The position numbers and the translations under genes were made by a program. The notes beneath the pieces were generated by a model, which was not told where the DNA came from, did no database searches, and saw only the letters and a program-made list of their open reading frames with translations. From Actinomycetes bacterium (lineage in GTDB: Bacteria > Actinomycetota > Acidimicrobiia > Acidimicrobiales > Aldehydirespiratoraceae): a stretch of DNA of 64,000 bases. Location: assembly GCA_024276495.1 (NCBI GenBank), contig JAJRXC010000091.1:1-64000 (forward strand), written 5' to 3'. Shown here piece by piece: positions 1 to 64,000 of the stretch. Each line of letters begins with the position of its first letter. The first letter of the stretch is position 1.

Positions 1-1
1 C

Positions 2-121
2 GACATCACCTCCGACGCGTCGGAGCAACAACTCCGGGCGCTGCACGCGACCGTGGTCGGCAGCTCGCCGGTGGGACACACCCTGAGCCGTGCCGTGCCG
101 GTTCAGATCGACCTGGCCTGA
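2..121 (+). CDS. OsmC family protein, C-terminal fragment
   Basis: Only the last 39 codons are inside the window; the gene starts upstream. The fragment ends in a stretch reading HATVVGSSPVGHTLSRAVPV, which resembles the C-terminal end of OsmC/Ohr-type proteins, where a Cys or its replacement precedes a PVG-TLSR element. Such proteins reduce organic hydroperoxides with two conserved cysteines. Neither cysteine can be assessed here, and in this copy the position before PVG is Ser. It ends 15 bases before the convergent end of the PcfJ-like gene. The family call rests on a short piece only. Confidence 0.5.
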   Translation, partial: DITSDASEQQLRALHATVVGSSPVGHTLSRAVPVQIDLA

Positions 122-136
122 GCGCCGACCGCCCAG

Positions 137-1446
137 TCAGCGCCGCCCCAAGCCCAGATCGGCCAACATCTGGTCGACCGCCCGCCGCCGCGCCGGCGAC
201 GGGCGGGCGTTGGCGATCCCGACGAACTGGCGGACCGCGCCGGCCGCGCCGGCCAACTCGAGCGCGGCCACCAGCACACCGCGCTCCTCGAGCCCGATCA
301 CGATCGACCGACCGGCGGTGATCGCCCCCGCGTAGTCGGGCAGACAGTTCGACAGCCGGCGGGCCCAACCGGCGAGGTCGGCCGGCCCTCGGGGCAGCAC
401 GAACCGGTGGTCCCCCCGCTGGTAGCCGTGGGCGATCTCGACCGTCGGCGGATAGACGAACACGTCGACCCCCGAGTCGAGTGGCGTTCCGGCCAGCGGG
501 GTCCGCGGCTGGGCCGGGAGTCGGTCGGCCGGCGCCGGCCGGGCCCGGCGCGGTCGTCTCGGCGTCGGCGCGCCGCCGTCGCCGAACGGGATCACCGCGG
601 CGGCCTGGCGTTCGAGACCGTCGACGGTTCGGGCGACGACCAGCTCGGACACCGAGGCCGGTGTCTCGATGACCTGAAGGGCGCGACGGAGACGGGCCGG
701 GCCCTGCTCGATGCGCAGAGAGTCGAGCGCCACGGCGACCGCGGTGCGCGGATCGACCAGTGCCAGATCCGACACAGATTCGCGATGTCGTCGTCGTCGG
801 GCCAGTGCTGGGGTGGCTGCCATCGGCCGGTGCCGGCCAACACAGTGGCGAGACGATCGGGATCCAGCACGTCGCGCAAGGACCGGGCGATTCCGAGCGG
901 TCGAAGATCGGGCGCGGCGGCCGCCGGAGCGGGATCGGTGGGCATCAAGCCGACGGCGAGCGCCCGCGCCATGGCTCTCGTCGACGACGAACCGAACATC
1001 TCCCGTGCCGCCGCCGTCGGACTCGACGCCAACAACGCCGGCAGTGCCCACCGGGGAGCGAACGGCAGGGGACCGGCACCGTCGGCTCGGGCCAGTCGGC
1101 CCAGCGGGAACGTCGCCGACGCCAAGAGGGCATCGAGATCGTCGCGATCGCTGCGGGGAATCTGCTCGATGCCCCAGGCGCCGATCTCGTCGAACAACAG
1201 CCGGGCCACGCCGCGACACCACCGATCCGGATCCTCGCGGCGGCGACGGGCCTCACGCCGCAGCAATGTGGGGACGGTGCGGGGCTGAGGGGTCACATCG
1301 ATCAGCCGTGCGCCCCGCAGCATGACGAGTGAGGTGCGGATCCGTCCGTGGCCGCGCTCGATGCGTGCCACCGCCTCCTCGGCGACCCGCAGGTCGATGC
1401 GGTCGGCGCGGGAGGAAAAGGAGAGGAGGGGGGTGATCGCAGGCAC
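137..1446 (-). pseudogene. PcfJ-like domain protein, interrupted by a -1 frameshift
   Basis: Two minus-strand reading frames join into one protein of about 436 residues. The first, from a GTG at 1446, runs cleanly to about position 780 (ending ...HWPDDDDIA). The second continues as ESVSDLALVDPRTAV to the stop at 137. One extra base near 780-785 would restore a single frame, and the total length is one base short of a multiple of three. The C-terminal part has a PcfJ-like signature: a segment RFVLPRGPADLAGWARRLSN, then NCLPDYAGAI, then a strand VLVAALEL. PcfJ proteins are named from conjugative plasmids but are also common in chromosomes; their biochemical role is not established. It could be a decayed gene or a sequencing deletion. 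The N-terminal half is unrecognised. Confidence 0.6.
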
Positions 1447-1524
1447 GGGGGACCCCCATACAAGTGTTCGATCCGGCGTCGGTCAAGGGCCGATTCGTAC
1501 CGCCCGCCTCCCCCGAACCGGATC

Positions 1525-2762
1525 TCAGTCGGCGACGCCGCCATAGGTGGCCTCCACCCCGCGGTTGACCCCCCGGGTCGCCACGGCCTCGGCGAGATCG
1601 GCGACGAACGCGTCGGCGACGGCGAGGTGGCCGGGGGAGATCATGAGGTGCAGGCCCCCCTGTTGGCGGTCGAGGTGCCATCCGCGGTCGTCCATCACGT
1701 CGCCGATCGCCCCTGTCGCGTCGGCCCCGTCCGACGAGGAGAACTCGAACAGCGACATGTCGGGATCACCGGTCACCTCCAGCCCGTCGATCGACCGCAC
1801 ACCATCGAGAAAGAGGCGCGTCGCGTCGCGCACCATCTCGGCCTTCGCGAGATAGCCATCGCGGCCGAGATGCTGAATGGTGGCCCACGCCGCCGCGATC
1901 GGGGCGGCCGGGCGGGTTCCGGCGGTGGTCGCGGAGCCGTAGAGGCCCCCGGGCCAGCCGTCGAACATGAAGTGCTGACGGCGCTTGAGCGCCACATCGC
2001 GATAGATCACCGTTGATGCACCCTTGAAGCAGTAGCCGTACTTGTGGATGTCGGCCGAGATCGAGGTGACGCCCTCGACCGCGAAGTTCCACGCGGGAAC
2101 CGGCTCACCGATCTCCTCCCAGAACGGCAACAACCATCCCCCGAGGCAGGCATCGACGTGGCACAACGTGCCGGCCGCCGCGGCCATCTCGGCGAGATCC
2201 GCGATCGGGTCGATCACGCCGTACGGGTAGCACGGTGACGAACCGACGACGAGGGCGGTGCGGTCGTCGACCTGCTCCGCCATCGCCGCGACATCGGCTC
2301 GCAGGTCGGCCCCACCGGCACCCGGATCTCCGCGACCCCAAGATAGTGGGCGGCCTTGGTGAACGCGGGGTGGGCGGTGCTCGCCAGCACGAGGCGGGGC
2401 CGGGCGACGCCTCGGGCCCGGGCCTCCTCCCGGGCGGTGTAGAGGGCCAAGAAGATGCTCTCGGTCCCACCGGAGGTCATCGTGCCCGCCTGGGGGTCGG
2501 TGCCGAACAGCTCGGCCGCCACCGCCACGACCTCCTGCTCCATGCGCAGCAGGCTCGGATACACGAACGGGTTCAGGGCGTTCTCGTGCAGGAACCGCCC
2601 GGCGACGTCGTGCTGGAGCTCTTCGAGCACGGGATCGGCCGAGTTGTAGACGAGACTGAACGCCCGGCCCCCCTTCCAGTCGATGTCGCCCGTCTGCCAC
2701 TCGGCGACGATGTCATCGAGCTCTCGGGGCGCACGGCCATGGTCGGGAAACACGGAGGTCAT
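1525..2762 (-). pseudogene. PLP-dependent decarboxylase / sphingosine-phosphate-lyase-like enzyme, frameshifted
   Basis: The N-terminal frame starts at ATG 2762 and reads to about 2312. The C-terminal frame continues as ADLRADVAAMAEQVDDRTAL to the stop at 1525. The join falls in a GGGG run near 2311-2314; one more G gives an uninterrupted protein of about 412 residues. Fold-type I PLP features are clear: TSGGTESIFLA (phosphate-binding region), HVDACLGGW (cofactor Asp) and DIHKYGYCFKG with the Schiff-base Lys. These match the group II decarboxylase / sphinganine-1-phosphate aldolase family, which cleave or decarboxylate amino substrates; the substrate cannot be told. A -10-like TACGAT lies 6 nt before the ATG. 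A homopolymer deletion is a classic sequencing or assembly error, so the gene may be intact in the cell. Confidence 0.75.
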
Positions 2763-2768
2763 GGGCTG

Positions 2769-2774
2769 ATCGTA
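2769..2774 (-). promoter_or_regulatory. -10 element, leaderless start of PLP enzyme gene
   Basis: On the minus strand TACGAT is followed by 6 bases and then ATG at 2762. This fits the actinobacterial TANNNT -10 and would put transcription start at or next to the start codon. No clear -35 is seen. Confidence 0.4.
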
Positions 2775-2808
2775 GGCCGATGACGGTCGGGGGCCGGCCG
2801 GTCGATCG

Positions 2809-3456
2809 TCAATCGTCGTCGAGCCAGGGCTCGTCGACCTCCCACGGCTGCACCTCGTCGGCGCGGTCGGACCGGACCGGCCTCGGTTCGGCGAGCCATC
2901 GTGACGCACCGATTCCGGCGAGCAGGCCGAAGAGGTGCCCTTCCCAGGAGATGGAGTCCTGGGGGACGAGCCCGGCCAGCAGGCCGCTGTAGAAGCCGAC
3001 GGCGAGCAGGGCCGGTGCGAGGGCCTTCACCCGGCGTTCGAAGAACGCGGCGCCGAGAATCGCTCCGAGGTAACCGAAGACGACACCGCTGGCGCCGATG
3101 TGGTTGCCCTCGCCGGCCAACGCCCAGGTCAGGCCACCACCGACCACGATCACGGTCACGCTCACCAGGGCCCAGTAGCGCATGCCGCGGATCGCGACCA
3201 GGCCGCCGAGGGCGAGGAGCGGAACGGAGTTCGACGCCACGTGGCCGTAGTCGGAGTGAAGAAATGGAGTCCAGACGATGCCGTCGAGCCCGTCACGGCG
3301 ACGGGGCCGGATGCCGTTGCGCTGGAGCCGGTCGCCCAACGCGACGGTGTCGAGGATCTCGACCGCCCAGATCGCCAACACCGCGATCACGAGCAATCCG
3401 ATCGGTGTCCACACCAGCCGGCGAAGCGGCGGCGCCGACTCGGCCTCGAGGGTCAT
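2809..3456 (-). CDS. Rhomboid family intramembrane serine protease
   Basis: A 215-residue polytopic membrane protein. The catalytic dyad is visible: GASG with Ser123 and the His in WEGHLFG (His174). The supporting Asn/His motif HSDYGHVASN (Asn76) provides the oxyanion site. About six membrane segments span residues 16-185, and an acidic soluble tail follows. Rhomboids cut membrane proteins within or near the bilayer; the substrate is unknown. The ATG at 3456 is chosen over far upstream options because the extra N-terminus would be non-hydrophobic and Pro/Arg-rich, and because TACCCT (3469-3464 on the minus strand) sits 7 nt before this ATG. It is divergent from the TPP enzyme gene and lies just downstream of nothing co-directional, so it is probably monocistronic or reads on into the PLP gene 46 bases later. 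Confidence 0.88.
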   Translation of the reverse strand: MTLEAESAPPLRRLVWTPIGLLVIAVLAIWAVEILDTVALGDRLQRNGIRPRRRDGLDGIVWTPFLHSDYGHVASNSVPLLALGGLVAIRGMRYWALVSVTVIVVGGGLTWALAGEGNHIGASGVVFGYLGAILGAAFFERRVKALAPALLAVGFYSGLLAGLVPQDSISWEGHLFGLLAGIGASRWLAEPRPVRSDRADEVQPWEVDEPWLDDD

Positions 3457-3463
3457 GCCCCAG

Positions 3464-3469
3464 AGGGTA
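3464..3469 (-). promoter_or_regulatory. -10 element of rhomboid gene
   Basis: TACCCT on the minus strand, 7 bases before the ATG at 3456; it matches TANNNT and suggests a leaderless or near-leaderless transcript. Confidence 0.35.
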
Positions 3470-3601
3470 GGGGGTCGGTGCGGTCGCCCGGGTTCGGGGA
3501 ACGGCCCGCGGTGCAGGCGATGTCTCGGACCGGGCCCTTCGACCCTCCCGCCCGACGGCGCGAATCGTCGATGATCTCGAAACACCGAAAAGAGGTCGAC
3601 G

Positions 3602-5404
3602 ATGCCGTCCATCAGTTCCTCCGAGAGCACGACCGCCGAGACCGCCGCGCCGCCGTCGCCCATCAGCGGGGGTGAGCTCATCGCCGAGATGCTGCAGGCC
3701 GAAGGGGTCGAGGTCGTCTTCGGCATCATCGACGGCTCCTACACCGGCCTCTACTCGAGTCTCGGCCGCCACGGAATCCGACTCGTCACCCCCCGACACG
3801 AGAGCACCGCCGCCCACATGGCCGGTGCCTACGCGCGCCTCACCGGTCGGCTCGGCGTGTGCCTCGCGAGCAACGGGCCGGGCGCAGCCAACGTCTTGCC
3901 GGGGATCGCCGTCGAGAACGGCGAAGGGAACCGGGTGCTCGTCATCACCAGCTGGCGCCGGGCACCGATCGTCGGGCCCGATCGCGGCGGGACCTACCAG
4001 TACTTCGACCAGGTCGGCGTCACCGCGCCGATGACCAAGTGGACGGGCGCGGCCCGGACCTTCGACCGTGTCGCCCAGACCCTCCGTCGAGCCTTCCGGG
4101 TGTCGTTCCAGGGGCGACCGGGGGTCGTGCACGTCGTCGTTCCCGAGGACGTCATGAACACCACCACCGAGTCCACCGAACCGGTGCTCCCCCCGGCGCG
4201 CTACCGGCGGGTCGACCCGTTGGTGCCGTCACCCGATCTCGTCGGCCGGGCCGCCGAACTGCTCGGTGGCGCCCGATTGCCGCTGATCCAGGTCGGCAGC
4301 GGCGTGGTCCACGCCGGCGCGGGCGACCGGGTCGCGACGCTGGCGCGCGTCCTGCGGGCGCCGATCACCACGAGCTTCGGGGGTCGCGGTGCCGTCGACA
4401 GCCGGCTCCCCCACGTCATCCCCCAGCTGCCACCGCTGATCGACGACGTCCGCAACGAAGCCGATGTGGTGCTCGCGCTGGGCACCCGATTCGGGGAGAC
4501 CGACTGGTGGGGCAAGGCGCCGTACTGGCGACCGCCCGGAGAGCAGCAACTCATCCAGGTCGACATCGACGAGGAGGTGCTCGGCGTCAACAAGCCGGTC
4601 GACATCGCCGTCGTCGGCGACCTCTCGCGGTTTCTCGACGCGCTCCTCCTCGAGCTCCCCGCCCACGACCACACCGACCTCCTCGAAGCCCGGGACCGCC
4701 GGCTCGCGTCGTTCGCGCAGGAGAAGGCCGGCATTCGCGAGTTCCTGCTCGCGGTGCCCGGCCCCGCCGGGGACGGTCCGGTGCACTCGGCCCACGTGCC
4801 GTTGGTGTGCCGCGAGATCTTCGACGACGACGCCGTGCTGGTGATCGACGGCGGCAACACCGCGGTCTGGACGAACATCTATCACGAGAACCGGGTGCCG
4901 GGCTCGCTGCTCAGCACCTTCAAGTTCGGCATGCTCGGCGCCGGGATCGGTCAGGCCCTGGGCGCCAAGATCGCGGCCCCGGACCGTCAGGTGTACTGCA
5001 TTCTCGGCGACGGCGCGATGGGGTTTCACCCTCAGGAGCTCGAGACCGCGATCCGCAACGAGTTGGCAGTGGTCTTCCTGGTGGTGTGCGATCGCCAGTG
5101 GGGGATGGTGAAGTTCGGCCAGGGCATGGCCCTCGACCCCGACACGATGAACGAGCGGCGTTCGCTGCCGCCGGAGCAGACGATCAACACCGACTTCGCG
5201 GAGATCCGGTTCGACGCCCTCGCCGAGAGCATGGGCGCCCACGGGGAGAGGGTGCGGCGGGCCTGCGACCTCGCCCCGGCGATCGAGCGCAGCCTGAGAT
5301 GCGGGCGCGCCGCGGTGATCCATGTCGACGTCGATCCGATCGACCACATGTGGGCGCCGGGCCTCGACATCTTCAAGGCGATGCATCAAGAGCCGGGCCG
5401 GTGA
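3602..5404 (+). CDS. Thiamine pyrophosphate-dependent enzyme, acetolactate-synthase-like
   Basis: A 600-residue protein with the three-domain layout of the acetolactate synthase / benzoylformate decarboxylase superfamily. The N-terminal TPP domain carries the activating Glu (Glu67 in RHESTAAHMAGAYAR). A central domain covers about residues 210-350. The C-terminal TPP domain has the metal/diphosphate motif starting at GDG (469-471), though the usual closing NN is replaced by RN. Such enzymes ligate or decarboxylate 2-oxo acids; the substrate is not predictable, and the catalytic/regulatory residues typical of true biosynthetic IlvB were not confirmed. A purine-rich AAAAGAGG lies 7 nt before the ATG. 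It is the first gene of a coupled unit: its TGA overlaps the GTG start of the epimerase gene. A pathway making or cleaving acyloins or branched intermediates is possible but speculative. Confidence 0.85.
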   Translation: MPSISSSESTTAETAAPPSPISGGELIAEMLQAEGVEVVFGIIDGSYTGLYSSLGRHGIRLVTPRHESTAAHMAGAYARLTGRLGVCLASNGPGAANVLPGIAVENGEGNRVLVITSWRRAPIVGPDRGGTYQYFDQVGVTAPMTKWTGAARTFDRVAQTLRRAFRVSFQGRPGVVHVVVPEDVMNTTTESTEPVLPPARYRRVDPLVPSPDLVGRAAELLGGARLPLIQVGSGVVHAGAGDRVATLARVLRAPITTSFGGRGAVDSRLPHVIPQLPPLIDDVRNEADVVLALGTRFGETDWWGKAPYWRPPGEQQLIQVDIDEEVLGVNKPVDIAVVGDLSRFLDALLLELPAHDHTDLLEARDRRLASFAQEKAGIREFLLAVPGPAGDGPVHSAHVPLVCREIFDDDAVLVIDGGNTAVWTNIYHENRVPGSLLSTFKFGMLGAGIGQALGAKIAAPDRQVYCILGDGAMGFHPQELETAIRNELAVVFLVVCDRQWGMVKFGQGMALDPDTMNERRSLPPEQTINTDFAEIRFDALAESMGAHGERVRRACDLAPAIERSLRCGRAAVIHVDVDPIDHMWAPGLDIFKAMHQEPGR

Positions 5405-6396
5405 GCGCCGCAGACCGACCGTCGCCCCGCTCGGTCCTCGTCACGGGAGCCGGCGGGCTGATCGGGACCCGGGTCGTCTCCCGGCTCATCGAGACGGCCC
5501 CCGAGATCGAGACCGTGGTGGCGCTCGATCTGCGAACCGTGCCCGAAGGGAGCCGAATCGACGGTGTCGACCATCACGAAGGAGACATCCGGGACCCGGG
5601 TCTGGCGGACCTCATGGTCGAGCACGCCGTCGACACCGTCGTGCATCTCGCCGCGGTCGTGACCCCGGGCCCCGACAGCACCCGCGAGCTCGAGCACTCG
5701 ATCGACGTGGGCGGCACCGAGAACGTCGTGGCCGCCGCGCTCACGGCCGGTGTCGGCCACCTCGTCTACACGAGCAGCGGTGCCGCCTACGGCTATCACG
5801 CCGACAACCCTGTCCCGCTGCACGAGGACGACGCGCTGCGGGGAAACCCCGAGTTCGCCTATGCCGATCACAAGCGACAGGTCGAGGAGATGCTCCGCCG
5901 CCACCGTGACCGTCACCCAGAGCTCGCCCAGCTCGTGTTTCGGCCCGGCACCATCCTCGGCGCATCCGTCGCCAACCCGATCACCGCCATGTTCGACCGG
6001 CCGGTCGTGGTCGGGGTCCGCGGCAGCGAATCGCCCTTCGTGCTCGTGTGGGACACCGACGTGGCCGACTGCATCGTGACCGGGGTCCGCGAGCGACGAA
6101 CGGGCGTCTACAACCTGGCCGGCGACGGCGTGATCACCCTTGCCGAGATCGCCCGGCGTCTCGACAAGCGCCACGTGGCGCTCCCCGCCGCCGTGCTCGC
6201 CGGCGCGTTGTGGATCGCCAGGGCGCTGCGGCTCGGGCGGGCCGGTCCCGAGCAGGTGCGTTTTCTGCGGCATCGCCCCGTCCTCGCCAACGACGCGCTG
6301 AAAGACGAGTTCGGCTTCACGCCCTCTCTCACGAGCGAGGAGTGCTTCGAGCGGTACCGGGAGATCCGGTTTCCCGATCGGGGCTCGGTCCGGTGA
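5401..6396 (+). CDS. NAD-dependent epimerase/dehydratase family protein (extended SDR)
   Basis: A 331-residue protein with a Rossmann motif TGAGGLIG near residue 15, an NAD-ribose/strand motif VHLAAVVTPG, and the active-site pair Tyr154/Lys158 in YADHK preceded by TSSGAAYG. These are the hallmarks of extended short-chain dehydrogenases acting on nucleotide sugars, sterols or other carbonyls. The GTG start at 5401 overlaps the TGA of the TPP gene by 4 bases (GTGA), so translation is likely coupled. Its own stop overlaps the next gene's GTG in the same way. The C-terminal half has a hydrophobic helix (AVLAGALWIARAL), suggesting membrane association or a hydrophobic substrate. Substrate unknown. 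Confidence 0.85.
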   Translation: MSAADRPSPRSVLVTGAGGLIGTRVVSRLIETAPEIETVVALDLRTVPEGSRIDGVDHHEGDIRDPGLADLMVEHAVDTVVHLAAVVTPGPDSTRELEHSIDVGGTENVVAAALTAGVGHLVYTSSGAAYGYHADNPVPLHEDDALRGNPEFAYADHKRQVEEMLRRHRDRHPELAQLVFRPGTILGASVANPITAMFDRPVVVGVRGSESPFVLVWDTDVADCIVTGVRERRTGVYNLAGDGVITLAEIARRLDKRHVALPAAVLAGALWIARALRLGRAGPEQVRFLRHRPVLANDALKDEFGFTPSLTSEECFERYREIRFPDRGSVR

Positions 6397-7226
6397 GTGC
6401 GGAGGACTTCGCGAACCGCACGGTCGTCGTCACGGGGGCGGCCGGTGGCATCGGCGCCGCGTTGGCCCGCCGCTTCGCCCGGGCCGGGGCTCGCGTCGCC
6501 CTGCTCGACCGTGACGTCGACGGCGCCGACGCGGTGGCGGCCGACCTGGGCGACATCCCGACGCTGGTGCACCACTGCGACGTGACGTCGCCGGAGAGCT
6601 GTGATGCCGCGATCGATGCGGTCGTGGCCGCATGGGGAGGGGTCGACGTGCTCGTGGTCAACGCGGGCATCACCCAACTGGGCCGGTTCGTCGACACCGA
6701 GGTCGGCGTCATCCGTCGGGTCGTCGATGTGAACTTCTTCGGTGCGGTGAACTGCACCAAGGCAGCCCTGCCGTCACTGCTCGAACGCCGGGGTCGCATC
6801 ATCGTGACGTCGAGCGTGGCCGGGGTGGCGCCGCTCGTCGGACGCACCGGCTACGCGGCGAGCAAACACGCCCTGCACGGCTTCTTCGATTCCCTGCGGG
6901 CCGAGCATCGCGACGACGGCCTGCGGGTCCTCGTCGTCTGTCCGTCGTTCGTCGACACCGCGATCGGCGATCACGCGCTCGGCCCCGACGGTGGCCCGGT
7001 CGCCCCCGACTCACGGACGGGCGTCAAGACACCGATGGCCCCCGACGACGTCGCCGCGGCCGTCGTCGCGGCCGCGGCCCGTGACCGTCGCCTTCTGCTC
7101 GTCGGTCGCGACGCCCGGCTCTCGTACTGGATCGGGCGACTCGTACCCCGCCTCTACGAGTCGCTCATGGTGCGGCGCACCACTCGTCGTCCCGATGAGG
7201 CCGGGTCGCCGCCTGCCCTACGATGA
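6393..7226 (+). CDS. Classical short-chain dehydrogenase/reductase
   Basis: A 277-residue SDR. The cofactor motif TGAAGGIG occupies residues 14-21, NAG follows in VLVVNAGIT, a catalytic Ser is in VTSSVAG, and YAASK gives Tyr154 and Lys158. The family carries out NAD(P)-dependent carbonyl/alcohol redox. The GTG start at 6393 overlaps the stop of the epimerase gene by 4 bases, making this the third gene of a coupled set. The C-terminal segment (SYWIGRLVPRLYESLM) resembles the membrane-proximal tails of DHRS7-like SDRs, so a lipid or sterol-like substrate is plausible but not shown. The -10 of the sulfotransferase gene lies in its last codons. Confidence 0.88.
   Translation: MSAEDFANRTVVVTGAAGGIGAALARRFARAGARVALLDRDVDGADAVAADLGDIPTLVHHCDVTSPESCDAAIDAVVAAWGGVDVLVVNAGITQLGRFVDTEVGVIRRVVDVNFFGAVNCTKAALPSLLERRGRIIVTSSVAGVAPLVGRTGYAASKHALHGFFDSLRAEHRDDGLRVLVVCPSFVDTAIGDHALGPDGGPVAPDSRTGVKTPMAPDDVAAAVVAAAARDRRLLLVGRDARLSYWIGRLVPRLYESLMVRRTTRRPDEAGSPPALR
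7219..7224 (+). promoter_or_regulatory. -10 element inside the SDR gene end, for the sulfotransferase gene
   Basis: TACGAT followed by 6 bases and ATG at 7231. It overlaps the last codons of the SDR gene, so the sulfotransferase gene can be transcribed alone as a leaderless message as well as by read-through. Confidence 0.4.
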
Positions 7227-7230
7227 ACCC

Positions 7231-7944
7231 ATGCGGGTGATCGGATCGGGATTCGGGCGCACGGGAACGCTGTCGCTCAAGTACGCGCTGGAGGAGTTGG
7301 GCTTCGCGCCCTGCTACCACATGGAGGAGGTGCTGAAGCGTCCCGCCCACGTGCCGGTCTGGCAGGAGGCCGCGCGGGGCCGCCCGGTCGACTGGCATCG
7401 GCTGTTCGCCGACTACGACGCGGCCGTCGACTTCCCGGCCAGCGTCGTCTACCGGGACCTGATGGCGGCGTTTCCCGACGCGGTCGTCGTGCACACCGTG
7501 CGTGACCCCGACCGTTGGTACGAGTCGACCCTCGAGACGATCTATCAGGGCTCGACCCTGTTCCCCCGCTGGTGGCTGCGGCTGGTGCCCCGACTGGGGC
7601 GCTGGATCGAGATGGTCGATCTGATGGTCTGGGACGGGTTGTTCGACGGGCAGTTCGAGAATCGCGAACGCGCGATCGAGCGCTTCGAGTCGTGGACCGC
7701 CGAGGTGATCGCCACGGTGCCCCCCGAACGCCTCCTCGTCTTCGAGGTCAAGGACGGCTGGGGGCCCCTGTGCGAGTTCCTCGACGTGTTGCAGCCCGAT
7801 CGCGAGTTCCCGAACGTCAACGACCGCGAGTCGATGCAACGGCGATTCCGTCGGGCCCGTGTCGTCACCCGGGCCGTTCCCGTCGTCGGCATCGGTCTCT
7901 TCGCGTTCGTCTGCGGGCTGATCCGTCGTCTGCGGCGTCGCTGA
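7231..7944 (+). CDS. Sulfotransferase family protein (P-loop, Sulfotransfer_4-like)
   Basis: A 237-residue protein beginning with a PAPS-binding-like P-loop, GSGFGRTGTLSLKYALEELG, followed by CYHMEE and later HTVRDPDRWYEST, the typical 3'-phosphate-binding region of this family. Members are annotated as sulfotransferases, but many bacterial ones have no proven substrate. The C-terminus carries a hydrophobic helix (VVGIGLFAFVCGLI) and a basic tail RRLRRR, which suggests tail anchoring in the membrane. The ATG at 7231 is chosen because the P-loop begins directly there and a -10 hexamer lies 6 nt ahead. It follows the TPP/epimerase/SDR unit with a 4-base gap and could modify the product of that pathway; this link is inferred from position only. 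Confidence 0.8.
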   Translation: MRVIGSGFGRTGTLSLKYALEELGFAPCYHMEEVLKRPAHVPVWQEAARGRPVDWHRLFADYDAAVDFPASVVYRDLMAAFPDAVVVHTVRDPDRWYESTLETIYQGSTLFPRWWLRLVPRLGRWIEMVDLMVWDGLFDGQFENRERAIERFESWTAEVIATVPPERLLVFEVKDGWGPLCEFLDVLQPDREFPNVNDRESMQRRFRRARVVTRAVPVVGIGLFAFVCGLIRRLRRR

Positions 7945-7947
7945 TCC

Positions 7948-7960
7948 GCGCCGGCGGCGC
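7948..7960. terminator. Short GC hairpin between convergent genes
   Basis: GCGCC-GGC-GGCGC forms a 5-bp stem with a 3-base loop, placed between the ends of the sulfotransferase and acetyltransferase genes. There is no T-run, so terminator function is weakly supported. Confidence 0.2.
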
Positions 7961-7978
7961 CGCTTCCGGCCCGCGGCG

Positions 7979-8581
7979 TCAGTGGGGTTCGCGCCACATC
8001 GCGGTGAGCGGCGGCGCACCCGTCGGCAACCGCACCGGGCCCTGCGAGACGAACCCGTACCGGGCATAGAGCGCCTCGTTGCGGGGATTCGAGTTCTCCA
8101 GATAGGCGGCGAGCCCCTCGGTGTCGCAGCGTTCGGTCATCGACGCGAGCAGCGCGCCGCCCAGCCCCTGGCCCTGGCGATCCCGGCTGACGCCGAGAAA
8201 AGCGAGATAGAGGTGGGGCGCGTCCGGATGGACCTTCTCGACCATGGCCAGCGTCCGTAGGGCCCGCGGCAGTCGGCGACCGAACGTGCGGATCCCGGGG
8301 ACCAGCATCCGGGGCAGCTCCCGGTTCGGGGGCTTCCAATCACCGTCCTCGTGCCAGATCGCGACACCGCCGCCGCCGTCGACGATGTCGACCGCGTGGA
8401 GGTCCTTGCCGAGCTCGACACCGAGGAAGTGTCCGAAGAGATGACCGAGCCGCGCCTCGGCGTCGTCGCGGCCGCCGATCAGCCAGGTCAGGATCGGATC
8501 TTGGGCGAACGCGCTGGCCAGCACCGCGGTCGCGGCGGGCCGGTCGTCGGGGGTGGCCGGTCGGATCCGGGGAGCATTCAT
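7979..8581 (-). CDS. GNAT family N-acetyltransferase
   Basis: A 200-residue protein. It opens with a typical GNAT strand/helix (RIRPATPDDRPAATAVLASA) and has the acetyl-CoA pyrophosphate-binding motif in LGVSRDRQGQGLGGALL (Q/R-x-x-G-x-G/A), followed by YLENSNPRNEALYARYGF, the common C-terminal motif. It transfers an acetyl group to an unidentified amine. A purine-rich GGAGAGA lies 4-5 nt before ATG 8581. It is 28 bases downstream of the Ser/Thr-rich lipoprotein on the same strand and may share its transcript. Confidence 0.85.
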   Translation of the reverse strand: MNAPRIRPATPDDRPAATAVLASAFAQDPILTWLIGGRDDAEARLGHLFGHFLGVELGKDLHAVDIVDGGGGVAIWHEDGDWKPPNRELPRMLVPGIRTFGRRLPRALRTLAMVEKVHPDAPHLYLAFLGVSRDRQGQGLGGALLASMTERCDTEGLAAYLENSNPRNEALYARYGFVSQGPVRLPTGAPPLTAMWREPH

Positions 8582-8609
8582 GGTCTCTCCGAACGACCGG
8601 CGTTCGGCG

Positions 8610-9527
8610 TCAGAACGCCTGCACGGTCAGGGTGTAGTCGCCGTGCACTCCCTCGTTGGTGATCTGGAAGTAGATCCGAACGAGGGCCGGCTTGGTGTTG
8701 TCGATGGTGGGCCTGGTCGGTGCATCGCCGCACTGCACGAGCCCCTGGGTGACCCGGGAGCCGTCCTGGAGGAGCTCGGCGGCCATGACCGCGTTGCCGA
8801 CGGTGCCGTCGAGCGTGCAGGTCAACGACAGCGACTGGAGCTGCTGGGACGAGTTGCTGGCGTTGGGGAGCTCGAACTCGACGAAGTCCTCGTTGTCTCC
8901 ACCCGACCAGGAGATCTCGTCGGTGTGGGTGAGGGTGCGGGTGCCGGTGATGCTCATGAACACGCTCTGCGCCGGGTTGTTCGCCGAGTCGTTGTCGAAC
9001 GGGGCGATGGGCGGTCCTGCCGGCGCGGTGGTCGTGCTCGTGCTGGTTGTCGTGGTCGTGCTGGTCGTCGAGGTGCTGGTGGTGCTCGATGTCGGTGCGC
9101 TGCTCGTCGTGGACGATTCGGGCGGGTCGGCCGGCGCGGTCTCGGTGGGCGTGTCGGTGGTGGTGTCCTCGCCGGTGGTTTCGCTGTCGCCGGCGGTGGA
9201 CCCGGTGTCGCCGGTCGAGCCGGTGTTGCCACTGGTGGCCGCGTCGGTCGTGGCGCTGTCGCCACTGGTGGCCGCGTCAGTCGTGGCGGAGCCGTCGGAG
9301 GACCCCCCGGTGTCGTCGCTCGGGGCGGACTCGCCGGAGGACCCCCCGCTGTCAGCCGTGTCGGTGGCGGCGGCGCTCGCCGCCGCGTCGCCGTCGGCCG
9401 CGTCGACCTGATCGGATGACGACCCACACGCGGCGGCCAGCAACGCCAGCGCGAGCACCGCGCCGACGATGCCGAGTCGTCGGAATCGTGGACGTGGGGG
9501 TTCGTGATCGATTTCGGTCTTCAGCAT
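8610..9527 (-). CDS. Secreted lipoprotein with Ser/Thr-rich low-complexity linker
   Basis: A 305-residue protein starting at ATG 9527, with AAGGAG 8 nt ahead. It has a basic N-region and a hydrophobic helix, and a lipobox LAAAC near residue 34 for lipid anchoring. Residues about 36-165 are almost only Ser, Thr, Gly, Ala and Asp, with internal repeats (TDAATSGDSATTDAATSG) and a Thr/Ser tract. A globular C-terminal domain of about 135 residues follows, beginning PPIAPFDNDSANNPAQSVFM and containing two cysteines (SLTCTLDG, VQCGDA) that could form a disulphide. I do not recognise this domain. The linker probably spans the cell wall and may be O-glycosylated. It is divergent from the arsM-like gene across 171 bases. 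Confidence 0.8.
   Translation of the reverse strand: MLKTEIDHEPPRPRFRRLGIVGAVLALALLAAACGSSSDQVDAADGDAAASAAATDTADSGGSSGESAPSDDTGGSSDGSATTDAATSGDSATTDAATSGNTGSTGDTGSTAGDSETTGEDTTTDTPTETAPADPPESSTTSSAPTSSTTSTSTTSTTTTTSTSTTTAPAGPPIAPFDNDSANNPAQSVFMSITGTRTLTHTDEISWSGGDNEDFVEFELPNASNSSQQLQSLSLTCTLDGTVGNAVMAAELLQDGSRVTQGLVQCGDAPTRPTIDNTKPALVRIYFQITNEGVHGDYTLTVQAF
9228..9288 (-). repeat. Two 28-bp near-identical repeats, 33-bp period, in the lipoprotein linker
   Basis: GCCACTGGTGGCCGCGTCGG begins at 9228 and again at 9261 with one base different in the following segment. The unit encodes the SATTDAATSGD-type repeat of the lipoprotein linker, so it is a coding micro-duplication. Confidence 0.7.
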
Positions 9528-9598
9528 GCCAATTCTCCTTCGACGGCCGCGGAACGTGAAGACATTCTCACAGCCGGCGCCCGGTTTGGGTGATTTTC

Positions 9599-9612
9599 GG
9601 GCCAAATGGCCC
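9599..9612. promoter_or_regulatory. Inverted repeat in the lipoprotein / arsM-like intergenic region
   Basis: GGGCCA-AA-TGGCCC is a perfect 6-bp inverted repeat between two divergent genes. It could be an operator or a hairpin; no partner regulator is identified. The rest of this 171-base gap shows no other clear signal. Confidence 0.25.
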
Positions 9613-9698
9613 AGTGGCCCCGCCGGCGCCGCGAATGGCGTCCCGGACCGGGTCGAAGGTTCATTGTGTCGCCACGCCCCGAGGTGCACGGTTCGAAC

Positions 9699-10391
9699 AT
9701 GGATCTGCCACGCGGCGATGAGGTACGGCGTGAGGTGGCCGGGCACTACGGTCGCCTGGCGCGAGACCTGCTCGAGGGCGGCGCCGCGCTGATCGACCTC
9801 GGGTCCGGGCAGGTCGTGCTCGACCTCGGATCCGGAGGAGGCATCGACGTGCTCCTGTCGGCTCGACGGGTCGGCCCCCACGGCAAGGTCCACGGATTCG
9901 ACATGGCCGACGACATGCTCGAGCTCGCCCGGAAGAACCAGAGAGAGGCCGGCATCGACAACGTCGAGTTCCTGAAGGGGATCATCGAGGCCGTCCCGCT
10001 TCCCGACGAGAGCATCGACGTCGTGATCTAGAACTGTGTCATCAACCTCGCCGCGGACAAGACCGAGGTGTTTCGCGAGGCCTTCCGGGTGCTCCGACCC
10101 GGTGGGCGTCTCGCCGTGTCCGACATCGTGGTTCGAGGCGACCTCGATCCGCTCGTTCGGCGAACGGTCGAGGCGTGGATGGGCTGCCTCGCCGGCGCGC
10201 TCCGGGAGGACGAGTACCGTCTCGGCCTCGATGAGACCGGATTCGTCGACATCGAGATCGAACCGACCCGCGTCCACTCCTTCGACGACGCCCGCGATCT
10301 CCTCGAAGGCGCGGGGATCGACGAGCAGCTCGCGCTCGCCGCGGGAGGCGACATCATCTCGGCGTTCGACCGGGCGTCGAAGCCGATGTGA
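9699..10391 (+). pseudogene. arsM: ArsM-like SAM methyltransferase with an internal TAG codon
   Basis: The frame from ATG 9699 to the stop at 10391 is open except for a TAG at 10029-10031. The protein (230 codons) matches arsenite methyltransferases: the SAM motif [29 protein letters not shown], then DVVI-[TAG]-NCVINLAADK where the family normally has Ser before NCV, then FREAFRVLRPGGRLAVSDIV and WMGCLAGAL. A TCG-to-TAG change explains the stop. The N-terminal part is short and lacks the usual GCGNP segment, replaced by [11 protein letters not shown], so the arsenic-binding Cys set may be incomplete. ArsM methylates As(III). The gene is probably inactive or misread; stop-codon read-through is possible but unsupported. 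Confidence 0.7.
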
Positions 10392-10445
10392 TCCTCCCGG
10401 CGACTCGTGTTCCCACACTCTCGGGCCCGGCCCATCACCGACGAC

Positions 10446-10451
10446 TAGCGT
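10446..10451 (+). promoter_or_regulatory. -10 element of the glutamate dehydrogenase gene
   Basis: TAGCGT lies 8 nt before the ATG at 10460, fitting TANNNT and a leaderless or near-leaderless message. It supports that ATG over one at 10388. Confidence 0.35.
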
Positions 10452-10459
10452 CGGAACCG

Positions 10460-13400
10460 ATGGGCCAACGTGACGCCGAGAAAGAGACGCCGGAAGTGAC
10501 CCTCGATGCGATCGTGGCGCACGGTCGTGGTCGCGATGACAACGACTCGCCGGCCGACGAGGCCTTCCTGCGCTGCTACTACGCCCACGTCGCCGCCGAG
10601 GACCTCGTCGAACGAGGCGCCGCCGACTGGTACGGCGCGGCCCGCGCCCACGCCCTGCTCGCCCGGGAATGGCAGACGGGCACCACCGCCATACGCCTGG
10701 CCAATCCGACCACCGAGACCGACGGATGGCACAGCAACCGCACGATCGTGATGATCGTCACCGACGACCTCCCCTTCCTGGTCGACTCGGTGACGATGGA
10801 GCTCAGCCGGCTCCAGCTCGGCATCCATCTCGTGATCCACCCCATCCTCGCCGACCGGCGCGCCCACGGGGAAGGGTTCACCGACCCCCGCGACGATGTC
10901 GACGAGACCGGCGCCAAGTGCTCGTTGATCGCGGTCGAGATCGACCGTCACAGCGAGCCCGCCGACCTGGCCGACATCGAGAAGAACCTCCGCCGGGTGC
11001 TCCACGACGTCCGGGTCGCGGTCGAGGACTGGGCGCCGATGCGCCAACGCATGAGCGACATCGCCGACGGTCTCGCCGACGAGATGGTGCCGGTCGACGC
11101 CGCCGAGGTCGACGAGACCGCCGAGCTCCTCCGATGGCTCGTCGACGACCACTTCGTCTTCCTCGGCTACCGCGAGTACCGCCTCGACGACTCCATTCTC
11201 ACGCCCGACCCCGCCTCCGGGCTCGGAATCCTGCGCATGGACCCCACCGCACCGGTCGTCGGCCGTGATCTCGCCACGATGGCACCCCAGGTCCGCGACA
11301 GCGCGGTGAAGCCGGTCCTGCTCAACATCACCAAGGCGAGCTCCCGGGCAACGGTTCACCGGGCCGCGTATCTCGACTACATCGGCGTGAAGACGTTCGA
11401 CGCCGCGGGCCGGGTGACCGGCGAGCGCCGCTTCCTGGGGCTCTACACGGTCGAGGCCTACGCCCAGTCGCCCCGCGAGATCCCCCGCCTCCGACGACTG
11501 CTGGCCGAAGTGGTCGAACGGGCCGGCTACCCCCCGGGCGGGCACGACGAGAAAGCGCTCATCGCGATTCTCGAGGACTACCCGAGAGACGAGCTGCTGC
11601 AGATCGGTGTCGACGAGCTCGCGGCGACCGCCCACGCCATCGCCTCGCTGCAGGAACGGCGCCGGGTGCGGGTCTTCGCCCGGCGGGAGGTCTTCGGTCG
11701 GTTCGTCACCTGCATCGTCTACATGCCCCGCGACCGGTACAACACCGAGAGCCGGACCGCGATCCAAGACGTCCTCGTCGACGCATTCGGCGGCACCGGT
11801 GCCGACTGGAGCACCCAGATCTCCGAGAAGGTCCTGCTGCGGACCCTCTTTCACATTCCCGTCGACCCCACCGCCGACCGGAGGCCCGACGTCGCCGACC
11901 TCGAGGCGACGATCGAGGAGCTCCTGAGGGACTGGAGCGACGGGTTCGCCGACGCGCTCCTCGTCGAACGCGGCGAACAGGTCGGGGAACGACTGCTTCG
12001 CGTCTACGCCGACGCCTTCTCGGCGGACTACCAGGGCGCCTTCGACGCGGCCACCGCCGTGACCGACGTCGAGCAGATGGAACTACTCGACGGCGACGGT
12101 GAGCTCCGGTCGCTCGTGCACCGCGATCCCGCTCATCCGCCCGGAGTGTTCAACCTCAAGCTCTACCGCCGCGGCGAGCGGGTGTCGCTCACCTCGGTGA
12201 TGCCGTCGTTGACCAACCTCGGTGTGACGGTCCTCGACGAGCGCCCCTACGAGGTCCGGCCCGTGGGGCACGAATCGGTGTGGATCTACGACTTCGCGCT
12301 CGAATATCCCGATCTCCGTCTCGACTTCGACGAGGTCTCGGCCCTCCTCGAGCTGACCTTCGGCGCGGTCTGGCGCGGCGAGGTGACCGACGACGGCTTC
12401 AACCGACTCGTCCTCGGCGCCGGGATGGCACCGCGCGAAGTGTGGATCCTGCGGGCCTACTCGCGCTACCTCCATCAGACCCGTGTCGCCCAGAGCCAAC
12501 GATTCATCGAACAGACCCTCGTCGAACACGCCGACGCGGCCCGGCTCCTCGTCGACTTGTTCCTCGTCCGGTTCGACCCCGACGGCCGGGACCGCGAGGC
12601 GACCGCGGCGGCGATCACGGCGTCGTTCTTCGCCCTCGTCGAGGGGATCAGCAGCCTCGACCAGGACCGGGTGCTCCGTCGTTTCCACAATCTTATCGAC
12701 AGCACCCTGCGAACCAACTGCTTCCAGCGCATCGACGGCGAGCCGCCGCCGTACCTCGCGTTCAAGCTCGACCCGACGAAGATCGACAACCTCCCCGAAC
12801 CTCGCCCCCGCTACGAGATCTACGTCTACTCACCCCGTTTCGAAGGGGTGCATCTGCGGGCCGGCTCGGTCGCCCGCGGGGGGCTGCGGTGGTCCGATCG
12901 GCTCGAGGACTACCGCACGGAGATCCTCGGGCTGGTCAAGGCCCAGATGGTCAAGAACGCCGTGATCGTGCCGGCCGGCGCCAAGGGCGGGTTCGTGCTG
13001 AAGCGACCACCGCCCGGTGATGATCAGGCCGCCCTGCGAGACGAGGTCGTCGCCTGCTATCGGCTCTTCGTCGGCGCCCTTCTCGATCTCACCGACAATC
13101 TCGTCGGCTCCGACGTGGTGCCACCGGAGCGGACCGTCCGCTACGACGGCGACGACACCTATCTCGTCGTCGCCGCCGACAAGGGCACGGCGACGTTCTC
13201 CGACATCGCCAACGAGTTGGCGATCGAGCGGGGCATGTGGCTCGGCGACGCCTTCGCATCGGGCGGCTCTCACGGCTACGACCACAAGGCGATGGGGATC
13301 ACGGCCCGGGGTGGCTGGGAATCCGTCAAACGCCACTTCCGGGAACTGGGTCGCGACATCGAGCTCGACCGCTTCACCGCCGTCGGCATCGGCGACATGT

Positions 13401-15286
13401 CCGGCGACGTCTTCGGCAACGCGATGCTGCTGTCACCCCACACCCGACTGATCGCGGCGTTCGACCATCGCCACGTGTTCGTCGATCCGAGCCCGGATCC
13501 CGCGCCCTCCCACGCCGAACGGGCCCGGCTGTTCGCCCTTCCCCGATCGAGCTGGGCCGACTACGACCCCGCGCTCATCTCCGCCGGCGGCGGCGTCTAC
13601 CCGCGAGACGCCAAGTCGATCGAGCTGAGCGAACAGGCCCGGGCCGCTCTGGGCACCGATGCCGAGTCGCTCACCCCCGACGAGCTCATCAGCGTCGTGC
13701 TCCGGGCGCCGGTCGATCTGCTGTGGAACGGGGGCATCGGCACCTACGTGAAGGCCAGCGACGAGTCCCACGCCGAAGTGGGCGACAAGGCCAACGACGC
13801 GATCCGGGTCGACGGTCGCGACCTTCGGGTCAAGATCCTCGGTGAGGGCGGCAACCTCGGGGTCACCCAACGGGGCCGCATCGAGTTCGCGGCGGCGGGC
13901 GGACGGATCTACACCGACGCCATCGACAACGCGGCGGGCGTCGACTGCTCCGACCACGAGGTCAACATCAAGATCCTGCTCGATCAGGTCGTCGCGGCCG
14001 GTGGCCTCCGCGTCGACGAGAGAAACGACTTCCTGGCCGAGATGACCGACGAGGTCGCCGCCCTCGTGCTCACCAACAACTACAACCAGACCCAGGCGCT
14101 CAGCACCGCGCGGTCCGAAGCGTCGAGCATGGTCGACGTGCACGCGCGCTACATGTCCGGGCTCGAGAGCCGGGGCCTGCTGAATCGCGACCTCGAGCAT
14201 CTGCCCGACGCCGAGGAGATGGCCGACCGTCGCCAGGCGGGGCTCGGCCTCACCACGCCGGAGCTCGCCGTCTTGCTCGCCTACACGAAGAACATCCTCG
14301 ATTCGGACCTGCTCGCGTCGGCCGTGCCCGACGACGAGGTGTTCGAGACCCTGCTGGTCGACTACTTCCCGAAACCGATGCACGAGCGGTTCGGCGACCA
14401 GATCCGCAACCACCGACTCCGGCGCGAGATCATCGCCAACCGGATCTCCAACCAGGTCGTCGACCGCGGCGGCACCTCGATGGTCTACCGCCTCACCCAG
14501 GAGACCTCCGCCGCGAGCCATCATGTCGCGGCGGCCCACATGGCGGCGTGGGAGATCTTCCAACTCGACGACCTGAGCCGGTGCGTCAACGACCTGGAGT
14601 CGGTGCTCACCTCCGAGCGGCAGCTCGCGATCCATCTCGCCGGACGACAACTCGCCGAGCGGGCGACGCGACTGTTGGTCCGCAGCCGTCCCTACCCGTT
14701 CAGCGCCGGCGCCGCCATCGCCGACCTCGCCGACCCGGTGCGACGAACACTGCGCCACCTCCCCGATCATCTGGCCGGCACCGACCGGCGCGACTTCGCC
14801 CTGGCGGTAAAGGAGCTCTCGGCGGCCGGGATGCCCGAGGACATGGCGCGGCGGGTCGCGTCGCTGTCGGCGTCGCTGGCCGCCCTCGACATCGTGGAGG
14901 TCGCGGGGAGCTCCGGCGTCGACGCGGCGATCGTCGCCGCCGTGCACTTCTCCATCGCCGATCAGCTCGACCTCCTCTGGCTTCGTGACCGGGTGCTCGA
15001 TCTGCCCCGCGACACCCAATGGTCCTCGCTGGCCCGCCTCGACCTGCGCGGTGACCTCTACGCCGATCACCGGGCCCTGACCGCCCAGGTCGTCGCAGGC
15101 TTCGCCGACCTCGACACCGCCCCCGAGCCGGCCGACGCGGTGTCGAGCTGGTTGACCACCCACGAGGCCCCCGTCCGCCACTATCGCGACACCATCGCGG
15201 AGATCCGGGCGGCCGGCCCGACCGACCTGACCACGCTGCTCGTCGCCTCCCGCGAAGTCCGCACGCTGATTGCCCGCACGTCTTGA
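10460..15286 (+). CDS. NAD-dependent glutamate dehydrogenase, large (GDH180-type)
   Basis: A 1608-residue protein, the usual size for the large NAD-GDH family described in Streptomyces. It deaminates glutamate to 2-oxoglutarate and ammonia with NAD, feeding amino-acid carbon into the TCA cycle. The N-terminal half has ACT-like regulatory segments (TDDLPFLVDSVTMELSRL; HIPVDPTADRRPDVADLE). The catalytic part has RGGLRWSDR, then VKNAVIVPAGAKGGFVLK with the substrate Lys, GIGDMSGDVFGNAMLLS, and WNGGIGTYVKAS before the NAD-binding segment ILGEGGNLGVTQ. A C-terminal all-helical extension of about 400 residues completes it. The ATG at 10460 follows a TAGCGT -10. Its TGA overlaps the ATG of the chloride channel gene (TGATG), so the two are likely co-expressed. 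Confidence 0.95.
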   Translation: MGQRDAEKETPEVTLDAIVAHGRGRDDNDSPADEAFLRCYYAHVAAEDLVERGAADWYGAARAHALLAREWQTGTTAIRLANPTTETDGWHSNRTIVMIVTDDLPFLVDSVTMELSRLQLGIHLVIHPILADRRAHGEGFTDPRDDVDETGAKCSLIAVEIDRHSEPADLADIEKNLRRVLHDVRVAVEDWAPMRQRMSDIADGLADEMVPVDAAEVDETAELLRWLVDDHFVFLGYREYRLDDSILTPDPASGLGILRMDPTAPVVGRDLATMAPQVRDSAVKPVLLNITKASSRATVHRAAYLDYIGVKTFDAAGRVTGERRFLGLYTVEAYAQSPREIPRLRRLLAEVVERAGYPPGGHDEKALIAILEDYPRDELLQIGVDELAATAHAIASLQERRRVRVFARREVFGRFVTCIVYMPRDRYNTESRTAIQDVLVDAFGGTGADWSTQISEKVLLRTLFHIPVDPTADRRPDVADLEATIEELLRDWSDGFADALLVERGEQVGERLLRVYADAFSADYQGAFDAATAVTDVEQMELLDGDGELRSLVHRDPAHPPGVFNLKLYRRGERVSLTSVMPSLTNLGVTVLDERPYEVRPVGHESVWIYDFALEYPDLRLDFDEVSALLELTFGAVWRGEVTDDGFNRLVLGAGMAPREVWILRAYSRYLHQTRVAQSQRFIEQTLVEHADAARLLVDLFLVRFDPDGRDREATAAAITASFFALVEGISSLDQDRVLRRFHNLIDSTLRTNCFQRIDGEPPPYLAFKLDPTKIDNLPEPRPRYEIYVYSPRFEGVHLRAGSVARGGLRWSDRLEDYRTEILGLVKAQMVKNAVIVPAGAKGGFVLKRPPPGDDQAALRDEVVACYRLFVGALLDLTDNLVGSDVVPPERTVRYDGDDTYLVVAADKGTATFSDIANELAIERGMWLGDAFASGGSHGYDHKAMGITARGGWESVKRHFRELGRDIELDRFTAVGIGDMSGDVFGNAMLLSPHTRLIAAFDHRHVFVDPSPDPAPSHAERARLFALPRSSWADYDPALISAGGGVYPRDAKSIELSEQARAALGTDAESLTPDELISVVLRAPVDLLWNGGIGTYVKASDESHAEVGDKANDAIRVDGRDLRVKILGEGGNLGVTQRGRIEFAAAGGRIYTDAIDNAAGVDCSDHEVNIKILLDQVVAAGGLRVDERNDFLAEMTDEVAALVLTNNYNQTQALSTARSEASSMVDVHARYMSGLESRGLLNRDLEHLPDAEEMADRRQAGLGLTTPELAVLLAYTKNILDSDLLASAVPDDEVFETLLVDYFPKPMHERFGDQIRNHRLRREIIANRISNQVVDRGGTSMVYRLTQETSAASHHVAAAHMAAWEIFQLDDLSRCVNDLESVLTSERQLAIHLAGRQLAERATRLLVRSRPYPFSAGAAIADLADPVRRTLRHLPDHLAGTDRRDFALAVKELSAAGMPEDMARRVASLSASLAALDIVEVAGSSGVDAAIVAAVHFSIADQLDLLWLRDRVLDLPRDTQWSSLARLDLRGDLYADHRALTAQVVAGFADLDTAPEPADAVSSWLTTHEAPVRHYRDTIAEIRAAGPTDLTTLLVASREVRTLIARTS

Positions 15287-17436
15287 TGTCGATCGGGTTC
15301 TCTTCGTCGACACGACGGATGTTGCTTCTCGTCGGCTTGGCCGCGGTGATCGGTGGTCTGGCCGGTGGGGCGGCCTACCTGCTCGTGCGAACGATCGGTC
15401 TCATCACCGGCGTCGCGTTGCTGGGCGAGTGGAGCTGGGGCGAGATCCCCGCCTTGTCCGAGCTCGAGGCGTCGCCCCGACTTCCGCTGGTGGCCGTCAC
15501 CGGCGGGTTGATCATCGCGGCAATGGCGCACTACACGCCGATCATCCGGGGCCACGGGATCCCCGAGGCGATGGAGGCCGTTCTCCGGAATCAGAGCCGC
15601 ATCGCGCCGTCGACCGCGGTCTCCAAGCCGCTCTCCGCGGCGATCGCGATCGGCACCGGTGGCCCGTTCGGTGCAGAGGGACCCATCATCGTCACCGGGG
15701 GCGCGATCGGTTCTCTCGTCGGTCAGATCCTCCGGGTGACCCCGTCGGAGCGGAAGATCCTGCTCGCCTCCGGCGCCGCCGCGGGAATGGCCGCCACGTT
15801 CGGGGCGCCGCTGGCCTCGTTGCTGCTGGTGATCGAGCTGCTGCTCTTCGAGCTGTCGATGCGTTCGCTCATCCCTCTCGTCGTCGCGACGTCGATCGCC
15901 GGCGGGGTGCATTCGGCCGCCTTCGGCACCGGGCCGCTCTTCAGCGCCCCGAGCGCCGACTATGCCGGGTTGAGCGCCCTTCCCCTCTATGCGGTGCTCG
16001 GGCTCGCCTGTGGTCTCGTCGCCGTCATCGTCGCCAAGGGCCTGTTCGCCGCCGAACGGGCTTTTCGGTCCGTGCGGGTGCCGGTCTTTTGGAAACCCGC
16101 CCTCGGATCGTTGGTCTTCGCCGCGATCGGTCTGGCGGTGCCGCGGTCGCTGGGCGTCGGCTACGACGTGATCGACGACGTCCTCGCCGGCGACCTCGCG
16201 CTCGCGACCCTCGCGGCGGTGCTCGTCGCGAAGGCGGTCGCATGGTGGGTCGCGCTCGGTTCGGGCACGTCGGGCGGAACCCTCGCCCCGGTGCTCCTCA
16301 TGGGGGCGAGCTTCGGCGGGCTGTTCGCCGGCGTCCTGCTCGAGATCGCGCCGGGGCTCGACATCACCCAAGGGGCCTTCGCCGTCGTCGCCATGGCCGC
16401 CGTGTTCGGCGCCGCCACCCGAACGCCGCTCGCCTCGATCGTCTTCGTGTTCGAGCTGACCCGCGACTTCGACGTGATGCTCCCGCTGATGCTCGCCACC
16501 GTGCTCGCCGCGCTCGTCTTCAGCGTCTTGTCGAGCGAGAGCATCTACACCGAGAAGCTCTCCCGACGGGGCATCCGGGTCGGCGGAGAGCTCGTGGCCG
16601 ACTCGCTGCGGACGACCGCGGTCGTCGACGTGATGAATCGTGTCGTCGACACCGTGTCGCCGAACGACAGCGTCGGTGAGGTCGCCGATCGCATCACCCG
16701 GGGCGACCGCGGTGCCTTTCCGGTCGTCGACGACGAGGGCCACTGTGTCGGGTTGGTGACCCGCCACGATCTGCTCGGTCGGGATCTGCCCCGCGACGCC
16801 CCGTTGAGCGACGTCGTGTCGTCCGACGTGATCAGCATCGACCCCGAGGCGAGCCTCCTCGACGCCCTGCAACGAATGTCGGAGGAAGACGCCACCCATC
16901 TGCCGGTGATCGAGAACGGGAAGCTGGTGGGAATCTGCACCCGGGCCGACATCGTGCGTTCCCGCAGCGACGAGCTCGCGCTCGAACGCCTCGACGAAGG
17001 GTGGCTGGCGCCGGTGCTCCAGCGCCGGGACCGGATCGGTCGACGCATCATCGTGGTCGGCAACCAGTCGCTGTGCGGCCGGGCCCTGATGGCGGAGCTG
17101 GCCGAGCGCGTCGCGGCCGATCCCCAGGTCCGCTTCCATGTCGTGGTGCCGTTGAGCTCGGGTGGGGACCTGACCGCCGCCCGGGCCCGGCTCGAACGTC
17201 AACTCGGTCTGATCGCCGAACTGGGCGTGTCGGCGACCGGAGAGGTGGGCGAGGCCGATCCCGTCGCCGCCATCGAGGCCGCCCTGACCCGCGAGCCGGC
17301 GGCTGCGGTCATCTTGTCCACCCTGCCGCCCGGCTCGTCTCGATGGCTTCGCTCCAATGTGCCGAGCGGGGTGGGCCGCCGGGTGTCCGTCCCGTGCTCG
17401 GTCGTCCACGACGAGCCGGGTGACGCGCCGGACTGA
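15286..17436 (+). CDS. ClC-type chloride channel/antiporter fused to CBS pair and USP-like domain
   Basis: A 716-residue protein. Residues about 1-430 form a ClC membrane domain with ten or more helices. The ion-path motifs are GTGGPFGAEGP (gating Glu131) and GSGTSGGTLAP. The canonical GREGP is GAEGP here, keeping the Glu. Residues about 445-560 form two CBS modules (VMNRVVDTVSPNDS; DVISIDPEASLLDALQRM), which sense adenine nucleotides in related channels. Residues about 585-716 form an alpha/beta domain starting RRIIVVGNQSLCGRALMAEL, resembling a universal-stress-protein-like fold. The proton-pathway Glu of antiporters was not established, so channel versus exchanger is open. It overlaps the glutamate dehydrogenase stop by one base and may help pH or anion balance during amino-acid catabolism (inference). 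Confidence 0.9.
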   Translation: MSIGFSSSTRRMLLLVGLAAVIGGLAGGAAYLLVRTIGLITGVALLGEWSWGEIPALSELEASPRLPLVAVTGGLIIAAMAHYTPIIRGHGIPEAMEAVLRNQSRIAPSTAVSKPLSAAIAIGTGGPFGAEGPIIVTGGAIGSLVGQILRVTPSERKILLASGAAAGMAATFGAPLASLLLVIELLLFELSMRSLIPLVVATSIAGGVHSAAFGTGPLFSAPSADYAGLSALPLYAVLGLACGLVAVIVAKGLFAAERAFRSVRVPVFWKPALGSLVFAAIGLAVPRSLGVGYDVIDDVLAGDLALATLAAVLVAKAVAWWVALGSGTSGGTLAPVLLMGASFGGLFAGVLLEIAPGLDITQGAFAVVAMAAVFGAATRTPLASIVFVFELTRDFDVMLPLMLATVLAALVFSVLSSESIYTEKLSRRGIRVGGELVADSLRTTAVVDVMNRVVDTVSPNDSVGEVADRITRGDRGAFPVVDDEGHCVGLVTRHDLLGRDLPRDAPLSDVVSSDVISIDPEASLLDALQRMSEEDATHLPVIENGKLVGICTRADIVRSRSDELALERLDEGWLAPVLQRRDRIGRRIIVVGNQSLCGRALMAELAERVAADPQVRFHVVVPLSSGGDLTAARARLERQLGLIAELGVSATGEVGEADPVAAIEAALTREPAAAVILSTLPPGSSRWLRSNVPSGVGRRVSVPCSVVHDEPGDAPD

Positions 17437-17480
17437 GACCGGCCGCCACCGCCGAGATCCGCGGTCCTCGTTGCCGGAGT

Positions 17481-17492
17481 CGCCCGCGGGCG
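17481..17492. terminator. 12-bp perfect GC palindrome between convergent genes
   Basis: CGCCCGCGGGCG is perfectly self-complementary and lies in the 79-base gap between the ClC gene end and the convergent USP gene end. It could act as a bidirectional terminator, but there is no T-run. Confidence 0.25.
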
Positions 17493-17515
17493 CGACAACG
17501 GCGACAACCGGGTGG

Positions 17516-18028
17516 TCAGCGGATGAGCACGACCGAACAGGGGGCGAGCCGCGCGACCTTCGTCGACAGCGACCCCAACAGCCCCTCGAAACGGCCGAGA
17601 CCGTGGGTGCCGATGCACAAGATGTCGACCTCGAGCCGCTTGGCGGCCTCGAGCACCGAGCGGGCGGCGTTCTCGCCCTCCTCGCCGACGACGACCGGGT
17701 CGACCCCGGTGGCCTTCAGCTCGGCGACCAGATCACCGGTCCGATCCGCGACGCAGCGCTTCACGTAGCGGGCCACGACCGCGTCGTCGCCGACCCAGCG
17801 GGTGGGCGGCTGGTCGTCGGCCTGGGACCGCCGGTACTCGGGATCGAGCTCGCGAGCGGTCTCCTCCGCCGTGCTGGCCGCCGCGGACCGCATGTCGTCG
17901 AGCATCTGACGGGGGACCTCGACGACGGTCAAGACCGTGACCCGTCCGCCGTCGCTGGCCAGTCTGGCCGCGATGGCCGCGGCCTTCTCGACGTCGACCT
18001 TGCCGTCGGTGGCGACCATCACATGCAT
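17516..18028 (-). CDS. Universal stress protein (UspA family)
   Basis: A 170-residue single-domain USP. It starts with the family strand VMVATDGKVDVEKAAAIAARL, where the conserved Asp of the nucleotide site is present. It ends with the ATP-binding loop GTHGLGRFEGLLGS (G-x2-G-x9-GS-like) and CSVVLIR. USPs are cytosolic and respond to starvation or oxidative and membrane stress; ATP binding is predicted from the loop. A -10-like TACACT lies at 18070-18065 on the minus strand, giving a leader of about 30 nt. It converges with the ClC-CBS-USP gene and is divergent from the M3 oligopeptidase gene. Confidence 0.9.
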   Translation of the reverse strand: MHVMVATDGKVDVEKAAAIAARLASDGGRVTVLTVVEVPRQMLDDMRSAAASTAEETARELDPEYRRSQADDQPPTRWVGDDAVVARYVKRCVADRTGDLVAELKATGVDPVVVGEEGENAARSVLEAAKRLEVDILCIGTHGLGRFEGLLGSLSTKVARLAPCSVVLIR

Positions 18029-18064
18029 GAGTTCTCACTTGCTCCCGGGAAACGGCGTCGTGTC

Positions 18065-18070
18065 AGTGTA
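18065..18070 (-). promoter_or_regulatory. -10 element of the universal stress protein gene
   Basis: TACACT on the minus strand, about 36 bases upstream of ATG 18028. Unlike most genes here this leaves a leader, in which GGGAGCAAG could serve for ribosome binding. Confidence 0.3.
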
Positions 18071-18141
18071 GAGCGCCTGGCGTCGAGAGATTCTCGAACA
18101 CTGCGGGCTCGGCCGCAACCCGTCGGTCGGCGGCCGACGCC

Positions 18142-18147
18142 TACACT
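18142..18147 (+). promoter_or_regulatory. -10 element of the M3 oligopeptidase gene
   Basis: TACACT is followed by 8 bases and ATG at 18156, consistent with a leaderless transcript. Confidence 0.35.
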
Positions 18148-18155
18148 GCGCGTCC

Positions 18156-19988
18156 ATGACCGGAGCCGACGCCCAATCCCTCTCCCTGCCACCCACCTCA
18201 CCTCCGGCGACGGGTGCCGAGGACATCGGTTGGGACATCGAGGACCTGGTCGACGGTGAAGGTGTCGCCGGTGTGCGGGCGCGGCTCGTTCGGGCGACCG
18301 TCCTCGCCGACGAGTTGACCGCCGAGGCCAAGGGCGCGCTGGCCGACGCCGAGCCGGCGACGATCGCGTCCTGGCTCGACCGGCAGGCCGAGATCGACGA
18401 GGCCGTCCACCGCGCTGCCGGCTACGCCCAACTCCGGTTCGCGACCGACGTGGCCGACCCGGCCCGCGGCGCCCTCGTCGCCGAGGTGCAAGAACGCCTC
18501 GCGGAGCTCGTCGCCGGCCTCGTGTGGTTCGAGCTCGAGTGGCTGGCGCTCGCCGACGAGCAGGTCGCCGCTCTGCTCGACCATCCGGCCCTGCAGGCCC
18601 ACCGTCATCATCTCGAAGCGGCCCGGCTGCGTCGCCCCCATGTCCTCTCCGAGACCGAGGAGAAGCTCCTCGCGACGAAGGCGCCGACGGGACGCGGCGC
18701 GTGGGTCCGGCTCTTCACCGAGTTGACCTCGGCGATCCGCGTTCGCCTCGATGGCGACGAGGTTCCCCTCGATGCCGGTCTGGCCCGCCTCGTGCACCCG
18801 GATCGTCCGGTCCGACGCGCCGCGGCCGAGGCGATCACCGAAGGCCTCGAACCCGGTCTTCGGACCCGGGCGTTCGTCTTCAACACCCTGCTCGCGGACA
18901 AACGAACCGACGACCGGCTTCGCGACTACCCGTCGTGGATCACCGCGTGGAACCAACGCAACGAGGCGAGCGACGAGTCCGTCCGGGCCCTCGTCGACGC
19001 GGTCGTCGCCCGCTACGACCTCCCCCAGCGGTGGTACACGCTCAAGCGCCGCGTGCTGGGCGTCGAGCGGCTCGCCGACTACGACCGGAGCTCGTCGGTC
19101 GCGCGAACCGACACCCACGTCCCGTGGTCCGAGGCGTGCACCATCGTGCGCGACGCCTACGCGAGCTTCAGCGGCGAGTTGGCCGACGTCGTCGATCGGT
19201 TCCTGACCGAAGGGTGGATCGACGCCCCGGTGCGGGACCACAAGCAGGGTGGCGCGTTCTGCGCCTACACGGTGCCGTCGCATCACCCCTACGTGTTCCT
19301 CAACTACACCGCCACGCCCCGAGACGTCCTCACCCTCGCCCATGAGCTCGGACACGGGCTGCACGGCTACCTGGCCCGCCCGCAGGGCATCTTCCACCAG
19401 TCCACGCCGCTGACCCTGGCCGAGACGGCATCGGTGTTCGGCGAGACCGTCACGTTCGAACGCCTCCTCGACCAGACCTCCGATCCCGGCGACCGGTTCG
19501 CCCTGCTCGCCCAACAAGTCGAGGGCAACATCGCCACGGTGTTCCGCCAGGTGGCGATGAACCGTTTCGAAGACGCCGTCCACACCCATCGTCGAGACAT
19601 CGGCGAGTTGTCCGTCGACGACTTCGCCGACCACTGGACCCGCACCCAGTCAGACCTGTTCGGCGACAGCATCGAGGTGACCGACGGCTACCGGTCGTGG
19701 TGGTCCTACATCCCGCACTTCATCGCGACGCCGGGCTACGTGTACGCCTACGCCTACGGTCAGCTGCTGGCGCTGTCCGTCTACGCCCACTATCGGGAGC
19801 AGGGGCCGAGCTTCGTTCCGAGCTATCTGGCGCTCCTGCGGGCCGGCGGATCGATGTGGCCCGAAGATCTCGCCCGGATCGTCGACTGCGACCTCACCGA
19901 CCCGGGCTTCTGGTCAGCAGGCCTCGGCATCGTCGATGCACAGATCACGCGGGCCGAGCTCGCCGCCGAGGCCGCCGGCCGGATCTGA
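18156..19988 (+). CDS. pepF: M3 family oligoendopeptidase (PepF-like)
   Basis: A 610-residue cytosolic zinc metallopeptidase. The zinc-binding HELGH is at residues 396-400 (TLAHELGHGLHGYLARPQG), and the downstream Glu is in LTLAETASVFGET. The M3 fold is mostly helical with the active site in a deep channel, so the substrates are short peptides. The long N-terminal helical region (residues 60-200) matches PepF/oligoendopeptidase F. It has its own -10 at 18142 and probably stands alone. Its last 75 bases overlap the end of the convergent YczE-like gene, which is unusual in this compact but otherwise well-separated region. Confidence 0.9.
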   Translation: MTGADAQSLSLPPTSPPATGAEDIGWDIEDLVDGEGVAGVRARLVRATVLADELTAEAKGALADAEPATIASWLDRQAEIDEAVHRAAGYAQLRFATDVADPARGALVAEVQERLAELVAGLVWFELEWLALADEQVAALLDHPALQAHRHHLEAARLRRPHVLSETEEKLLATKAPTGRGAWVRLFTELTSAIRVRLDGDEVPLDAGLARLVHPDRPVRRAAAEAITEGLEPGLRTRAFVFNTLLADKRTDDRLRDYPSWITAWNQRNEASDESVRALVDAVVARYDLPQRWYTLKRRVLGVERLADYDRSSSVARTDTHVPWSEACTIVRDAYASFSGELADVVDRFLTEGWIDAPVRDHKQGGAFCAYTVPSHHPYVFLNYTATPRDVLTLAHELGHGLHGYLARPQGIFHQSTPLTLAETASVFGETVTFERLLDQTSDPGDRFALLAQQVEGNIATVFRQVAMNRFEDAVHTHRRDIGELSVDDFADHWTRTQSDLFGDSIEVTDGYRSWWSYIPHFIATPGYVYAYAYGQLLALSVYAHYREQGPSFVPSYLALLRAGGSMWPEDLARIVDCDLTDPGFWSAGLGIVDAQITRAELAAEAAGRI

Positions 19989-20717
19989 ACCGGCCACCGA
20001 ACCGCACGCCGGTGAGTGCAGGCCGGACAGTCGGTGGGCCCGCCCGACCCGATGATCCTCGAGGGCCCGCTCCGCCCCGACGACGAGAGAACCGAACGTC
20101 ATCGCGAACGCGATCGTGGCGAAGCCCGCATCCCCGGAGAGCGCGAGTCCGGTGGCGAGCGTCGTGAACTCCATCACGGCCCGCACCGGCACCGGCTTGA
20201 GTCCCCGGTCGCCGAGGGCTTTGATGATCAGCTCGAACGCGCCGCCGGTGCCACCCGATTGGACGACGAGGGCGACGCCCGCGGCGATCCCGCAGGTCCC
20301 GGCCGCGGCGAAGGCGATCCGGGTGGCGAGCGCGTCGGGTGCTTCCAACAGTGGGAGCACGGCGTCGATCGCCACGCCGTTCGTCAGGACCCAGGCGATC
20401 GTCGCGATCCTGGGGCGGCGGCCGAGGAGGGTGGCGAGGGTGAGCAGGCCACCGGCGACGAGCCAGCCGGCCTGGCCGTGGGTGATGCCGAGCTCGCGGG
20501 CCACCGCCGACAACAGCACGTCGTAGGGCGACAGCCCCAGCTCGGCCCGGATCAGCAGGGCGACGCCGCCGCCGAGAATGGCCGACCCCACCAGCATCCA
20601 GAGCCAGGGACGGGCCGGCGCGACGACCTGGCGGGCGCGCCCGGTGGCCACCGCACCCTGGCGGGTGATGGTCAGTCGGCTGCGGCTGTAGGCCCGCTGG
20701 AGAGGGACGAGATTCAC
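19914..20717 (-). CDS. YczE/YitT-like integral membrane protein
   Basis: A 267-residue protein (GTG start 20717) with about five membrane helices between residues 35 and 220. The family signature is ILGGGVALLIRAELGLSPYDVLLSAVA, with GLSPYDVL matching the YczE family. It has a paralogue at 37627-38220. The function of YczE proteins is not settled; some are encoded beside antibiotic synthesis genes. The last 40 or so residues (HRLSGLHSPACGSVAGSDPA and on) are unlike a membrane protein and run antisense into the oligopeptidase gene, so the natural stop may have been lost or a frameshift may lie near 20010-20040. Confidence 0.75.
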   Translation of the reverse strand: MNLVPLQRAYSRSRLTITRQGAVATGRARQVVAPARPWLWMLVGSAILGGGVALLIRAELGLSPYDVLLSAVARELGITHGQAGWLVAGGLLTLATLLGRRPRIATIAWVLTNGVAIDAVLPLLEAPDALATRIAFAAAGTCGIAAGVALVVQSGGTGGAFELIIKALGDRGLKPVPVRAVMEFTTLATGLALSGDAGFATIAFAMTFGSLVVGAERALEDHRVGRAHRLSGLHSPACGSVAGSDPAGGLGGELGPRDLCIDDAEAC

Positions 20718-20855
20718 TTCCCCATTGTCGGGCCTGACGGCTGGTTCACGACCCCGGAATCGAACATCGGGAGGGGTCGTCGGTCACATCTCCCGGCCGA
20801 CGGAAGGGCCCTCCGACCCTGTTCGTGGACGGGCCGGTTGTCGAGCATTGGCGCC

Positions 20856-22103
20856 ATGCAGATGACCGTGGAGCCCATCCCGAACGTGTCCGAACGCATC
20901 AACGAGATTCGCCGGCTCACCGCCCGGATCGTCAGTCGCGAGATCCTCCCCAACGAGAGCATGTTGTGGCGGATGCAGTCGGGGGAGAAGGTGTCGCCCG
21001 CCGACATCGAGGCGGCCGGAGAGGTGCGTTCCCACATCAAGGAGACGGTGAGACAGGCGGGTCTGTGGGCGCCGCATCTCCCCGAGGAGTACGGCGGTGC
21101 CGGCCTCGACTTCCTCGAGCTCGCCTACATGAACGAGATCCTGGCCTACGGGATGGCCGCGGCCCTGTTCGGCGTCGTCGCCCCCAACTCGGGGAATCAG
21201 TCGATCCTGGTCAAGTACGGCACCGACGAACAAAAGGAGAAGTGGCTGCTCCCGCTGATCGACGGCCGGATGGAGTCCGGTTTCTCGATGACCGAACCGG
21301 ACCAGGCCGGGTCTGATCCGCGTTCGCTGAAGACGACCGCGCGTCGCGACGGCGACGAGTGGGTGATCAACGGCCACAAGTGGTTCACGTCGAACGGGCT
21401 GCGGGCCGACTTCTTCATCGTGATGTGTCGCACCGAGGACGTCGACGGCCCCGCCGACGCCAACGCGAAGATGACGCAGATCATCGTCCCGCGGGACACG
21501 CCGGGGGTGCACATCCTGCGGGGCATCAACGTGTGGGGGCGCGACAGCGATCACTGCGAGATCAGGTACGAGGACGTCCGGGTGCCGCTCGACAACCAGC
21601 TCGGACGGACCGGCAGCGGCCACCAGGCCGCCCAGGACCGCCTCGGCGCCGGCCGGATCTACCACTGCATGAACTCCATCGGACAGATGTGGCGGGCCTT
21701 CGATCTCATGGTGGAGCGAATGATGGTGCGCGAGGTCCACGGCGGGTTGCTCGAGACGAAGCAGTTCATGCAGGGGTTCATCGCCGAGTCCTACATGGAC
21801 ATCCAAGCGGCCCGGCTGATGACGATCAACTGCGCCGAGAAGATGGCCGCGGGCCTTGATGCCCGTACCGACATCTCGTCGATCAAGGTGTTCGTTCCGG
21901 CCGCCTACGAGCGGGTGGTGGACCGTGCGATCCAGGTGTGGGGGGCGGCCGGGGTGACCGGCGATCTGCCACTGGCTGCGATGTACCAGGGCGCGCGGAC
22001 GCTTCGGCTCGCCGACGGTCCCGACGAGGTCCACCGGATCCTGATCGCCAAGAACGTGCTGTCCCGCTACCACGCTGGCGAAGGGTGGGATTTCGCCTCC
22101 TGA
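20856..22103 (+). CDS. Acyl-CoA dehydrogenase family protein (ACAD10/11-like)
   Basis: A 415-residue flavoprotein. The N-terminal helical domain has HLPEEYGGAGLDFLELAYMN. The FAD-binding strand region reads GFSMTEPDQAGSDPRSLKTT and VINGHKWFTSNG. The C-terminal helical domain ends VWGAAGVTGDLPLAAMYQG then LRLADGPDEVHRILIAKNVL. The DGPDEVH ending is typical of the ACAD10/11 branch, which handles hydroxylated or branched acyl-CoAs in known members. It oxidises acyl-CoA to enoyl-CoA with electrons passing to ETF. The ATG at 20856 fits the family's N-terminus. It is divergent from the YczE gene over 138 bases and converges with DUF4404. The catalytic base was not assigned. Confidence 0.92.
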   Translation: MQMTVEPIPNVSERINEIRRLTARIVSREILPNESMLWRMQSGEKVSPADIEAAGEVRSHIKETVRQAGLWAPHLPEEYGGAGLDFLELAYMNEILAYGMAAALFGVVAPNSGNQSILVKYGTDEQKEKWLLPLIDGRMESGFSMTEPDQAGSDPRSLKTTARRDGDEWVINGHKWFTSNGLRADFFIVMCRTEDVDGPADANAKMTQIIVPRDTPGVHILRGINVWGRDSDHCEIRYEDVRVPLDNQLGRTGSGHQAAQDRLGAGRIYHCMNSIGQMWRAFDLMVERMMVREVHGGLLETKQFMQGFIAESYMDIQAARLMTINCAEKMAAGLDARTDISSIKVFVPAAYERVVDRAIQVWGAAGVTGDLPLAAMYQGARTLRLADGPDEVHRILIAKNVLSRYHAGEGWDFAS

Positions 22104-22120
22104 TGCCCGCGGGGCGCAGG

Positions 22121-22139
22121 GGCGGGCTCAGAGCCCGCC
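22121..22139. terminator. Strong hairpin between acyl-CoA dehydrogenase and DUF4404 genes
   Basis: GGCGGGCTC-A-GAGCCCGCC is a near-perfect inverted repeat (7 bp of GC stem with a 5-base loop, or 9 bp if closed). It sits 18 bases after the acyl-CoA dehydrogenase stop and overlaps the stop codon of the convergent DUF4404 gene. It is the clearest terminator-like hairpin in the window, although no T-run follows. Confidence 0.4.
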
Positions 22140-22394
22140 GGCGCTCAAGACGTTGGCGATGCGGTTGATCGTGGCGACGAGCGTGACGTGCTCGGTCTGG
22201 AAGCGGGACAGGGCGTCGTCGAGCTGTTCGAAGAGGCCTTCGTCGGCCTCGTCGTCGGTCGTCTCGTCGGTGACCGCTTCGACGCGGGCGACGAGACCGT
22301 CGAGACGGGCCCGATCGTCGTCGGACAACGATTCGCTGCGCTCGATGGTCGCTCGGAGCTCGTCGAGCAGTTCGGGAAGTTCGGGTTCGGACAC
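22128..22394 (-). CDS. DUF4404 family small helical protein
   Basis: An 88-residue acidic protein: PELPELLDELRATIERSESL, then a linker rich in Asp/Glu/Thr, then FEQLDDALSRFQTEHVTLVA and TINRIANVLSAGGL. This matches the DUF4404 pattern of two amphipathic helices, the second ending near a His-containing motif (EH-TL...I..I...L). No biochemical role is known. The GTG start at 22394 sits 6 nt after CACGAT, a possible -10 on the minus strand. It is divergent from the sigma-like gene, and the shared 112-base gap holds three GTGTCA copies. Confidence 0.75.
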   Translation of the reverse strand: MSEPELPELLDELRATIERSESLSDDDRARLDGLVARVEAVTDETTDDEADEGLFEQLDDALSRFQTEHVTLVATINRIANVLSAGGL

Positions 22395-22403
22395 GTCTGC
22401 ATC

Positions 22404-22480
22404 GTGTCACACCGAGGGCGGGTCACGACAGCAGTGTCAGACCCCCTCTGCATGATGTCGGTGTGGCCCGATCGGTGTCA
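22404..22480. promoter_or_regulatory. Three GTGTCA hexamers in the DUF4404 / sigma-like divergent gap
   Basis: GTGTCA occurs at 22404-22409, 22434-22439 and 22475-22480 on the plus strand, spaced 30 and 41 bases. The outer two are followed by C. They could be recognition elements of the adjacent sigma-like protein or of another regulator; this is pattern-based only. Confidence 0.25.
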
Positions 22481-22506
22481 CGAACTTTCCCTACGAAGGA
22501 GACGAG

Positions 22507-23175
22507 ATGAGCGAATCCGAAGACCCTCTCGAATCGACGATGGCGGGTATGGCGGCCGGTGATGCGGCCTTTCTGTTCGTGTTCATCGAGCAGTTCGGGC
22601 CGACGGTGCGCTGGGTGGTCCGACGCATCGTCGAGGAGATGGGTCGTCACGAACTCGTGCGAAACGACGGTGAGCTCGATGGGCTCACCCTCGACGCCTG
22701 CGATGTGATCTTCCTTCGGGCCGGAGGATGGCGCCCCGGCGGGGCCCGCCCGTGGGTCTGGGCCCACAAGGCGATCCGAGCAGAGGTCGCCCGCTCGATC
22801 GGCCATCGCACCGTCGAGCTCGTCGAGGGGCTCGACGACCTCGCCGGCGAGGCCGACTCCCGCAATGGCGGTGCGGTGGTCGACCTGGCCGGCGACGATC
22901 TCGGTGTGTTGATCGGTCGCCATCCGCAGGTTCGGCTGCTCGACGAGGCCATTCGGGCCGTCGGCACCCCCGCCCATCAGGAGATCTACTGGGAGTACCG
23001 GCTTCAGCAGGGCCTCGGCGACCCGTCGCCGGCCGACACCGTCGGTCGGCGCTTCGGTAAACGACCGGCCACGATCCGCCAGATCTGCAAACGCCACGGT
23101 GACCGGGTGTGGGCCAAGGTGTGCGACGACGAGCGGTTCGCCGAGTTGCGTGATCACGGATGGTTCGCGGCGTGA
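22507..23175 (+). CDS. Sigma-factor-like protein (divergent ECF type)
   Basis: A 222-residue protein with GAAGGAGACG as ribosome-binding site before ATG 22507. Residues about 18-40 (AFLFVFIEQFGPTVRWVVRR) resemble sigma region 2 helices. Residues 60-100 (LTLDACDVIFLRAGGWRPGG ... WVWAHKAIRAEVARSIG) resemble regions 2.3-2.4. The C-terminus (PADTVGRRFGKRPATIRQICK) forms a helix-turn-helix as in region 4. Classical ECF factors are 170-200 residues, so this is slightly long with a spacer of Gly/Asp-rich sequence. It would direct RNA polymerase to a private promoter. The downstream small gene starts inside its stop codon (GTGA), suggesting a bound partner, but that protein lacks a membrane anchor. 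A generic HTH regulator is the alternative. Confidence 0.55.
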   Translation: MSESEDPLESTMAGMAAGDAAFLFVFIEQFGPTVRWVVRRIVEEMGRHELVRNDGELDGLTLDACDVIFLRAGGWRPGGARPWVWAHKAIRAEVARSIGHRTVELVEGLDDLAGEADSRNGGAVVDLAGDDLGVLIGRHPQVRLLDEAIRAVGTPAHQEIYWEYRLQQGLGDPSPADTVGRRFGKRPATIRQICKRHGDRVWAKVCDDERFAELRDHGWFAA

Positions 23176-23489
23176 CCGGGCTCGATCCGACGGACGTCGT
23201 CGAGCATCTCGCCCGAAGACTTCGCCGCCTCGGCGCGCCGCATCCGGTGGCCGGGGCGGTTGCCCTCGCGGCGCGGGGAACGACCCGCCTGGCCGCACCG
23301 GAGTTCTCGGCGCTGGTTCGGCTTCCCGTGGAGGTCGTGGGGCGCGCCGAGCGGGGCGAGATCGCGTTCGGTGAGTTGGCGCCGCCGATCGGTGCCGCGG
23401 CGGCGTCGACCGGCGCCGACCTGTTGGCGCTCGCCGATCTCGCCCGGGAGTGGAGCGACGCCCCCTATCCCGAGGTGCCGGATGGCTGA
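23172..23489 (+). CDS. Small HTH-like protein translationally coupled to the sigma-like gene
   Basis: A 105-residue protein starting with GTG at 23172, overlapping the upstream TGA by 4 bases; an ATG at 23160 in the same frame is the alternative. The centre reads TTRLAAPEFSALVRLPVEVV followed by GRAERGEIAFGEL, the pattern of an XRE-like helix-turn-helix in which the second helix contacts DNA. The rest is helical and Ala/Leu-rich. No homologue is recognised. It may act as an anti-sigma factor, co-regulator or antitoxin-like partner of the protein encoded just before it. Its last 25 bases overlap the end of the convergent BrkB-type gene. Confidence 0.55.
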   Translation: MTGLDPTDVVEHLARRLRRLGAPHPVAGAVALAARGTTRLAAPEFSALVRLPVEVVGRAERGEIAFGELAPPIGAAAASTGADLLALADLAREWSDAPYPEVPDG

Positions 23490-24340
23490 GCCGGGTCGGT
23501 CCCCCCGTTGCGGTGGAACCGGGCACCGTCCACCTCGGCACCGATCAACGCCGCGAGGGCGGTGAGGTAGAGCCATGCCATCAGGGCGGCCACCGCGCTG
23601 AGAGATCCGAAGGTCGACTCGATGCGCCCGATGTAGCCGTAGGCGACGCTCAACCCGTAGGTGCTCAGCACCCAGATCGTGGTGCCGACGATCGCCCCGA
23701 CGCTGATGAAGTGATACCGCCCGGTGCGGTGGCCCACGACTGATCGATAGAACAGCGCGAGGGCCGTCATGGTGACGATGATGACGACCGGCCAGCGTCC
23801 GATCGACACGGCCCACCGGTAGGCCCCGCCGACGTTGGCCCGGTCGAGAAGCGGGGGCACGACCACCACCAGCCAGATCATCGACGCGGTCGCGAGGACC
23901 GCCACGAAGCTGAGCTTCATCGCGAAGACCCTTCCCTGGAGCCAGTTGTGCGGGCTCGGCATCTCATGGGCGATGCGGACCGCCATCACCATCGCGTTGA
24001 GGGCGCTCGAGATGGCCCACAACACGCCGAAAAGGCCGAGCGCCAGGCCGATCGTGATCTCGGCATCATCCACCTGGGTCACGTTTTGCAACTGATCGAT
24101 CAGCAGCTCGCCGGCGTCCTTGGGCAGCGCCTCGATGAACGGTCGGAGGTGTGACTCCACGTCCGCGGGCGCCGCCACCAGGCCGTAGACGGCCACCACC
24201 GCGATCATGGCGGGAATCAGGCCGAACACACACGTGAACGCGACCCCGCTCGCCACCAGCATCGTGTGGTGGGCGGTCATGTTCCGGATGAGTTGGGCGA
24301 GCTCGCGACGGGCCGATCGGGTGCGCGTCACGGGATTCAC
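23465..24340 (-). CDS. YihY/BrkB family integral membrane protein
   Basis: A 291-residue protein with about six membrane helices. The hallmark segments are TMLVASGVAFTCVFGLIPAM near residue 28, LFGVLWAISSALNAMVMAVR near residue 105, and the conserved C-terminal SLSAVAALMAWLYLTALAAL with a final GAEVDGA. The family includes proteins once annotated as RNase BN and as serum-resistance BrkB; their true role (possibly transport) is unresolved. It is divergent from cydA across 47 bases and overlaps the coupled HTH gene at its 3' end. Confidence 0.85.
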   Translation of the reverse strand: MNPVTRTRSARRELAQLIRNMTAHHTMLVASGVAFTCVFGLIPAMIAVVAVYGLVAAPADVESHLRPFIEALPKDAGELLIDQLQNVTQVDDAEITIGLALGLFGVLWAISSALNAMVMAVRIAHEMPSPHNWLQGRVFAMKLSFVAVLATASMIWLVVVVPPLLDRANVGGAYRWAVSIGRWPVVIIVTMTALALFYRSVVGHRTGRYHFISVGAIVGTTIWVLSTYGLSVAYGYIGRIESTFGSLSAVAALMAWLYLTALAALIGAEVDGARFHRNGGTDPAQPSGTSG

Positions 24341-24368
24341 CCGACCATGATCGCCCAGCGCGGCACGA

Positions 24369-24374
24369 CAGACT
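24369..24374 (+). promoter_or_regulatory. CAGACT -10-like element before cydA
   Basis: CAGACT lies 13 nt before the ATG at 24388, in the short gap to the divergent BrkB gene. It is one of a set of identical hexamers found just before start codons in this window. Confidence 0.3.
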
Positions 24375-24387
24375 CGGATGCGAGAGG

Positions 24388-25806
24388 ATGGCGACCATGT
24401 CCGTGATGGGAGTGTTGGCGTCGTCCGACGCCCTGTTGCCGGCCCGGAGTCAGATGGCCCTGTCGCTCGGGTGGCACATCATCTTGGCCAGCTTCGGAAT
24501 GGCCCTGCCGGCGATGATCTTCGTCCTTCACCGTCGCGGTCTGAACGGCGACGACGACGCGCTCGAGATCGCCAAACGCTGGTCGAAGATCGGGGCGGTG
24601 CTCTTCGCGGTCGGGGCGGTCAGCGGCACGATCCTGTCCTTCGAGCTCGGTCTGTTGTGGCCGGGACTCATGGAACAGTTCGGCGACGTCGTCGGGTTGG
24701 CGTTCGCGCTCGAGGGCATCTCCTTTTTCGTCGAGGCGATCTTTCTCGGGATCTACGTCTACGGCTGGGGGCGGCTGCCTGGTCACCTGCACTCCCTCAT
24801 GTTGCTTCCGATCATGGCCGCAGGCGTGGTCGGGTCGTTCATGGTCGTCTCCGTCAACGCATGGATGAACGCCCCGGCCGGGTTCTCGATCGTCGACGGA
24901 GAAGTGGTCGACATCGATCCGGTCGCCGCGATCCTCAACGACCACGTCTGGCTCCAGGCCACCCACATGTATCTCGCGGCCGTCATGGTGGTCGGCTTCA
25001 CGATGGCGACGGTCTACGCCGCTCGGATGCTTCAGGGGCATCGCGATCGTCTCCATCGGTTGGCCGCGATCGTTCCGCTCGCGTTCGCGGCGGTCGCCAC
25101 GCCGTTGCAGCCGGTGGTGGGGCACTTCGCCGGCCAGCGCATCGCCGACGACCAGCCGATAAAGCTCGCGGCGATCGAGGTCGTGACGACCACCGAGGAA
25201 CGGGCGCCGCTGCGGCTCGGAGGAATCGTCGTCGACGGGGAGCTGCGGGGCGCGATCGAGGTCCCGATCCCCGGGTTGTTGTCGTTTCTGGCCCAAAACG
25301 ACTTCGACGCCGAGGTGATCGGGCTCGACGCCGTGCCCGAGGACGAACGTCCGCCGGTGGCCGTCGTCCACCTCGCCTACACGATCATGATCGCGATCGG
25401 CACGGCGCTGGTCGGTCTCGTGGCCTGGGGTGTCCTGCGCTGGAGACGCAACGGTTGGGTGGGGATCTTCGAGAGCACATGGTTTCTTCGGGCGTTGACC
25501 CTCGCCGGGCCCGCGGCGATCATCGCGATGGAAACCGGCTGGGTGACGACCGAGGTCGGTCGTCAGCCGTGGATCGTGCAGGGCGTGCTTCGGACCGAGG
25601 ACGCGGTTACCGACGCCGGCTACATCTGGGTCACCCTGACCGTGCTGGTCGTCGTCTACGCCGCGATGACGTTCGGCGTGTTGGCGACCATCGTGTCGAT
25701 GTCGCGACGTTGGCAGGCGGGTGAGACCGATCTCGCGACGCCCTACGGGCCGGCCGCCGACATCGGCTTCGCCGATCCGGATCCCGAACGCGAGGTCGAG
25801 TCGTGA
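24388..25806 (+). CDS. cydA: Cytochrome bd ubiquinol oxidase subunit I
   Basis: A 472-residue membrane protein binding the haems of cytochrome bd oxidase, which reduces O2 to water with quinol and supports respiration at low oxygen or under stress. The axial haem ligands are visible as His30 in RSQMALSLGWHIIL and His193 in LQATHMYLAAVM. The periplasmic quinol loop carries GQRIADDQPIKLAAIE but is short, as in many actinobacterial and firmicute bd enzymes. The GRQPW motif is in TTEVGRQPWIVQGVL. About nine helices fit. The start may be at ATG 24388, 24397 or 24406. It is followed by cydB with a GTGA overlap; no cydDC exporter genes are in the window. Confidence 0.95.
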   Translation: MATMSVMGVLASSDALLPARSQMALSLGWHIILASFGMALPAMIFVLHRRGLNGDDDALEIAKRWSKIGAVLFAVGAVSGTILSFELGLLWPGLMEQFGDVVGLAFALEGISFFVEAIFLGIYVYGWGRLPGHLHSLMLLPIMAAGVVGSFMVVSVNAWMNAPAGFSIVDGEVVDIDPVAAILNDHVWLQATHMYLAAVMVVGFTMATVYAARMLQGHRDRLHRLAAIVPLAFAAVATPLQPVVGHFAGQRIADDQPIKLAAIEVVTTTEERAPLRLGGIVVDGELRGAIEVPIPGLLSFLAQNDFDAEVIGLDAVPEDERPPVAVVHLAYTIMIAIGTALVGLVAWGVLRWRRNGWVGIFESTWFLRALTLAGPAAIIAMETGWVTTEVGRQPWIVQGVLRTEDAVTDAGYIWVTLTVLVVVYAAMTFGVLATIVSMSRRWQAGETDLATPYGPAADIGFADPDPEREVES

Positions 25807-26837
25807 GCCTCGTCGACGCCGTCGCCGCGATCATGTTCGTGGGCGTGTTGCTCTACGCGATCTTCGCCGGCGCCGATTTCGGGAGCGGTGTGTGGGATCT
25901 CGCGGCGGGAAGCGCGGCCAAGGGTGGCCGTCTCCGGCGCCTCATCGACCACGCGATCGGACCGGTCTGGGAAGCGAATCACGTCTGGCTGATCTTCGTT
26001 CTCGTCTTCTTGTGGACCGGATTCCCCGACGCGTTCGCCCAACTGATGCGCACCCTCGCGATCCCGTTCTGGTTCGCAGGGCTCGGCATCGTCCTACGAG
26101 GGAGCGGCTTCGCCTTCCGCAAACTGTCGCCGTCCCTACGATGGGCCCGGATCGCCGGGGTGATCTTCGCCGGGTCGTCGCTGATCACACCGTTCTTCCT
26201 CGGAGCGATCGTCGGCGCCGTGGCCTCGGGCCGGGTGCCTGCAGAGGGCCGCGGCGAGCTCTGGTCGTCGTGGCTGAACCCGACATCGATCCTCGGCGGC
26301 GTCCTCGCGGTGCTCACCTGCACCTTCCTGGCCGGGGTGTTCCTCGCGGCCGACGCCGAAGGCCTCGGTGCGACTGATCTCGCCGACTGGATCCGGGGCC
26401 GGGCCATCGTCGTCGGCGGCATCACCGGCACCGTTGCCCTGATCGGCATCGTCCCCCTGTCGGTCGACGCCGACACCCTCTTCGATCGGCTCGCCGGTCG
26501 CGGGTCGGTGTTCGTGGTCGCGTCGGGGCTCGCCGGGGCAACGACCCTCGTGTTGTTGCGGTCGGGCCGACTCCGAGCGGCGCGGCTGAGCGCGATCGGG
26601 GCGGTCGGCAGTGTCATCGCCGGATGGGGGGTAGCGCAGCATCCCTGGATACTCGTAGACGAGTTGCGTCTCGACGATGCGCCGGCACCGGCCGCGACGC
26701 TGTGGGGCCTGATCGTGGCGTTCGCGCTGGCAGTGGTGCTGGTGGTCCCCTCCCTCACCTATCTCTTCGTGTTGGCCGACCGGAACCGAGTGGGGACGGA
26801 GGCGGCGCCGGAGCCCGCGCCGCCCGGCGGAAGCTGA
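25803..26837 (+). CDS. cydB: Cytochrome bd ubiquinol oxidase subunit II
   Basis: A 344-residue partner of CydA with about eight membrane helices. The N-terminus has the family signature YAIFAGADFGSGVWDL, then IGPVWEANHVWLIFVLVFLW and GFAFRKL. CydB holds no haem in the usual model but stabilises the complex. The GTG start at 25803 overlaps the stop of cydA, giving tight coupling and equal expression. The C-terminus ends in a Pro-rich tail (EAAPEPAPPGG). Nothing after it on this strand appears to belong to the oxidase. Confidence 0.95.
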   Translation: MSLVDAVAAIMFVGVLLYAIFAGADFGSGVWDLAAGSAAKGGRLRRLIDHAIGPVWEANHVWLIFVLVFLWTGFPDAFAQLMRTLAIPFWFAGLGIVLRGSGFAFRKLSPSLRWARIAGVIFAGSSLITPFFLGAIVGAVASGRVPAEGRGELWSSWLNPTSILGGVLAVLTCTFLAGVFLAADAEGLGATDLADWIRGRAIVVGGITGTVALIGIVPLSVDADTLFDRLAGRGSVFVVASGLAGATTLVLLRSGRLRAARLSAIGAVGSVIAGWGVAQHPWILVDELRLDDAPAPAATLWGLIVAFALAVVLVVPSLTYLFVLADRNRVGTEAAPEPAPPGGS

Positions 26838-26919
26838 CGGACCGGCGACGAGATCCGGTTCCGGCGCGGTCCGGGTCACCCGATGGGCGCGACGGAGCCG
26901 GCCATGCTGAACTTCGCGG

Positions 26920-28935
26920 ATGTCCTCGCGTCGTACGCTGCCCGTTCTCGTCTCGATCACCCTGGTCGCCGCGGCCTGTTCCGGTGGAGGCTCGCCCTCC
27001 GAAGCGGGTGACGCCACGACGACGTCTGCGCCGGCCGTGGTCTCGTCGACGACACCGCCCACCACCGCGACCGCGCCACCCGAGCTGGTGCCGTCCGGTT
27101 CCTGTGATCGGGCCGATCCGGCCGCGTGTCTGCTGCCATGGCCGAACGACCGCTTCACCCGGTCCGACGCCACGACCGAGACCGGGTTGCGCATCGACTT
27201 CCCCGTCGACGGCACCCCGACCAACGCGGCCGGTATCCCGATCGGCGTCGACGAATGGAATCGAAACGACGGATTCAGCCCGGCGGCGATGCCGATGACG
27301 GTGATCCCCGGCCTCGACCCCGATGCGTCGGCGCTGGCCCCGGTCACCGACATCGGCGCGTCGTTGACCGACGACTCCTCGCTGCTCCTGATCGACACGA
27401 CGACCGGCGAGAGGGTCCCGGCCTGGGCCGAGCTCGACTCGTCGGGCACCGACCCCGACAACACGGCGCTGATGATCGTTCCCGCCGCGGCCCTCGCCGA
27501 AGGCCACGAGTTCCTGGTCGCCCTGCGCGACCTGGTCGACACCGACGGTGTGCCGATCGCCGCCAATCCGGTTTATCTCGAGCGCATGGCCGCGCCCGCG
27601 GATCAACACGACGCCACCACCCGCGACGCGCTCCTCGCGGCCGGTCTCGATCCGGCGGCGATGACGATCGCCTGGACGTTCACGGTGGCCAGCGGCGAGT
27701 CGATCTCCGGTCGACTCCGGGCCATGTGGGCCGAGACCCGGGCCGAGATCGGAGACGGCGCGCCGGCGTTCACGGTCGAGCAGGTCGAGACGGGAGACCT
27801 CGCGAACATCGTCTCGGGCAGTTTCGAGATGCCCAACTACCTGACGGGTGACGGCTCGACCGGCAACGTGTTCAACAACGACGGGGATCCCGACGGGATC
27901 CCGACCCGCAACGGGACCATGACGACGGAGTTCGTCTGCACTGTTCCGACACAGGCGAGCGGTGACGACCCGGCCCCGTTCGTGCTGTACGGCTACGGCC
28001 TCCTCGGTAGCCGAACCCAGGTGCTCGGGCTCGGCGCGGCCGCTGCCGCCGTGGGAATCGGCTTCTGTGCGATCGACTTCCTCGGAATGAGCACCGCCGA
28101 CGTGCCCACCGTGATCGGGGCCCTTCAGGAACTGACCCTGTTTCGGAGCCAGCCCGACCGAATGCAGCAGGGTCACCTCGCCTGGTTGCTCATGGGTCGT
28201 CTCCTGGCCGGCGAGGACGGCTTCGTCACGGACGCCGCGTTCCAGGACCCGGCCGGCGCCGGGATCGTCGCTCGCGACCGGCTGTCCTTCCTCGGGGCCA
28301 GCCAGGGTGGAATCCTCGGCGGCGCGTCGTCGGCGTTGACCAGCGACTGGACGCAGGTGATCCTCGCGGTGCCCGGCCTCGGCTACAACCTGTTGCTGCC
28401 CCGCAGCATCGACTTCGACGACTTCTCGCCGCTGTTCACGGAGAGCTATCCCGATCCGCTCGATCAGGCCCTCGTCCGGGAGCTGATGCAGATGTTGTGG
28501 GACAGGGGAGAGAACGCGGGCTGGGCCCAGCACCTCACGACCGATCCCTATGACGGCGCCTCGGCGAAGAACGTGTTGATCCTCGCCGCGTTCGGGGATC
28601 ACCAGGTCGCCAACGTGAGTACCGACAAGCTCGCCCGCACGCTCGGAATCCCGATCCTCGCGCCGGGTCTGGCCGACGGCCGTTCGACCGACGTGGTGCC
28701 GTTCTACGGCCTCGACGAGATTCCGAACACCCCCTACAACGGTTCGGGCTACATCGTGTGGGACTTCGGCACGCCGGCGCCCCCGACCGCGAACACGCCA
28801 CCGCGCGCCGGTGAGGACCCTCACGGGAAGTTGGCCGATGTGCCCGATGCGCTCCGGATCGTGGCCGCGTTCATCGAACCCGACGGCCCGGTGATCGACG
28901 TGTGCGACGGCGGCCCGTGCCAAACCCTCGAGTGA
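26920..28935 (+). CDS. Secreted lipoprotein, alpha/beta-hydrolase-like (virulence-factor lipase N-terminal type)
   Basis: A 671-residue protein. It has a signal peptide with lipobox LVAAAC near residue 20, then a Ser/Thr/Pro-rich linker to residue 55. A large N-terminal domain begins LLPWPNDRFTRSD. The catalytic part has the nucleophile elbow GASQGG (Ser461), a conserved GDHQVANV and a late DPH (His635), which would supply the acid and base of a triad. Related proteins are annotated as bacterial virulence-factor lipases or as unknown. It probably hydrolyses esters at the cell surface; no substrate can be named. A paralogue with the same order lies at 32497-34647. The ATG at 26920 gives the signal peptide directly. 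Confidence 0.75.
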   Translation: MSSRRTLPVLVSITLVAAACSGGGSPSEAGDATTTSAPAVVSSTTPPTTATAPPELVPSGSCDRADPAACLLPWPNDRFTRSDATTETGLRIDFPVDGTPTNAAGIPIGVDEWNRNDGFSPAAMPMTVIPGLDPDASALAPVTDIGASLTDDSSLLLIDTTTGERVPAWAELDSSGTDPDNTALMIVPAAALAEGHEFLVALRDLVDTDGVPIAANPVYLERMAAPADQHDATTRDALLAAGLDPAAMTIAWTFTVASGESISGRLRAMWAETRAEIGDGAPAFTVEQVETGDLANIVSGSFEMPNYLTGDGSTGNVFNNDGDPDGIPTRNGTMTTEFVCTVPTQASGDDPAPFVLYGYGLLGSRTQVLGLGAAAAAVGIGFCAIDFLGMSTADVPTVIGALQELTLFRSQPDRMQQGHLAWLLMGRLLAGEDGFVTDAAFQDPAGAGIVARDRLSFLGASQGGILGGASSALTSDWTQVILAVPGLGYNLLLPRSIDFDDFSPLFTESYPDPLDQALVRELMQMLWDRGENAGWAQHLTTDPYDGASAKNVLILAAFGDHQVANVSTDKLARTLGIPILAPGLADGRSTDVVPFYGLDEIPNTPYNGSGYIVWDFGTPAPPTANTPPRAGEDPHGKLADVPDALRIVAAFIEPDGPVIDVCDGGPCQTLE

Positions 28936-29022
28936 GTCGCCACCCGGCTCCGGCCGGGCCGGGCCGAACCTCGCGACTTTCGGTGCCGTCGCGGCGTCGG
29001 GTGGGCCGGAAAGGAGTCGCAG

Positions 29023-29469
29023 GTGGTGACTGGCGAGGGAGAGATCGTCGTGCGGGTGGTGGCCGCGTGGTGGCGGGCGACCTTCGTTCATCTCGACGGC
29101 ACCCGGCGGGTGATCGAGGGCGAGACACTCGATGTGGAGATTCCCCATGTCGCGGCGAACGGGCTGCGCCGTCGCGCCGGGCTCGACACCAGCTGGCGGC
29201 TCCACCTCGTCGAGCTCCGCCGGAAGGAGTTCCAGGAGTTCCGGGCACCGGTTCCCGACCATGTGCTCCACGGCGACCTGGCCGTCGCCGACGTGTGGGT
29301 CGACGAGACCTATCGAGGCTCGATCTACGGCGGCTCGGGCGACGGGTGGAACGCGTATCTCTCGTTCAAGGCCGAGGTCCGGGCCCCGTTCGAGGAGGGC
29401 TTCTACGCCACCCGAGCCGACGCCGCGGCGGCGGTCGCCGCCGGATTGGTCAACGGGCGGCGATCCTGA
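29023..29469 (+). CDS. Unrecognised small protein, 148 residues
   Basis: It has a good ribosome-binding site AAAGGAG 6-7 nt before the GTG pair at 29023/29026. The protein is basic-acidic mixed, with no signal peptide or membrane helix. The first 50 residues look like beta strands (EIVVRVVAAWWRATFVHLDG, then RVIEGETLDVEIPHV), the centre has KEFQEFRAPVP, and the C-terminus ends FEEGFYATRADAAAAVAAG. I recognise no family. It lies between the hydrolase lipoprotein and the convergent F420 LLM gene, 87 bases after the former, so it may be the tail of that transcription unit. Confidence 0.65.
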   Translation: MVTGEGEIVVRVVAAWWRATFVHLDGTRRVIEGETLDVEIPHVAANGLRRRAGLDTSWRLHLVELRRKEFQEFRAPVPDHVLHGDLAVADVWVDETYRGSIYGGSGDGWNAYLSFKAEVRAPFEEGFYATRADAAAAVAAGLVNGRRS

Positions 29470-29479
29470 GGGGGCCCGC

Positions 29480-30451
29480 TCAGGAGTTGGCCCGTCGAAC
29501 CTCCGGGATGACCTGTTCGGCGAGGAGGCGGAGCGTCTCGGTGTCGGGATAGTCGCTGCACCAGGGATAGAACGCCGTGCAGCCGAGATCGATGTAGGTC
29601 TGCATCCGCGCCGCGACCTGCTCGGGGGTGCCCACCAGTTGTGCGGCCTTCCAATCGTCGAGGGAACGTTCGAGGAACGAACGGTTCCCTTCGGCGTCGA
29701 TCTCCGCTTCGGTCTCGCGGATGTGGATCTCGCCGGATCTCGTCTTTTGGATCTCGTCGTAGTCGCGACCGACCACCCGGCAGTGCTCCTTGAGCACCTC
29801 GGCCTTGTGGGCGAACGCTTCCGGCGTGCCATCGAAGTTGGACGCGTCGCCGTGTTTCGCGACGACCCGCAGCGTGAGCTGCTCCCCGCCGCCGCCGATC
29901 AGGACCTGCGGTCGTGGTTGTTGCAGCGGCTTGGGATCGCACTCCGCTCCCTCGAGGCGGTAGTGGCGTCCCTCGTAGGAGAACTTCGGTTCCTTCCACA
30001 TGCCCGTGACGATCTCGATCGCCTCCTCCATCATCTGGATCCGGGCCGCCGGCCGGGCGAACTCGTAGCCGTAGCCGGTGAACTCGTGCTCGTACCATCC
30101 CGCGCCGACGCCCCAGATGAGGCGGCCACCGGAGATCACATCGAGGTTGGCGGTGATCTTCGCGGTCAGCCCCGGCTCCCGGTAGGGGGTGCAGGTGACC
30201 ATCTGGCCGAGCATGACCTTGCTGGTGACCTGGCTGATCGCGGCCAGTGTCGTCCAGGCCTCGAAGACGGTCTCCTGCGCCGGTCGGGGAACGTTGTGGA
30301 AGTGGTCGTAGACCCAGATCGAGTCGAGGCCCAGATCCTCGGCGAGCCGGGCGATCTCGATCGTCTTGGCCCACTTGTCCCGGGGATCGGCGATGTCGGC
30401 CAACTCCATCTTCCAGCCCTGGGGAACGAACACTCCGAAGTCGATCTGCAT
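29480..30451 (-). CDS. LLM-class F420-dependent oxidoreductase
   Basis: A 323-residue TIM-barrel protein of the luciferase-like monooxygenase family. Typical segments are DFGVFVPQGW at the start, LGLDSIWVYDHFHNVP, TCTPYREPGLTAKITANLDV, GGRLIWGVGAGWYEHEFTGYG and QQPRPQVLIGGGGEQLTLRV. This branch usually binds coenzyme F420, which transfers hydride to its substrates; FMN cannot be excluded. The substrate is unknown. A CAGACT hexamer 6 nt before ATG 30451 suggests its own leaderless promoter even though the secernin-like gene ends 21 bases upstream on the same strand. Confidence 0.85.
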   Translation of the reverse strand: MQIDFGVFVPQGWKMELADIADPRDKWAKTIEIARLAEDLGLDSIWVYDHFHNVPRPAQETVFEAWTTLAAISQVTSKVMLGQMVTCTPYREPGLTAKITANLDVISGGRLIWGVGAGWYEHEFTGYGYEFARPAARIQMMEEAIEIVTGMWKEPKFSYEGRHYRLEGAECDPKPLQQPRPQVLIGGGGEQLTLRVVAKHGDASNFDGTPEAFAHKAEVLKEHCRVVGRDYDEIQKTRSGEIHIRETEAEIDAEGNRSFLERSLDDWKAAQLVGTPEQVAARMQTYIDLGCTAFYPWCSDYPDTETLRLLAEQVIPEVRRANS

Positions 30452-30457
30452 GACCGG

Positions 30458-30463
30458 AGTCTG
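30458..30463 (-). promoter_or_regulatory. CAGACT -10-like element of the LLM oxidoreductase gene
   Basis: On the minus strand TGC-CAGACT precedes ATG 30451 by 6 bases; the TGN before it resembles an extended -10. Confidence 0.35.
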
Positions 30464-30472
30464 GCACGCGAC

Positions 30473-31549
30473 TCAGGCGAAGGTGGCGGCTTCGCGCCGG
30501 TCGATCTCCGCTCGGATCGCCGGCAGCGCCGCCGGATCGGCCTCGACCCGATCGCGGCGGGCGGCGGCCTCGTGCCAGCCGGTCACGTCGGCGAGGTGGG
30601 CGGGCACGTCGGGCATGTCGACGGCGACGTACTCGCCGACGCAGGGCGATCCGATGCACACCCATGCCCGGACCGGTTCGCCGTCCTCGGCGGGGAGCCA
30701 GGCAACCATCGACGCGGTCGTCGTGGAAACCCGTTCACCGTGCATGCAGACGGTGATCCCGGAGCGGTCCTCGCCCGGTTCGGTCGGAGGGGGGATCGGG
30801 CGGTCGCCTGATCCCGGCGCGCCCCACGGCCCGGTGCCGTGGTCGCGCAGCGTGGCGATCGCCGCCCGGGGATCGAGCGCGTCGGCCGTGGCGACACAGG
30901 CCCGGGTGGCGCTCAGACGGTGATCGGCGCCGCGGACGTCGATGTGTTGATCGTGCCAATCGAGGGTGGACCACGACTCGTCGATCCCCGCCGAGCCACG
31001 AGTCCAGCTGGTTCCGAGGCTGTAGCGGTTGGATATCGACGTGCCGACTTCGATGGGGGCGGCCACCCACTCGCGTCCGTAGGTCTCGACGACCCATCCG
31101 CCGTGGGCATCCGCGATCAGAAACGAGGAGTCGTAGGGGTCGGTCGCGTCGGGACGACCCGAACCACCCTGGCCGTGCCGCTCGAGGAGCGTCGTGACGA
31201 CCGCCAGCGCCTCCTCGGCGCTCCCGCCCCGTTCGAGGCCGAGGCGGACGAGGTCCATGCCGATCAGCGCGGGCGGGCCATCGAGGTCACGGTCGGCCCA
31301 GACCCGTTCGTTTCCGATGGCGACCCCACACTCGTTGACGCCGTGTTCCGCGCCCCAGAGCCAGGTCGGTTGCGACAGCAGCACTCCGTGGGTCGCGGCA
31401 TCCTCGATCCGCAGGTACTGCGTGTGCAGCTCGGGACCGGCCGGGCGCGGTGGATGCCAGCGAACGACCTGCACCTCGTCGCGGGGCCGGTCGCTGTTCT
31501 TGGCGAAGAGGGTCCCGGTCGGGCCGGTCCGCGCGAATGTGTCGCACAT
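30473..31549 (-). CDS. Secernin-like C69 family peptidase (Ntn-hydrolase)
   Basis: A 358-residue protein starting MCDTF, so Cys2 becomes the N-terminal nucleophile after Met removal, as in C69 dipeptidases and secernins. The next motif GTLFAKNSDRPRDEVQVV is the secernin signature. Further segments are WLWGAEHGVNECGVAIGNE and AHGGWVVETYGREWVA. Expected activity is cleavage of short N-terminal peptides or related amide bonds in the cytosol. It begins 3 bases after the stop of the DUF1932 dehydrogenase gene, so the two form one transcription unit. No signal peptide is present. Confidence 0.85.
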   Translation of the reverse strand: MCDTFARTGPTGTLFAKNSDRPRDEVQVVRWHPPRPAGPELHTQYLRIEDAATHGVLLSQPTWLWGAEHGVNECGVAIGNERVWADRDLDGPPALIGMDLVRLGLERGGSAEEALAVVTTLLERHGQGGSGRPDATDPYDSSFLIADAHGGWVVETYGREWVAAPIEVGTSISNRYSLGTSWTRGSAGIDESWSTLDWHDQHIDVRGADHRLSATRACVATADALDPRAAIATLRDHGTGPWGAPGSGDRPIPPPTEPGEDRSGITVCMHGERVSTTTASMVAWLPAEDGEPVRAWVCIGSPCVGEYVAVDMPDVPAHLADVTGWHEAAARRDRVEADPAALPAIRAEIDRREAATFA

Positions 31550-31552
31550 GGT

Positions 31553-32395
31553 TCAATCGACCCCGACGGCCAAGAGGGCCATGACCTCGGCGAGATCGAC
31601 CGACTCCCGATCGCGGAGCGCGCCGAGCTCGGCGTAGATCTCGGCGGCTGCCCGGTGGAAGCCGCCGGGCAGACCGGCGTCGGTGAACGTCGTGGAGATC
31701 TCGTTCATCTCGCCGACGAAACGCCACGCCTTGGGCACGGCCCCGTCGACGGCGCCGAGCAGCCGGGCGGGAAGATCCGGGGTGAGATGGGCCCACGCGT
31801 GGGCGAGGTCGTCGGTGACTCCCTCGATCTCCGCCAGCGCCCGGATCGCGAGAAGAAGGGCACTGGTGCCCTTGGTCCAGGCGGCGAACGCCATCTTCAC
31901 CGCGGACGCGGCGCCCGCCGGGCCGTCGACGAGATGGGTGGCGAGCGGCGAGCCGTCGAACCAGGACGCGACGTCGAAGCAGTCCGAGGTCGGCCCGGAG
32001 AGGTAGAGCACGGTGCGCGCTCGATGCCGGGCCGGCGGCCCGACGATGCCGCCGTCGACGAAGGTGGCACCGCCGGCGGTGACGATCTCGGAGATCGTGC
32101 GGGCCGTCGACGGGGAGACGGCGTTGGCGTCGAGGTAACGGCCGTCGAACCTCCGGGAGGCGACCTCGCGTGCGACCGCGGTCGCCGCCGCCGGCGGACA
32201 GATCGAGATGAGGTTGTCGGAGCCGGCGAGCAGCGCGTCGAGCGAACCGACATCGACGAGACCGTCGGCGTTCGCCCGGGTTCTCGTCGCGTCGCTGCGG
32301 TCGACCGACGCCCAACCGACATCGTGACCGTTTCCCACCAGGGCCGCACCCAGTGATGATCCCATGGCTCCCGGATGGACGATCCCGACTCGCAT
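31553..32395 (-). CDS. DUF1932 / 6-phosphogluconate-dehydrogenase-like NAD(P)-binding protein
   Basis: A 280-residue protein. The Rossmann motif VGIVHPGAMGSSLG opens it, and DNLISICPPAAATAVAREV follows as in beta-hydroxyacid dehydrogenases. The C-terminal domain (AASAVKMAFAAWTKGTSALL) matches DUF1932, the C-terminal helical domain of a 6PGDH-like subgroup. It is an NAD(P)-dependent oxidoreductase of unknown substrate. The ATG at 32395 is chosen because AAGACT stands 6 nt before it and the Rossmann motif begins at residue 3. It heads a unit with the secernin-like gene and is divergent from the second hydrolase lipoprotein. Confidence 0.8.
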   Translation of the reverse strand: MRVGIVHPGAMGSSLGAALVGNGHDVGWASVDRSDATRTRANADGLVDVGSLDALLAGSDNLISICPPAAATAVAREVASRRFDGRYLDANAVSPSTARTISEIVTAGGATFVDGGIVGPPARHRARTVLYLSGPTSDCFDVASWFDGSPLATHLVDGPAGAASAVKMAFAAWTKGTSALLLAIRALAEIEGVTDDLAHAWAHLTPDLPARLLGAVDGAVPKAWRFVGEMNEISTTFTDAGLPGGFHRAAAEIYAELGALRDRESVDLAEVMALLAVGVD

Positions 32396-32401
32396 CGTCG
32401 C

Positions 32402-32407
32402 AGTCTT
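32402..32407 (-). promoter_or_regulatory. AAGACT -10-like element of the DUF1932 gene
   Basis: TGC-AAGACT on the minus strand, 6 bases before ATG 32395. A one-base variant of the recurring CAGACT hexamer. Confidence 0.35.
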
Positions 32408-32496
32408 GCACCGTGGCCTTCCCACGGTCTGATCGGTCGGTGGGCGGGACCGTCGGAATCGGCGTCGGGCCCGCGTTCGCGCGAAGATCCGACGCC

Positions 32497-34647
32497 ATGA
32501 CGTCGAATCCCGCAGCCCCCGACACCAAGCTCCTGAACCGCACCCGGATCCGCGTCGCAGCGTTCCTCGCCGTGTGGGCGCTCGTCGTGGCTGCGTGTTC
32601 GAGCGATGGCGACTCGGCTTCCGAGACTGAACCCGATGAGCCGGAGACGAGCGCGCAGCCCGAGGAGGCGACCCCGGCGGTCGAGCCCGACGCCACCGAC
32701 GCCGTTTCCGACGACGAGCCCGAGCCCGACGAGCCCGACTTCGCCGGAACCCTCGAGGTGGTGCTCGACGACGACGTCACCTGTGAGCTGTTGGGCGACG
32801 AGTGCCTCCTGCCGTTGCCCAGCGACGCCCTCACCGTGGACGACCCGACCACCGCGACTGGTCGGCGGGTGGCGCTCCCGGCCGCGGCGCTGCCGGCGAA
32901 CTCGGCCGGCGTGGCCCTCGACGTCAGCCGACAGAACCGGGCCGACGGGTTCTCGCCCGGTAGCGCCGCCCTCGCGCTCATTCCCGGGGTCGACCCCGCC
33001 GGATCGGCGTTGCCGCCGATCACCGACATCGCCCGGTCGCTGGCCGCGGACTCGGGGAGCGTGATCGTCGACGCAACCACCGGGGAGCGGTGGCCCCACT
33101 GGGCCGAGCTCGACGCCAACGCCACCGACCCGCAGCGTCAGGGTCTCTTCCTGCGACCGGCACAGAACTACCCGAACGGGCATCGGATCGTGATCGGGCT
33201 GCGAAACCTCGTCGACGAGTCCGGCACGGCGATCCCGCCCACCGACGCGTTCTTGGCGTTGCGGGACCGACTGGAGACCGAGGTGCCCGAGATCGAGGCG
33301 CGTCGGCCGGCCATGGAGCGGGTGTTCGCCGATCTCGAGGCCGCTGGGGTCGCGAGGGAAGACCTGGTGCTGGCCTGGGAGTTCACGGTGATCTCCACCG
33401 AGAGTCTGACCGGGCCGCTCGTCCACATGCGCGACGACGCGTTCGGCATTCTCGGAGACGACGCACCGGCGTTCACCGTCGACTCGGTCACCCGCAACGG
33501 CGACGACACGTACACGATCATCGAGGGCACCTACGACGTGCCGCTCTACCTGACCGGAGAGGGAGAGCCGGGCAGCTCACTGAACCTGGCCGGCGATCCC
33601 GACCTCCCGGAGGTCAACGGCACCTTCGCCTCGGTCTACCGCTGCATGATCAGCGACAACACGACCGCCGACGACCCCGGCGGCGGGGTGATCTACGGCC
33701 ACGGGCTGCTCGGAACCCGCGGCCAGGTCACGTCGGCCGGTCCGAGGCTTCTCGCCGAGAACTTCAACCAGGTGATCTGCGGCACCGACCTGATCGGAAT
33801 GGCCGACGAGGACACGCTCAACGCGATCGAGGTCCTCGGGGAGCTGTCCAGGTTCCCGACCCTCGCCGATCGTCTGCTCCAGGGTCATCTCAACACCTTG
33901 TTCCTGGGGCGGTTGATGCGCCACCCGGACGGGTTCGTGGCCGACCCGGCCTTTCGGGATGCCGGCGGCGAGGCACTGCTCGACACCGAGCAGCTCGCCT
34001 ACTACGGCATCAGCCAGGGCGGGATCATGGGCCCGGTGTCGACCGCGGTCTCCACCGATTGGGACATCGGCGTGTTCGGCGTGCCCGGCGTCAACTACAG
34101 CACGTTGCTGAACCGCAGCGTCGATTTCGAGCTCTACCAGGCGATTCTCGATCCGGCCTATCCCGACAAGCTCGACCAGGCGAAGCTCCTGCTCCTCATC
34201 CAGATGCTGTGGGACCGCGGCGAAGGCAACGGGTACGTCAACTACTACCGCGAGCCGCTCGACGGGCTCGACGAGAAGCAGGGGCTCCTGCACGGGGCGC
34301 TCGGGGACTTCCAGGTCGCCAACGTCGCCTTGGACGTCATGGCCCGGTCGATGGGTGCCGCGGTCGTGTGGCCGGCCGTCGGCGAGACGCGCTCGGCCGA
34401 CGTGGACCCGTTCTGGGGCATTCCCCGCATCGAGAGCTATCCGTACGACGGATCGGCCACGGTGATGTGGGACAGCGGCGCGCCGGTCGCGCCGATCGAG
34501 AACATCGCCCCCGACGAGGGCATCGACCCCCACGAGGATCCCCGGCGTCACATCGTCGCCGTCGAACAGATCGACGCGTTCTTGCGAACCGGAACGGTGA
34601 TCGACGTGTGCGGCGGCGAACCCTGCATCTCCCCGCCCCGGGGCTGA
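32497..34647 (+). CDS. Secreted lipoprotein, alpha/beta-hydrolase-like, paralogue
   Basis: A 716-residue protein of the same architecture as the lipoprotein at 26920. It has a lipobox VVAAC near residue 32, an acidic Glu/Asp/Pro-rich linker to about residue 85, then LLPLPSDALTVDDPTTATGR, matching LLPWPNDRF of the paralogue. The nucleophile elbow is GISQGG (Ser506) and a late DPH has His679. The segment FGDHQVANV of the paralogue is LGDFQVANV here, so that His is not conserved and the DPH His is the better catalytic candidate. The linker is acidic here and Ser/Thr-rich in the paralogue. It ends with VCGGEPC, like VCDGGPC. Surface ester hydrolysis is likely; substrate unknown. Confidence 0.75.
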   Translation: MTSNPAAPDTKLLNRTRIRVAAFLAVWALVVAACSSDGDSASETEPDEPETSAQPEEATPAVEPDATDAVSDDEPEPDEPDFAGTLEVVLDDDVTCELLGDECLLPLPSDALTVDDPTTATGRRVALPAAALPANSAGVALDVSRQNRADGFSPGSAALALIPGVDPAGSALPPITDIARSLAADSGSVIVDATTGERWPHWAELDANATDPQRQGLFLRPAQNYPNGHRIVIGLRNLVDESGTAIPPTDAFLALRDRLETEVPEIEARRPAMERVFADLEAAGVAREDLVLAWEFTVISTESLTGPLVHMRDDAFGILGDDAPAFTVDSVTRNGDDTYTIIEGTYDVPLYLTGEGEPGSSLNLAGDPDLPEVNGTFASVYRCMISDNTTADDPGGGVIYGHGLLGTRGQVTSAGPRLLAENFNQVICGTDLIGMADEDTLNAIEVLGELSRFPTLADRLLQGHLNTLFLGRLMRHPDGFVADPAFRDAGGEALLDTEQLAYYGISQGGIMGPVSTAVSTDWDIGVFGVPGVNYSTLLNRSVDFELYQAILDPAYPDKLDQAKLLLLIQMLWDRGEGNGYVNYYREPLDGLDEKQGLLHGALGDFQVANVALDVMARSMGAAVVWPAVGETRSADVDPFWGIPRIESYPYDGSATVMWDSGAPVAPIENIAPDEGIDPHEDPRRHIVAVEQIDAFLRTGTVIDVCGGEPCISPPRG

Positions 34648-34707
34648 CCGTCCGGCGCTCGACCCGCCGCGTCGCCTGGCACGGGGCACACGGCCCCGTG
34701 TGCGAAC

Positions 34708-36027
34708 ATGGGTGCCGTGTTTCGTCGCGTGATCGCCGGCATCATCCTCGGCCCGGCCCTGCTCATCGGTTCCTTCGCGTGGTGGGGCTTCCTCGCCCTG
34801 CGCACGGTCTTCGACGAGACCCGCACCCAGACCATCGCCGAGGAGTTGCTCGACAACGAGGCGGTCGTCGACCAGATCGGGAACAACATCGGCACGGCGC
34901 TCGAAGCGGCGATGCCGGACTCTGTCCAGCTCGACGACGAACAGGTCGCGGCCGGCGTGGAGATCATCCTCACCGACCCGGTCGTGCGCGATCTGATCAT
35001 CGCGTCGCTCGGCACCACGCATCGGGCCTTTCTCGGACTCGACGACGCGCCGGCGACGATCGATCTCGGCCCCGCGTTGGAGTCGTCGAAGGAACGAATC
35101 GGCATCTTCGCCCCCACCGTCGCGGAGCAGATACCCGACTCGTTCGAGGTCGACCTGCCGACCGAGCGGATACCCGACGCGTCGCCGGTGAAAGGGTTTC
35201 TCGAACGCTCGGTGCCGCTGCTGGCCGGGATCGCCGTCACCCTGGCGCTGCTGGCCTTCCTGACCACCAGCGACCGGTCGCAGGTTCTCGGCAAGGCCGC
35301 CCGTTGGGCGATCGGCACCACGGCCTTCTACCTGATCGTCGGCCTCGGTCTTCCGTGTCTGATCCGCCGGTTCGCCCCTGACCAGGCCGAGGTCCTCGCG
35401 GCGTTGTTGGCCGCGGTCCTTCGCGCCGCGCTGATCCCTTCGATCGTGCTCGCCGTCGTGGGCATCGTGTTGCTCGCGTCGTCGATGTTCTGGCCCGATC
35501 CCGGCCGACGCAAGGATCGGGCGCGGGCGAGCCGTGCGTCGGCCCGACAACCGCCGCCGGCCGCCGCGCCCCCCACTCCGGCGCCCACCATCGCCCGGCC
35601 GACGCCCGTCGCTTCTTCACCGTCACCGTCACCGTCGCCGGCCTCGTCACGACCGGCGGCACCGACGACGGCGATGCCGGCCGCGCCCGTCGCCCCGCGG
35701 CCCACCCCCGCTCCTGCCCCGGTCGTCCCGCCCACCCCCTCACCGCTGCCGACTCCGCCGCCGGCTCCGTCGATTCCCGTGCCACCCCGCCCCACGCTGC
35801 CCACCCGAGCCCGACCGCCCGACTCGGTCGGGTTGCCCGCGTGGACGGGCGAGCCGGTCACCGAGGATGGCGGTGTCGCCGGGCCGGAGCCGAAGAAGTG
35901 GCGTGCGCCGACCTGGGTCGAAGGTCACGGTTGGGTGATGGATCCCGACGATCCCCGTGACCCGCCGAGCAACGCCCGTTTCGTCGACGGCGTCGGTTGG
36001 GTCGTGCCCGGCCCGCCGCCGTCGTGA
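34708..36027 (+). CDS. Membrane protein with long Pro-rich tail
   Basis: A 439-residue protein. A first membrane helix covers residues 8-30; an extracytoplasmic domain follows to about 170, then three helices (LLAGIAVTLALLAFL, TTAFYLIVGLGLPCLI, IPSIVLAVVGIVLLAS). Residues about 275-385 are dominated by Pro, Ala, Ser and Thr, probably a disordered cytoplasmic or wall-spanning tract. The C-terminus has two similar short elements, WVEGHGWVMDPDD and FVDGVGWVVPGPP, that look like a duplicated W-rich motif. I do not recognise a family. It follows the hydrolase lipoprotein with a 60-base gap and may be co-transcribed. Confidence 0.7.
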   Translation: MGAVFRRVIAGIILGPALLIGSFAWWGFLALRTVFDETRTQTIAEELLDNEAVVDQIGNNIGTALEAAMPDSVQLDDEQVAAGVEIILTDPVVRDLIIASLGTTHRAFLGLDDAPATIDLGPALESSKERIGIFAPTVAEQIPDSFEVDLPTERIPDASPVKGFLERSVPLLAGIAVTLALLAFLTTSDRSQVLGKAARWAIGTTAFYLIVGLGLPCLIRRFAPDQAEVLAALLAAVLRAALIPSIVLAVVGIVLLASSMFWPDPGRRKDRARASRASARQPPPAAAPPTPAPTIARPTPVASSPSPSPSPASSRPAAPTTAMPAAPVAPRPTPAPAPVVPPTPSPLPTPPPAPSIPVPPRPTLPTRARPPDSVGLPAWTGEPVTEDGGVAGPEPKKWRAPTWVEGHGWVMDPDDPRDPPSNARFVDGVGWVVPGPPPS

Positions 36028-36045
36028 CCGTGGGCCCCGAAACGA

Positions 36046-37578
36046 TCAGTTGATGGCCCGCTCGTGGTCCTCCCAGTAGGGGGCCCGCAACTTGAACTTC
36101 TGGAGCTTGCCGGTGGCCGTGCGGGCGAGCTCGTCGCGGAACTCGACGGTCGTCGGGCACTTGTAGTGGGCGATCCTGTCGCGGCAGTGATCGATGATCT
36201 CCTGCTCGGTCGCCTCGGTGCCGGGGGCCAGCACGACGAGGGCTTTCACCGTCTCGCCCCATCTCTCGTGGGGCACACCGATGACCGCGACCTCTGCGAT
36301 CGCCGGATGGGAGAACAGGCAGTCCTCGACCTCGATCGATGAGACGTTCTCGCCACCGGAGATGATCACGTCCTTCTTGCGATCCTGCAGGTTCACATAG
36401 TTGTCGTCGTCGATGAAGCCACCGTCGCCGGTGTGGAACCAGTCGCCGGCGAGCGCGTCGGCCGTGGCCTCGGGATTGTCCCAATAGCTCTTGAGGACGA
36501 CGTTTCCCCGGGCGAGCACCTCACCGGACTCGTCGGTCGCCATCGTGACACCGAGCGCCGCGTTGCCCTGGCGGGACAGTCGCACCGCCCGCTCGGCCGG
36601 GGTGAGGTCATCCCATTCGGCCCGCGTGCGGTTGATGGTCAACAGCGGCGCGGTCTCGGTGAGGCCGTAGATCTGGATGAACTCCCAGCCCAGCTCGGTC
36701 TCGACCCGCTCGATCGTTCGAGTCGGTGGTGGTGCACCGGCCACGATGATGCGGACCCGATCGCGGCCGGGGATGTCGCCGTCCCATTCGGCCGCGGCGT
36801 CGAGCACCGCGGCGACGACCGCCGGGGCCCCACACATGATGGTGACGCCGTACTCGTCGACGCGGCGGAGCACCTCGGCACCGTCGACCTTGCGCAGGAC
36901 GATCTGTTGGGCACCCATGCCCGTCATCGCGTAGGGCATGCCCCACCCGTTGCAGTGGAACATGGGGAGGGTGTGGAGGTAGACGTCGCGGTCGTTGACC
37001 CCGGTGTGCCATCCGAACGTCGCCGCGTTGATCCACAGGTTGCGGTGCGTCATCTCGACGCCCTTGGGTCGGGCGGTCGTGCCGCTCGTGTAGTTGATGG
37101 TGGCGGTGGCGCCCTCCGAGGGTTCCCACGGCATCGGCTCGACCCCGAGTCGGTAGAGCGAGTCGCTCTCCTCCCCGGCGATGAAACGATGGGCGACCTC
37201 GATGTCGCCGAGCGCGCCCTCGAGCTCGGGATCGATGATCAACACCTCGGCACCGCTGTGCTGCACGATGTAGTCGACCTCGTCGCGGCTGAGACGAAAG
37301 TTGATCGGGACGGCGACGCGGCCGAACGCGCTCGTCCCGAACAGGTGCACGAGAAGCCGGGCGGCGTTCTGCGACACGATCGCGACCCGGGCGCCCAAGG
37401 GAAGGCCGAGCTCGTCGAGCCCGGCGGCGAGGCCGGTGGCGAGCTCCTCGAACCGACGATACGTGATGTCGCCGAGCGAGGCGGCCGGTTGATCGGGCTC
37501 GTCGACGATGCCGACCCGGTCGCCGTAGACGAGCGACGCCCGGCGCATGTGGTCGGCGATGGTCAGCGGTACTTCCAT
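36046..37578 (-). CDS. AMP-dependent acyl-CoA synthetase/ligase
   Basis: A 510-residue ANL-superfamily enzyme that activates a carboxylic acid to acyl-AMP and then to acyl-CoA. Core motifs are present in order: TINYTSGTTARPKGVEMTH (A3, ATP), HCNGWGMPY, IQIYGLTETAPLL (A5), DWFHTGDGGFID (A7), DRKKDVIISGGENVSS (A8) and TGKLQKFKL with the catalytic Lys (A10). The layout fits medium- or long-chain fatty acyl-CoA ligases; chain length is not predictable. GGAGGGAG precedes ATG 37578 by 6 bases, one of the few strong ribosome sites here. It converges with the Pro-rich membrane protein gene. Confidence 0.92.
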   Translation of the reverse strand: MEVPLTIADHMRRASLVYGDRVGIVDEPDQPAASLGDITYRRFEELATGLAAGLDELGLPLGARVAIVSQNAARLLVHLFGTSAFGRVAVPINFRLSRDEVDYIVQHSGAEVLIIDPELEGALGDIEVAHRFIAGEESDSLYRLGVEPMPWEPSEGATATINYTSGTTARPKGVEMTHRNLWINAATFGWHTGVNDRDVYLHTLPMFHCNGWGMPYAMTGMGAQQIVLRKVDGAEVLRRVDEYGVTIMCGAPAVVAAVLDAAAEWDGDIPGRDRVRIIVAGAPPPTRTIERVETELGWEFIQIYGLTETAPLLTINRTRAEWDDLTPAERAVRLSRQGNAALGVTMATDESGEVLARGNVVLKSYWDNPEATADALAGDWFHTGDGGFIDDDNYVNLQDRKKDVIISGGENVSSIEVEDCLFSHPAIAEVAVIGVPHERWGETVKALVVLAPGTEATEQEIIDHCRDRIAHYKCPTTVEFRDELARTATGKLQKFKLRAPYWEDHERAIN

Positions 37579-37626
37579 TGGTCTCCCTCCGGGTGGGCCG
37601 AACCTAGCGCGAGGGCCGTGGGTTCG

Positions 37627-38220
37627 TCAGGGTCGCCCGACGGGGCCGCGGTCGAAGTGGGGCAACATCCATTGCACACCGGGTCCGATGAACACCAGCC
37701 ACCAGATCGTTCCCCAACCGACGGTCCCACCGAGGACCACGCCGGCGGTGAACGCGGCGGCCTCGATGGCGAACCGTGAGGTCCGGATGCTGGCCCCTCG
37801 GTCGTGGAGGCCGGTCATGAGGCCGTCGCGGGGGCCGGGTCCCAGGTGAACACCGAGATAGAGGCCGGATCCGAGCGCGACCAGGATCGGCCCGGCGATG
37901 GTGAGCACGGCGCGCGCCGCCGCGCCGTCGGGTCGATCGACCAGCCAGATCACGATGTCGGTCGCCGGTCCGATCAGGGCGATGTTGAGCAGCGTGCCCA
38001 CTCCGATCCGCACCCGCATCGCGAGGGTGGCGATCAGCACGGCCACGCCGGTCGCGACGGTGGCGGTGCCGATGGTCAACGGGCTGTGGTTCGACAGCCC
38101 CTCGTGCAGGACCGTCCACGGGCCCTGTCCGTTCGACCCCTGGACCACCAGGCCGAGACCGGCTCCGAAGATGATCAGCCCGATGATCAGCTGCGGAAGG
38201 CGGCGAAGCGTCGGGTTCAC
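37627..38220 (-). CDS. YczE family integral membrane protein
   Basis: A 197-residue protein with about five membrane helices, starting RLPQLIIGLIIFGAGLGLVV, followed by NGQGPWTVLHEGLSNHSPL. The GPWTVLHEG motif is characteristic of YczE-like proteins, and the C-terminus has GPGPRDGLMTGLHDRGASIR, also typical. It is the more canonical of two paralogues in the window (the other is at 19914-20717, with GLSPYDVL). The GTG start is at 38220. Its role is unknown. It lies 48 bases after the acyl-CoA ligase start, on the same strand, so it precedes that gene in transcription. Confidence 0.8.
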   Translation of the reverse strand: MNPTLRRLPQLIIGLIIFGAGLGLVVQGSNGQGPWTVLHEGLSNHSPLTIGTATVATGVAVLIATLAMRVRIGVGTLLNIALIGPATDIVIWLVDRPDGAAARAVLTIAGPILVALGSGLYLGVHLGPGPRDGLMTGLHDRGASIRTSRFAIEAAAFTAGVVLGGTVGWGTIWWLVFIGPGVQWMLPHFDRGPVGRP

Positions 38221-38388
38221 CGGGCGCGCCGCTGCGGGGGTCGGGCCGCCGGGATCGACACCGGGATCAGCCGATCGGGGCGGGGGATTCGAGCCCGGGG
38301 TCGGCGATCGCGGCGCTCGACGTGGTCTCCGGCCAGGTGGCGATGGGGCAGAAGACGGAGATGACCGCGGGCATGGCCGCCATGCTGA

Positions 38389-38394
38389 CAGACT
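38389..38394 (+). promoter_or_regulatory. CAGACT -10-like element of the S4-domain gene
   Basis: TGA-CAGACT is followed by 5 bases and ATG 38400. It lies in the 179-base divergent gap to the YczE gene, which otherwise shows no clear signal. Confidence 0.35.
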
Positions 38395-38399
38395 CGGGC

Positions 38400-38768
38400 A
38401 TGGCTGAACGAGTCGACAAATGGCTGTGGGCGGTGCGGGTCTACAAGACCCGGACCCGGGCCGGCGACGCCTGCGCGACGGGTCGTGTGCTCGTGAACGG
38501 TGTCGTCGCGAAGCCGGCGACGAAGGTCGACGTCGGCGATGTCGTCACCGCACACCGGCGCGACCGCACCGTCGTCTACGTCGTCGTCGAGACGATCGGC
38601 AAGCGGGTCTCGGCCCGACGCGCCGCGGAATGTGTCGAGGACCGCTCGCCACCCCCCGTGGCCCGCGCCAGGCCGGACGCGGCGGTGTTCGCCCGCCGCG
38701 ATCAGGGAACCGGTCGTCCGACGAAACGCGACCGTCGGGAGATCGATCGCCTCCGGGGCCGCGATTAG
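38400..38768 (+). CDS. S4-domain RNA-binding protein (Hsp15-like)
   Basis: A 122-residue basic protein. It begins ERVDKWLWAVRVYKTRTRAG, the S4-domain signature, and continues CATGRVLVNGVVAKPATKVD with the RNA-contacting loop, then VGDVVTAHRRDRTVVY. The C-terminal tail is rich in Arg. This order matches Hsp15/HslR proteins, which bind stalled 50S subunits carrying nascent chains. The ATG at 38400 is preferred over an upstream frame start because the S4 motif begins at residue 3 and a CAGACT hexamer is 5 nt ahead. Its last 4 bases overlap the end of the convergent DUF3179 gene. Confidence 0.85.
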   Translation: MAERVDKWLWAVRVYKTRTRAGDACATGRVLVNGVVAKPATKVDVGDVVTAHRRDRTVVYVVVETIGKRVSARRAAECVEDRSPPPVARARPDAAVFARRDQGTGRPTKRDRREIDRLRGRD

Positions 38769-40189
38769 CTTCCGGCCCCCCAGAGGCTCGTTCGCGGGTT
38801 GAACTGGCTCCAGGCGAACCAGAAGGCCTGATGGGCGGCGACGGGTTCCCCGGTCGCGGTCGCCACCGCGGTGACCCCGCCTCCGTCGGTCCCGATGGTG
38901 ACGCCGTCGAGCTCGACGGCCTCGCCTCGGGCCAGCGCGTCCTCGACCGCCGCGGTGACGAAGGCGACGGTCGTCCCGTCGTCCAGCTTCACGCCGATGA
39001 CCGGCTCCTGGACGCCCAAACGGGGATCGACGTCACCGATCGGGAAGATCGGCCCGTCGTCGTCACGGCCGCCCAGGGGATCGGCGGCGTAGGTCCGGCC
39101 GATCCCTCCGTCTTCGGCGACGATCCCGGTGTCGGGGTGGGACTCCTTCCAGTCGCCCCACGTCGAGACCTGCACCGTGAGCTGTTCGAGGGCGACCCCG
39201 GCCTCGCGCAGTGGCCCCGTGACGGCGACGCCGGTGAAGGTGTCGAACACGGACCGGGTGTGGAGCTCGAACATCACCTTGTTCGAACGGTTGAGCAAAC
39301 CGGACGTCCGGAGCTCGAACGTGTCGTTGCCGTCGAGATCCACCCCGTCGGCGACCTGGTCGGTGAAGTAGGCCTGCGCGGATCCGCACAACGTGCAGTA
39401 CGGCATGCCGATGCGGCGGCCCGAGATCGTCGTGTTGACCATCTCGTGGACCTCCATGATGTTCTTCGGGAAGGCCACGGCTTCGTCGCCGACGACCACA
39501 CCGAACACCACGGCGTCGTCCGGGTACCAATCGCCGCCGGCTGCGTCGGTGAGCGCGGGATCGTTGAGCGCGGGAATGCAGCCGCGGGGGCACGGTGCGC
39601 GGGTCTGGTCGACGGGCCGGTCATCGATGAGCACCCCGCCCCACGAGACCCAGCGCCAGTCGATCGTGGCCGCGGGGTCGGCGAAGAAGGGGGCCCATCC
39701 CGGTTCGACCAACTCGAAGAGTTGTCCCTTCCAGCGCGCGTAGCCCGGGGGAGCGGGCGTGTCCCAGGCGATCAACCGGTTGGTGGCATCGTTCCAGCGT
39801 GCCACCGGTTCGCTGTCGATCGATCGGCCGGTGAGGGTCTGCCACCCGTTGAACACGGCGTTGTTCAGCTCGCTGCCGGGTTGGGTGAACCGGAGCAGGT
39901 CGCTGAACAACCAGGCGAGCCGGGCATCGCCGCTGCGTGCGACCCGGCCGATCGCGCCCAGGTCGACGACCCCCTGCAACGAGTCGAAGACGAGGTCGAG
40001 GTCGTCTTCGACCCCCGGGCCGAGCGGGCCGGTGGGAACGTCGGGTGGCGGGCCGTAGTCGATCACCTGGACCGGGTCCCGGACGGCGCCCGTCGTCGAT
40101 GGAGGCGCCGAGCCGGGCTCGGAACCCGCGCAGCTCGCAGCGAACAGGGCGCCGGCGACGACGACGATCGGGAACAGACGAAGACGCAT
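38765..40189 (-). CDS. DUF3179 domain lipoprotein
   Basis: A 474-residue exported lipoprotein: signal helix and lipobox FAASC near residue 20. The C-terminal two thirds match DUF3179: GCIPALNDPALTDAAGGDWY, GVVVGDEAVAFPKNIMEVHE, MPYCTLCGSAQAYF, then TSGLLNRSNKVMFELHTRS. The YC-LC pair could bind a metal or form a redox-active disulphide; no function is proven for the family. It follows the MMPL transporter gene by 27 bases on the same strand, so it may work with that transporter outside the membrane. It converges with the S4 gene. Confidence 0.85.
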   Translation of the reverse strand: MRLRLFPIVVVAGALFAASCAGSEPGSAPPSTTGAVRDPVQVIDYGPPPDVPTGPLGPGVEDDLDLVFDSLQGVVDLGAIGRVARSGDARLAWLFSDLLRFTQPGSELNNAVFNGWQTLTGRSIDSEPVARWNDATNRLIAWDTPAPPGYARWKGQLFELVEPGWAPFFADPAATIDWRWVSWGGVLIDDRPVDQTRAPCPRGCIPALNDPALTDAAGGDWYPDDAVVFGVVVGDEAVAFPKNIMEVHEMVNTTISGRRIGMPYCTLCGSAQAYFTDQVADGVDLDGNDTFELRTSGLLNRSNKVMFELHTRSVFDTFTGVAVTGPLREAGVALEQLTVQVSTWGDWKESHPDTGIVAEDGGIGRTYAADPLGGRDDDGPIFPIGDVDPRLGVQEPVIGVKLDDGTTVAFVTAAVEDALARGEAVELDGVTIGTDGGGVTAVATATGEPVAAHQAFWFAWSQFNPRTSLWGAGS

Positions 40190-40216
40190 CGAGTAGGAAA
40201 CGCCGGGGACGGCCGC

Positions 40217-42496
40217 TCAGTTCCCCGACGCGGCCGGACCTTCCAGTTCGATGCGGGGAAGAAGCCGATCGAGCCAGCCGGGAATCCACCAGTTGCGAGA
40301 ACCCAAAAGCTCCATCGTGGCCGGCACCAGGAGCATTCGAACCAGCGTCGCGTCGAGAATGATCGCGGACGCGAGGCCGGTGCCCATCAGCTGGATGATC
40401 CGGTTGTCCTCGAGCAGGAAGCTGCCGAACACCACCGCCATGATCGCGGCCGCCGCGGTGATGACCCGGGCCGTGCCGGCCAGACCGTCGGCCACCGACT
40501 CGACGGGATCCCCCGTGCGGTCGTACTCCTCACGGATCCGTGAGATCAAGAAGACCTCGTAGTCCATCGACAGTCCGAACACGACCGCGAACATCATCAT
40601 CGGGATGAATGGTTCGATCGGGGCGGGTTGGATGCCGGTCAGGTCGCTGAGCCAACCCCACTGGAACACGGCGACGACGACGCCGTAGGCCGCGCTGATC
40701 GACAGGAGGTTCATGACGACCGCCTTGAGCGGCACGAGCAGCGAGCGGAACACCGCCATCAACAACAGGAACGAGATCGTCAACACCGCGGCGAAGAAGA
40801 GGAGGGTTCGTCCGGCGAGATAGTCGCTGAAGTCGATTCCGGCCGCGGTCCCGCCGGTCAGCGCCACGTCGAGGGTCGAGCCGGCGACGGCCGCGGGAAT
40901 CACCTCGGTCCGCAGGGTCTCGACGAGGGTCTCGGTGGCGAGGTCCTGTGGCGCGGTCGTGGGGATCGCCTGGATGATGAAGGCCTCGGACGTGTTCGGG
41001 TCGGCCGGGTTGCTGGGGAGCGGACCGAGCACGGCCGCGATCCCCGGGTCGGCTTTGAGCGCGGCGATCAGCCGGGGAACGACCGCGGTGTCGGCGCCGT
41101 CGTTGACGACCGCGGTGACGAGAAACGGCCCGTTGAAGCCGGGGCCGAACCCTTCGGCGACGAGATCGTACGCCCGGCGGGTGGTCGTGTCCTGCGCGAA
41201 GTTCCCCTCGTCGGAGAATCCGAGCCGCAGGCCGAGAATCGGCGCGGTCAGGCCGAGTAGAACGGCGGTGCCCGCGAGGGCGACCGTCCATGGGCGACTC
41301 TGCACGAGCCGGCTCCATCGATAGGCGACCGTCTCCGTGAGCGGCTTCACCGTGCGGGCGGGGAGGGCCTTCTTGAGCGGAGCGACGAAGAACCCGGCGA
41401 TCAGGACCGCCGCGGCGATCGGCAAGGCGACGGCCAGGGCCGTGACGCCCAGCCCGATGCCGAGAAGCCCGGCACCGACCAGTCCCGACGCGATGACACC
41501 GCGCACTCGGGTGAGCTCGACCCGCCCGGCCGCGAATCCGAGCAACGCCGGGAGCAACGTCAGCGACGAGAACAGGGTCACCAACACGGTCGAGGCGGCC
41601 GACACGCCGATGCCGGTGACGAACGGCAGGCCGATCGCGATCAGGCCGAGCAGCGACAAGACGACGGTGAGTCCGGCGAACAGGACGGCTCGGCCGGCCG
41701 TGGCCATGGCCTTCGCGATCGCCTCGGTCGACGTGGCCCCTTCGTGGAGCCCGTCGCGGTAGCGGGTGATGATGAACAGGGCGTAGTCGATGCCGACGCC
41801 CAGTCCGATCATGACCGCGAAGGTGGTCGCGAACTGGGGACCGTGGGAGATGTTCGAGACCAGCGTCGTCAACGCGAGTCCGCCACCGACTCCGAGCAGG
41901 GCGGCGCCGATCGACAAGCCCATCGCCAGGACGCTTCCGGTCGCGAGGATGAGGATGAACACCGCGAACGACACACCGATGAGCTCGGACGACGGTGGTT
42001 CGAAGCCGGCGAGCTCCTCACCGCCGATCTCGACGGTGAGCCCGTCGAGATCAGGGATGAGATCGGCGATCTCGTCGCCGATCTGCCCGGATTCCTCCTC
42101 GCTGACCTTTCGGTCGAGGGCGACTTCGGCGAAGGCGACCGTGCCGTCGTCGGCGATGGCGCCGCCGCGACCCTCGTAGGGAGAGACGATCGTGACGAAC
42201 TCGATCTCGTCGGCCGCGTCGAACATCTCGCTCATCGCCGCGATCACCTCGGGATCGTCGACCCCTTGTTCAGCCGTGAAGACGATCTGTCCGCTGAGTC
42301 CGTTGCCGACACCGTCGAAGTACTCGTCGAGCACCTCGAAACCCCGCTCCGTCTCCGATCCGGGGATGCTCTGTTCCGCGTCGAACCCGTCGCCGACGAT
42401 CACGACCGACGCGATGAGTGCCGCCAGACCGATCGCCCACAGGCCGACCGCCCGCCATCGATTCTCGTGACACCAGACCCCGATGCGTGCGACCAT
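40217..42496 (-). CDS. MMPL family (RND-type) transporter
   Basis: A 759-residue protein with the duplicated MMPL layout: one helix, a large extracytoplasmic loop, then five or six helices, repeated. The conserved transmembrane motif GLGVGIDYALFIITRYRDG occurs in the first half and FGLSMDYEVFLISRIREEY in the second; the Asp-Tyr pairs are the proton-relay sites in MmpL3-like pumps. It probably exports lipids or hydrophobic metabolites using the proton gradient. ATG 42496 is chosen over TTG 42544 because it sits 6 nt after CAGACT. The DUF3179 lipoprotein gene follows at 27 bases. Confidence 0.9.
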   Translation of the reverse strand: MVARIGVWCHENRWRAVGLWAIGLAALIASVVIVGDGFDAEQSIPGSETERGFEVLDEYFDGVGNGLSGQIVFTAEQGVDDPEVIAAMSEMFDAADEIEFVTIVSPYEGRGGAIADDGTVAFAEVALDRKVSEEESGQIGDEIADLIPDLDGLTVEIGGEELAGFEPPSSELIGVSFAVFILILATGSVLAMGLSIGAALLGVGGGLALTTLVSNISHGPQFATTFAVMIGLGVGIDYALFIITRYRDGLHEGATSTEAIAKAMATAGRAVLFAGLTVVLSLLGLIAIGLPFVTGIGVSAASTVLVTLFSSLTLLPALLGFAAGRVELTRVRGVIASGLVGAGLLGIGLGVTALAVALPIAAAVLIAGFFVAPLKKALPARTVKPLTETVAYRWSRLVQSRPWTVALAGTAVLLGLTAPILGLRLGFSDEGNFAQDTTTRRAYDLVAEGFGPGFNGPFLVTAVVNDGADTAVVPRLIAALKADPGIAAVLGPLPSNPADPNTSEAFIIQAIPTTAPQDLATETLVETLRTEVIPAAVAGSTLDVALTGGTAAGIDFSDYLAGRTLLFFAAVLTISFLLLMAVFRSLLVPLKAVVMNLLSISAAYGVVVAVFQWGWLSDLTGIQPAPIEPFIPMMMFAVVFGLSMDYEVFLISRIREEYDRTGDPVESVADGLAGTARVITAAAAIMAVVFGSFLLEDNRIIQLMGTGLASAIILDATLVRMLLVPATMELLGSRNWWIPGWLDRLLPRIELEGPAASGN

Positions 42497-42502
42497 CGGA
42501 TC

Positions 42503-42508
42503 AGTCTG
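42503..42508 (-). promoter_or_regulatory. CAGACT -10-like element of the MMPL transporter gene
   Basis: CAGACT on the minus strand, 6 bases before ATG 42496, in the 75-base gap after the nucleotidase gene. It suggests the transporter/DUF3179 pair has its own promoter. Confidence 0.35.
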
Positions 42509-42571
42509 GAGCCGTCGGGGCGCGCCACGCGGGTCGTGTGACAACGAACACGAAGGTGGACATGGCCGGGT

Positions 42572-43993
42572 TCAGCCGATCGCGGTGTCGTGGGGGAGCG
42601 ATCCTCGGGCTGCGCGCAGGTAGCCGTAGGGGGTCTCGGCCTGGAAGTTGCTGACCCGGCTGGTGTAGACGTCGGCGTACTTCTCGACCTGGCGGGCGAA
42701 GAGGCTCTTGTCGGCGCCGGCCCGCATCAGGGGACCCCAGGTGGGGCTGCCCTGCTCGGTCGCGGCCCGGGCCAGCGGCGCGATCTCCTTGTCGATCTCG
42801 GCCACCGCCGCCGCGGCCGCCTCGACCGCGGCATCGAGGTCGGCGTGGGGTTCCCCGGCGACCACCTTGTGTCGCCGTTCGAGTCGCAGCCGGGAGTGCA
42901 CCCGTTCGCGCGCGATCTTCTCGTCCATCTTGAGACGGAGCGTCTCGCTCGTCGCCGCGAACTCCGCCGCGGCCTCGACCTCGGCCTCGATCTCGCGGGC
43001 GATCAGCGCCGTCCGCCACCGCAGGACGTCTTTCGTGACGTGGACGTCGCCGAAGAGGTGGTCGCCGACATAGAGGAACTGCGATGGCTCGTGACCGAGA
43101 CTCTGTTCGACCATCCGGGCGTTGCCTCCGTGGTACACCTCGTGGGGGACCAGCGGTCCGAGGTGCGGTTCGAGCAGCCCTCGTTTCTCGTCGACGACCC
43201 GGTAGATCGGGCCGGCCTCGGAGAAGAACCGGGGTTTGGCCGCGGCCACGATGACGACGTCGAAGAGGTCTCGCCAGGTCTCACCCGTCGGCATGAACCG
43301 GTCGAACGACCAGCTCATCATGAACTGCGTGTAGCTCCATTCGGAGTTCGTGATCAACAGGAGCTGCTTCCCGGCGAGGCGTTGGTCCTGAAGGGTGGGG
43401 ACGAGACCGGGATCCGAGTCGACGAACCGCTCGGGTTCCGCGACGATGTCGGCCTTCAACGAGCCGTCGGAGTGAACGGTGCCGAGGGCCTCGTCGATGG
43501 CACGGTACAGATGTGCGTACGACGAGATCCCCGGCAGGGGGGATTCGTCGTGGAGCTCGACGAGCTGACACCACAACGATGCCCGGCTCAGCTCGAAGAG
43601 GGTGTTCATGAACTCGAAGCGGTCCTCGGCGAGGTCCACCACGATGCAGTAGTACGTGTCGCGCAGGTCACGAAACGACAGGTGGTTCGACCCGTGCTGG
43701 GCCCGGACGGTGTAGCCGAACCGGGTGGCCTTGACCAGGTTTCCGAGATCGAGATCGAAGGTCAGGCCCAGGGTGTAGGCCTCGGGGTCGAACTCGAGGT
43801 CGTCGACCGGCCATCCGTTCTCGGCCAGGAAGCTGCGGGCGTGTTCGAACGCGGCCCGTTCCCACTCGTCGACGAAATAGTGGATGAGGGTGTAGTCCAT
43901 GTCGTAGCCGATGGCCCGGACACCGCGGAGGTTGAGCGTGCGGTTGCAGAAAAGGCCTCGGGTCGCGGGCAGGGTCGGCGTCGGGTCGGTCAC
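42572..43993 (-). CDS. HAD-IG family 5'-nucleotidase
   Basis: A 473-residue cytosolic enzyme of the purine 5'-nucleotidase type (HAD fold). Motif I is GYDMDYTLIHY with the nucleophile Asp and the acid/base Asp; motif II is LLLITNSEWSYTQFMM; the later GDHLFGDVHVTKD carries the metal-binding Asp pair. Such enzymes dephosphorylate IMP/GMP-type nucleotides. A helical, coiled-coil-like insertion follows (residues about 330-440). The GTG start at 43993 overlaps the stop of the 150-residue upstream gene by 4 bases, so translation is coupled. It lies in the minus-strand run headed by dinB. Confidence 0.88.
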   Translation of the reverse strand: MTDPTPTLPATRGLFCNRTLNLRGVRAIGYDMDYTLIHYFVDEWERAAFEHARSFLAENGWPVDDLEFDPEAYTLGLTFDLDLGNLVKATRFGYTVRAQHGSNHLSFRDLRDTYYCIVVDLAEDRFEFMNTLFELSRASLWCQLVELHDESPLPGISSYAHLYRAIDEALGTVHSDGSLKADIVAEPERFVDSDPGLVPTLQDQRLAGKQLLLITNSEWSYTQFMMSWSFDRFMPTGETWRDLFDVVIVAAAKPRFFSEAGPIYRVVDEKRGLLEPHLGPLVPHEVYHGGNARMVEQSLGHEPSQFLYVGDHLFGDVHVTKDVLRWRTALIAREIEAEVEAAAEFAATSETLRLKMDEKIARERVHSRLRLERRHKVVAGEPHADLDAAVEAAAAAVAEIDKEIAPLARAATEQGSPTWGPLMRAGADKSLFARQVEKYADVYTSRVSNFQAETPYGYLRAARGSLPHDTAIG

Positions 43994-44442
43994 GTCGTCA
44001 GTGTGGCACGACGCCGGGGTTCGATCGCGTTGACGTAGTCGGCGAGCCGAGCGGCGATCTCGATGGGCGCGTCGGGGTCGGGCGGCTCCCAGACCTCGGA
44101 GATCCGCCGCCACCTGTCCGCGCCGAGAAACACACCGGCGACGGCGTCGGGCCCGAGGGCCCGTTGCCACGACGGCGCCCCGTCGAGCCGGTCGAGGACG
44201 GCCTGGTTGTCGGCCACGTCTCGATGTTCGGCATGGAACCCGATCTCGAGCGCCGCGTCCCCGTCGATCCGGATCAGCTGCGCCTCATAGTGCTCGCGGG
44301 CAGGGTTTTCGCGGGCAGGGTGCTGGGCCGGTTCGAACCAGACCTTCAACCCTCGTCGATGCCGGCTCGAACGGATCTCGCCGTGGTCGTCGACGAAACC
44401 TTCGAACGCGTCGAGGACGTGCTCGAAGAACGTACGGTCCAT
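43990..44442 (-). CDS. Unrecognised protein, 150 residues, coupled to the nucleotidase
   Basis: It starts at ATG 44442, one base after the stop of the PPOX gene, and its stop overlaps the nucleotidase GTG. The sequence (FFEHVLDAFEGFVDDHGEIR, then GLKVWFEPAQHPARENPARE, HYEAQLIRIDGDAALEIGFH) looks like a small alpha/beta protein with no signal peptide or membrane helix. I recognise no family. Tight packing on both sides argues that it is a real gene of the dinB-PPOX-nucleotidase unit. Confidence 0.7.
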   Translation of the reverse strand: MDRTFFEHVLDAFEGFVDDHGEIRSSRHRRGLKVWFEPAQHPARENPAREHYEAQLIRIDGDAALEIGFHAEHRDVADNQAVLDRLDGAPSWQRALGPDAVAGVFLGADRWRRISEVWEPPDPDAPIEIAARLADYVNAIEPRRRATLTT

Positions 44443-44443
44443 G

Positions 44444-44860
44444 TCAGTGGATCTGGCCCGTCACCGACTGGGGACGGAGTCGGATCACGCGCCGCTTCTC
44501 GGCGACCATGGCGCGGCGGAACTCGTCCCAGTCGTCGTGTTCACCGGCGACGGCCCGATAGAGCGCGATCAACTCTTCGACCGTCGAATCGTCGGGGGCC
44601 TCGGCGACCGGTGACAGCTCGGCGAGCGCGTCGATCGAGACATAGGACCACGACGGCGGATCGGTGAGGTGGAACACGACCCGGTTGTCGCGGGCGATGT
44701 TGCGGGTCTTGGCCCGGTCGTCGGTGACCGACACGTCGATCCGACCGTCGATCACCGCGAACGCGACGTCGGAGCTCTGGGCTCGCCCGTCGCGCCGCAA
44801 CGTGATGAGGACACCATTGCGGCGCCCGGTGGCCCAGGTGAGGGCCTCGTCGATGTCCAT
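44444..44860 (-). CDS. PPOX-class F420-dependent oxidoreductase-like protein
   Basis: A 138-residue split-barrel flavin/F420-binding protein. The core reads GVLITLRRDGRAQSSDVAFA, then IDVSVTDDRAKTRNIARDNR and VVFHLTDPPSWSYVSIDALA, the standard pattern of PPOX-class F420 proteins in actinobacteria. These proteins bind F420 or FMN and reduce small molecules; the substrate is open. The ATG at 44860 has GAGGGA just ahead and TAGACC 7 nt before it. The gene starts 41 bases after the end of dinB on the same strand. Confidence 0.8.
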   Translation of the reverse strand: MDIDEALTWATGRRNGVLITLRRDGRAQSSDVAFAVIDGRIDVSVTDDRAKTRNIARDNRVVFHLTDPPSWSYVSIDALAELSPVAEAPDDSTVEELIALYRAVAGEHDDWDEFRRAMVAEKRRVIRLRPQSVTGQIH

Positions 44861-44901
44861 TCCCTCGGGTCTACCACCCGGGTGCGGCGGCCGAAACCGC
44901 T

Positions 44902-46143
44902 TCACGGCCCGGATGTCGCGTCGAGCGCGGTGGGCCGGACGAGGCTCGGGATGCCCTCGGCGCGGTCGAGCAGCGATGCCCGGGCGACCGCCGACCGGCC
45001 CCACCGGCCCCGGATGTCGTCGACCATCCGGTCGAGCTCGTCGGTGGCCCGGCCATCGTCGGGGAAGCGCAGGGCCAACTGGACGGCGTCGGGCCGGCCG
45101 AGGCGGGAGAGCGTGATGCCGACCAGGGTGCAGCCCACCCGGCCGAGGTGGCCGCCGGGGCCGTGGGGTCCGTCGATCAGGTCGAGGAGGAGCTCGTCGG
45201 CGGTGCGGGTGAGGAGCTCGGTTTGTTGCGAGGGCTCGGACAGGGTACGGGAGCGGCTCTCGTGGCGCATCTCCGCGGAGCGGTAGCGCACGGTGACGGT
45301 GTGGGCGACCCGGTCGGCGGTGCGCAGCCGGGCCGCGACCTTCTCGGTCAGGGCGAGAACCTCCCGGCGGAGCTCGGCGCGGGTGCGGATTCGTCGACCC
45401 AGGGCCCGCTGGGCACCCATCGATCGATCGCGTCGCCGGGCGTCGACCGGACGGGGATCGAGGTTGTGGGCCAGATCGCGCAGATGCCGACCGGCATGGG
45501 GACCGAGGTATCCCTGCAGGTCGGCCCGTCCACTCGCCGCGAGGTCTCCCACGGTGTCGATGCCGTGGTCGTGGAGCTTCGCGGCAGTGACCGGCCCCAC
45601 CCCCCACAGCACCTCGACCGGGAGCGGGTGGAGGAAGTCGAGCTCCCGGCCCGGGTCGACGTGGCGAATCCCATCGGGTTTCGCCTGGGCGCTCGCGACC
45701 TTCGCCAGGAACTTGGTGCGGGCGACGCCCACCGACAGCGGAAGCCCGACATCGACGAGCACCCGGGTACGGAGTTGCGCTGCGATCTGTGGCGCCGGCC
45801 CGAAGAGGTGCTCGGCCCCGCCGACCTCCAGGAACGCCTCGTCGATCGAGATGGGTTCGACGAACGGGGTGATGTCGCGGAAGCGCTCGAAGACCGCGGC
45901 CGAGGCTTCGGCGTAGGCGTCCATCCGCGGCTCGACGAACACCGCGGTCGGACACAACATCTGCGCCTGTGCGCCGTTCATCGCCGACCGGACCCCGCAG
46001 CGCCTGGCCTCGTAGCTCGCGGCCAGGACGACACCACCGCCGACGATGACCGGTCGTCCCCGGAGCCGGGGCTGGTCGCGCTGCTCAACCGATGCGTAGA
46101 AGGCATCGAGGTCGGCATGGAGGATCGTCGCGCTGGATGCCAT
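44902..46143 (-). CDS. dinB: DNA polymerase IV (Y-family)
   Basis: A 413-residue translesion polymerase. The catalytic metal ligands are in HADLDAFYASVEQ (first Asp motif) and SIDEAFLEV (Asp-Glu). The fingers motif AASYEARRCGVRSAM and the thumb HhH LPVEVLWGVGPVTAAKLHDH are standard, and the little-finger domain covers residues about 240-350. The protein copies across damaged templates at the cost of fidelity. No canonical beta-clamp motif was identified with confidence at the C-terminus. Upstream lies a perfect CGAAC-N4-GTTCG box next to a TATGAT -10 that ends 6 nt before the ATG, so LexA control is strongly suggested. Confidence 0.95.
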   Translation of the reverse strand: MASSATILHADLDAFYASVEQRDQPRLRGRPVIVGGGVVLAASYEARRCGVRSAMNGAQAQMLCPTAVFVEPRMDAYAEASAAVFERFRDITPFVEPISIDEAFLEVGGAEHLFGPAPQIAAQLRTRVLVDVGLPLSVGVARTKFLAKVASAQAKPDGIRHVDPGRELDFLHPLPVEVLWGVGPVTAAKLHDHGIDTVGDLAASGRADLQGYLGPHAGRHLRDLAHNLDPRPVDARRRDRSMGAQRALGRRIRTRAELRREVLALTEKVAARLRTADRVAHTVTVRYRSAEMRHESRSRTLSEPSQQTELLTRTADELLLDLIDGPHGPGGHLGRVGCTLVGITLSRLGRPDAVQLALRFPDDGRATDELDRMVDDIRGRWGRSAVARASLLDRAEGIPSLVRPTALDATSGP

Positions 46144-46149
46144 CTCCGC

Positions 46150-46155
46150 ATCATA
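46150..46155 (-). promoter_or_regulatory. -10 element of dinB (leaderless)
   Basis: TATGAT on the minus strand, 6 bases before ATG 46143. It matches TATAAT at five of six positions, the best -10 in the window. Confidence 0.5.
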
Positions 46156-46158
46156 GGG

Positions 46159-46172
46159 CGAACAGATGTTCG
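46159..46172. promoter_or_regulatory. SOS box (LexA operator) upstream of dinB
   Basis: CGAAC-AGAT-GTTCG is a perfect half-site palindrome matching the Gram-positive/actinobacterial LexA consensus CGAAC-N4-GTTCG. It begins 3 bases from the dinB -10 and 15 bases upstream of the ATG, an ideal place to block initiation. The divergent gene at 46220 starts 47 bases away and could also respond. Confidence 0.75.
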
Positions 46173-46208
46173 TCTCCAGTCGAACGCCGCGGTGTGCCGG
46201 CGGCCGGG

Positions 46209-46214
46209 CAGACT
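46209..46214 (+). promoter_or_regulatory. CAGACT -10-like element of the 183-residue gene
   Basis: CAGACT is followed by 5 bases and ATG 46220. The LexA box is 37 bases upstream, so this promoter could be under the same repressor. Confidence 0.35.
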
Positions 46215-46219
46215 GCGAG

Positions 46220-46771
46220 ATGGCAACCCGTCGATACGGAACGATCGTCCGTCATCTCACCGACGATCCCGAGACCGCGGTCGAGTTGGCAGCGAAGCTG
46301 CCCGACGACGTCCTGCACCATCTCGCCGAGGCGCTGGCCGACGAGGCCCGCAGACGGGCGATCGCGAGCGGCGACCACGCGGCCCTCATCGCCGAGACCT
46401 TCGACACGGGATTCTCGCGCGACGGACTGGGCGCCGATCCGTGGATCGAAGGGCAGGTCGTCGTCTGTCCGGGCGCCATGGTCGCGAAGAGTCGCACCAA
46501 CCACCGGTGTCGTTTCGTGAGCGTCGACGACGTCTGGATCTGGGAGTCGCTCGAGCTCATCGAGGAGGAGAAACGTTCGAACCCGGGCGTCGACGACGGG
46601 TTTCGGGCGGTGGCGCTGCTCCCCATCGTCAACGGGATGCTGCTCGACGTCGTCACCGGCCGGGCCCGAGCCGGGCAACACACCGTTGACCGGGTCGTCT
46701 CCTACGCGGTTCGTCGGGGAAAGCTGGTGGAGGTGAGCCAACGCGACGTGAGCGGTCGGGGTATGAAGTGA
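46220..46771 (+). CDS. Unrecognised protein, 183 residues, divergent from dinB
   Basis: It starts at ATG 46220 directly after a CAGACT hexamer. The first 60 residues are helical (ETAVELAAKLPDDVLHHLAE and LADEARRRAIA). Then comes a beta-rich part (WIEGQVVVCPGAMVAKSRTN, then HRCRFVSVDDVWIWESLELI) and a tail RRGKLVEVSQRDVSG. There is no signal peptide, membrane helix or known family motif. It shares the 76-base divergent region that carries the LexA box with dinB, so DNA-damage induction is possible. Function unknown. Confidence 0.65.
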   Translation: MATRRYGTIVRHLTDDPETAVELAAKLPDDVLHHLAEALADEARRRAIASGDHAALIAETFDTGFSRDGLGADPWIEGQVVVCPGAMVAKSRTNHRCRFVSVDDVWIWESLELIEEEKRSNPGVDDGFRAVALLPIVNGMLLDVVTGRARAGQHTVDRVVSYAVRRGKLVEVSQRDVSGRGMK

Positions 46772-46830
46772 CCGGCCGGGCGTTGCCCGGTCAGAAGTGC
46801 CCGGCTCGGGTGGTGAGGCCGCCGAGGTGG

Positions 46831-46836
46831 CAGACT
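46831..46836 (+). promoter_or_regulatory. CAGACT -10-like element of the enoyl-CoA hydratase-like gene
   Basis: TGG-CAGACT is followed by 5 bases and ATG 46842, the same arrangement as at 46209 and 38389. Confidence 0.35.
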
Positions 46837-46841
46837 CGGAC

Positions 46842-47627
46842 ATGATCGATCACGGACTCCGATTCGAATTCGACGGCGATGTCGAGCGCATCACGCTCGC
46901 CGACCCGGATCGCCGCAATGCGCTCGGGCTCGAGCGCATGGAGTCGTTGACCGCCCATCTGCGGGCCATCGACACGTCCGCGTCCGCGTCCGTCGTCGTC
47001 ATCGACGCCGAGGGACCGGCGTTCTCGGCCGGCCACGACCTCGGTGAGCTCTGCGGCATCGACCTCGAATCCTCACGGGCCGTCTTCGACGCCTGCGTCG
47101 ACTTGATGACGACGATTCACGTGATCCGTCAGCCGGTCATCGCGGCGGTCGACGGGGTGGCCACCGCGGCCGGATGTCAGCTGGTCGCGTCCTGTGACCT
47201 CGCGGTGGCGACCTCGAGATCGACGTTCGCCACGCCGGGTGTCCGAATCGGGCTGTTCTGTTCGACACCGATGGTCCCGATCTCCCGGGCAGTCGGCCGC
47301 AAGCGGGCGATGCAGATGCTGTTGACCGGCAACCCGATCGATGCCGCGACCGCGGCCGAATGGGGCCTCGTCAACATGGTCACCGCCGACGACGGACTGA
47401 CCGACGCGGTCGACGCGCTCGTCGCCGACATCACCCGTTGGTCGTCGCACACGATCGCGATCGGCAAGGAGGCGTTCTACGAACAGATCGACCGCACCGA
47501 GATCGATGCCTACGACTTCACCCGGCGGGTGATGAGCGACAACGCCGTCGATGATGTCGCCCAGGAGGGCATCCGCGCCTTCCTCGACAAACGTGCGCCG
47601 CAGTGGCCCGAGTCCGCGGAGGGTTAG
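46842..47627 (+). CDS. Enoyl-CoA hydratase/isomerase family protein (ECHDC3-like)
   Basis: A 261-residue crotonase-fold protein. The oxyanion-hole segments are DAEGPAFSAGHDLGELCG and AAVDGVATAAGCQLVASCDL. In true hydratases two Glu residues act in catalysis, within GGG-E and PE-G contexts; here the matching places read AAGCQL and TPGVRIGLF, so both Glu appear absent. That pattern fits the ECHDC3 branch, whose reaction is not settled. It is likely cytosolic and CoA-binding. ATG 46842 is chosen over the frame start at 46797 because of the CAGACT hexamer. Confidence 0.82.
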   Translation: MIDHGLRFEFDGDVERITLADPDRRNALGLERMESLTAHLRAIDTSASASVVVIDAEGPAFSAGHDLGELCGIDLESSRAVFDACVDLMTTIHVIRQPVIAAVDGVATAAGCQLVASCDLAVATSRSTFATPGVRIGLFCSTPMVPISRAVGRKRAMQMLLTGNPIDAATAAEWGLVNMVTADDGLTDAVDALVADITRWSSHTIAIGKEAFYEQIDRTEIDAYDFTRRVMSDNAVDDVAQEGIRAFLDKRAPQWPESAEG

Positions 47628-47649
47628 GCCGGCGCCGCGCCGACCGGCC
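47627..47649. terminator. Hairpin after the enoyl-CoA hydratase-like gene
   Basis: GGCCGG and CCGGCC pair around an 11-base loop immediately after the TAG stop. There is no T-run, so a terminator role is tentative. Confidence 0.25.
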
Positions 47650-47723
47650 AGGGAGCGCGACTGCCCCCGCCCCGAGGGGATGATGGTGCCGCCCGTGCTT
47701 CGACAGCACCGCGCGGTCGCATC

Positions 47724-47729
47724 TACGCT
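47724..47729 (+). promoter_or_regulatory. -10 element of the solute-binding lipoprotein gene
   Basis: TACGCT matches TANNNT and lies 28 bases before ATG 47758, leaving a leader of about 20 nt with GGGGAG as a possible ribosome site. Confidence 0.35.
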
Positions 47730-47757
47730 GCCGGCGTTGTCAGCCGGGGAGACCGTG

Positions 47758-49152
47758 ATGCGCCGTCGTCGGACAGGTTTGTTGCTCGTGTTGACCCTCG
47801 TGGCCGCCGCCTGTGGCGGCGCCGGTGTCGACGGCGAGGCGGGCACCGGAGCCGACGACGGCCGGTCGCCGGATGTGGCGGCTCCGGATCCGCCGGCCGA
47901 GACCGACGACGACACCGGCCCACCGACCGACGCAGGAGACGGAACCGACGGCTCCGAGGCGGCCCCGTTGACCGCCTCGTATCGAGGCGTCACCGAGGAC
48001 AGCATCCTGGTCGGCGTCGCGATGATCGACTTCGCGCGACTCCAGGAGTTCGGGGTCGACATCGAAGGGATCGATCCGACGATCTGGGCGCCCGCGTGGG
48101 CCCAGGCCTTCAACGAACGCGGCGGTGCCCGTGGTCGGATGATGGAGATCGTGGTGAGCACGTTCTTGCCGGTCGGCTCCACCGAGTCGGACCGGACCTG
48201 CACCGAGCTCACCCAGGACGAGGAGGTCTTCGTCGTCCTCGGCGCGATGCTCAACGAGAACCCGTTGTGCGTCACCGAGCTCAACCAGACCGCCTATGTC
48301 GGCATGTTCGGCCTGAGCGCCGATCGTCAGGAACGGTCCATCGCCCCGTTCTTCGCGAGTGAGATGGCTGTCGATGCCCAGCGCAGAAACGCCCTGAGAG
48401 CGCTGATCGAGCAGGGCACCTTCGACGATGTCGACCTCGGTGTCTACTGGGAAGAGGGTGACGAGAACCTGGCAACCGAGGTCGTGCTTCCCCTCCTCGA
48501 CGACGCCGGCATCAATGTGGTCGAGACGGTCACCCAACTCGACTACGGCGACGACAGCGTCGCCGCGGCCGGCGCCATCGACAGCCTGTTCGCGGCGCTC
48601 GAGGGATCGGGGGCCGACATGTACCTCAACATCAGCGGGCTCGTGCAGTTCAACCGGGCCATCGACCGCAACCGCCCGAACGTTCCCTTCGTCCTGCTCA
48701 ACGGTCAGATGACCAGCGGGGCGATCATCTCCACGAGCGGCTACGACCCCGACGTGCTCGTCGACGCGATCGGGGTGACCGCAGCCAAGCCGACGCCCGA
48801 CGAGTGGCGGGCCGACCCGGGCTGGCAGCAGTGTCTCGACGAGATCAATCGGTCCGGTCTCGGCGAGTTCGTGGCGCAGGAGATGAGCGACGGCCTCGTC
48901 GGCGGTCTCGGCCAGGCCTGTCAGGCGTTCCGTCTCCTCGAACACCTGTTGCTCACCGCCGACCCCGTCCTCACCCCCGACGCGCTCCGTGCCGCGGCCG
49001 ACGCGACCGGCGAGCTTCGGTTGCCGGGGATGGGCGCGGGCTCGCTCGGCCCCGGGAAGTACTCCGTCGGTGATGAGGTCCGCTACTACACCTACGACCC
49101 CGGGCTCCAGATCATGGTGCCGGAGGGCGATCCGATCGTGGTGGTCGACTGA
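47758..49152 (+). CDS. Periplasmic-binding-protein-like lipoprotein (branched-chain amino acid / amide type)
   Basis: A 464-residue lipoprotein with lipobox VAAAC near residue 19, then an acidic linker rich in Asp, Gly, Thr and Pro to about 75. The rest follows the type I periplasmic binding fold of the amide/urea/branched-chain family: SILVGVAMIDFARLQEFGVD, AFNERGGARGRMMEIVVSTF and DLGVYWEEGDENLATEVVLP. No permease or ATPase gene is adjacent, so it may be an orphan binding protein or a receptor. Ligand unknown. It converges with the helicase gene 3 bases away. Confidence 0.75.
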   Translation: MRRRRTGLLLVLTLVAAACGGAGVDGEAGTGADDGRSPDVAAPDPPAETDDDTGPPTDAGDGTDGSEAAPLTASYRGVTEDSILVGVAMIDFARLQEFGVDIEGIDPTIWAPAWAQAFNERGGARGRMMEIVVSTFLPVGSTESDRTCTELTQDEEVFVVLGAMLNENPLCVTELNQTAYVGMFGLSADRQERSIAPFFASEMAVDAQRRNALRALIEQGTFDDVDLGVYWEEGDENLATEVVLPLLDDAGINVVETVTQLDYGDDSVAAAGAIDSLFAALEGSGADMYLNISGLVQFNRAIDRNRPNVPFVLLNGQMTSGAIISTSGYDPDVLVDAIGVTAAKPTPDEWRADPGWQQCLDEINRSGLGEFVAQEMSDGLVGGLGQACQAFRLLEHLLLTADPVLTPDALRAAADATGELRLPGMGAGSLGPGKYSVGDEVRYYTYDPGLQIMVPEGDPIVVVD

Positions 49153-49155
49153 CGG

Positions 49156-51981
49156 TCAATCCTCGTGACCCTCGTCGAGCACGGCCGCGATGATCGAGAG
49201 GATCGCGGCGCCGTACTTCTCGACCTTGACCGGACCGATGCCGGAGACGTCGAGGAGCTCGTCGTCGTCGACCGGGCGGGTCCGGGCCAACTCGTGGAGG
49301 GTCGCGTCGCTGAACACGACATAGGCGGGCACCCCTGCGGCTCGGGCCGTCTCGGTCCTCCATGACCTCAGCGTCTCCCGGAGTCTGGCCTCGGTGGCGC
49401 CGCCGACCTCGGGGACGTCGCGTCGGCGTCGGTTCGGTGCGGACGTGCGAGCGGGACGAAGTTCGGGTTCGGCGGTGGGATCGCGGGGCTCGTGCAGTTG
49501 CGCGACAAAGGGGGAGACGGGTGTGTCGGCGGTGACCAGGACCCGCTTACTCGCACGGGTGATGGCCACATGGAAGATCCGGCGCTCCTCCTCGAGGTCG
49601 GCGGCGAGACGATGGGGCATGAGCCCGGCGGTGGTGTCGTGCACGATGACGTGGGGCCACTCCCGGCCCTTGACCCGGTGGATCGTCGACAGCCGGACCC
49701 CGGCCGGATCGGGCTCGCTCGCCTCCAGGTGCTCGGCCAGCCAGTCGGGAAACCGCGCCGGGTCGGGTTGCACCGCGGCCACGGCGAGCAGCGCGGCCAG
49801 GTCGTCGCCGTGGGCCGACCGGTCGACCGAGCGGCGGCTGGCATCGAGGCGCTGATCCAGTGCCTGGCCCAGACCGATCCCGTCGCGGATCGCGGTGAGG
49901 AGGGCGCCGGTGTCGGCCCCGTCTGCGGCGAGGGCGCGGATCGTTCGGACATCGTCGACGAAATCGAGCACCTTCTGTTGGTCCCGGGCCTCCTTGAGCC
50001 GGCCGGCCAGCCGTTCGAGATCACGAGGCGAACGCTGCTCGCCGGCCCACTCGGCGAGGCGACGGCTGACCCCACGTGGTGGGCGACGGATCGCGGTGTC
50101 GATCGCCGGCCCCGGAAGGGCCTGCTCGGGAGCCACTGCCACCCTCAGCCAGGCGAGGGCACCGGAGATCCCGGTGCGTTCGAGGAAGTTCGCGTCGACC
50201 GGGGCGTTGGTCGGGATCCCGGCTTCGGCGAGGCGCAGCATGGGTCCGAGGAGGGTGGCGTTGACCCGGGTCAACACGGCGATGTCGGCCGGTGCGACAC
50301 CGGCCTCGATCAGGGTGATGATCCGTGAGATCGTGGCGCGGAGCGGATCGCCGTCGTCGACGATCTCGAGGTCGCCGGCGAGGGCCGGGCGGCCGGGCCG
50401 GTGGACGATCTCCTTGTCGATGCGCCGCCGATTGTGGGACAGGAGCGTGGTCGCGGCGTCGACGATCGCCGGAGGGCAGCGATAGTTGATCCGAAGGTCG
50501 TGGGTGGCGCTTCCCGGGATCAGGTCGGCGAAGTCGATCAGCCACGAAGGAGACGCACCCGCGTAGCCGTAGATGGTCTGGTCGTCGTCGCCGACCGCGA
50601 AGATCTCACCGGCCGGGCCGGCCAGGAGCCGGATGAGCAGGACGTGGGCCGGGGTGAGATCCTGGAACTCGTCGACCAGGAGCACGCCGCACGATCGTCG
50701 GGCCACGGCCCGGGCCGAGGGGTCGGTGCAGAGCACCTCGATCGCACCGAGGATCTGCTCGTCGAAGTCGACGACGCCGGCTCGCCGCAGGCGGTCGCGA
50801 AACTCGGGGAGCACCTTCGCGAAGTCGCGGACATCGCCCCCGAACTCGTGTTCGACCGCGCTCGGAGACCGCAGCCCGAGGCGGGTGGCGGTGAGCGCCT
50901 CCAGCCAGACGGCGAGAGGGTCGGCCATCGCCTGGCGACGGCCGGTGACGAGATCATCGAGAACGCGACGGACTTCGCGCTCGTCGACGACCCGGGGCGG
51001 AACCCGGTCGGTCGGCGCGGCGAAGGGAGACCGGCCGGCCGTGATGGCGAGGGCCAACGAGTTGAGGGTGCGGATCTCGAGGCCGGAGAGGTCGGCGGTG
51101 CGTTGCTGCATCTCCTCTCGGGCCCGGACGTTGAACGCGAGCAGGCAGATCGTCGAGGGGTCGATGCCGCGATCCCTCACGAGGTGGCGGGCCCGTTCGG
51201 TGAGAACCCGGGTCTTTCCCGACCCGGCCGGTGCGATGATGCGGGCACCACCGCCCCCGTGGGCGACCGCGGCGAGCTGGTCGGATGCGAGCTCGGCACG
51301 CGGCGGCGCCGATCCGGTCGCGACGAGCGAGCCGCCGGCGAGATGCACGGCGGGCACCACCGGGGCGCCGAGATCGTCGCGGTCGAACCAGTCGAGGGGG
51401 CCACCGTCGACCCACGCCGGCCCCGCCGGCGTGTCGACATCGCCCGGGCCCGTCGTCCGGATCGAGGCCCCGGCGGCGACGGCACGCGAGATCGCGTCGA
51501 CACTCGGCCTCTCGGGCTCGCGGCCATCGACCGAGTGGGCGAAGACGAGGTGTCGGAGGGTCTCACCCTCGAGCTCGATGTCGGGGGCGAGGTGCCAGTA
51601 GTCGACCGACAGCACGGGTTCGTGTGGGGGGAGCTCGATGTCGAGCTCGATCACGAGCCGGGTGCGCGATCGGCGGGCCTGGCGGAGCTCGATCACCGCG
51701 TCGGGCGAGCCGTCGACGACGACGCGGGCCGCGTCGGTCCATGGTGGGGGCGGCGGCCGACCCGGCGAGACGACCACGTTGCGGGCGAGAGCAGGAGGGC
51801 CGGCGAGATGATCCCAGTCGGGTGTCAGCGCCACCGGCTCGACCCGCGGGCCCGTCGGCCGCCGGCTCGTCGACGATGTGCGCGGGGGCCACGGCGTGGG
51901 CTCGGGCGATTCGTCGCCCGCGCACCCGCGCACTTCGGCCACGCTCGTATGGCGCCCTCCGCAGTGCCCACAGCTGATCAT
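49156..51981 (-). CDS. UvrD/PcrA-like superfamily 1 DNA helicase with HRDC domain
   Basis: A 941-residue protein. An N-terminal segment starts MISCGHCGGRHTSVAEVRGC, a small Cys cluster, followed by about 190 residues without known motifs. The helicase core has motif I APAGSGKTRVLTERA, motif II LLVDEFQDLTPAH, motif III VGDDDQTIYGYAGAS, motif IV region DLRINYRCPPAIV and motif V/VI STIHRVKGREWPHVIVHD and EERRIFHVAITRASK. The end (LARTRPVDDDELLDVSGIGP) is an HRDC domain. It unwinds DNA in repair or replication restart. ATG 51981 is preferred over 52050 because a TACGGT -10 (52011-52006) and a hairpin (52020-52040) lie between the two. Confidence 0.9.
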   Translation of the reverse strand: MISCGHCGGRHTSVAEVRGCAGDESPEPTPWPPRTSSTSRRPTGPRVEPVALTPDWDHLAGPPALARNVVVSPGRPPPPPWTDAARVVVDGSPDAVIELRQARRSRTRLVIELDIELPPHEPVLSVDYWHLAPDIELEGETLRHLVFAHSVDGREPERPSVDAISRAVAAGASIRTTGPGDVDTPAGPAWVDGGPLDWFDRDDLGAPVVPAVHLAGGSLVATGSAPPRAELASDQLAAVAHGGGGARIIAPAGSGKTRVLTERARHLVRDRGIDPSTICLLAFNVRAREEMQQRTADLSGLEIRTLNSLALAITAGRSPFAAPTDRVPPRVVDEREVRRVLDDLVTGRRQAMADPLAVWLEALTATRLGLRSPSAVEHEFGGDVRDFAKVLPEFRDRLRRAGVVDFDEQILGAIEVLCTDPSARAVARRSCGVLLVDEFQDLTPAHVLLIRLLAGPAGEIFAVGDDDQTIYGYAGASPSWLIDFADLIPGSATHDLRINYRCPPAIVDAATTLLSHNRRRIDKEIVHRPGRPALAGDLEIVDDGDPLRATISRIITLIEAGVAPADIAVLTRVNATLLGPMLRLAEAGIPTNAPVDANFLERTGISGALAWLRVAVAPEQALPGPAIDTAIRRPPRGVSRRLAEWAGEQRSPRDLERLAGRLKEARDQQKVLDFVDDVRTIRALAADGADTGALLTAIRDGIGLGQALDQRLDASRRSVDRSAHGDDLAALLAVAAVQPDPARFPDWLAEHLEASEPDPAGVRLSTIHRVKGREWPHVIVHDTTAGLMPHRLAADLEEERRIFHVAITRASKRVLVTADTPVSPFVAQLHEPRDPTAEPELRPARTSAPNRRRRDVPEVGGATEARLRETLRSWRTETARAAGVPAYVVFSDATLHELARTRPVDDDELLDVSGIGPVKVEKYGAAILSIIAAVLDEGHED

Positions 51982-52005
51982 CGTGTCGGTCCGGACATCG
52001 AACGC

Positions 52006-52011
52006 ACCGTA
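52006..52011 (-). promoter_or_regulatory. -10 element of the helicase gene
   Basis: TACGGT on the minus strand, about 24 bases before ATG 51981. It would be inside the coding region if translation began at 52050. Confidence 0.3.
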
Positions 52012-52019
52012 CGCCAGGG

Positions 52020-52040
52020 GGGTGACAGTCGCCGTCACCC
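52020..52040. terminator. Hairpin between the MFS and helicase genes
   Basis: GGGTGAC and GTCACCC form a perfect 7-bp stem with a 7-base loop, 16 bases after the MFS stop. It may end the MFS transcript before the helicase promoter; no T-run follows. Confidence 0.35.
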
Positions 52041-52056
52041 GGCCCCGCATCCGGCG

Positions 52057-53445
52057 TCACGACATCGACACGGGGTGGCCGCGGGACCGGAGCCGAGCCG
52101 CGAGCGGTGCGCCCAGGGCACTGAGCACGATCAGCAACACCATCACCGAGCGGATCCCATCGGCGACGGAGGACGCCCCGCTCAACAACGCGATCACGAT
52201 CGCGGCCGACATCGTCTGACCGATGTCCTGGATGATCCGATTCATGGCCCCGCCGATACCGAGTCGTTCGCCGGCGACGTTCGCGAGGGCCGCGGACTGG
52301 CAGGCGGCATGGGCGAGGCCGACTCCCACGCCGTAGAGAACGGTGAACGGCACCCACAGTTGGAGGATCCGGGGCTCGTCGCCGACGCCGAGGAACATCC
52401 AGATTCCCGCCGTTGCCATCAGCAGCGAGCCGGGAAGGATCACCGTGCGGTGGCCGCGACGGTCGGCGATGCGGCCGGCGACGATCGACATCGGCCCCGC
52501 CACCGCCGGGATCATCCCGACCGCGAGGCCCGAACGGAGCAGCGAGTATCCCCACCCCTGGTTCATGAGCTGCACGAAGGCGAGGAAGGTGCCGGCGAAG
52601 CTTCCCGCCACGAGGAACGACAGGGCGCTTCCGAGCCGAAAGTCGTGATCGTGAAACAACGGAAGATGCAGGATCGGTTCGGGATGTCCGGCCGATCGAC
52701 GAACGAGCCACACGAGCAGGACGACCGCGACGGTCGCGGCGCCGACCGTTCGACCATCGAGATACCCCCAGTCGTCGCTTTGGACGATGCCCAGGGCGAG
52801 CGCGGCGACGCCGGTCATGAGGAGGATCACGCCGACGAGGTCCGGGGCTCGGCGGATCCGGTCCGGATCGAGGGGCGGTCTCGGAAGCCGCGGCGCGACG
52901 AGAATGAACACGATGACGCCCAGCGGGACGTTGGAGAAGAACGCCCATCGCCAGGTCAGATTGTCGATGAGCGCGCCCCCGACCGCGGGACCGATCGCGA
53001 TCGTGACCCCTCCGATCGCCCCGAGCGCGCCGACCGCGGTGGAGCGCTTCTCGACCGGGAACTCGTCGAGGACCAGGGCCAGCGCGGCCGGCGACTCGAT
53101 CGCCAGACCAGCCGCCTGCACGACCCGGGCGAAGATGAGGAGCTCGATGGTCGGCGAGACGGCGACGAGGGCACTGCCGACGAGAAAGAGTCCGAAACCG
53201 GCGAGGAACGTGTTGGCGCGCCCGAAACGGTCGGCGGCCCAGCCGGCCGGCACGAAGATCGCCGCGGTCGTGATCGAGAACGCGGTCAGGGCCCACGACA
53301 CCGTGGTCGGGCCGGCGTCGAAGGTCTCCTGGATCTCCGCGAAGGCGACGAAGACGAGCGAGAAGTTGAGGGTCGACAGGGCGATCGCCCCGGCGATGAG
53401 CGCGTAGATCCTCCATGGGGATCGGGATCGTGCGTCGTCGGTCAC
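52057..53445 (-). CDS. MFS exporter, DHA2 (EmrB/QacA) type
   Basis: A 462-residue protein with twelve to fourteen membrane helices. The motif A-like region GWAADRFGRANTFLAGFG lies after helix 2, motif B/C-like segments RVVQAAGLAIESPAALALVL and GALGAIGGVTIAIGPAVGGA follow, and the C-terminal half has GRIADRRGHRTV. This order is typical of drug/proton antiporters of the EmrB/QacA group. Export of toxic or amphipathic compounds is likely; the cargo is unknown. The GTG start at 53445 has TAGCCA 6 nt ahead. It is divergent from the hydroxyacyl-CoA dehydrogenase gene. Confidence 0.88.
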   Translation of the reverse strand: MTDDARSRSPWRIYALIAGAIALSTLNFSLVFVAFAEIQETFDAGPTTVSWALTAFSITTAAIFVPAGWAADRFGRANTFLAGFGLFLVGSALVAVSPTIELLIFARVVQAAGLAIESPAALALVLDEFPVEKRSTAVGALGAIGGVTIAIGPAVGGALIDNLTWRWAFFSNVPLGVIVFILVAPRLPRPPLDPDRIRRAPDLVGVILLMTGVAALALGIVQSDDWGYLDGRTVGAATVAVVLLVWLVRRSAGHPEPILHLPLFHDHDFRLGSALSFLVAGSFAGTFLAFVQLMNQGWGYSLLRSGLAVGMIPAVAGPMSIVAGRIADRRGHRTVILPGSLLMATAGIWMFLGVGDEPRILQLWVPFTVLYGVGVGLAHAACQSAALANVAGERLGIGGAMNRIIQDIGQTMSAAIVIALLSGASSVADGIRSVMVLLIVLSALGAPLAARLRSRGHPVSMS

Positions 53446-53481
53446 CCCGGATGGCTACACCGGTCGGCGACGGTGGCGAAA

Positions 53482-53497
53482 TCGAACGGTTGGTCGA
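53482..53497. promoter_or_regulatory. Imperfect LexA-like palindrome between MFS and hydroxyacyl-CoA dehydrogenase genes
   Basis: TCGAAC-GGTT-GGTCGA differs from TCGAAC-N4-GTTCGA at one position. It could bind LexA weakly or be an operator for another regulator; neither adjacent gene is a known SOS gene. Confidence 0.2.
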
Positions 53498-53513
53498 ATC
53501 GGGCCCGGTGGGG

Positions 53514-53519
53514 GAGACT
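53514..53519 (+). promoter_or_regulatory. GAGACT -10-like element of the hydroxyacyl-CoA dehydrogenase gene
   Basis: GAGACT followed by 6 bases and ATG 53526; one base away from the recurring CAGACT. Confidence 0.3.
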
Positions 53520-53525
53520 TGGGTC

Positions 53526-54263
53526 ATGAGCGAACGAATCGGAGTGATGGGTGCCGGGGTCATGGGGTCGGGCATCGCCCAGGTCCTCGCGATCTCCGGC
53601 CATGAGGTCATCTGCCGGGACCTGAGCGAGGAGGTCCTCGAGATGGCCCGTTCCGGTGTCGACACCGGACGTTTCGGTGTCAAAAGCGCGGTGGAGCGGG
53701 GAAAGCTGACCATCGAGGAAGCCGACGCCGCCCTCGGCCGGTTGTCGTTCACGACCGACCTCGACGCGGCGGTCGACGTCGACTTGATCATCGAGGCCAT
53801 CCCGGAGGATCTCGGCCTGAAGATGCGGTTCTGGCGGGACCTCGACGCGATCGCCCCCCAGTCGACGATATTCGCCAGCAACTCCTCGGGCTTCTCGGTG
53901 GCGGCGATGGCGGCCGGGACCGAGCGTCCCGACCGGTTCATCGGCTGGCACTGGGCCTCACCGGCGCCGGTCATGAAGCTCGCCGAGATCGTTCGGGGGC
54001 CGCAGACCAGCGACTCGACGGTCGACACCGTGGTCCGCCTCGCGGCCGCGGCGGGCAAGAACCCGGTGGTCGTGAAGGACACCGACCGATCATGGGGCTA
54101 TGTCGCGAACCGTGTGTACTTCGCCATGATGCGCGAGGCCGACCGGGTCGTGGCCGAAGGGGTGGCCGATCGTGAACAGGTCGATCAGCTGATGCGCGAC
54201 TGCTTCCGCTGGCCGTCGGGCCCCTACGGCATGGTCGCCGGCGCCGGATCAGGCTGGTCCTGA
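53526..54263 (+). CDS. 3-hydroxyacyl-CoA dehydrogenase family protein
   Basis: A 245-residue NAD-dependent enzyme. It starts RIGVMGAGVMGSGIAQVLAI, the GxGxMGxG Rossmann motif; SNSSGFSVAAMAA and GWHWASPAPVMKLAEIVRG carry the catalytic region with its His and Glu partner. It oxidises 3-hydroxyacyl-CoA to 3-ketoacyl-CoA in fatty-acid degradation. Usual members are about 280-290 residues; this one stops soon after CFRWPSGPYGMV, so the C-terminal helical domain is short. It is followed after two bases by the GlsB-type gene and fits with the acyl-CoA dehydrogenase, ligase and hydratase-like genes elsewhere in the window. Confidence 0.85.
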   Translation: MSERIGVMGAGVMGSGIAQVLAISGHEVICRDLSEEVLEMARSGVDTGRFGVKSAVERGKLTIEEADAALGRLSFTTDLDAAVDVDLIIEAIPEDLGLKMRFWRDLDAIAPQSTIFASNSSGFSVAAMAAGTERPDRFIGWHWASPAPVMKLAEIVRGPQTSDSTVDTVVRLAAAAGKNPVVVKDTDRSWGYVANRVYFAMMREADRVVAEGVADREQVDQLMRDCFRWPSGPYGMVAGAGSGWS

Positions 54264-54265
54264 GC

Positions 54266-54523
54266 TTGGGCTGGCTGTCGTGGATCCTGCCCGGGCTCAT
54301 CGTCGGGCTCGTCGCCCGGGCGGTGGTGCCGACGGGGCACCGGTTCGGCTGCCTGGGCACGATCCTGTTGGGCATCCTCGGGTCGTTCGTCGGTGGTCTG
54401 ATCGGTTCGGTGTTGTCGGGTGACGGGTTCGAGTTGAGCCCGTCCGGCTGGATCGGTTCGGCTCTCGGGGCAGTCGTCATCCTCGTCGTCCTGCGATCCC
54501 TCGATCGGTCCGAATCCCGTTGA
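54266..54523 (+). CDS. GlsB/YeaQ/YmgE family membrane protein
   Basis: An 85-residue protein with three membrane helices and the family pattern GWLSWILPGLIVGLVARAVV, GCLGTILLGILGSFVGGLIG and WIGSALGAVVILVVLRSL. These small proteins are linked to stress responses in other bacteria, without a defined activity. The start is TTG at 54266, rare here, and is inferred because the family N-terminus begins exactly there and no ATG or GTG fits. It begins 2 bases after the dehydrogenase stop, so it is probably co-transcribed. Confidence 0.85.
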   Translation: MGWLSWILPGLIVGLVARAVVPTGHRFGCLGTILLGILGSFVGGLIGSVLSGDGFELSPSGWIGSALGAVVILVVLRSLDRSESR

Positions 54524-54559
54524 CGGGAACCATCTCGGGTGGTCCGGCGTTGACCGACC

Positions 54560-55189
54560 ATGCGTTCGTTCCTTTCCCGAAACCTGAAGTTGCTCATCCC
54601 GATCGGTGTGGTGCTGACGGCGGCCGCCGTCTACCTCGCGTTCTTCGTCTTCGGGATCCAGACCCTCGTGATCGACGACAAGGTCGACGAGGCCGGCCCG
54701 GTCTTCGACTCCGGTGCAGCCGCCGAGGTGCGCGACGACCTGCCCGCGGCACCGGTGGGGACCGACGACCCGCCCGCGGCACCGGCGGTGAGCGAGGAAG
54801 CTCCCGCGGCACCGGCAGCGAGCGAGGAAGCTCCCGCGGCGACGGTGCCTGAGGTGCGCACACTCGTCTCGGGCACCTTCGTCGATCGGAGCCATCCCGC
54901 CACGGGAACGGCTGCCGTCCTGGGTGATGGCACCGGTCAGCGGTTCCTCCGGTTCGAAGACTTCGCCACCGACAACGGCCCGGACCTGAACGTCTACCTG
55001 TCGGCCGCACCGGCGGACGCGGATGCCGGGGAGTTCGACGACGACTTCGTCGACCTCGGGGATCTCGTGGGCAACATCGGGAACCAGAACTACGAGATAC
55101 CGGCCGATGTCGACCTGGAACGCTACTCCACGGTCGTGATCTGGTGCGTGCGATTCGGCGTGGCCTTCGGTGCCGCCGACCTGACGTGA
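54560..55189 (+). CDS. DM13 domain membrane-anchored protein
   Basis: A 209-residue protein. A single N-terminal helix (LKLLIPIGVVLTAAAVYLAF) anchors it. An Ala/Pro/Glu-rich linker (residues about 60-97) carries a 10-residue repeat. The C-terminal DM13 domain reads SGTFVDRSHPATGTAAVLGD, FLRFEDFATDNGPDLNVYLS, NIGNQNYEIPADVDLERYST and VVIWCVRFGVAFGAADL with the conserved Cys. DM13 is proposed to bind a redox cofactor via that Cys, linked to electron transfer outside the cell. Substrate unknown. It lies 36 bases after the GlsB-type gene. Confidence 0.85.
   Translation: MRSFLSRNLKLLIPIGVVLTAAAVYLAFFVFGIQTLVIDDKVDEAGPVFDSGAAAEVRDDLPAAPVGTDDPPAAPAVSEEAPAAPAASEEAPAATVPEVRTLVSGTFVDRSHPATGTAAVLGDGTGQRFLRFEDFATDNGPDLNVYLSAAPADADAGEFDDDFVDLGDLVGNIGNQNYEIPADVDLERYSTVVIWCVRFGVAFGAADLT
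54741..54840 (+). repeat. 30-bp tandem repeat in the DM13 linker
   Basis: Units starting about 54741, 54771 and 54801 share CCCGCGGCACCGG, and a fourth partial copy starts at 54831. The second and third are nearly identical (GAGCGAGGAAG at their ends). They encode the APAASEEAP-type repeat, so linker length may vary between strains. Confidence 0.75.
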
Positions 55190-55199
55190 CCGAAGGGGC

Positions 55200-55205
55200 T
55201 ACCGT
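55200..55205 (+). promoter_or_regulatory. -10 element of the AlkD-like gene
   Basis: TACCGT is followed by 6 bases and ATG 55212, so the gene can be transcribed as a leaderless message apart from the DM13 gene. Confidence 0.4.
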
Positions 55206-55211
55206 CGGGTC

Positions 55212-55901
55212 ATGGAACTCGACGAGGTGATGACGGCGCTCAAGGCCGAGGGAACCGAGCAGAACCGCACCGCCTACGCCCGCCACGGCGCGCACGAGCC
55301 GATGTTCGGGGTCAGCCATGCCGCCCTGGCCGCGCTCGAACGCACGATCAAGACCGATCACGAGCTCGGCCTTGCCCTGTGGGCCACCGGCAATCACGAC
55401 GCCCGGATGCTGGCCGCGAAGGTGGTCGACTCCGACCGGTTCACCGCGAAGCTCGCCGACTCGTGGGTGCGTGACGCCGACAACCATCTCGTGGCCGGCG
55501 CGGTGGCCGACGTGGTCGCTCGGTCGCCGGTGGCCCGATCACGTTCCGACGCGTGGCGTGACCGACTGGGGGAGTGGCCGGCGAGCGCCGGTTGGGGAAT
55601 CGTCGCCCGGACCTGCGAGATCGAAGACGAGTGGACCATCGCGGAGCTTCGCGCCCTGCTCCGCCAGATCGAACAGGAGATCCACGACCGTCCCAATCGG
55701 GTCCGCCACGAGATGAACATGGCGGTCATCGCGATCGCGCTGCGAAACGCGGCGCTCCAGCGTCAGGCGATGTCGGCAGCCCGCAGGATCGGCACGGTCG
55801 ACGTCGACCACGGGGAGACGAACTGCACGACCCCCGACGCGGTGGAGTACATCGACAAGACGGTGGGCTACCGGCATCGACGGGCGGTCAGATCCGGCTG
55901 A
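55212..55901 (+). CDS. DNA alkylation repair protein (AlkD-like, HEAT-repeat)
   Basis: A 229-residue all-helical protein of the AlkC/AlkD-type DNA glycosylase superfamily. It reads VMTALKAEGTEQNRTAYARH, then GHELGLALW-like helices with LALWATGNHDARMLAAKVVD, NHLVAGAVADVVARS and RPNRVRHEMNMAVIAIALRN. These match the HEAT-like repeats of AlkD-type proteins that excise bulky cationic alkylated bases. The catalytic Asp/Trp set was not assigned with certainty. It converges with, and overlaps by 14 bases, a second base-excision glycosylase gene, pointing to a small alkylation-repair locus. Confidence 0.8.
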   Translation: MELDEVMTALKAEGTEQNRTAYARHGAHEPMFGVSHAALAALERTIKTDHELGLALWATGNHDARMLAAKVVDSDRFTAKLADSWVRDADNHLVAGAVADVVARSPVARSRSDAWRDRLGEWPASAGWGIVARTCEIEDEWTIAELRALLRQIEQEIHDRPNRVRHEMNMAVIAIALRNAALQRQAMSAARRIGTVDVDHGETNCTTPDAVEYIDKTVGYRHRRAVRSG

Positions 55902-56784
55902 TGTCGTAGCGGAACGGGTCCGGCCGGTGGCGGGCGGGTCCGCGTCCGGCCGCCTTGACGAGTCGAACGACTCGCTGGCGATGGCCGGCGTACGGCTCCA
56001 GCGCATCGAGCATCTCGTCGTCGCCGCCCTCGATCCCGGTCAGGGCATGGGTGATGAAGCGGGGCATGTGGAGGTCACCGACGGGGACGGCGTCGGCGTC
56101 GCCGCCGGCGACGGCGGTGGTCAGCCCGGCGCTCCAGGGTCCGATCCCGGGGAGTCGTCGAAGCCAGGCGTCGGCGGTCGGGCCGGGGACCTCGGCGAGG
56201 CGTTCCAGACGGTCGGCGTGGGTGGCGGCGATTCGAAGCACACGGGCTCGGCTGCGTTCGATCCCCATCCGGTGGAGCTCGTGGTCGCTCAGTCGCAGGA
56301 TCGCGGCCGGGGTCGGGAACGGGTTCGCGGGGCCGACCGGGGTCGGCGTTCCGTGGTGGCGTGACAGCTTCTCACGGCTGGCCGACGCATCGGCGCGCAC
56401 CACCCGTTGGCCGATGACGCTCGTGGCCAGGGCCTCGTACCAGCGGCCGGTCGCCCCGATGCGAACCGCGTCGAACCGGTCGACGAGTCGGCGAAGCAGC
56501 CGATGCTCGGGCCGGAATCCGTCGGGGTCGTCGTCCGCGCCGAGCAGGGCAGGGAGCCGGCTGAACGCCCAGTCGGTCCCGGGGCCCCAGCCGTCGGCTC
56601 GAACCATGCCGTCGCGGGAACGGAACGCGACGGTCGCGGCGCCGTGGGGTGTCTCGGTGCTCCACCAGTAGACGCCGGCTCGGCGGCGGATGGTCTTGGC
56701 CCCCATCACCGCGAACTCGATGTCGAGACGATGACCGGGCCGGTAGGTCATCGACGCGCTCGGTTCGGGGGCTGGTGGGCTCAC
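55888..56784 (-). CDS. HhH-GPD DNA glycosylase (AlkA-like)
   Basis: A 298-residue protein. The N-terminal half has a beta-rich AlkA-like part. The helix-hairpin-helix lies in LRRLPGIGPWSAGLTTAVA and the catalytic Asp is in AVPVGDLHMPRF. The helical segment RWYEALATSVIGQRVVRADA is typical of the fold. It removes 3-methyladenine-type lesions by base excision. The GTG start at 56784 is taken from the open frame, with CATGAT 6 nt ahead. There is no sign of an Ada regulatory domain. It overlaps the AlkD-like gene tail to tail. Confidence 0.85.
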   Translation of the reverse strand: MSPPAPEPSASMTYRPGHRLDIEFAVMGAKTIRRRAGVYWWSTETPHGAATVAFRSRDGMVRADGWGPGTDWAFSRLPALLGADDDPDGFRPEHRLLRRLVDRFDAVRIGATGRWYEALATSVIGQRVVRADASASREKLSRHHGTPTPVGPANPFPTPAAILRLSDHELHRMGIERSRARVLRIAATHADRLERLAEVPGPTADAWLRRLPGIGPWSAGLTTAVAGGDADAVPVGDLHMPRFITHALTGIEGGDDEMLDALEPYAGHRQRVVRLVKAAGRGPARHRPDPFRYDISRI

Positions 56785-56830
56785 CTGATCATCATGGCCG
56801 GGACCGCGGCGGTCCGGGGGTGGGAATCGG

Positions 56831-57226
56831 TCATGGGGTCGGGAAGAACGCGCGATCGGCGAAGAGCTCGTCGGTGTAGTCGAGAATCTCCCGATCGGTG
56901 GGGTCGTCGAGACCCCATTGCTCGGCGGCGTCGGCGATGGCCCCGCGGGTCACCGGGCCCCAGGTTCCGTCGACATCGGTGGTGACATCGAGAAAACCCG
57001 CCAGGGCGAGTTGGAACTGGAGACGAACGAGCTCCTCGTCGGTCAGTTCTGCTTCGACGGTCTCGGCATCGATCGTCAACTCGACATGGTCCTCGGCCGA
57101 CTCGGCGACCACGGCGCCGTTCTCCCCGAACGCCTCGCTGAGGGTCGGCGCGGCGAGCTTCGTCATGCCCCAGAGGGCGACCAGAAGAAGACCGAGGAGA
57201 GCGAAACCTTGGATGTGAGTGCGCAT
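56831..57226 (-). CDS. Exported small protein with a peptidoglycan-binding-like segment
   Basis: A 131-residue protein. The N-terminal helix GFALLGLLLVALWGMTKLAA is a signal anchor. An acidic stretch (residues about 35-65) follows, then LQFQLALAGFLDVTTDVDGT and WGPVTRGAIADAAEQWGLDD, which resembles the PG_binding_1 pattern (LQ-L---G----DG-WG--T--A). That domain binds cell-wall or other ligands. The ATG at 57226 has GAGG 8 nt ahead. The 111-base gap upstream includes a 10-bp palindrome and an A/T-rich patch unusual for this region. Confidence 0.6.
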   Translation of the reverse strand: MRTHIQGFALLGLLLVALWGMTKLAAPTLSEAFGENGAVVAESAEDHVELTIDAETVEAELTDEELVRLQFQLALAGFLDVTTDVDGTWGPVTRGAIADAAEQWGLDDPTDREILDYTDELFADRAFFPTP

Positions 57227-57302
57227 GGGGGATGCCTCGCAAAAAGAGAGTCGCATCCAAGACGGCCGCGAACACATCAAGGTTCCCGATCGTCACCAAC
57301 CT

Positions 57303-57312
57303 GCAACGTTGC
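57303..57312. promoter_or_regulatory. Palindrome GCAACGTTGC upstream of the small exported protein gene
   Basis: A perfect 10-bp palindrome in the 111-base gap between the exported protein start and the end of the dehydrogenase-like gene. It may be an operator; the gap also has GTAC repeats flanking TGAAACAG. Confidence 0.2.
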
Positions 57313-57337
57313 GCAGTGTACTGAAACAGGTACGGCC

Positions 57338-58432
57338 TCAGGGTCGGGGGTCGCGCGTCGCCACGGCGGCCCCGAGACCGCCACCCACCACCGGCGCGAG
57401 GTCGAGCGTGCCGAGCACGCCGTTCGGCGCGGCGACCAACGCCGGGATCACGTTGACCAGTCGGGCTGCGGCCGTCGCGTTTCCGCCGTCGGCGGGATTG
57501 TCCGAACCGTCGGTGGCGTGGATCGACATCTCGATCCGCGGGCGACCCTCGATGATCAGACGATGCTCACCGGCTCTCCCGTCGACCGGGGCTCGCCACT
57601 CGGGTGCCACCCCCGGGGCGATCCGGGTGATGTGCTCGATCACGAGACGGGGTTCGCCGGCGACGATTCCGGCGAGCTCGAAACGAAAAGCGCCCTGGGT
57701 TCCTCGCTCGAAGCGACCCTGGACCGTGTCGACCGCCTCGGTGAGCTCCCGCCGTTCGATCGATTCGGTGATGTCGTCGAGCTCGACCCCGAGCCCTTCG
57801 GCGAGGGTGTGCAACATCGGACCCCAGATCATCGTGGGCACGGTGGGGATCAGCATCGGTGGCACGTCGTCGAGCGGCTTCCCGAAACCGATCACGTCCC
57901 GCACGATCTCGGGGGCGTCGTACGTCGAGTAGTCGAAGAGCTCCTGCATCCGGATCTCGTCGATGCGGCCGCTGACCCCGCTGATGAGCAGGGGCAAGAT
58001 GTCGTGCATCCAGCCGGGATCGATTCCGGACACGTAGAAGCTGGTCGAGCCCTCGCGGCAGGCCGCCTCGACCTTCTCACGCAGGCGCCGGTTGGCGGTG
58101 GCCGGATGGAGAAGCCCGAAGATCGATGGAGTGACGACGTGCGCGCCGCCTCGCAGGCACCGCACGATGTCGGCCAACGCCTCGTCGGGTCGGGTGTCAC
58201 CGGTCGCCGCGTAGACGACCGCTCCCGGGGCCCGGGCGAGGACCGCATCGACATCGTCGGTGGCGGCCACGCCGGTTGGCGCCACGTCGGCGAGCTCTCC
58301 CGCGTCGCGGCCGACCTTCGCACGGTCGTGAACCACCACGTCGACGAGATCGAGCGCCCGGTGGGCGAGAACGGAACGGATCGCGGTGCGGCCGATGTTG
58401 CCGGTACCCCAGACCGCGACCGGGATGTTCAC
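57338..58432 (-). CDS. Dihydrodipicolinate-reductase-like NAD(P)-dependent protein
   Basis: A 364-residue protein. The Rossmann motif VAVWGTGNIGRTAIRSVLAH opens it, and YAATGDTRPDEALADIVRCL follows in the place of the dapB nucleotide region. The C-terminal part has VSGIDPGWMHDILPLLISGV, like the amine-dehydrogenase / DapB-fold group of actinobacteria. It is not a classic DapB, which is about 270 residues. Substrate unknown. The GTG start at 58432 overlaps the flavodoxin stop by 4 bases, so the two are coupled, which hints that they share a redox partner role. Confidence 0.8.
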   Translation of the reverse strand: MNIPVAVWGTGNIGRTAIRSVLAHRALDLVDVVVHDRAKVGRDAGELADVAPTGVAATDDVDAVLARAPGAVVYAATGDTRPDEALADIVRCLRGGAHVVTPSIFGLLHPATANRRLREKVEAACREGSTSFYVSGIDPGWMHDILPLLISGVSGRIDEIRMQELFDYSTYDAPEIVRDVIGFGKPLDDVPPMLIPTVPTMIWGPMLHTLAEGLGVELDDITESIERRELTEAVDTVQGRFERGTQGAFRFELAGIVAGEPRLVIEHITRIAPGVAPEWRAPVDGRAGEHRLIIEGRPRIEMSIHATDGSDNPADGGNATAAARLVNVIPALVAAPNGVLGTLDLAPVVGGGLGAAVATRDPRP

Positions 58433-58887
58433 GCGTCGGCGTCGGCTTGGGCGTTGACGCCGAGCCGGGCCTGGGCCTCGTCGAGCGCGGCGATCGTGAA
58501 CGCGGCGATGCCTTCGGGAAGCCGGGAGCGTTTGAAGAGGTTGCCGCCGATCCAGTCGCCCCCGCGGAGCTTGACGACGTCGGCCAGGCCGTCGAGGACC
58601 TTTCCGGCATGGATGGCGTAGGTGAGAAAGCCCGCGGTGGGCTTTCCCCAGATGCCGGGGAGATCGAGGAGGCGACCCGCGTCGCCCGGTCGGTGACCGG
58701 CGATGACGATGCCATCGGTCCAGGTGCCCACGAAAACGAGGTCGGCCTCCTTCAAGAAGTCGAGGTTGACCTTGCGGGTGGGCCACACGCCGACCTCATG
58801 GCCCAGCTCCTGGGCGGCCGCAGCGATCATCTCGGCGGCACGGGCGGTGTTGCCGGTTCGGCTTTCGTAGACGACGGCGACCTTCAC
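58429..58887 (-). CDS. Flavodoxin-like protein
   Basis: A 152-residue FMN-binding protein. The phosphate-binding loop is YESRTGNTARAAEMIA (T/S-x-T-G-x-T type). The first aromatic-loop region reads FVGTWTDGIVIAGHRPG, and the second lies in AGFLTYAIHAGK. Flavodoxins carry single electrons between redox enzymes. A GGGGAA region stands before ATG 58887. It precedes the DapB-like gene with a GTGA overlap. It is not accompanied by its reductase in this window. Confidence 0.85.
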   Translation of the reverse strand: MKVAVVYESRTGNTARAAEMIAAAAQELGHEVGVWPTRKVNLDFLKEADLVFVGTWTDGIVIAGHRPGDAGRLLDLPGIWGKPTAGFLTYAIHAGKVLDGLADVVKLRGGDWIGGNLFKRSRLPEGIAAFTIAALDEAQARLGVNAQADADA

Positions 58888-58971
58888 GGGGAACTCCTGG
58901 GAAACGGGACTGAGGACCGGGTACCGGTGCGGTGATCCTTGCAGCTTCGCGCCGCGTTCGCACGGTCCGGC

Positions 58972-60774
58972 TCAGCTTGTCACGCTCCGGTTGCGACCTC
59001 GGGACTTCGCCTCGTACAAGGCATCGTCGGCCCGTCGCTTGAGGCTCGGCGCGTCGCCCCCGTCGAGCGTCGCGATCCCGACCGAGACGGTCAGGCGACC
59101 ACCCGGCTGCGTTTCCTCGCCGGGGATCACCGCGGCTTCGACCGCGGTGCGGATGCGCTCGGCCGCAGCGGCGGCCTCGCCCGCGGTCGCGCCGGGGAAC
59201 AGCACGGAGAACTCCTCGCCGCCGTACCGGTAGACGACATCGCCGGACCGGACGGCGCCGGTGATGATCCGCGCCACGGTCTGCAAGGCGACGTCGCCCG
59301 CCTCGTGTCCGTGCTTGTCGTTGAAGTCCTTGAAATGGTCGACGTCGATCATCGCGAAGCCGACGGGGAGATCGCGGGCGACCGCATGGGCCAGGGTCGT
59401 CTCGAGGTCGCCGTCGAGGCGGCGCCGGTTCCCGAGCGATGTCAGGCCGTCGACCATCGCCATGTACTCGAACGAGTCGAGGGCATCGGCAGAGAGAAGG
59501 GCGCCTCCGAGAGCGGGGGCGAGGAGCTCGAGGCGGCGCCGATCCTCGTTGTCGAATGGATGCTCGGGCCCGCTGCGGACGACGAGCATCGCGCTCACCG
59601 CCCCGTCGGCGACGAGGGGAACCGCGCAGATGGCGACGGGGCCGCCGACCGCGGGGTCGGCATCCACGGTCGTGACCAGTGGCTGCGCGGTCTCGATGAC
59701 ACGATCGAGCACGGAGCCGACGAACACGCCGCTCTGTCCGGTCCGGCGCAGGCCATCGGGGACCCGGCGGAGGATCATGGCGTCGTGGGCCCCGGTGATC
59801 GCGACGGCGGTTCCGCAGCCGATCTCGGCGATGGCGTTCTCGTCGACGACGCCGGTGAGCAGCCGGTGGGCTTCGAGGATCTGGTCGGTGACACGGTCCT
59901 CGGGTCGGTCGTCGGAGTCGGCGTTGCGGCGTCGTCGCCGCATGAGCAGACCGCCGAGCAGCATTCCGGCCAGGGCGCCGCCCCCGGCGATCACGGCGAT
60001 CAGGAACCATGGCGGACCCTGGTCGTCGCGGTCGATCTGCGCCGGCATCGACGGCCGTTCGACGGGGGCCGGAAACGGCGTGATCGGGCCGGTCAGCGGG
60101 CCCAGGTCGGCCGGGGCGGCGAGCGCGCTCAGCGCGTCGCCGAGCTCGGAGATCATCACCGCGCCGACCTGCTCACGGGGGAGCTGGTCGACGGTCCCGA
60201 CGCTGAGCAGGAGCGTCAGGGCCTGCAGGTACGGCACGACCGGCATGAACGCGGTCGCCCCACGGTCGAGTTGCTCACGCTGAAACGGGTCCAGCTCGTC
60301 CAACGCGGGGACGAGCGCCGCGATCGGAACGTCGTACGGGATCATCTCGCTCTTGAGATCGGCGAGCTCCTCGTCGACATCGATCAGTTGGTCGATGACG
60401 TCCTGGCGTGGTGCGTCGGGCCACGGGGCATAGGCCCGGTGGATCTCGTCGATCTCCGGTGTCCCGCCCCCGGCGAACGCGTCGAGCTCGTGGAGCAGGG
60501 CGATCTCCGAGAAGAGGCCCATCAGCGCTTCGGCTTCGATGTCGGGCGGCAGGTCCCAACCGAACTCGAAGATGACCGCATCCATGATGTCGCGGGCTTC
60601 TCGGAAGGTCAGGTCGGTTCCGGGTCGAAACGGCGGACTGTCCGACCCCAGAAGCTGCAGATCGTCGTGTTCTTCGAGGTCGTGGGTCTCGGCGTTCGCG
60701 GGAAGGGTGAACAGGCCCGATGCCAGCAGCACCACCAGGGCAACGGCGAGGGCGCGACGCGAGTTGAGGGACAT
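58972..60774 (-). CDS. Membrane diguanylate cyclase with GAF-like and GGDEF domains
   Basis: A 600-residue protein. A signal peptide ends at about residue 29 (ANA-ET). An exported alpha-helical region of about 220 residues follows (FREARDIMDAVIFEFGWDLP and on), then one membrane helix near 256-276 (FLIAVIAGGGALAGMLLG) with a basic stop RRRRR. A cytoplasmic GAF-like segment spans about 290-430. The C-terminal GGDEF domain has YRYGGEEFSVLF (active GGEEF) and, five residues earlier, the inhibitory site RSGD (RxxD). It makes cyclic di-GMP and should be product-inhibited. The external sensor domain is unrecognised. It is the only c-di-GMP enzyme in the window. Confidence 0.85.
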   Translation of the reverse strand: MSLNSRRALAVALVVLLASGLFTLPANAETHDLEEHDDLQLLGSDSPPFRPGTDLTFREARDIMDAVIFEFGWDLPPDIEAEALMGLFSEIALLHELDAFAGGGTPEIDEIHRAYAPWPDAPRQDVIDQLIDVDEELADLKSEMIPYDVPIAALVPALDELDPFQREQLDRGATAFMPVVPYLQALTLLLSVGTVDQLPREQVGAVMISELGDALSALAAPADLGPLTGPITPFPAPVERPSMPAQIDRDDQGPPWFLIAVIAGGGALAGMLLGGLLMRRRRRNADSDDRPEDRVTDQILEAHRLLTGVVDENAIAEIGCGTAVAITGAHDAMILRRVPDGLRRTGQSGVFVGSVLDRVIETAQPLVTTVDADPAVGGPVAICAVPLVADGAVSAMLVVRSGPEHPFDNEDRRRLELLAPALGGALLSADALDSFEYMAMVDGLTSLGNRRRLDGDLETTLAHAVARDLPVGFAMIDVDHFKDFNDKHGHEAGDVALQTVARIITGAVRSGDVVYRYGGEEFSVLFPGATAGEAAAAAERIRTAVEAAVIPGEETQPGGRLTVSVGIATLDGGDAPSLKRRADDALYEAKSRGRNRSVTS

Positions 60775-60810
60775 CCCCTCCCCATCGGCAGCGATCGCCG
60801 GAAGTGAACC

Positions 60811-61728
60811 TCAGTTCGCGGTGTTGATCTCTCGCAGCAGGGCGCGGGTCCGGGCGAAGTCTTCGCGGCCGGCGCCGATCTCCGCGGCCGAGAACTCGGT
60901 GGCCCCCGCATCGGCGATCGCCCCGAGTTGCTCCCGCACGGCATCCTCGGAGCCGCAGATCATCGCGTCACCCGGCCCGTCGTGGCCGTCGATGTCGAGC
61001 ATGGCGCGATACGACGGCAGTGTTCCGTAGCGTTCGAGCATCTGATCGATGAAGGCCCGCATGCCGGATTCGTCGTCGGTGACCGCGATCGGCAGCGAAC
61101 AGATGATCCGGGGTGCGGGCCGGCCCGCAGCCTCGGCCGCGTCGTTGATGTGCGGCGCGATCTGTGTGCGGATCGCGTTCGGCCCGGTCATCCACAGCAG
61201 GGTGCCGTCGGCCCGGTTGCCCGCGATCTTCAGCATCTGGGGGCCCATCGCGGCGAGGAGCAGCGTCGGCGCGGTCTCCGTGGGCCGGGGACCCTCGAAA
61301 CGTGCGGTGAAGTCCTCGCCCGCATGGTTCGCGCGGCCCTCCTCGAGCAGGGGTTGGAGGCACGAGAGATAGTCGCGCACGTGGCGGATCGGCTTGTCGA
61401 AGCTCATCCCCCAGGTCTCCTCGACGACCGGCGCGTGGTTGACCCCGAGCCCTAGCGCGAGGCGGCCGCCGGTCGCGGCCTGGGTGGTCAGCGCCTTGGC
61501 GGCCAGCGCGGTGGGATGGATCGGGAAGGTGGCGTTCACCGCGGTGCCGAGCTCCATGTCGCCGGTGTCGGCGCCGGCGAGAGCCAGCACCGTCAGCGCG
61601 TCGATCAGTCCGGTCTGGGCCAGCCACCAGCCGGCCATGCCGTCGGCGGCGGCCTGCTCGGCGTGGGCCAGGAGGCGGGGAACATCGGAGTGGATCAGTT
61701 CGGAGCTGCCGTTGATCGAGATTCTCAT
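60811..61728 (-). CDS. LLM-class F420-dependent oxidoreductase, second copy
   Basis: A 305-residue LLM protein. It reads RISINGSSELIHSDVPRLLA, AAADGMAGWWLAQTGLIDAL, GTAVNATFPIHPTALAAKAL, GGRLALGLGVNHAPVVEETW and APTLLLAAMGPQMLKIAGNR. These fit the actinobacterial TIGR03564-like LLM branch. F420 binding is expected but not proven. It is distinct from the copy at 29480-30451 (different N-terminus and motif spacing). It follows the diguanylate cyclase by 36 bases upstream on the same strand, so it is transcribed before that gene. Substrate unknown. Confidence 0.82.
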   Translation of the reverse strand: MRISINGSSELIHSDVPRLLAHAEQAAADGMAGWWLAQTGLIDALTVLALAGADTGDMELGTAVNATFPIHPTALAAKALTTQAATGGRLALGLGVNHAPVVEETWGMSFDKPIRHVRDYLSCLQPLLEEGRANHAGEDFTARFEGPRPTETAPTLLLAAMGPQMLKIAGNRADGTLLWMTGPNAIRTQIAPHINDAAEAAGRPAPRIICSLPIAVTDDESGMRAFIDQMLERYGTLPSYRAMLDIDGHDGPGDAMICGSEDAVREQLGAIADAGATEFSAAEIGAGREDFARTRALLREINTAN

Positions 61729-61789
61729 GGGGACGGGTCCTCTGGGCCCTGGGGTCTGGTCGTTCTGCGGGTCTGGTCGTGCCGGTGGC

Positions 61790-62047
61790 CTAGTTGAACT
61801 TGCGGGCGTCGAGCTTCGACTTGATCTCGGCGCACGTCTTGCAGATCGGGTACTTCGACGGGTCCCGGCTCGGGACCCACACCTTGCCGCAGATGGCGAC
61901 GACCGGTGTGCCCTCGACGGCGGCCCGGGTGATGTCGGCCTTTCGGGCGTAGTGGGCGAATCGGTCGTGATCGCCGTCGTCGGTCACCGGATCGGTGACC
62001 TGCTCCTCGACGATCGTGGTGGTCTCCAGTGGGGCGAGATCCGGCAT
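61790..62047 (-). CDS. DUF3039 family protein
   Basis: An 85-residue protein with the conserved core HDRFAHYARKADITRAAVEG and VAICGKVWVPSRDPSKYPIC followed by KTCAEIKSKLD. The three cysteines (CGK, C-x2-C) are arranged like a small zinc ribbon, although one pair is separated. DUF3039 is widespread in actinobacteria and has no known function. CACACT stands 7 nt before ATG 62047 as a possible -10. It is divergent from the RarD gene over 145 bases. Confidence 0.88.
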   Translation of the reverse strand: MPDLAPLETTTIVEEQVTDPVTDDGDHDRFAHYARKADITRAAVEGTPVVAICGKVWVPSRDPSKYPICKTCAEIKSKLDARKFN

Positions 62048-62180
62048 ACCTGCCAGTGTGCCCGATCTCGCGGGCGGTCACGTCCCGAGGCCGATCTCGG
62101 CCGGCGACCCCCATGGCCGCCGCGTCAGTTCGACAAGAGAACCCGCTTGTCGAATGTCCGCCCGGGCCGACCGCCACCGA

Positions 62181-62186
62181 TAGCGT
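62181..62186 (+). promoter_or_regulatory. -10 element of the RarD gene
   Basis: TAGCGT is followed by 6 bases and ATG 62193, matching the leaderless arrangement seen at several genes here. Confidence 0.4.
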
Positions 62187-62192
62187 GCCGAC

Positions 62193-63086
62193 ATGAACCG
62201 GGGTGTGGTGATCGCGGTGGGCGCCTACGTCCTGTGGGGGCTGTCGCCGATCTACTGGAGACTCGTCGAGGGGATCCCCGCCGGAGACGTCATCATCTTC
62301 CGGGTCGTCATGACGGCACTGCTGTTGTCGGTCATCCATCTCATCGGCCGGACCGGCCCACGGATCCGCGCCCGGTTCGGCGATCCCCGACAGCTCGCCG
62401 TGTTCGCCCTCACCGCGACACTGCTCGGCGCCAACTGGCTCATCTTCGTGTGGGCGGTGAACAACGAACGGGTGTTGGACGCGAGCCTCGGCTACTTCAT
62501 CAACCCGCTGGTCAGCGTGCTGCTCGGAGTGGTCGTGCTCGGGGAGCGGCTCCGGCCCGCATCGACGATCTCCGTCTGCGTCGCTGCGTTCGGCGTCGGC
62601 GTGCTGGCGGTCGACCTAGGCACGCTGCCATGGGTCTCGCTGCTGCTGGCCATCACCTTCGGCGCCTACGGCCTGCTCCGAAAGACATCGTCGGCGGGAT
62701 CCCTCGACGGTCTGACCCTCGAGGTGTTCGTCCTCCTCCCCGTCGCGCTGGGATTCCTGGTCATCCGGGGCGCCACCGGTGACGGTGTCGCCGGCATCTC
62801 CGACCCGGCGCGGGATCTGTGGCTGATCGGCACGGGACTCACGACCGCCACCCCGCTGCTCCTGTTCGCATCGGCCGCGCGTCGAATCGAGCTCTGGCTG
62901 GTCGGGATGCTGCAGTTCATCGCCCCCACATTGCAGTTCCTGTTGGGGGTGGCCGTCTGGAACGAGTCGTGGAGCGGCGGTCAGGCCCTCGGGTTCGTGA
63001 TCATCTGGTGTGCGTTGGCGATCTTCGCGGCCGAGCCGGTCATTCGAGCTCGTCGACGACCGCGACCGGCGGCCGTCGTCAGCTGA
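62193..63086 (+). CDS. rarD: EamA/DMT family transporter, RarD type
   Basis: A 297-residue protein with ten membrane helices. The first reads GVVIAVGAYVLWGLSPIYWR, the RarD signature, then LLGANWLIFVWAVNNERVLD and ASLGYFINPLVSVLLGVVVL, GLTTATPLLLFASAARRIEL and GMLQFIAPTLQFLLGVAVWN. RarD proteins belong to the drug/metabolite transporter superfamily; cargo is unknown. The ATG at 62193 follows a TAGCGT -10. It overlaps the phosphotransferase gene by 8 bases tail to tail. Confidence 0.9.
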   Translation: MNRGVVIAVGAYVLWGLSPIYWRLVEGIPAGDVIIFRVVMTALLLSVIHLIGRTGPRIRARFGDPRQLAVFALTATLLGANWLIFVWAVNNERVLDASLGYFINPLVSVLLGVVVLGERLRPASTISVCVAAFGVGVLAVDLGTLPWVSLLLAITFGAYGLLRKTSSAGSLDGLTLEVFVLLPVALGFLVIRGATGDGVAGISDPARDLWLIGTGLTTATPLLLFASAARRIELWLVGMLQFIAPTLQFLLGVAVWNESWSGGQALGFVIIWCALAIFAAEPVIRARRRPRPAAVVS

Positions 63087-64000
63087 TCAGATCCAAGGCG
63101 TCGAGATCGATGATCTGGGCGGCCGCCCGCTCGGCCATCGCCATGAACATGTCGTCGCCCCGTTCGGTCTGGCCGACGGCGATCGAGCCGAGCATGGTGA
63201 TGAACGGCCCCTGGAACGTGCCGTGCCGATATCGGGCCGCCACCTCGTCGGCGCGTAGCGCCACGCCGAGTCGGCCGAGGGCCCGGCGATAGCGATCGAG
63301 GGCCTCCTCCTCGTGGCGGCGGCGGTCGACGGGTTCCGACGAGTTGCCCAGGAGATACGCGAGATCACGGGCACCGGATCCGACACCGAGCGTCTGCCAG
63401 TCGACGGCGCTCACCGGGGCGCCACCGCCGGCCGAGGCGAACATCAGGTTGTCGAGCCGGTAGTCGCCGTGGACCAGTGTGTGCGGCGTCGGCTCCCGGT
63501 CGATCCAGTTGCCCACGTGTCGACCAAAGGCGGTGAAAACCGTCTTCGCGGCGTCGCTGAGGCGGGACTCGTAGCGTTCGATGAACATCGGGGTGACGAT
63601 CTCGACGAACCCGATCGCCTCGCCACCGCTCGACTGCAGCCACTCGATGTCGGCGAGCGACGGGTCGCCCCACCTCGGTGCGTGGAGTCCGGCCAGGTTC
63701 TCCACCGCGGTGAAGATCTGCGCGTCGGTCGCCCCCCGGATCTGATCGCCCTGGCGGGCCGGGGCGAGGTCCTCGAGAACCAGGGTGAAGACCGAGGAGT
63801 CGTCGGCCACCGCACCGTGGAGGCAGCGGGGCACCACGATCGGGAGGTCGGCGGCGAGCTCGGTGTAGAACCGCACCTCGTTGCGATAGCCGCCGGCCGC
63901 GCCCGCAGCCCGGCTGGCCTCGTTGGGTGACGGGAACTTGATCACCACCGAGGAGGGCGCGTCGCCCGGGTCGCCGGCGAACGTGAACCGGTAGCGCTCG
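63079..64000 (-). CDS. Phosphotransferase family protein (APH-like), 5' end outside the window
   Basis: The gene runs off the window at 64000; the first visible residues read RYRFTFAGDPGDAPSSVVIK and the start lies beyond. The kinase-like core has the catalytic loop TLVHGDYRLDNLMF, and SAVDWQTLGVGSGARDLAYL carries the metal-binding Asp. This matches aminoglycoside-phosphotransferase-like / ACAD10-kinase-domain proteins common in actinobacteria, which act on small hydroxyl substrates; many are not resistance genes. There is a possible link to the ACAD10/11-type acyl-CoA dehydrogenase at 20856, since these two domains are fused in animals, but they are far apart here. Confidence 0.85.
   Translation of the reverse strand, partial: ERYRFTFAGDPGDAPSSVVIKFPSPNEASRAAGAAGGYRNEVRFYTELAADLPIVVPRCLHGAVADDSSVFTLVLEDLAPARQGDQIRGATDAQIFTAVENLAGLHAPRWGDPSLADIEWLQSSGGEAIGFVEIVTPMFIERYESRLSDAAKTVFTAFGRHVGNWIDREPTPHTLVHGDYRLDNLMFASAGGGAPVSAVDWQTLGVGSGARDLAYLLGNSSEPVDRRRHEEEALDRYRRALGRLGVALRADEVAARYRHGTFQGPFITMLGSIAVGQTERGDDMFMAMAERAAAQIIDLDALDLIS

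Follow-up and report, generated by a model that had tools for sequence, protein, structure and literature searches.

In E. coli, the DNA polymerase IV (Pol IV) gene dinB is transcribed from an SOS promoter and is followed by yafN and yafO, a toxin-antitoxin pair that has a proximal promoter and is nevertheless reported to be induced by DNA damage from the dinB promoter (PMC2814082). For an actinobacterial LexA, that of Streptomyces venezuelae, the motif tCGAAC-N4-GNNCGa has been described, and a Pol IV gene, dinP, is listed together with dnaE2 among the targets (PMC9380542). For Acidimicrobiia, a search by title and the first part of the abstract found no paper on such a LexA operator or regulon. 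PMC10693628 was rejected as a source on Pol IV, because its subject is the DinB/YfiT metalloenzyme superfamily and not the polymerase.

The locus studied here resembles the E. coli arrangement in that a Pol IV gene with a predicted SOS promoter precedes genes with promoter-like elements of their own. It is located in a window of 64,000 nucleotides, i.e. the whole stretch of DNA that was analysed, and comprises six genes on the minus strand, whose profile matches agree with the families given in the first-pass annotation. The run starts with dinB (44902..46143), which encodes a DNA polymerase IV of 413 aa (NF003015, 527.7 bits compared with a cut-off of 367). The following genes encode a PPOX-class F420-dependent oxidoreductase-like protein of 138 aa (44444..44860, TIGR03618 over the cut-off), a protein of 150 aa without a family match (43990..44442), a HAD-IG 5′-nucleotidase of 473 aa with a GTG start (42572..43993, PF05761 and TIGR02244 over the cut-offs), an MMPL family transporter of 759 aa (40217..42496, PF03176), and a DUF3179 protein of 474 aa (38765..40189, PF11376). 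The gene for the 150-aa protein is present in 12 of the 51 genomes of the family. The structure model of this protein has a pLDDT of 87.5 and no Foldseek match at E ≤ 0.001, and a second structure comparison gave middling Z values, the best being 6.9 (DNA-binding domain of T4 MotA) and 6.5 (a Spa15-type secretion chaperone).

The dinB gene is preceded by a perfect CGAAC-N4-GTTCG box, CGAACATCTGTTCG (46159-46172, minus strand), a predicted LexA operator (SOS box) that is separated by 3 bases from the −10 element TATGAT (46150..46155, minus strand), so the earlier description of a perfect box at the dinB −10 element is correct. The distance between the box and the dinB ATG (46143) is 15 bases. 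A −35-like hexamer, TGGAGA (46173..46178, minus strand), is located 17 nt upstream of TATGAT, and these 17 nt consist of the box followed by CCC. TGGAGA-17-TATGAT is the single sigma-70-like site that a consensus scan found between 38200 and 46500 (mean of shuffled sequences, 0.3). We judged membership in the LexA regulon by three properties of an operator, i.e. overlap with the promoter, conservation at orthologues, and agreement with the motif at the targets of the organism’s own LexA. At dinB the box fills the entire spacer, and the operator thus overlaps the promoter.

The −10 element ends 6 nt before the dinB ATG, and a leaderless start is therefore expected. A leaderless −10 pattern has been reported for Actinobacteria (PMC3160421), and in the present genome 37 of 184 upstream regions have TANNNT at a distance of 6-8 nt from the start, compared with 0-2 at each other offset; these regions, which served to train the TANNNT model, belong to the window or to the box loci and are not a random sample. 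The predicted dinB promoter fits this pattern.

Two perfect boxes are present in the window, while 0.21 are expected, and 1 of 100 shuffled sequences reaches this number. The second box (50841-50854) was rejected as an operator, as it lies deep within a UvrD-like gene and has a coding-type centre (T..T). Boxes of the CGAACRNNYGTTCG class, with a purine at position 6 and a pyrimidine at position 9, occur once in the window (0.10 expected), and one such box was also obtained in 10 of 100 shuffles. The number of boxes in 64 kb is thus weak by itself, and position and conservation have to carry the case. A chance match could account for one box per window at that frequency, and the gene-internal box is an example of a match of this kind, but it would not account for the position of CGAACATCTGTTCG within a promoter, for its centre class, or for its distribution among dinB homologues (see below). 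Taking both sides together, we regard chance as an extremely improbable explanation.

Conservation was scored for 30 dinB matches with retrieved loci, with orthology set by sequence identity and without a tree. Fifteen of them, including the gene studied here, are close homologues with at least 54% identity, and 14 of these have a box near the start (ten perfect boxes and four with one mismatch), so the operator is conserved at orthologues. The sole exception is the dinB of genome G047. In contrast, none of the 15 distant homologues (42-46% identity) has a box. The second dinB of the own genome has no box upstream, and no perfect box was found in the retrieved loci of genomes without this dinB. 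One of the close homologues (G034, 54% identity) is located in a different neighbourhood. In another genome (G026, locus L097), the dinB match contains two in-frame stops and DUF3179 is matched in two pieces, representing either broken genes or assembly errors.

Genome-wide, 47 perfect boxes were found, compared with one for the reversed pattern. According to a simple gene caller of our own, 25 of them are located at gene starts or in intergenic regions and 22 at a depth of more than 60 nt within a gene. All 25 boxes of the first group read CGAACRNNYGTTCG, whereas the same centre is present in only 2 of the 22 internal boxes (Fisher p = 2.4e-11). The single lexA gene is preceded by two perfect boxes, at distances of 58 and 85 nt from the called start. 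lexA was found in 49 of the 51 family genomes, and two perfect boxes precede it in all 14 other genomes from which its upstream region was retrieved. Gene-start boxes were also found before recA (TIGR02012), uvrA (TIGR00630), imuA′ (NF058630), two genes for UvrD-like helicases, a gene for a 2OG-Fe(II) oxygenase, which we presume to be of the AlkB type, and dnaE2, encoding an error-prone DNA polymerase (NF004225 below the cut-off, the gene being incomplete at the end of the locus). The presence of the same motif twice before lexA and also before recA, uvrA, dnaE2 and imuA′ suggests that the dinB box is the local form of the LexA operator. The motif agrees with the published LexA motifs of Gram-positive bacteria and of Streptomyces (PMC9380542, PMC2248561). 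While dinP is listed with dnaE2 in S. venezuelae (PMC9380542), here a separate box precedes dinB, and those of dnaE2 and imuA′ are found elsewhere in the genome.

Several further boxes were observed. In the two UvrD-like helicase genes the predicted start codon lies inside the box (L029, box 2006; L041, box 2004), and a gene for an exonuclease (RNase_T)/GIY-YIG protein has two boxes (L044:2009-2055) that closely flank the predicted start on either side. Genes of the DUF222 and/or HNH type follow seven of the 25 gene-start boxes and form a nuclease-like, SOS-linked group (over the Pfam cut-off in L024, L034, L049 and L058, below it in L027, L033 and L059). Two operator-type boxes (L019:2019 and L025:1997) have no called gene start within 350 nt and possibly belong to small genes or RNAs. 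A box also precedes gyrA in the own genome. A box before gyrB was rejected as a conserved site: it is found in the own genome and not before gyrB in the five other genomes of the genus with a match, one of which ends at a contig end. The gene mraZ (PF02381), which usually stands first in the division cluster, has matches in 50 of the 51 family genomes, and a perfect box 103-197 nt upstream is present in 19 of the 30 best-matching loci that were scored (L212 to L217, L224 to L247); in the own genome (C81) the distance is 103 nt. LexA binding before an mraZ homologue has been described for the SOS meta-regulon of the human gut, where the box was bound in vitro by B. subtilis LexA (PMC3998124); the box before mraZ is shared with that system, here in another lineage.

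The box also lies 47-61 nt upstream of the start of a divergent gene on the plus strand (46220..46771), which encodes a protein of 183 aa without a family, and it could therefore regulate this gene, alone or jointly with dinB. The gene is kept near the dinB locus in relatives (67-85% identity), and its product gave a weaker model (pLDDT 74.4) and no Foldseek match at E ≤ 0.001. The own genome, all five genomes of the same genus that have this dinB, G020 and G022 have the box between the two divergent starts. However, in G031, where the divergent gene lies at a distance of 1.1 kb, the box is still found at dinB, and in the retrieved loci of six genomes (G041, G042, G043, G033, G034 and G035) the divergent gene is kept without a perfect box. 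In addition, a −10-like element of the divergent gene, CAGACT (46209..46214, plus strand, 5 nt before the gene), is 37 nt away from the box. Regulation of the divergent gene by the box thus appears quite improbable.

SOS control of dinB, as proposed in the first-pass annotation, is strongly supported by the sequence comparisons, with two boxes at lexA and a box at nearly all close homologues. LexA bound to the box between the −35 and −10 elements would block access of RNA polymerase to dinB. Upon DNA damage, RecA-driven cleavage of LexA would allow the synthesis of a leaderless dinB transcript that starts at or near the ATG. Box, promoter geometry, conservation and the motif at lexA and recA are observed in the sequences, and we infer LexA binding, cleavage and induction from them.

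The box had further been described as the head of a six-gene run, with the nucleotidase under damage control. The geometry is as described, but elements of their own before the downstream genes and the gene order in relatives argue against a six-gene SOS operon by design, although additional promoters would be compatible with read-through from dinB. The first element, TGGTAGACC (44868..44876, minus strand), is conserved, resembles an extended −10 element and lies 7 nt upstream of the PPOX start. For comparison, the string TGCTAGACC was taken from four genomes without this dinB, three of which agree while G019 differs at two positions. In all eight other genomes compared, the present one among them, a sequence that agrees with it at 6-9 of 9 positions ends 6-7 nt upstream of the PPOX start, while an equally good or better match occurs at another upstream position in the own genome and in G031; the incomplete PPOX gene of G027 (on a second contig) was left out. 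The second element, GTGCCACACT (44000..44009, minus strand), is −10-like and located 6 nt before the GTG of the nucleotidase gene, inside the end of the 150-aa gene, and part of its conservation may therefore be coding. Compared with a string from another genus, it is present in 13 of 18 genomes including this one, weak in one and absent in four; the 13 include three genomes that have dinB as the direct neighbour. Of the four source genomes of the string, G033 does not have the element. The third, the −10-like CAGACT (42503..42508, minus strand), is located 6 nt before the MMPL ATG. On the basis of this hexamer, MMPL and DUF3179 had been proposed to form a separate unit, and this has some support: CAGACT or CACACT is found at this distance in four of eight genomes, including the present one, but is absent from the other four.

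All consensus strings were picked by eye from alignments already seen, and the comparison was thus not blind. The PPOX, nucleotidase and MMPL hexamers fit the TANNNT model poorly, as 17-19% of unrelated upstream windows score equally, and their status as promoters therefore rests on conservation.

Adjacency of dinB and the PPOX gene on one strand, with 33-87 bp between them, was found in five genomes including the present one, where the gap is 41 bp. In G020, G022, G027 and G028, opposite-strand genes are located between dinB and the cassette (L096:8327-9177, L094:285-1369, L098:9037-9303 and L099:3829-4895). These interposed genes are mutually homologous across two genera, though diverged, suggesting that they are probably ancestral and that the adjacency seen here is probably secondary and arose by their loss. 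Four other genomes (G041, G042, G043 and G019) have the PPOX and nucleotidase genes but neither this dinB nor a perfect box, and G042 also lacks the 150-aa gene. The order of the six genes is thus not conserved as a unit.

The nucleotidase belongs to the HAD-IG 5′-nucleotidases by its curated match (TIGR02244, 301 bits compared with a cut-off of 237) and by conserved HAD residues: D33, T215, N216, K253, D311 and D316 are invariant, and D31 is invariant in those 9 of the 11 alignment rows that extend to this position. Its closest solved relatives are 2bde (E 8.6e-71) and NT5C2, e.g. 6fis (E 2.1e-51). It shares a near full-length match and the invariant residues with these cytosolic purine 5′-nucleotidases and is a putative purine nucleotidase. 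The gene is present in 22 of the 51 family genomes. A feature that sets it apart is dinB as a neighbour, which was seen in no group other than this family. In the comparison with public loci, which covered the best 80 of 237, dinB adjoins the nucleotidase gene in nine, all of them family genomes already counted, and is not beside it in the other 71, some of which end at contig ends.

These data bear on the possibility that the dinB transcript runs into the PPOX, 150-aa and nucleotidase genes, so that purine nucleotidase activity would rise during translesion synthesis. The same-strand gap between dinB and PPOX contains no terminator-like site in this genome (scan of 38200-46500), and in four genomes of another genus dinB is located directly before the nucleotidase gene (three of them have a box with one mismatch, and G047 lacks a box). 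The yafNO genes of E. coli provide a precedent (PMC2814082); there the downstream genes are a toxin-antitoxin pair and read-through has been shown, whereas here it is a possibility suggested by the gene arrangement. The conserved promoter-like elements of the PPOX and nucleotidase genes, the persistence of both genes without this dinB, the opposite-strand genes in four relatives and the public loci argue against it. Furthermore, by titles and beginnings of abstracts, little literature was found on a dinB-nucleotidase SOS operon or on nucleotidase in connection with LexA and dNTP mutagenesis. The lack of a terminator-like site and the yafNO precedent led us to keep an SOS contribution to the nucleotidase as an unlikely but tenable reading. 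Damage control of the nucleotidase, as originally proposed, thus lacks support from the sequences and is weakened by its own conserved element, by that of PPOX, which also occurs without this dinB, and by the interposed genes.

The model that we favour, and hold to be very probable, is an SOS-regulated, leaderless dinB followed by separately promoted genes; the run would not be a six-gene SOS operon by design. PPOX, the 150-aa gene and the nucleotidase gene on the one hand and MMPL and DUF3179 on the other hand would start from their own promoters, and the nucleotidase gene probably has an additional promoter of its own. Some SOS read-through may add to the basal expression of the cassette here, as nothing separates dinB from PPOX. 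A more specific and unlikely proposal, slightly more doubtful than read-through in general, is that the genes between dinB and PPOX were lost in this genus, so that an SOS promoter now precedes an F420-type oxidoreductase and a purine 5′-nucleotidase, and that damage would raise the nucleotidase by read-through on top of the cassette’s own promoters, shifting purine pools while Pol IV acts.

The analysis also provides an example of how the conservation of promoters can be used to examine an attractive operon interpretation. The apparent on-signal of its own before the nucleotidase gene suggests that the locus mostly represents ordinary SOS biology and not an operon of a polymerase and nucleotide-pool functions; if read-through were true, translesion synthesis would be linked to control of the nucleotide pool. 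For a group of Acidimicrobiales-type bacteria, the comparisons define, at the level of sequence, a LexA operator and the core of an SOS regulon.
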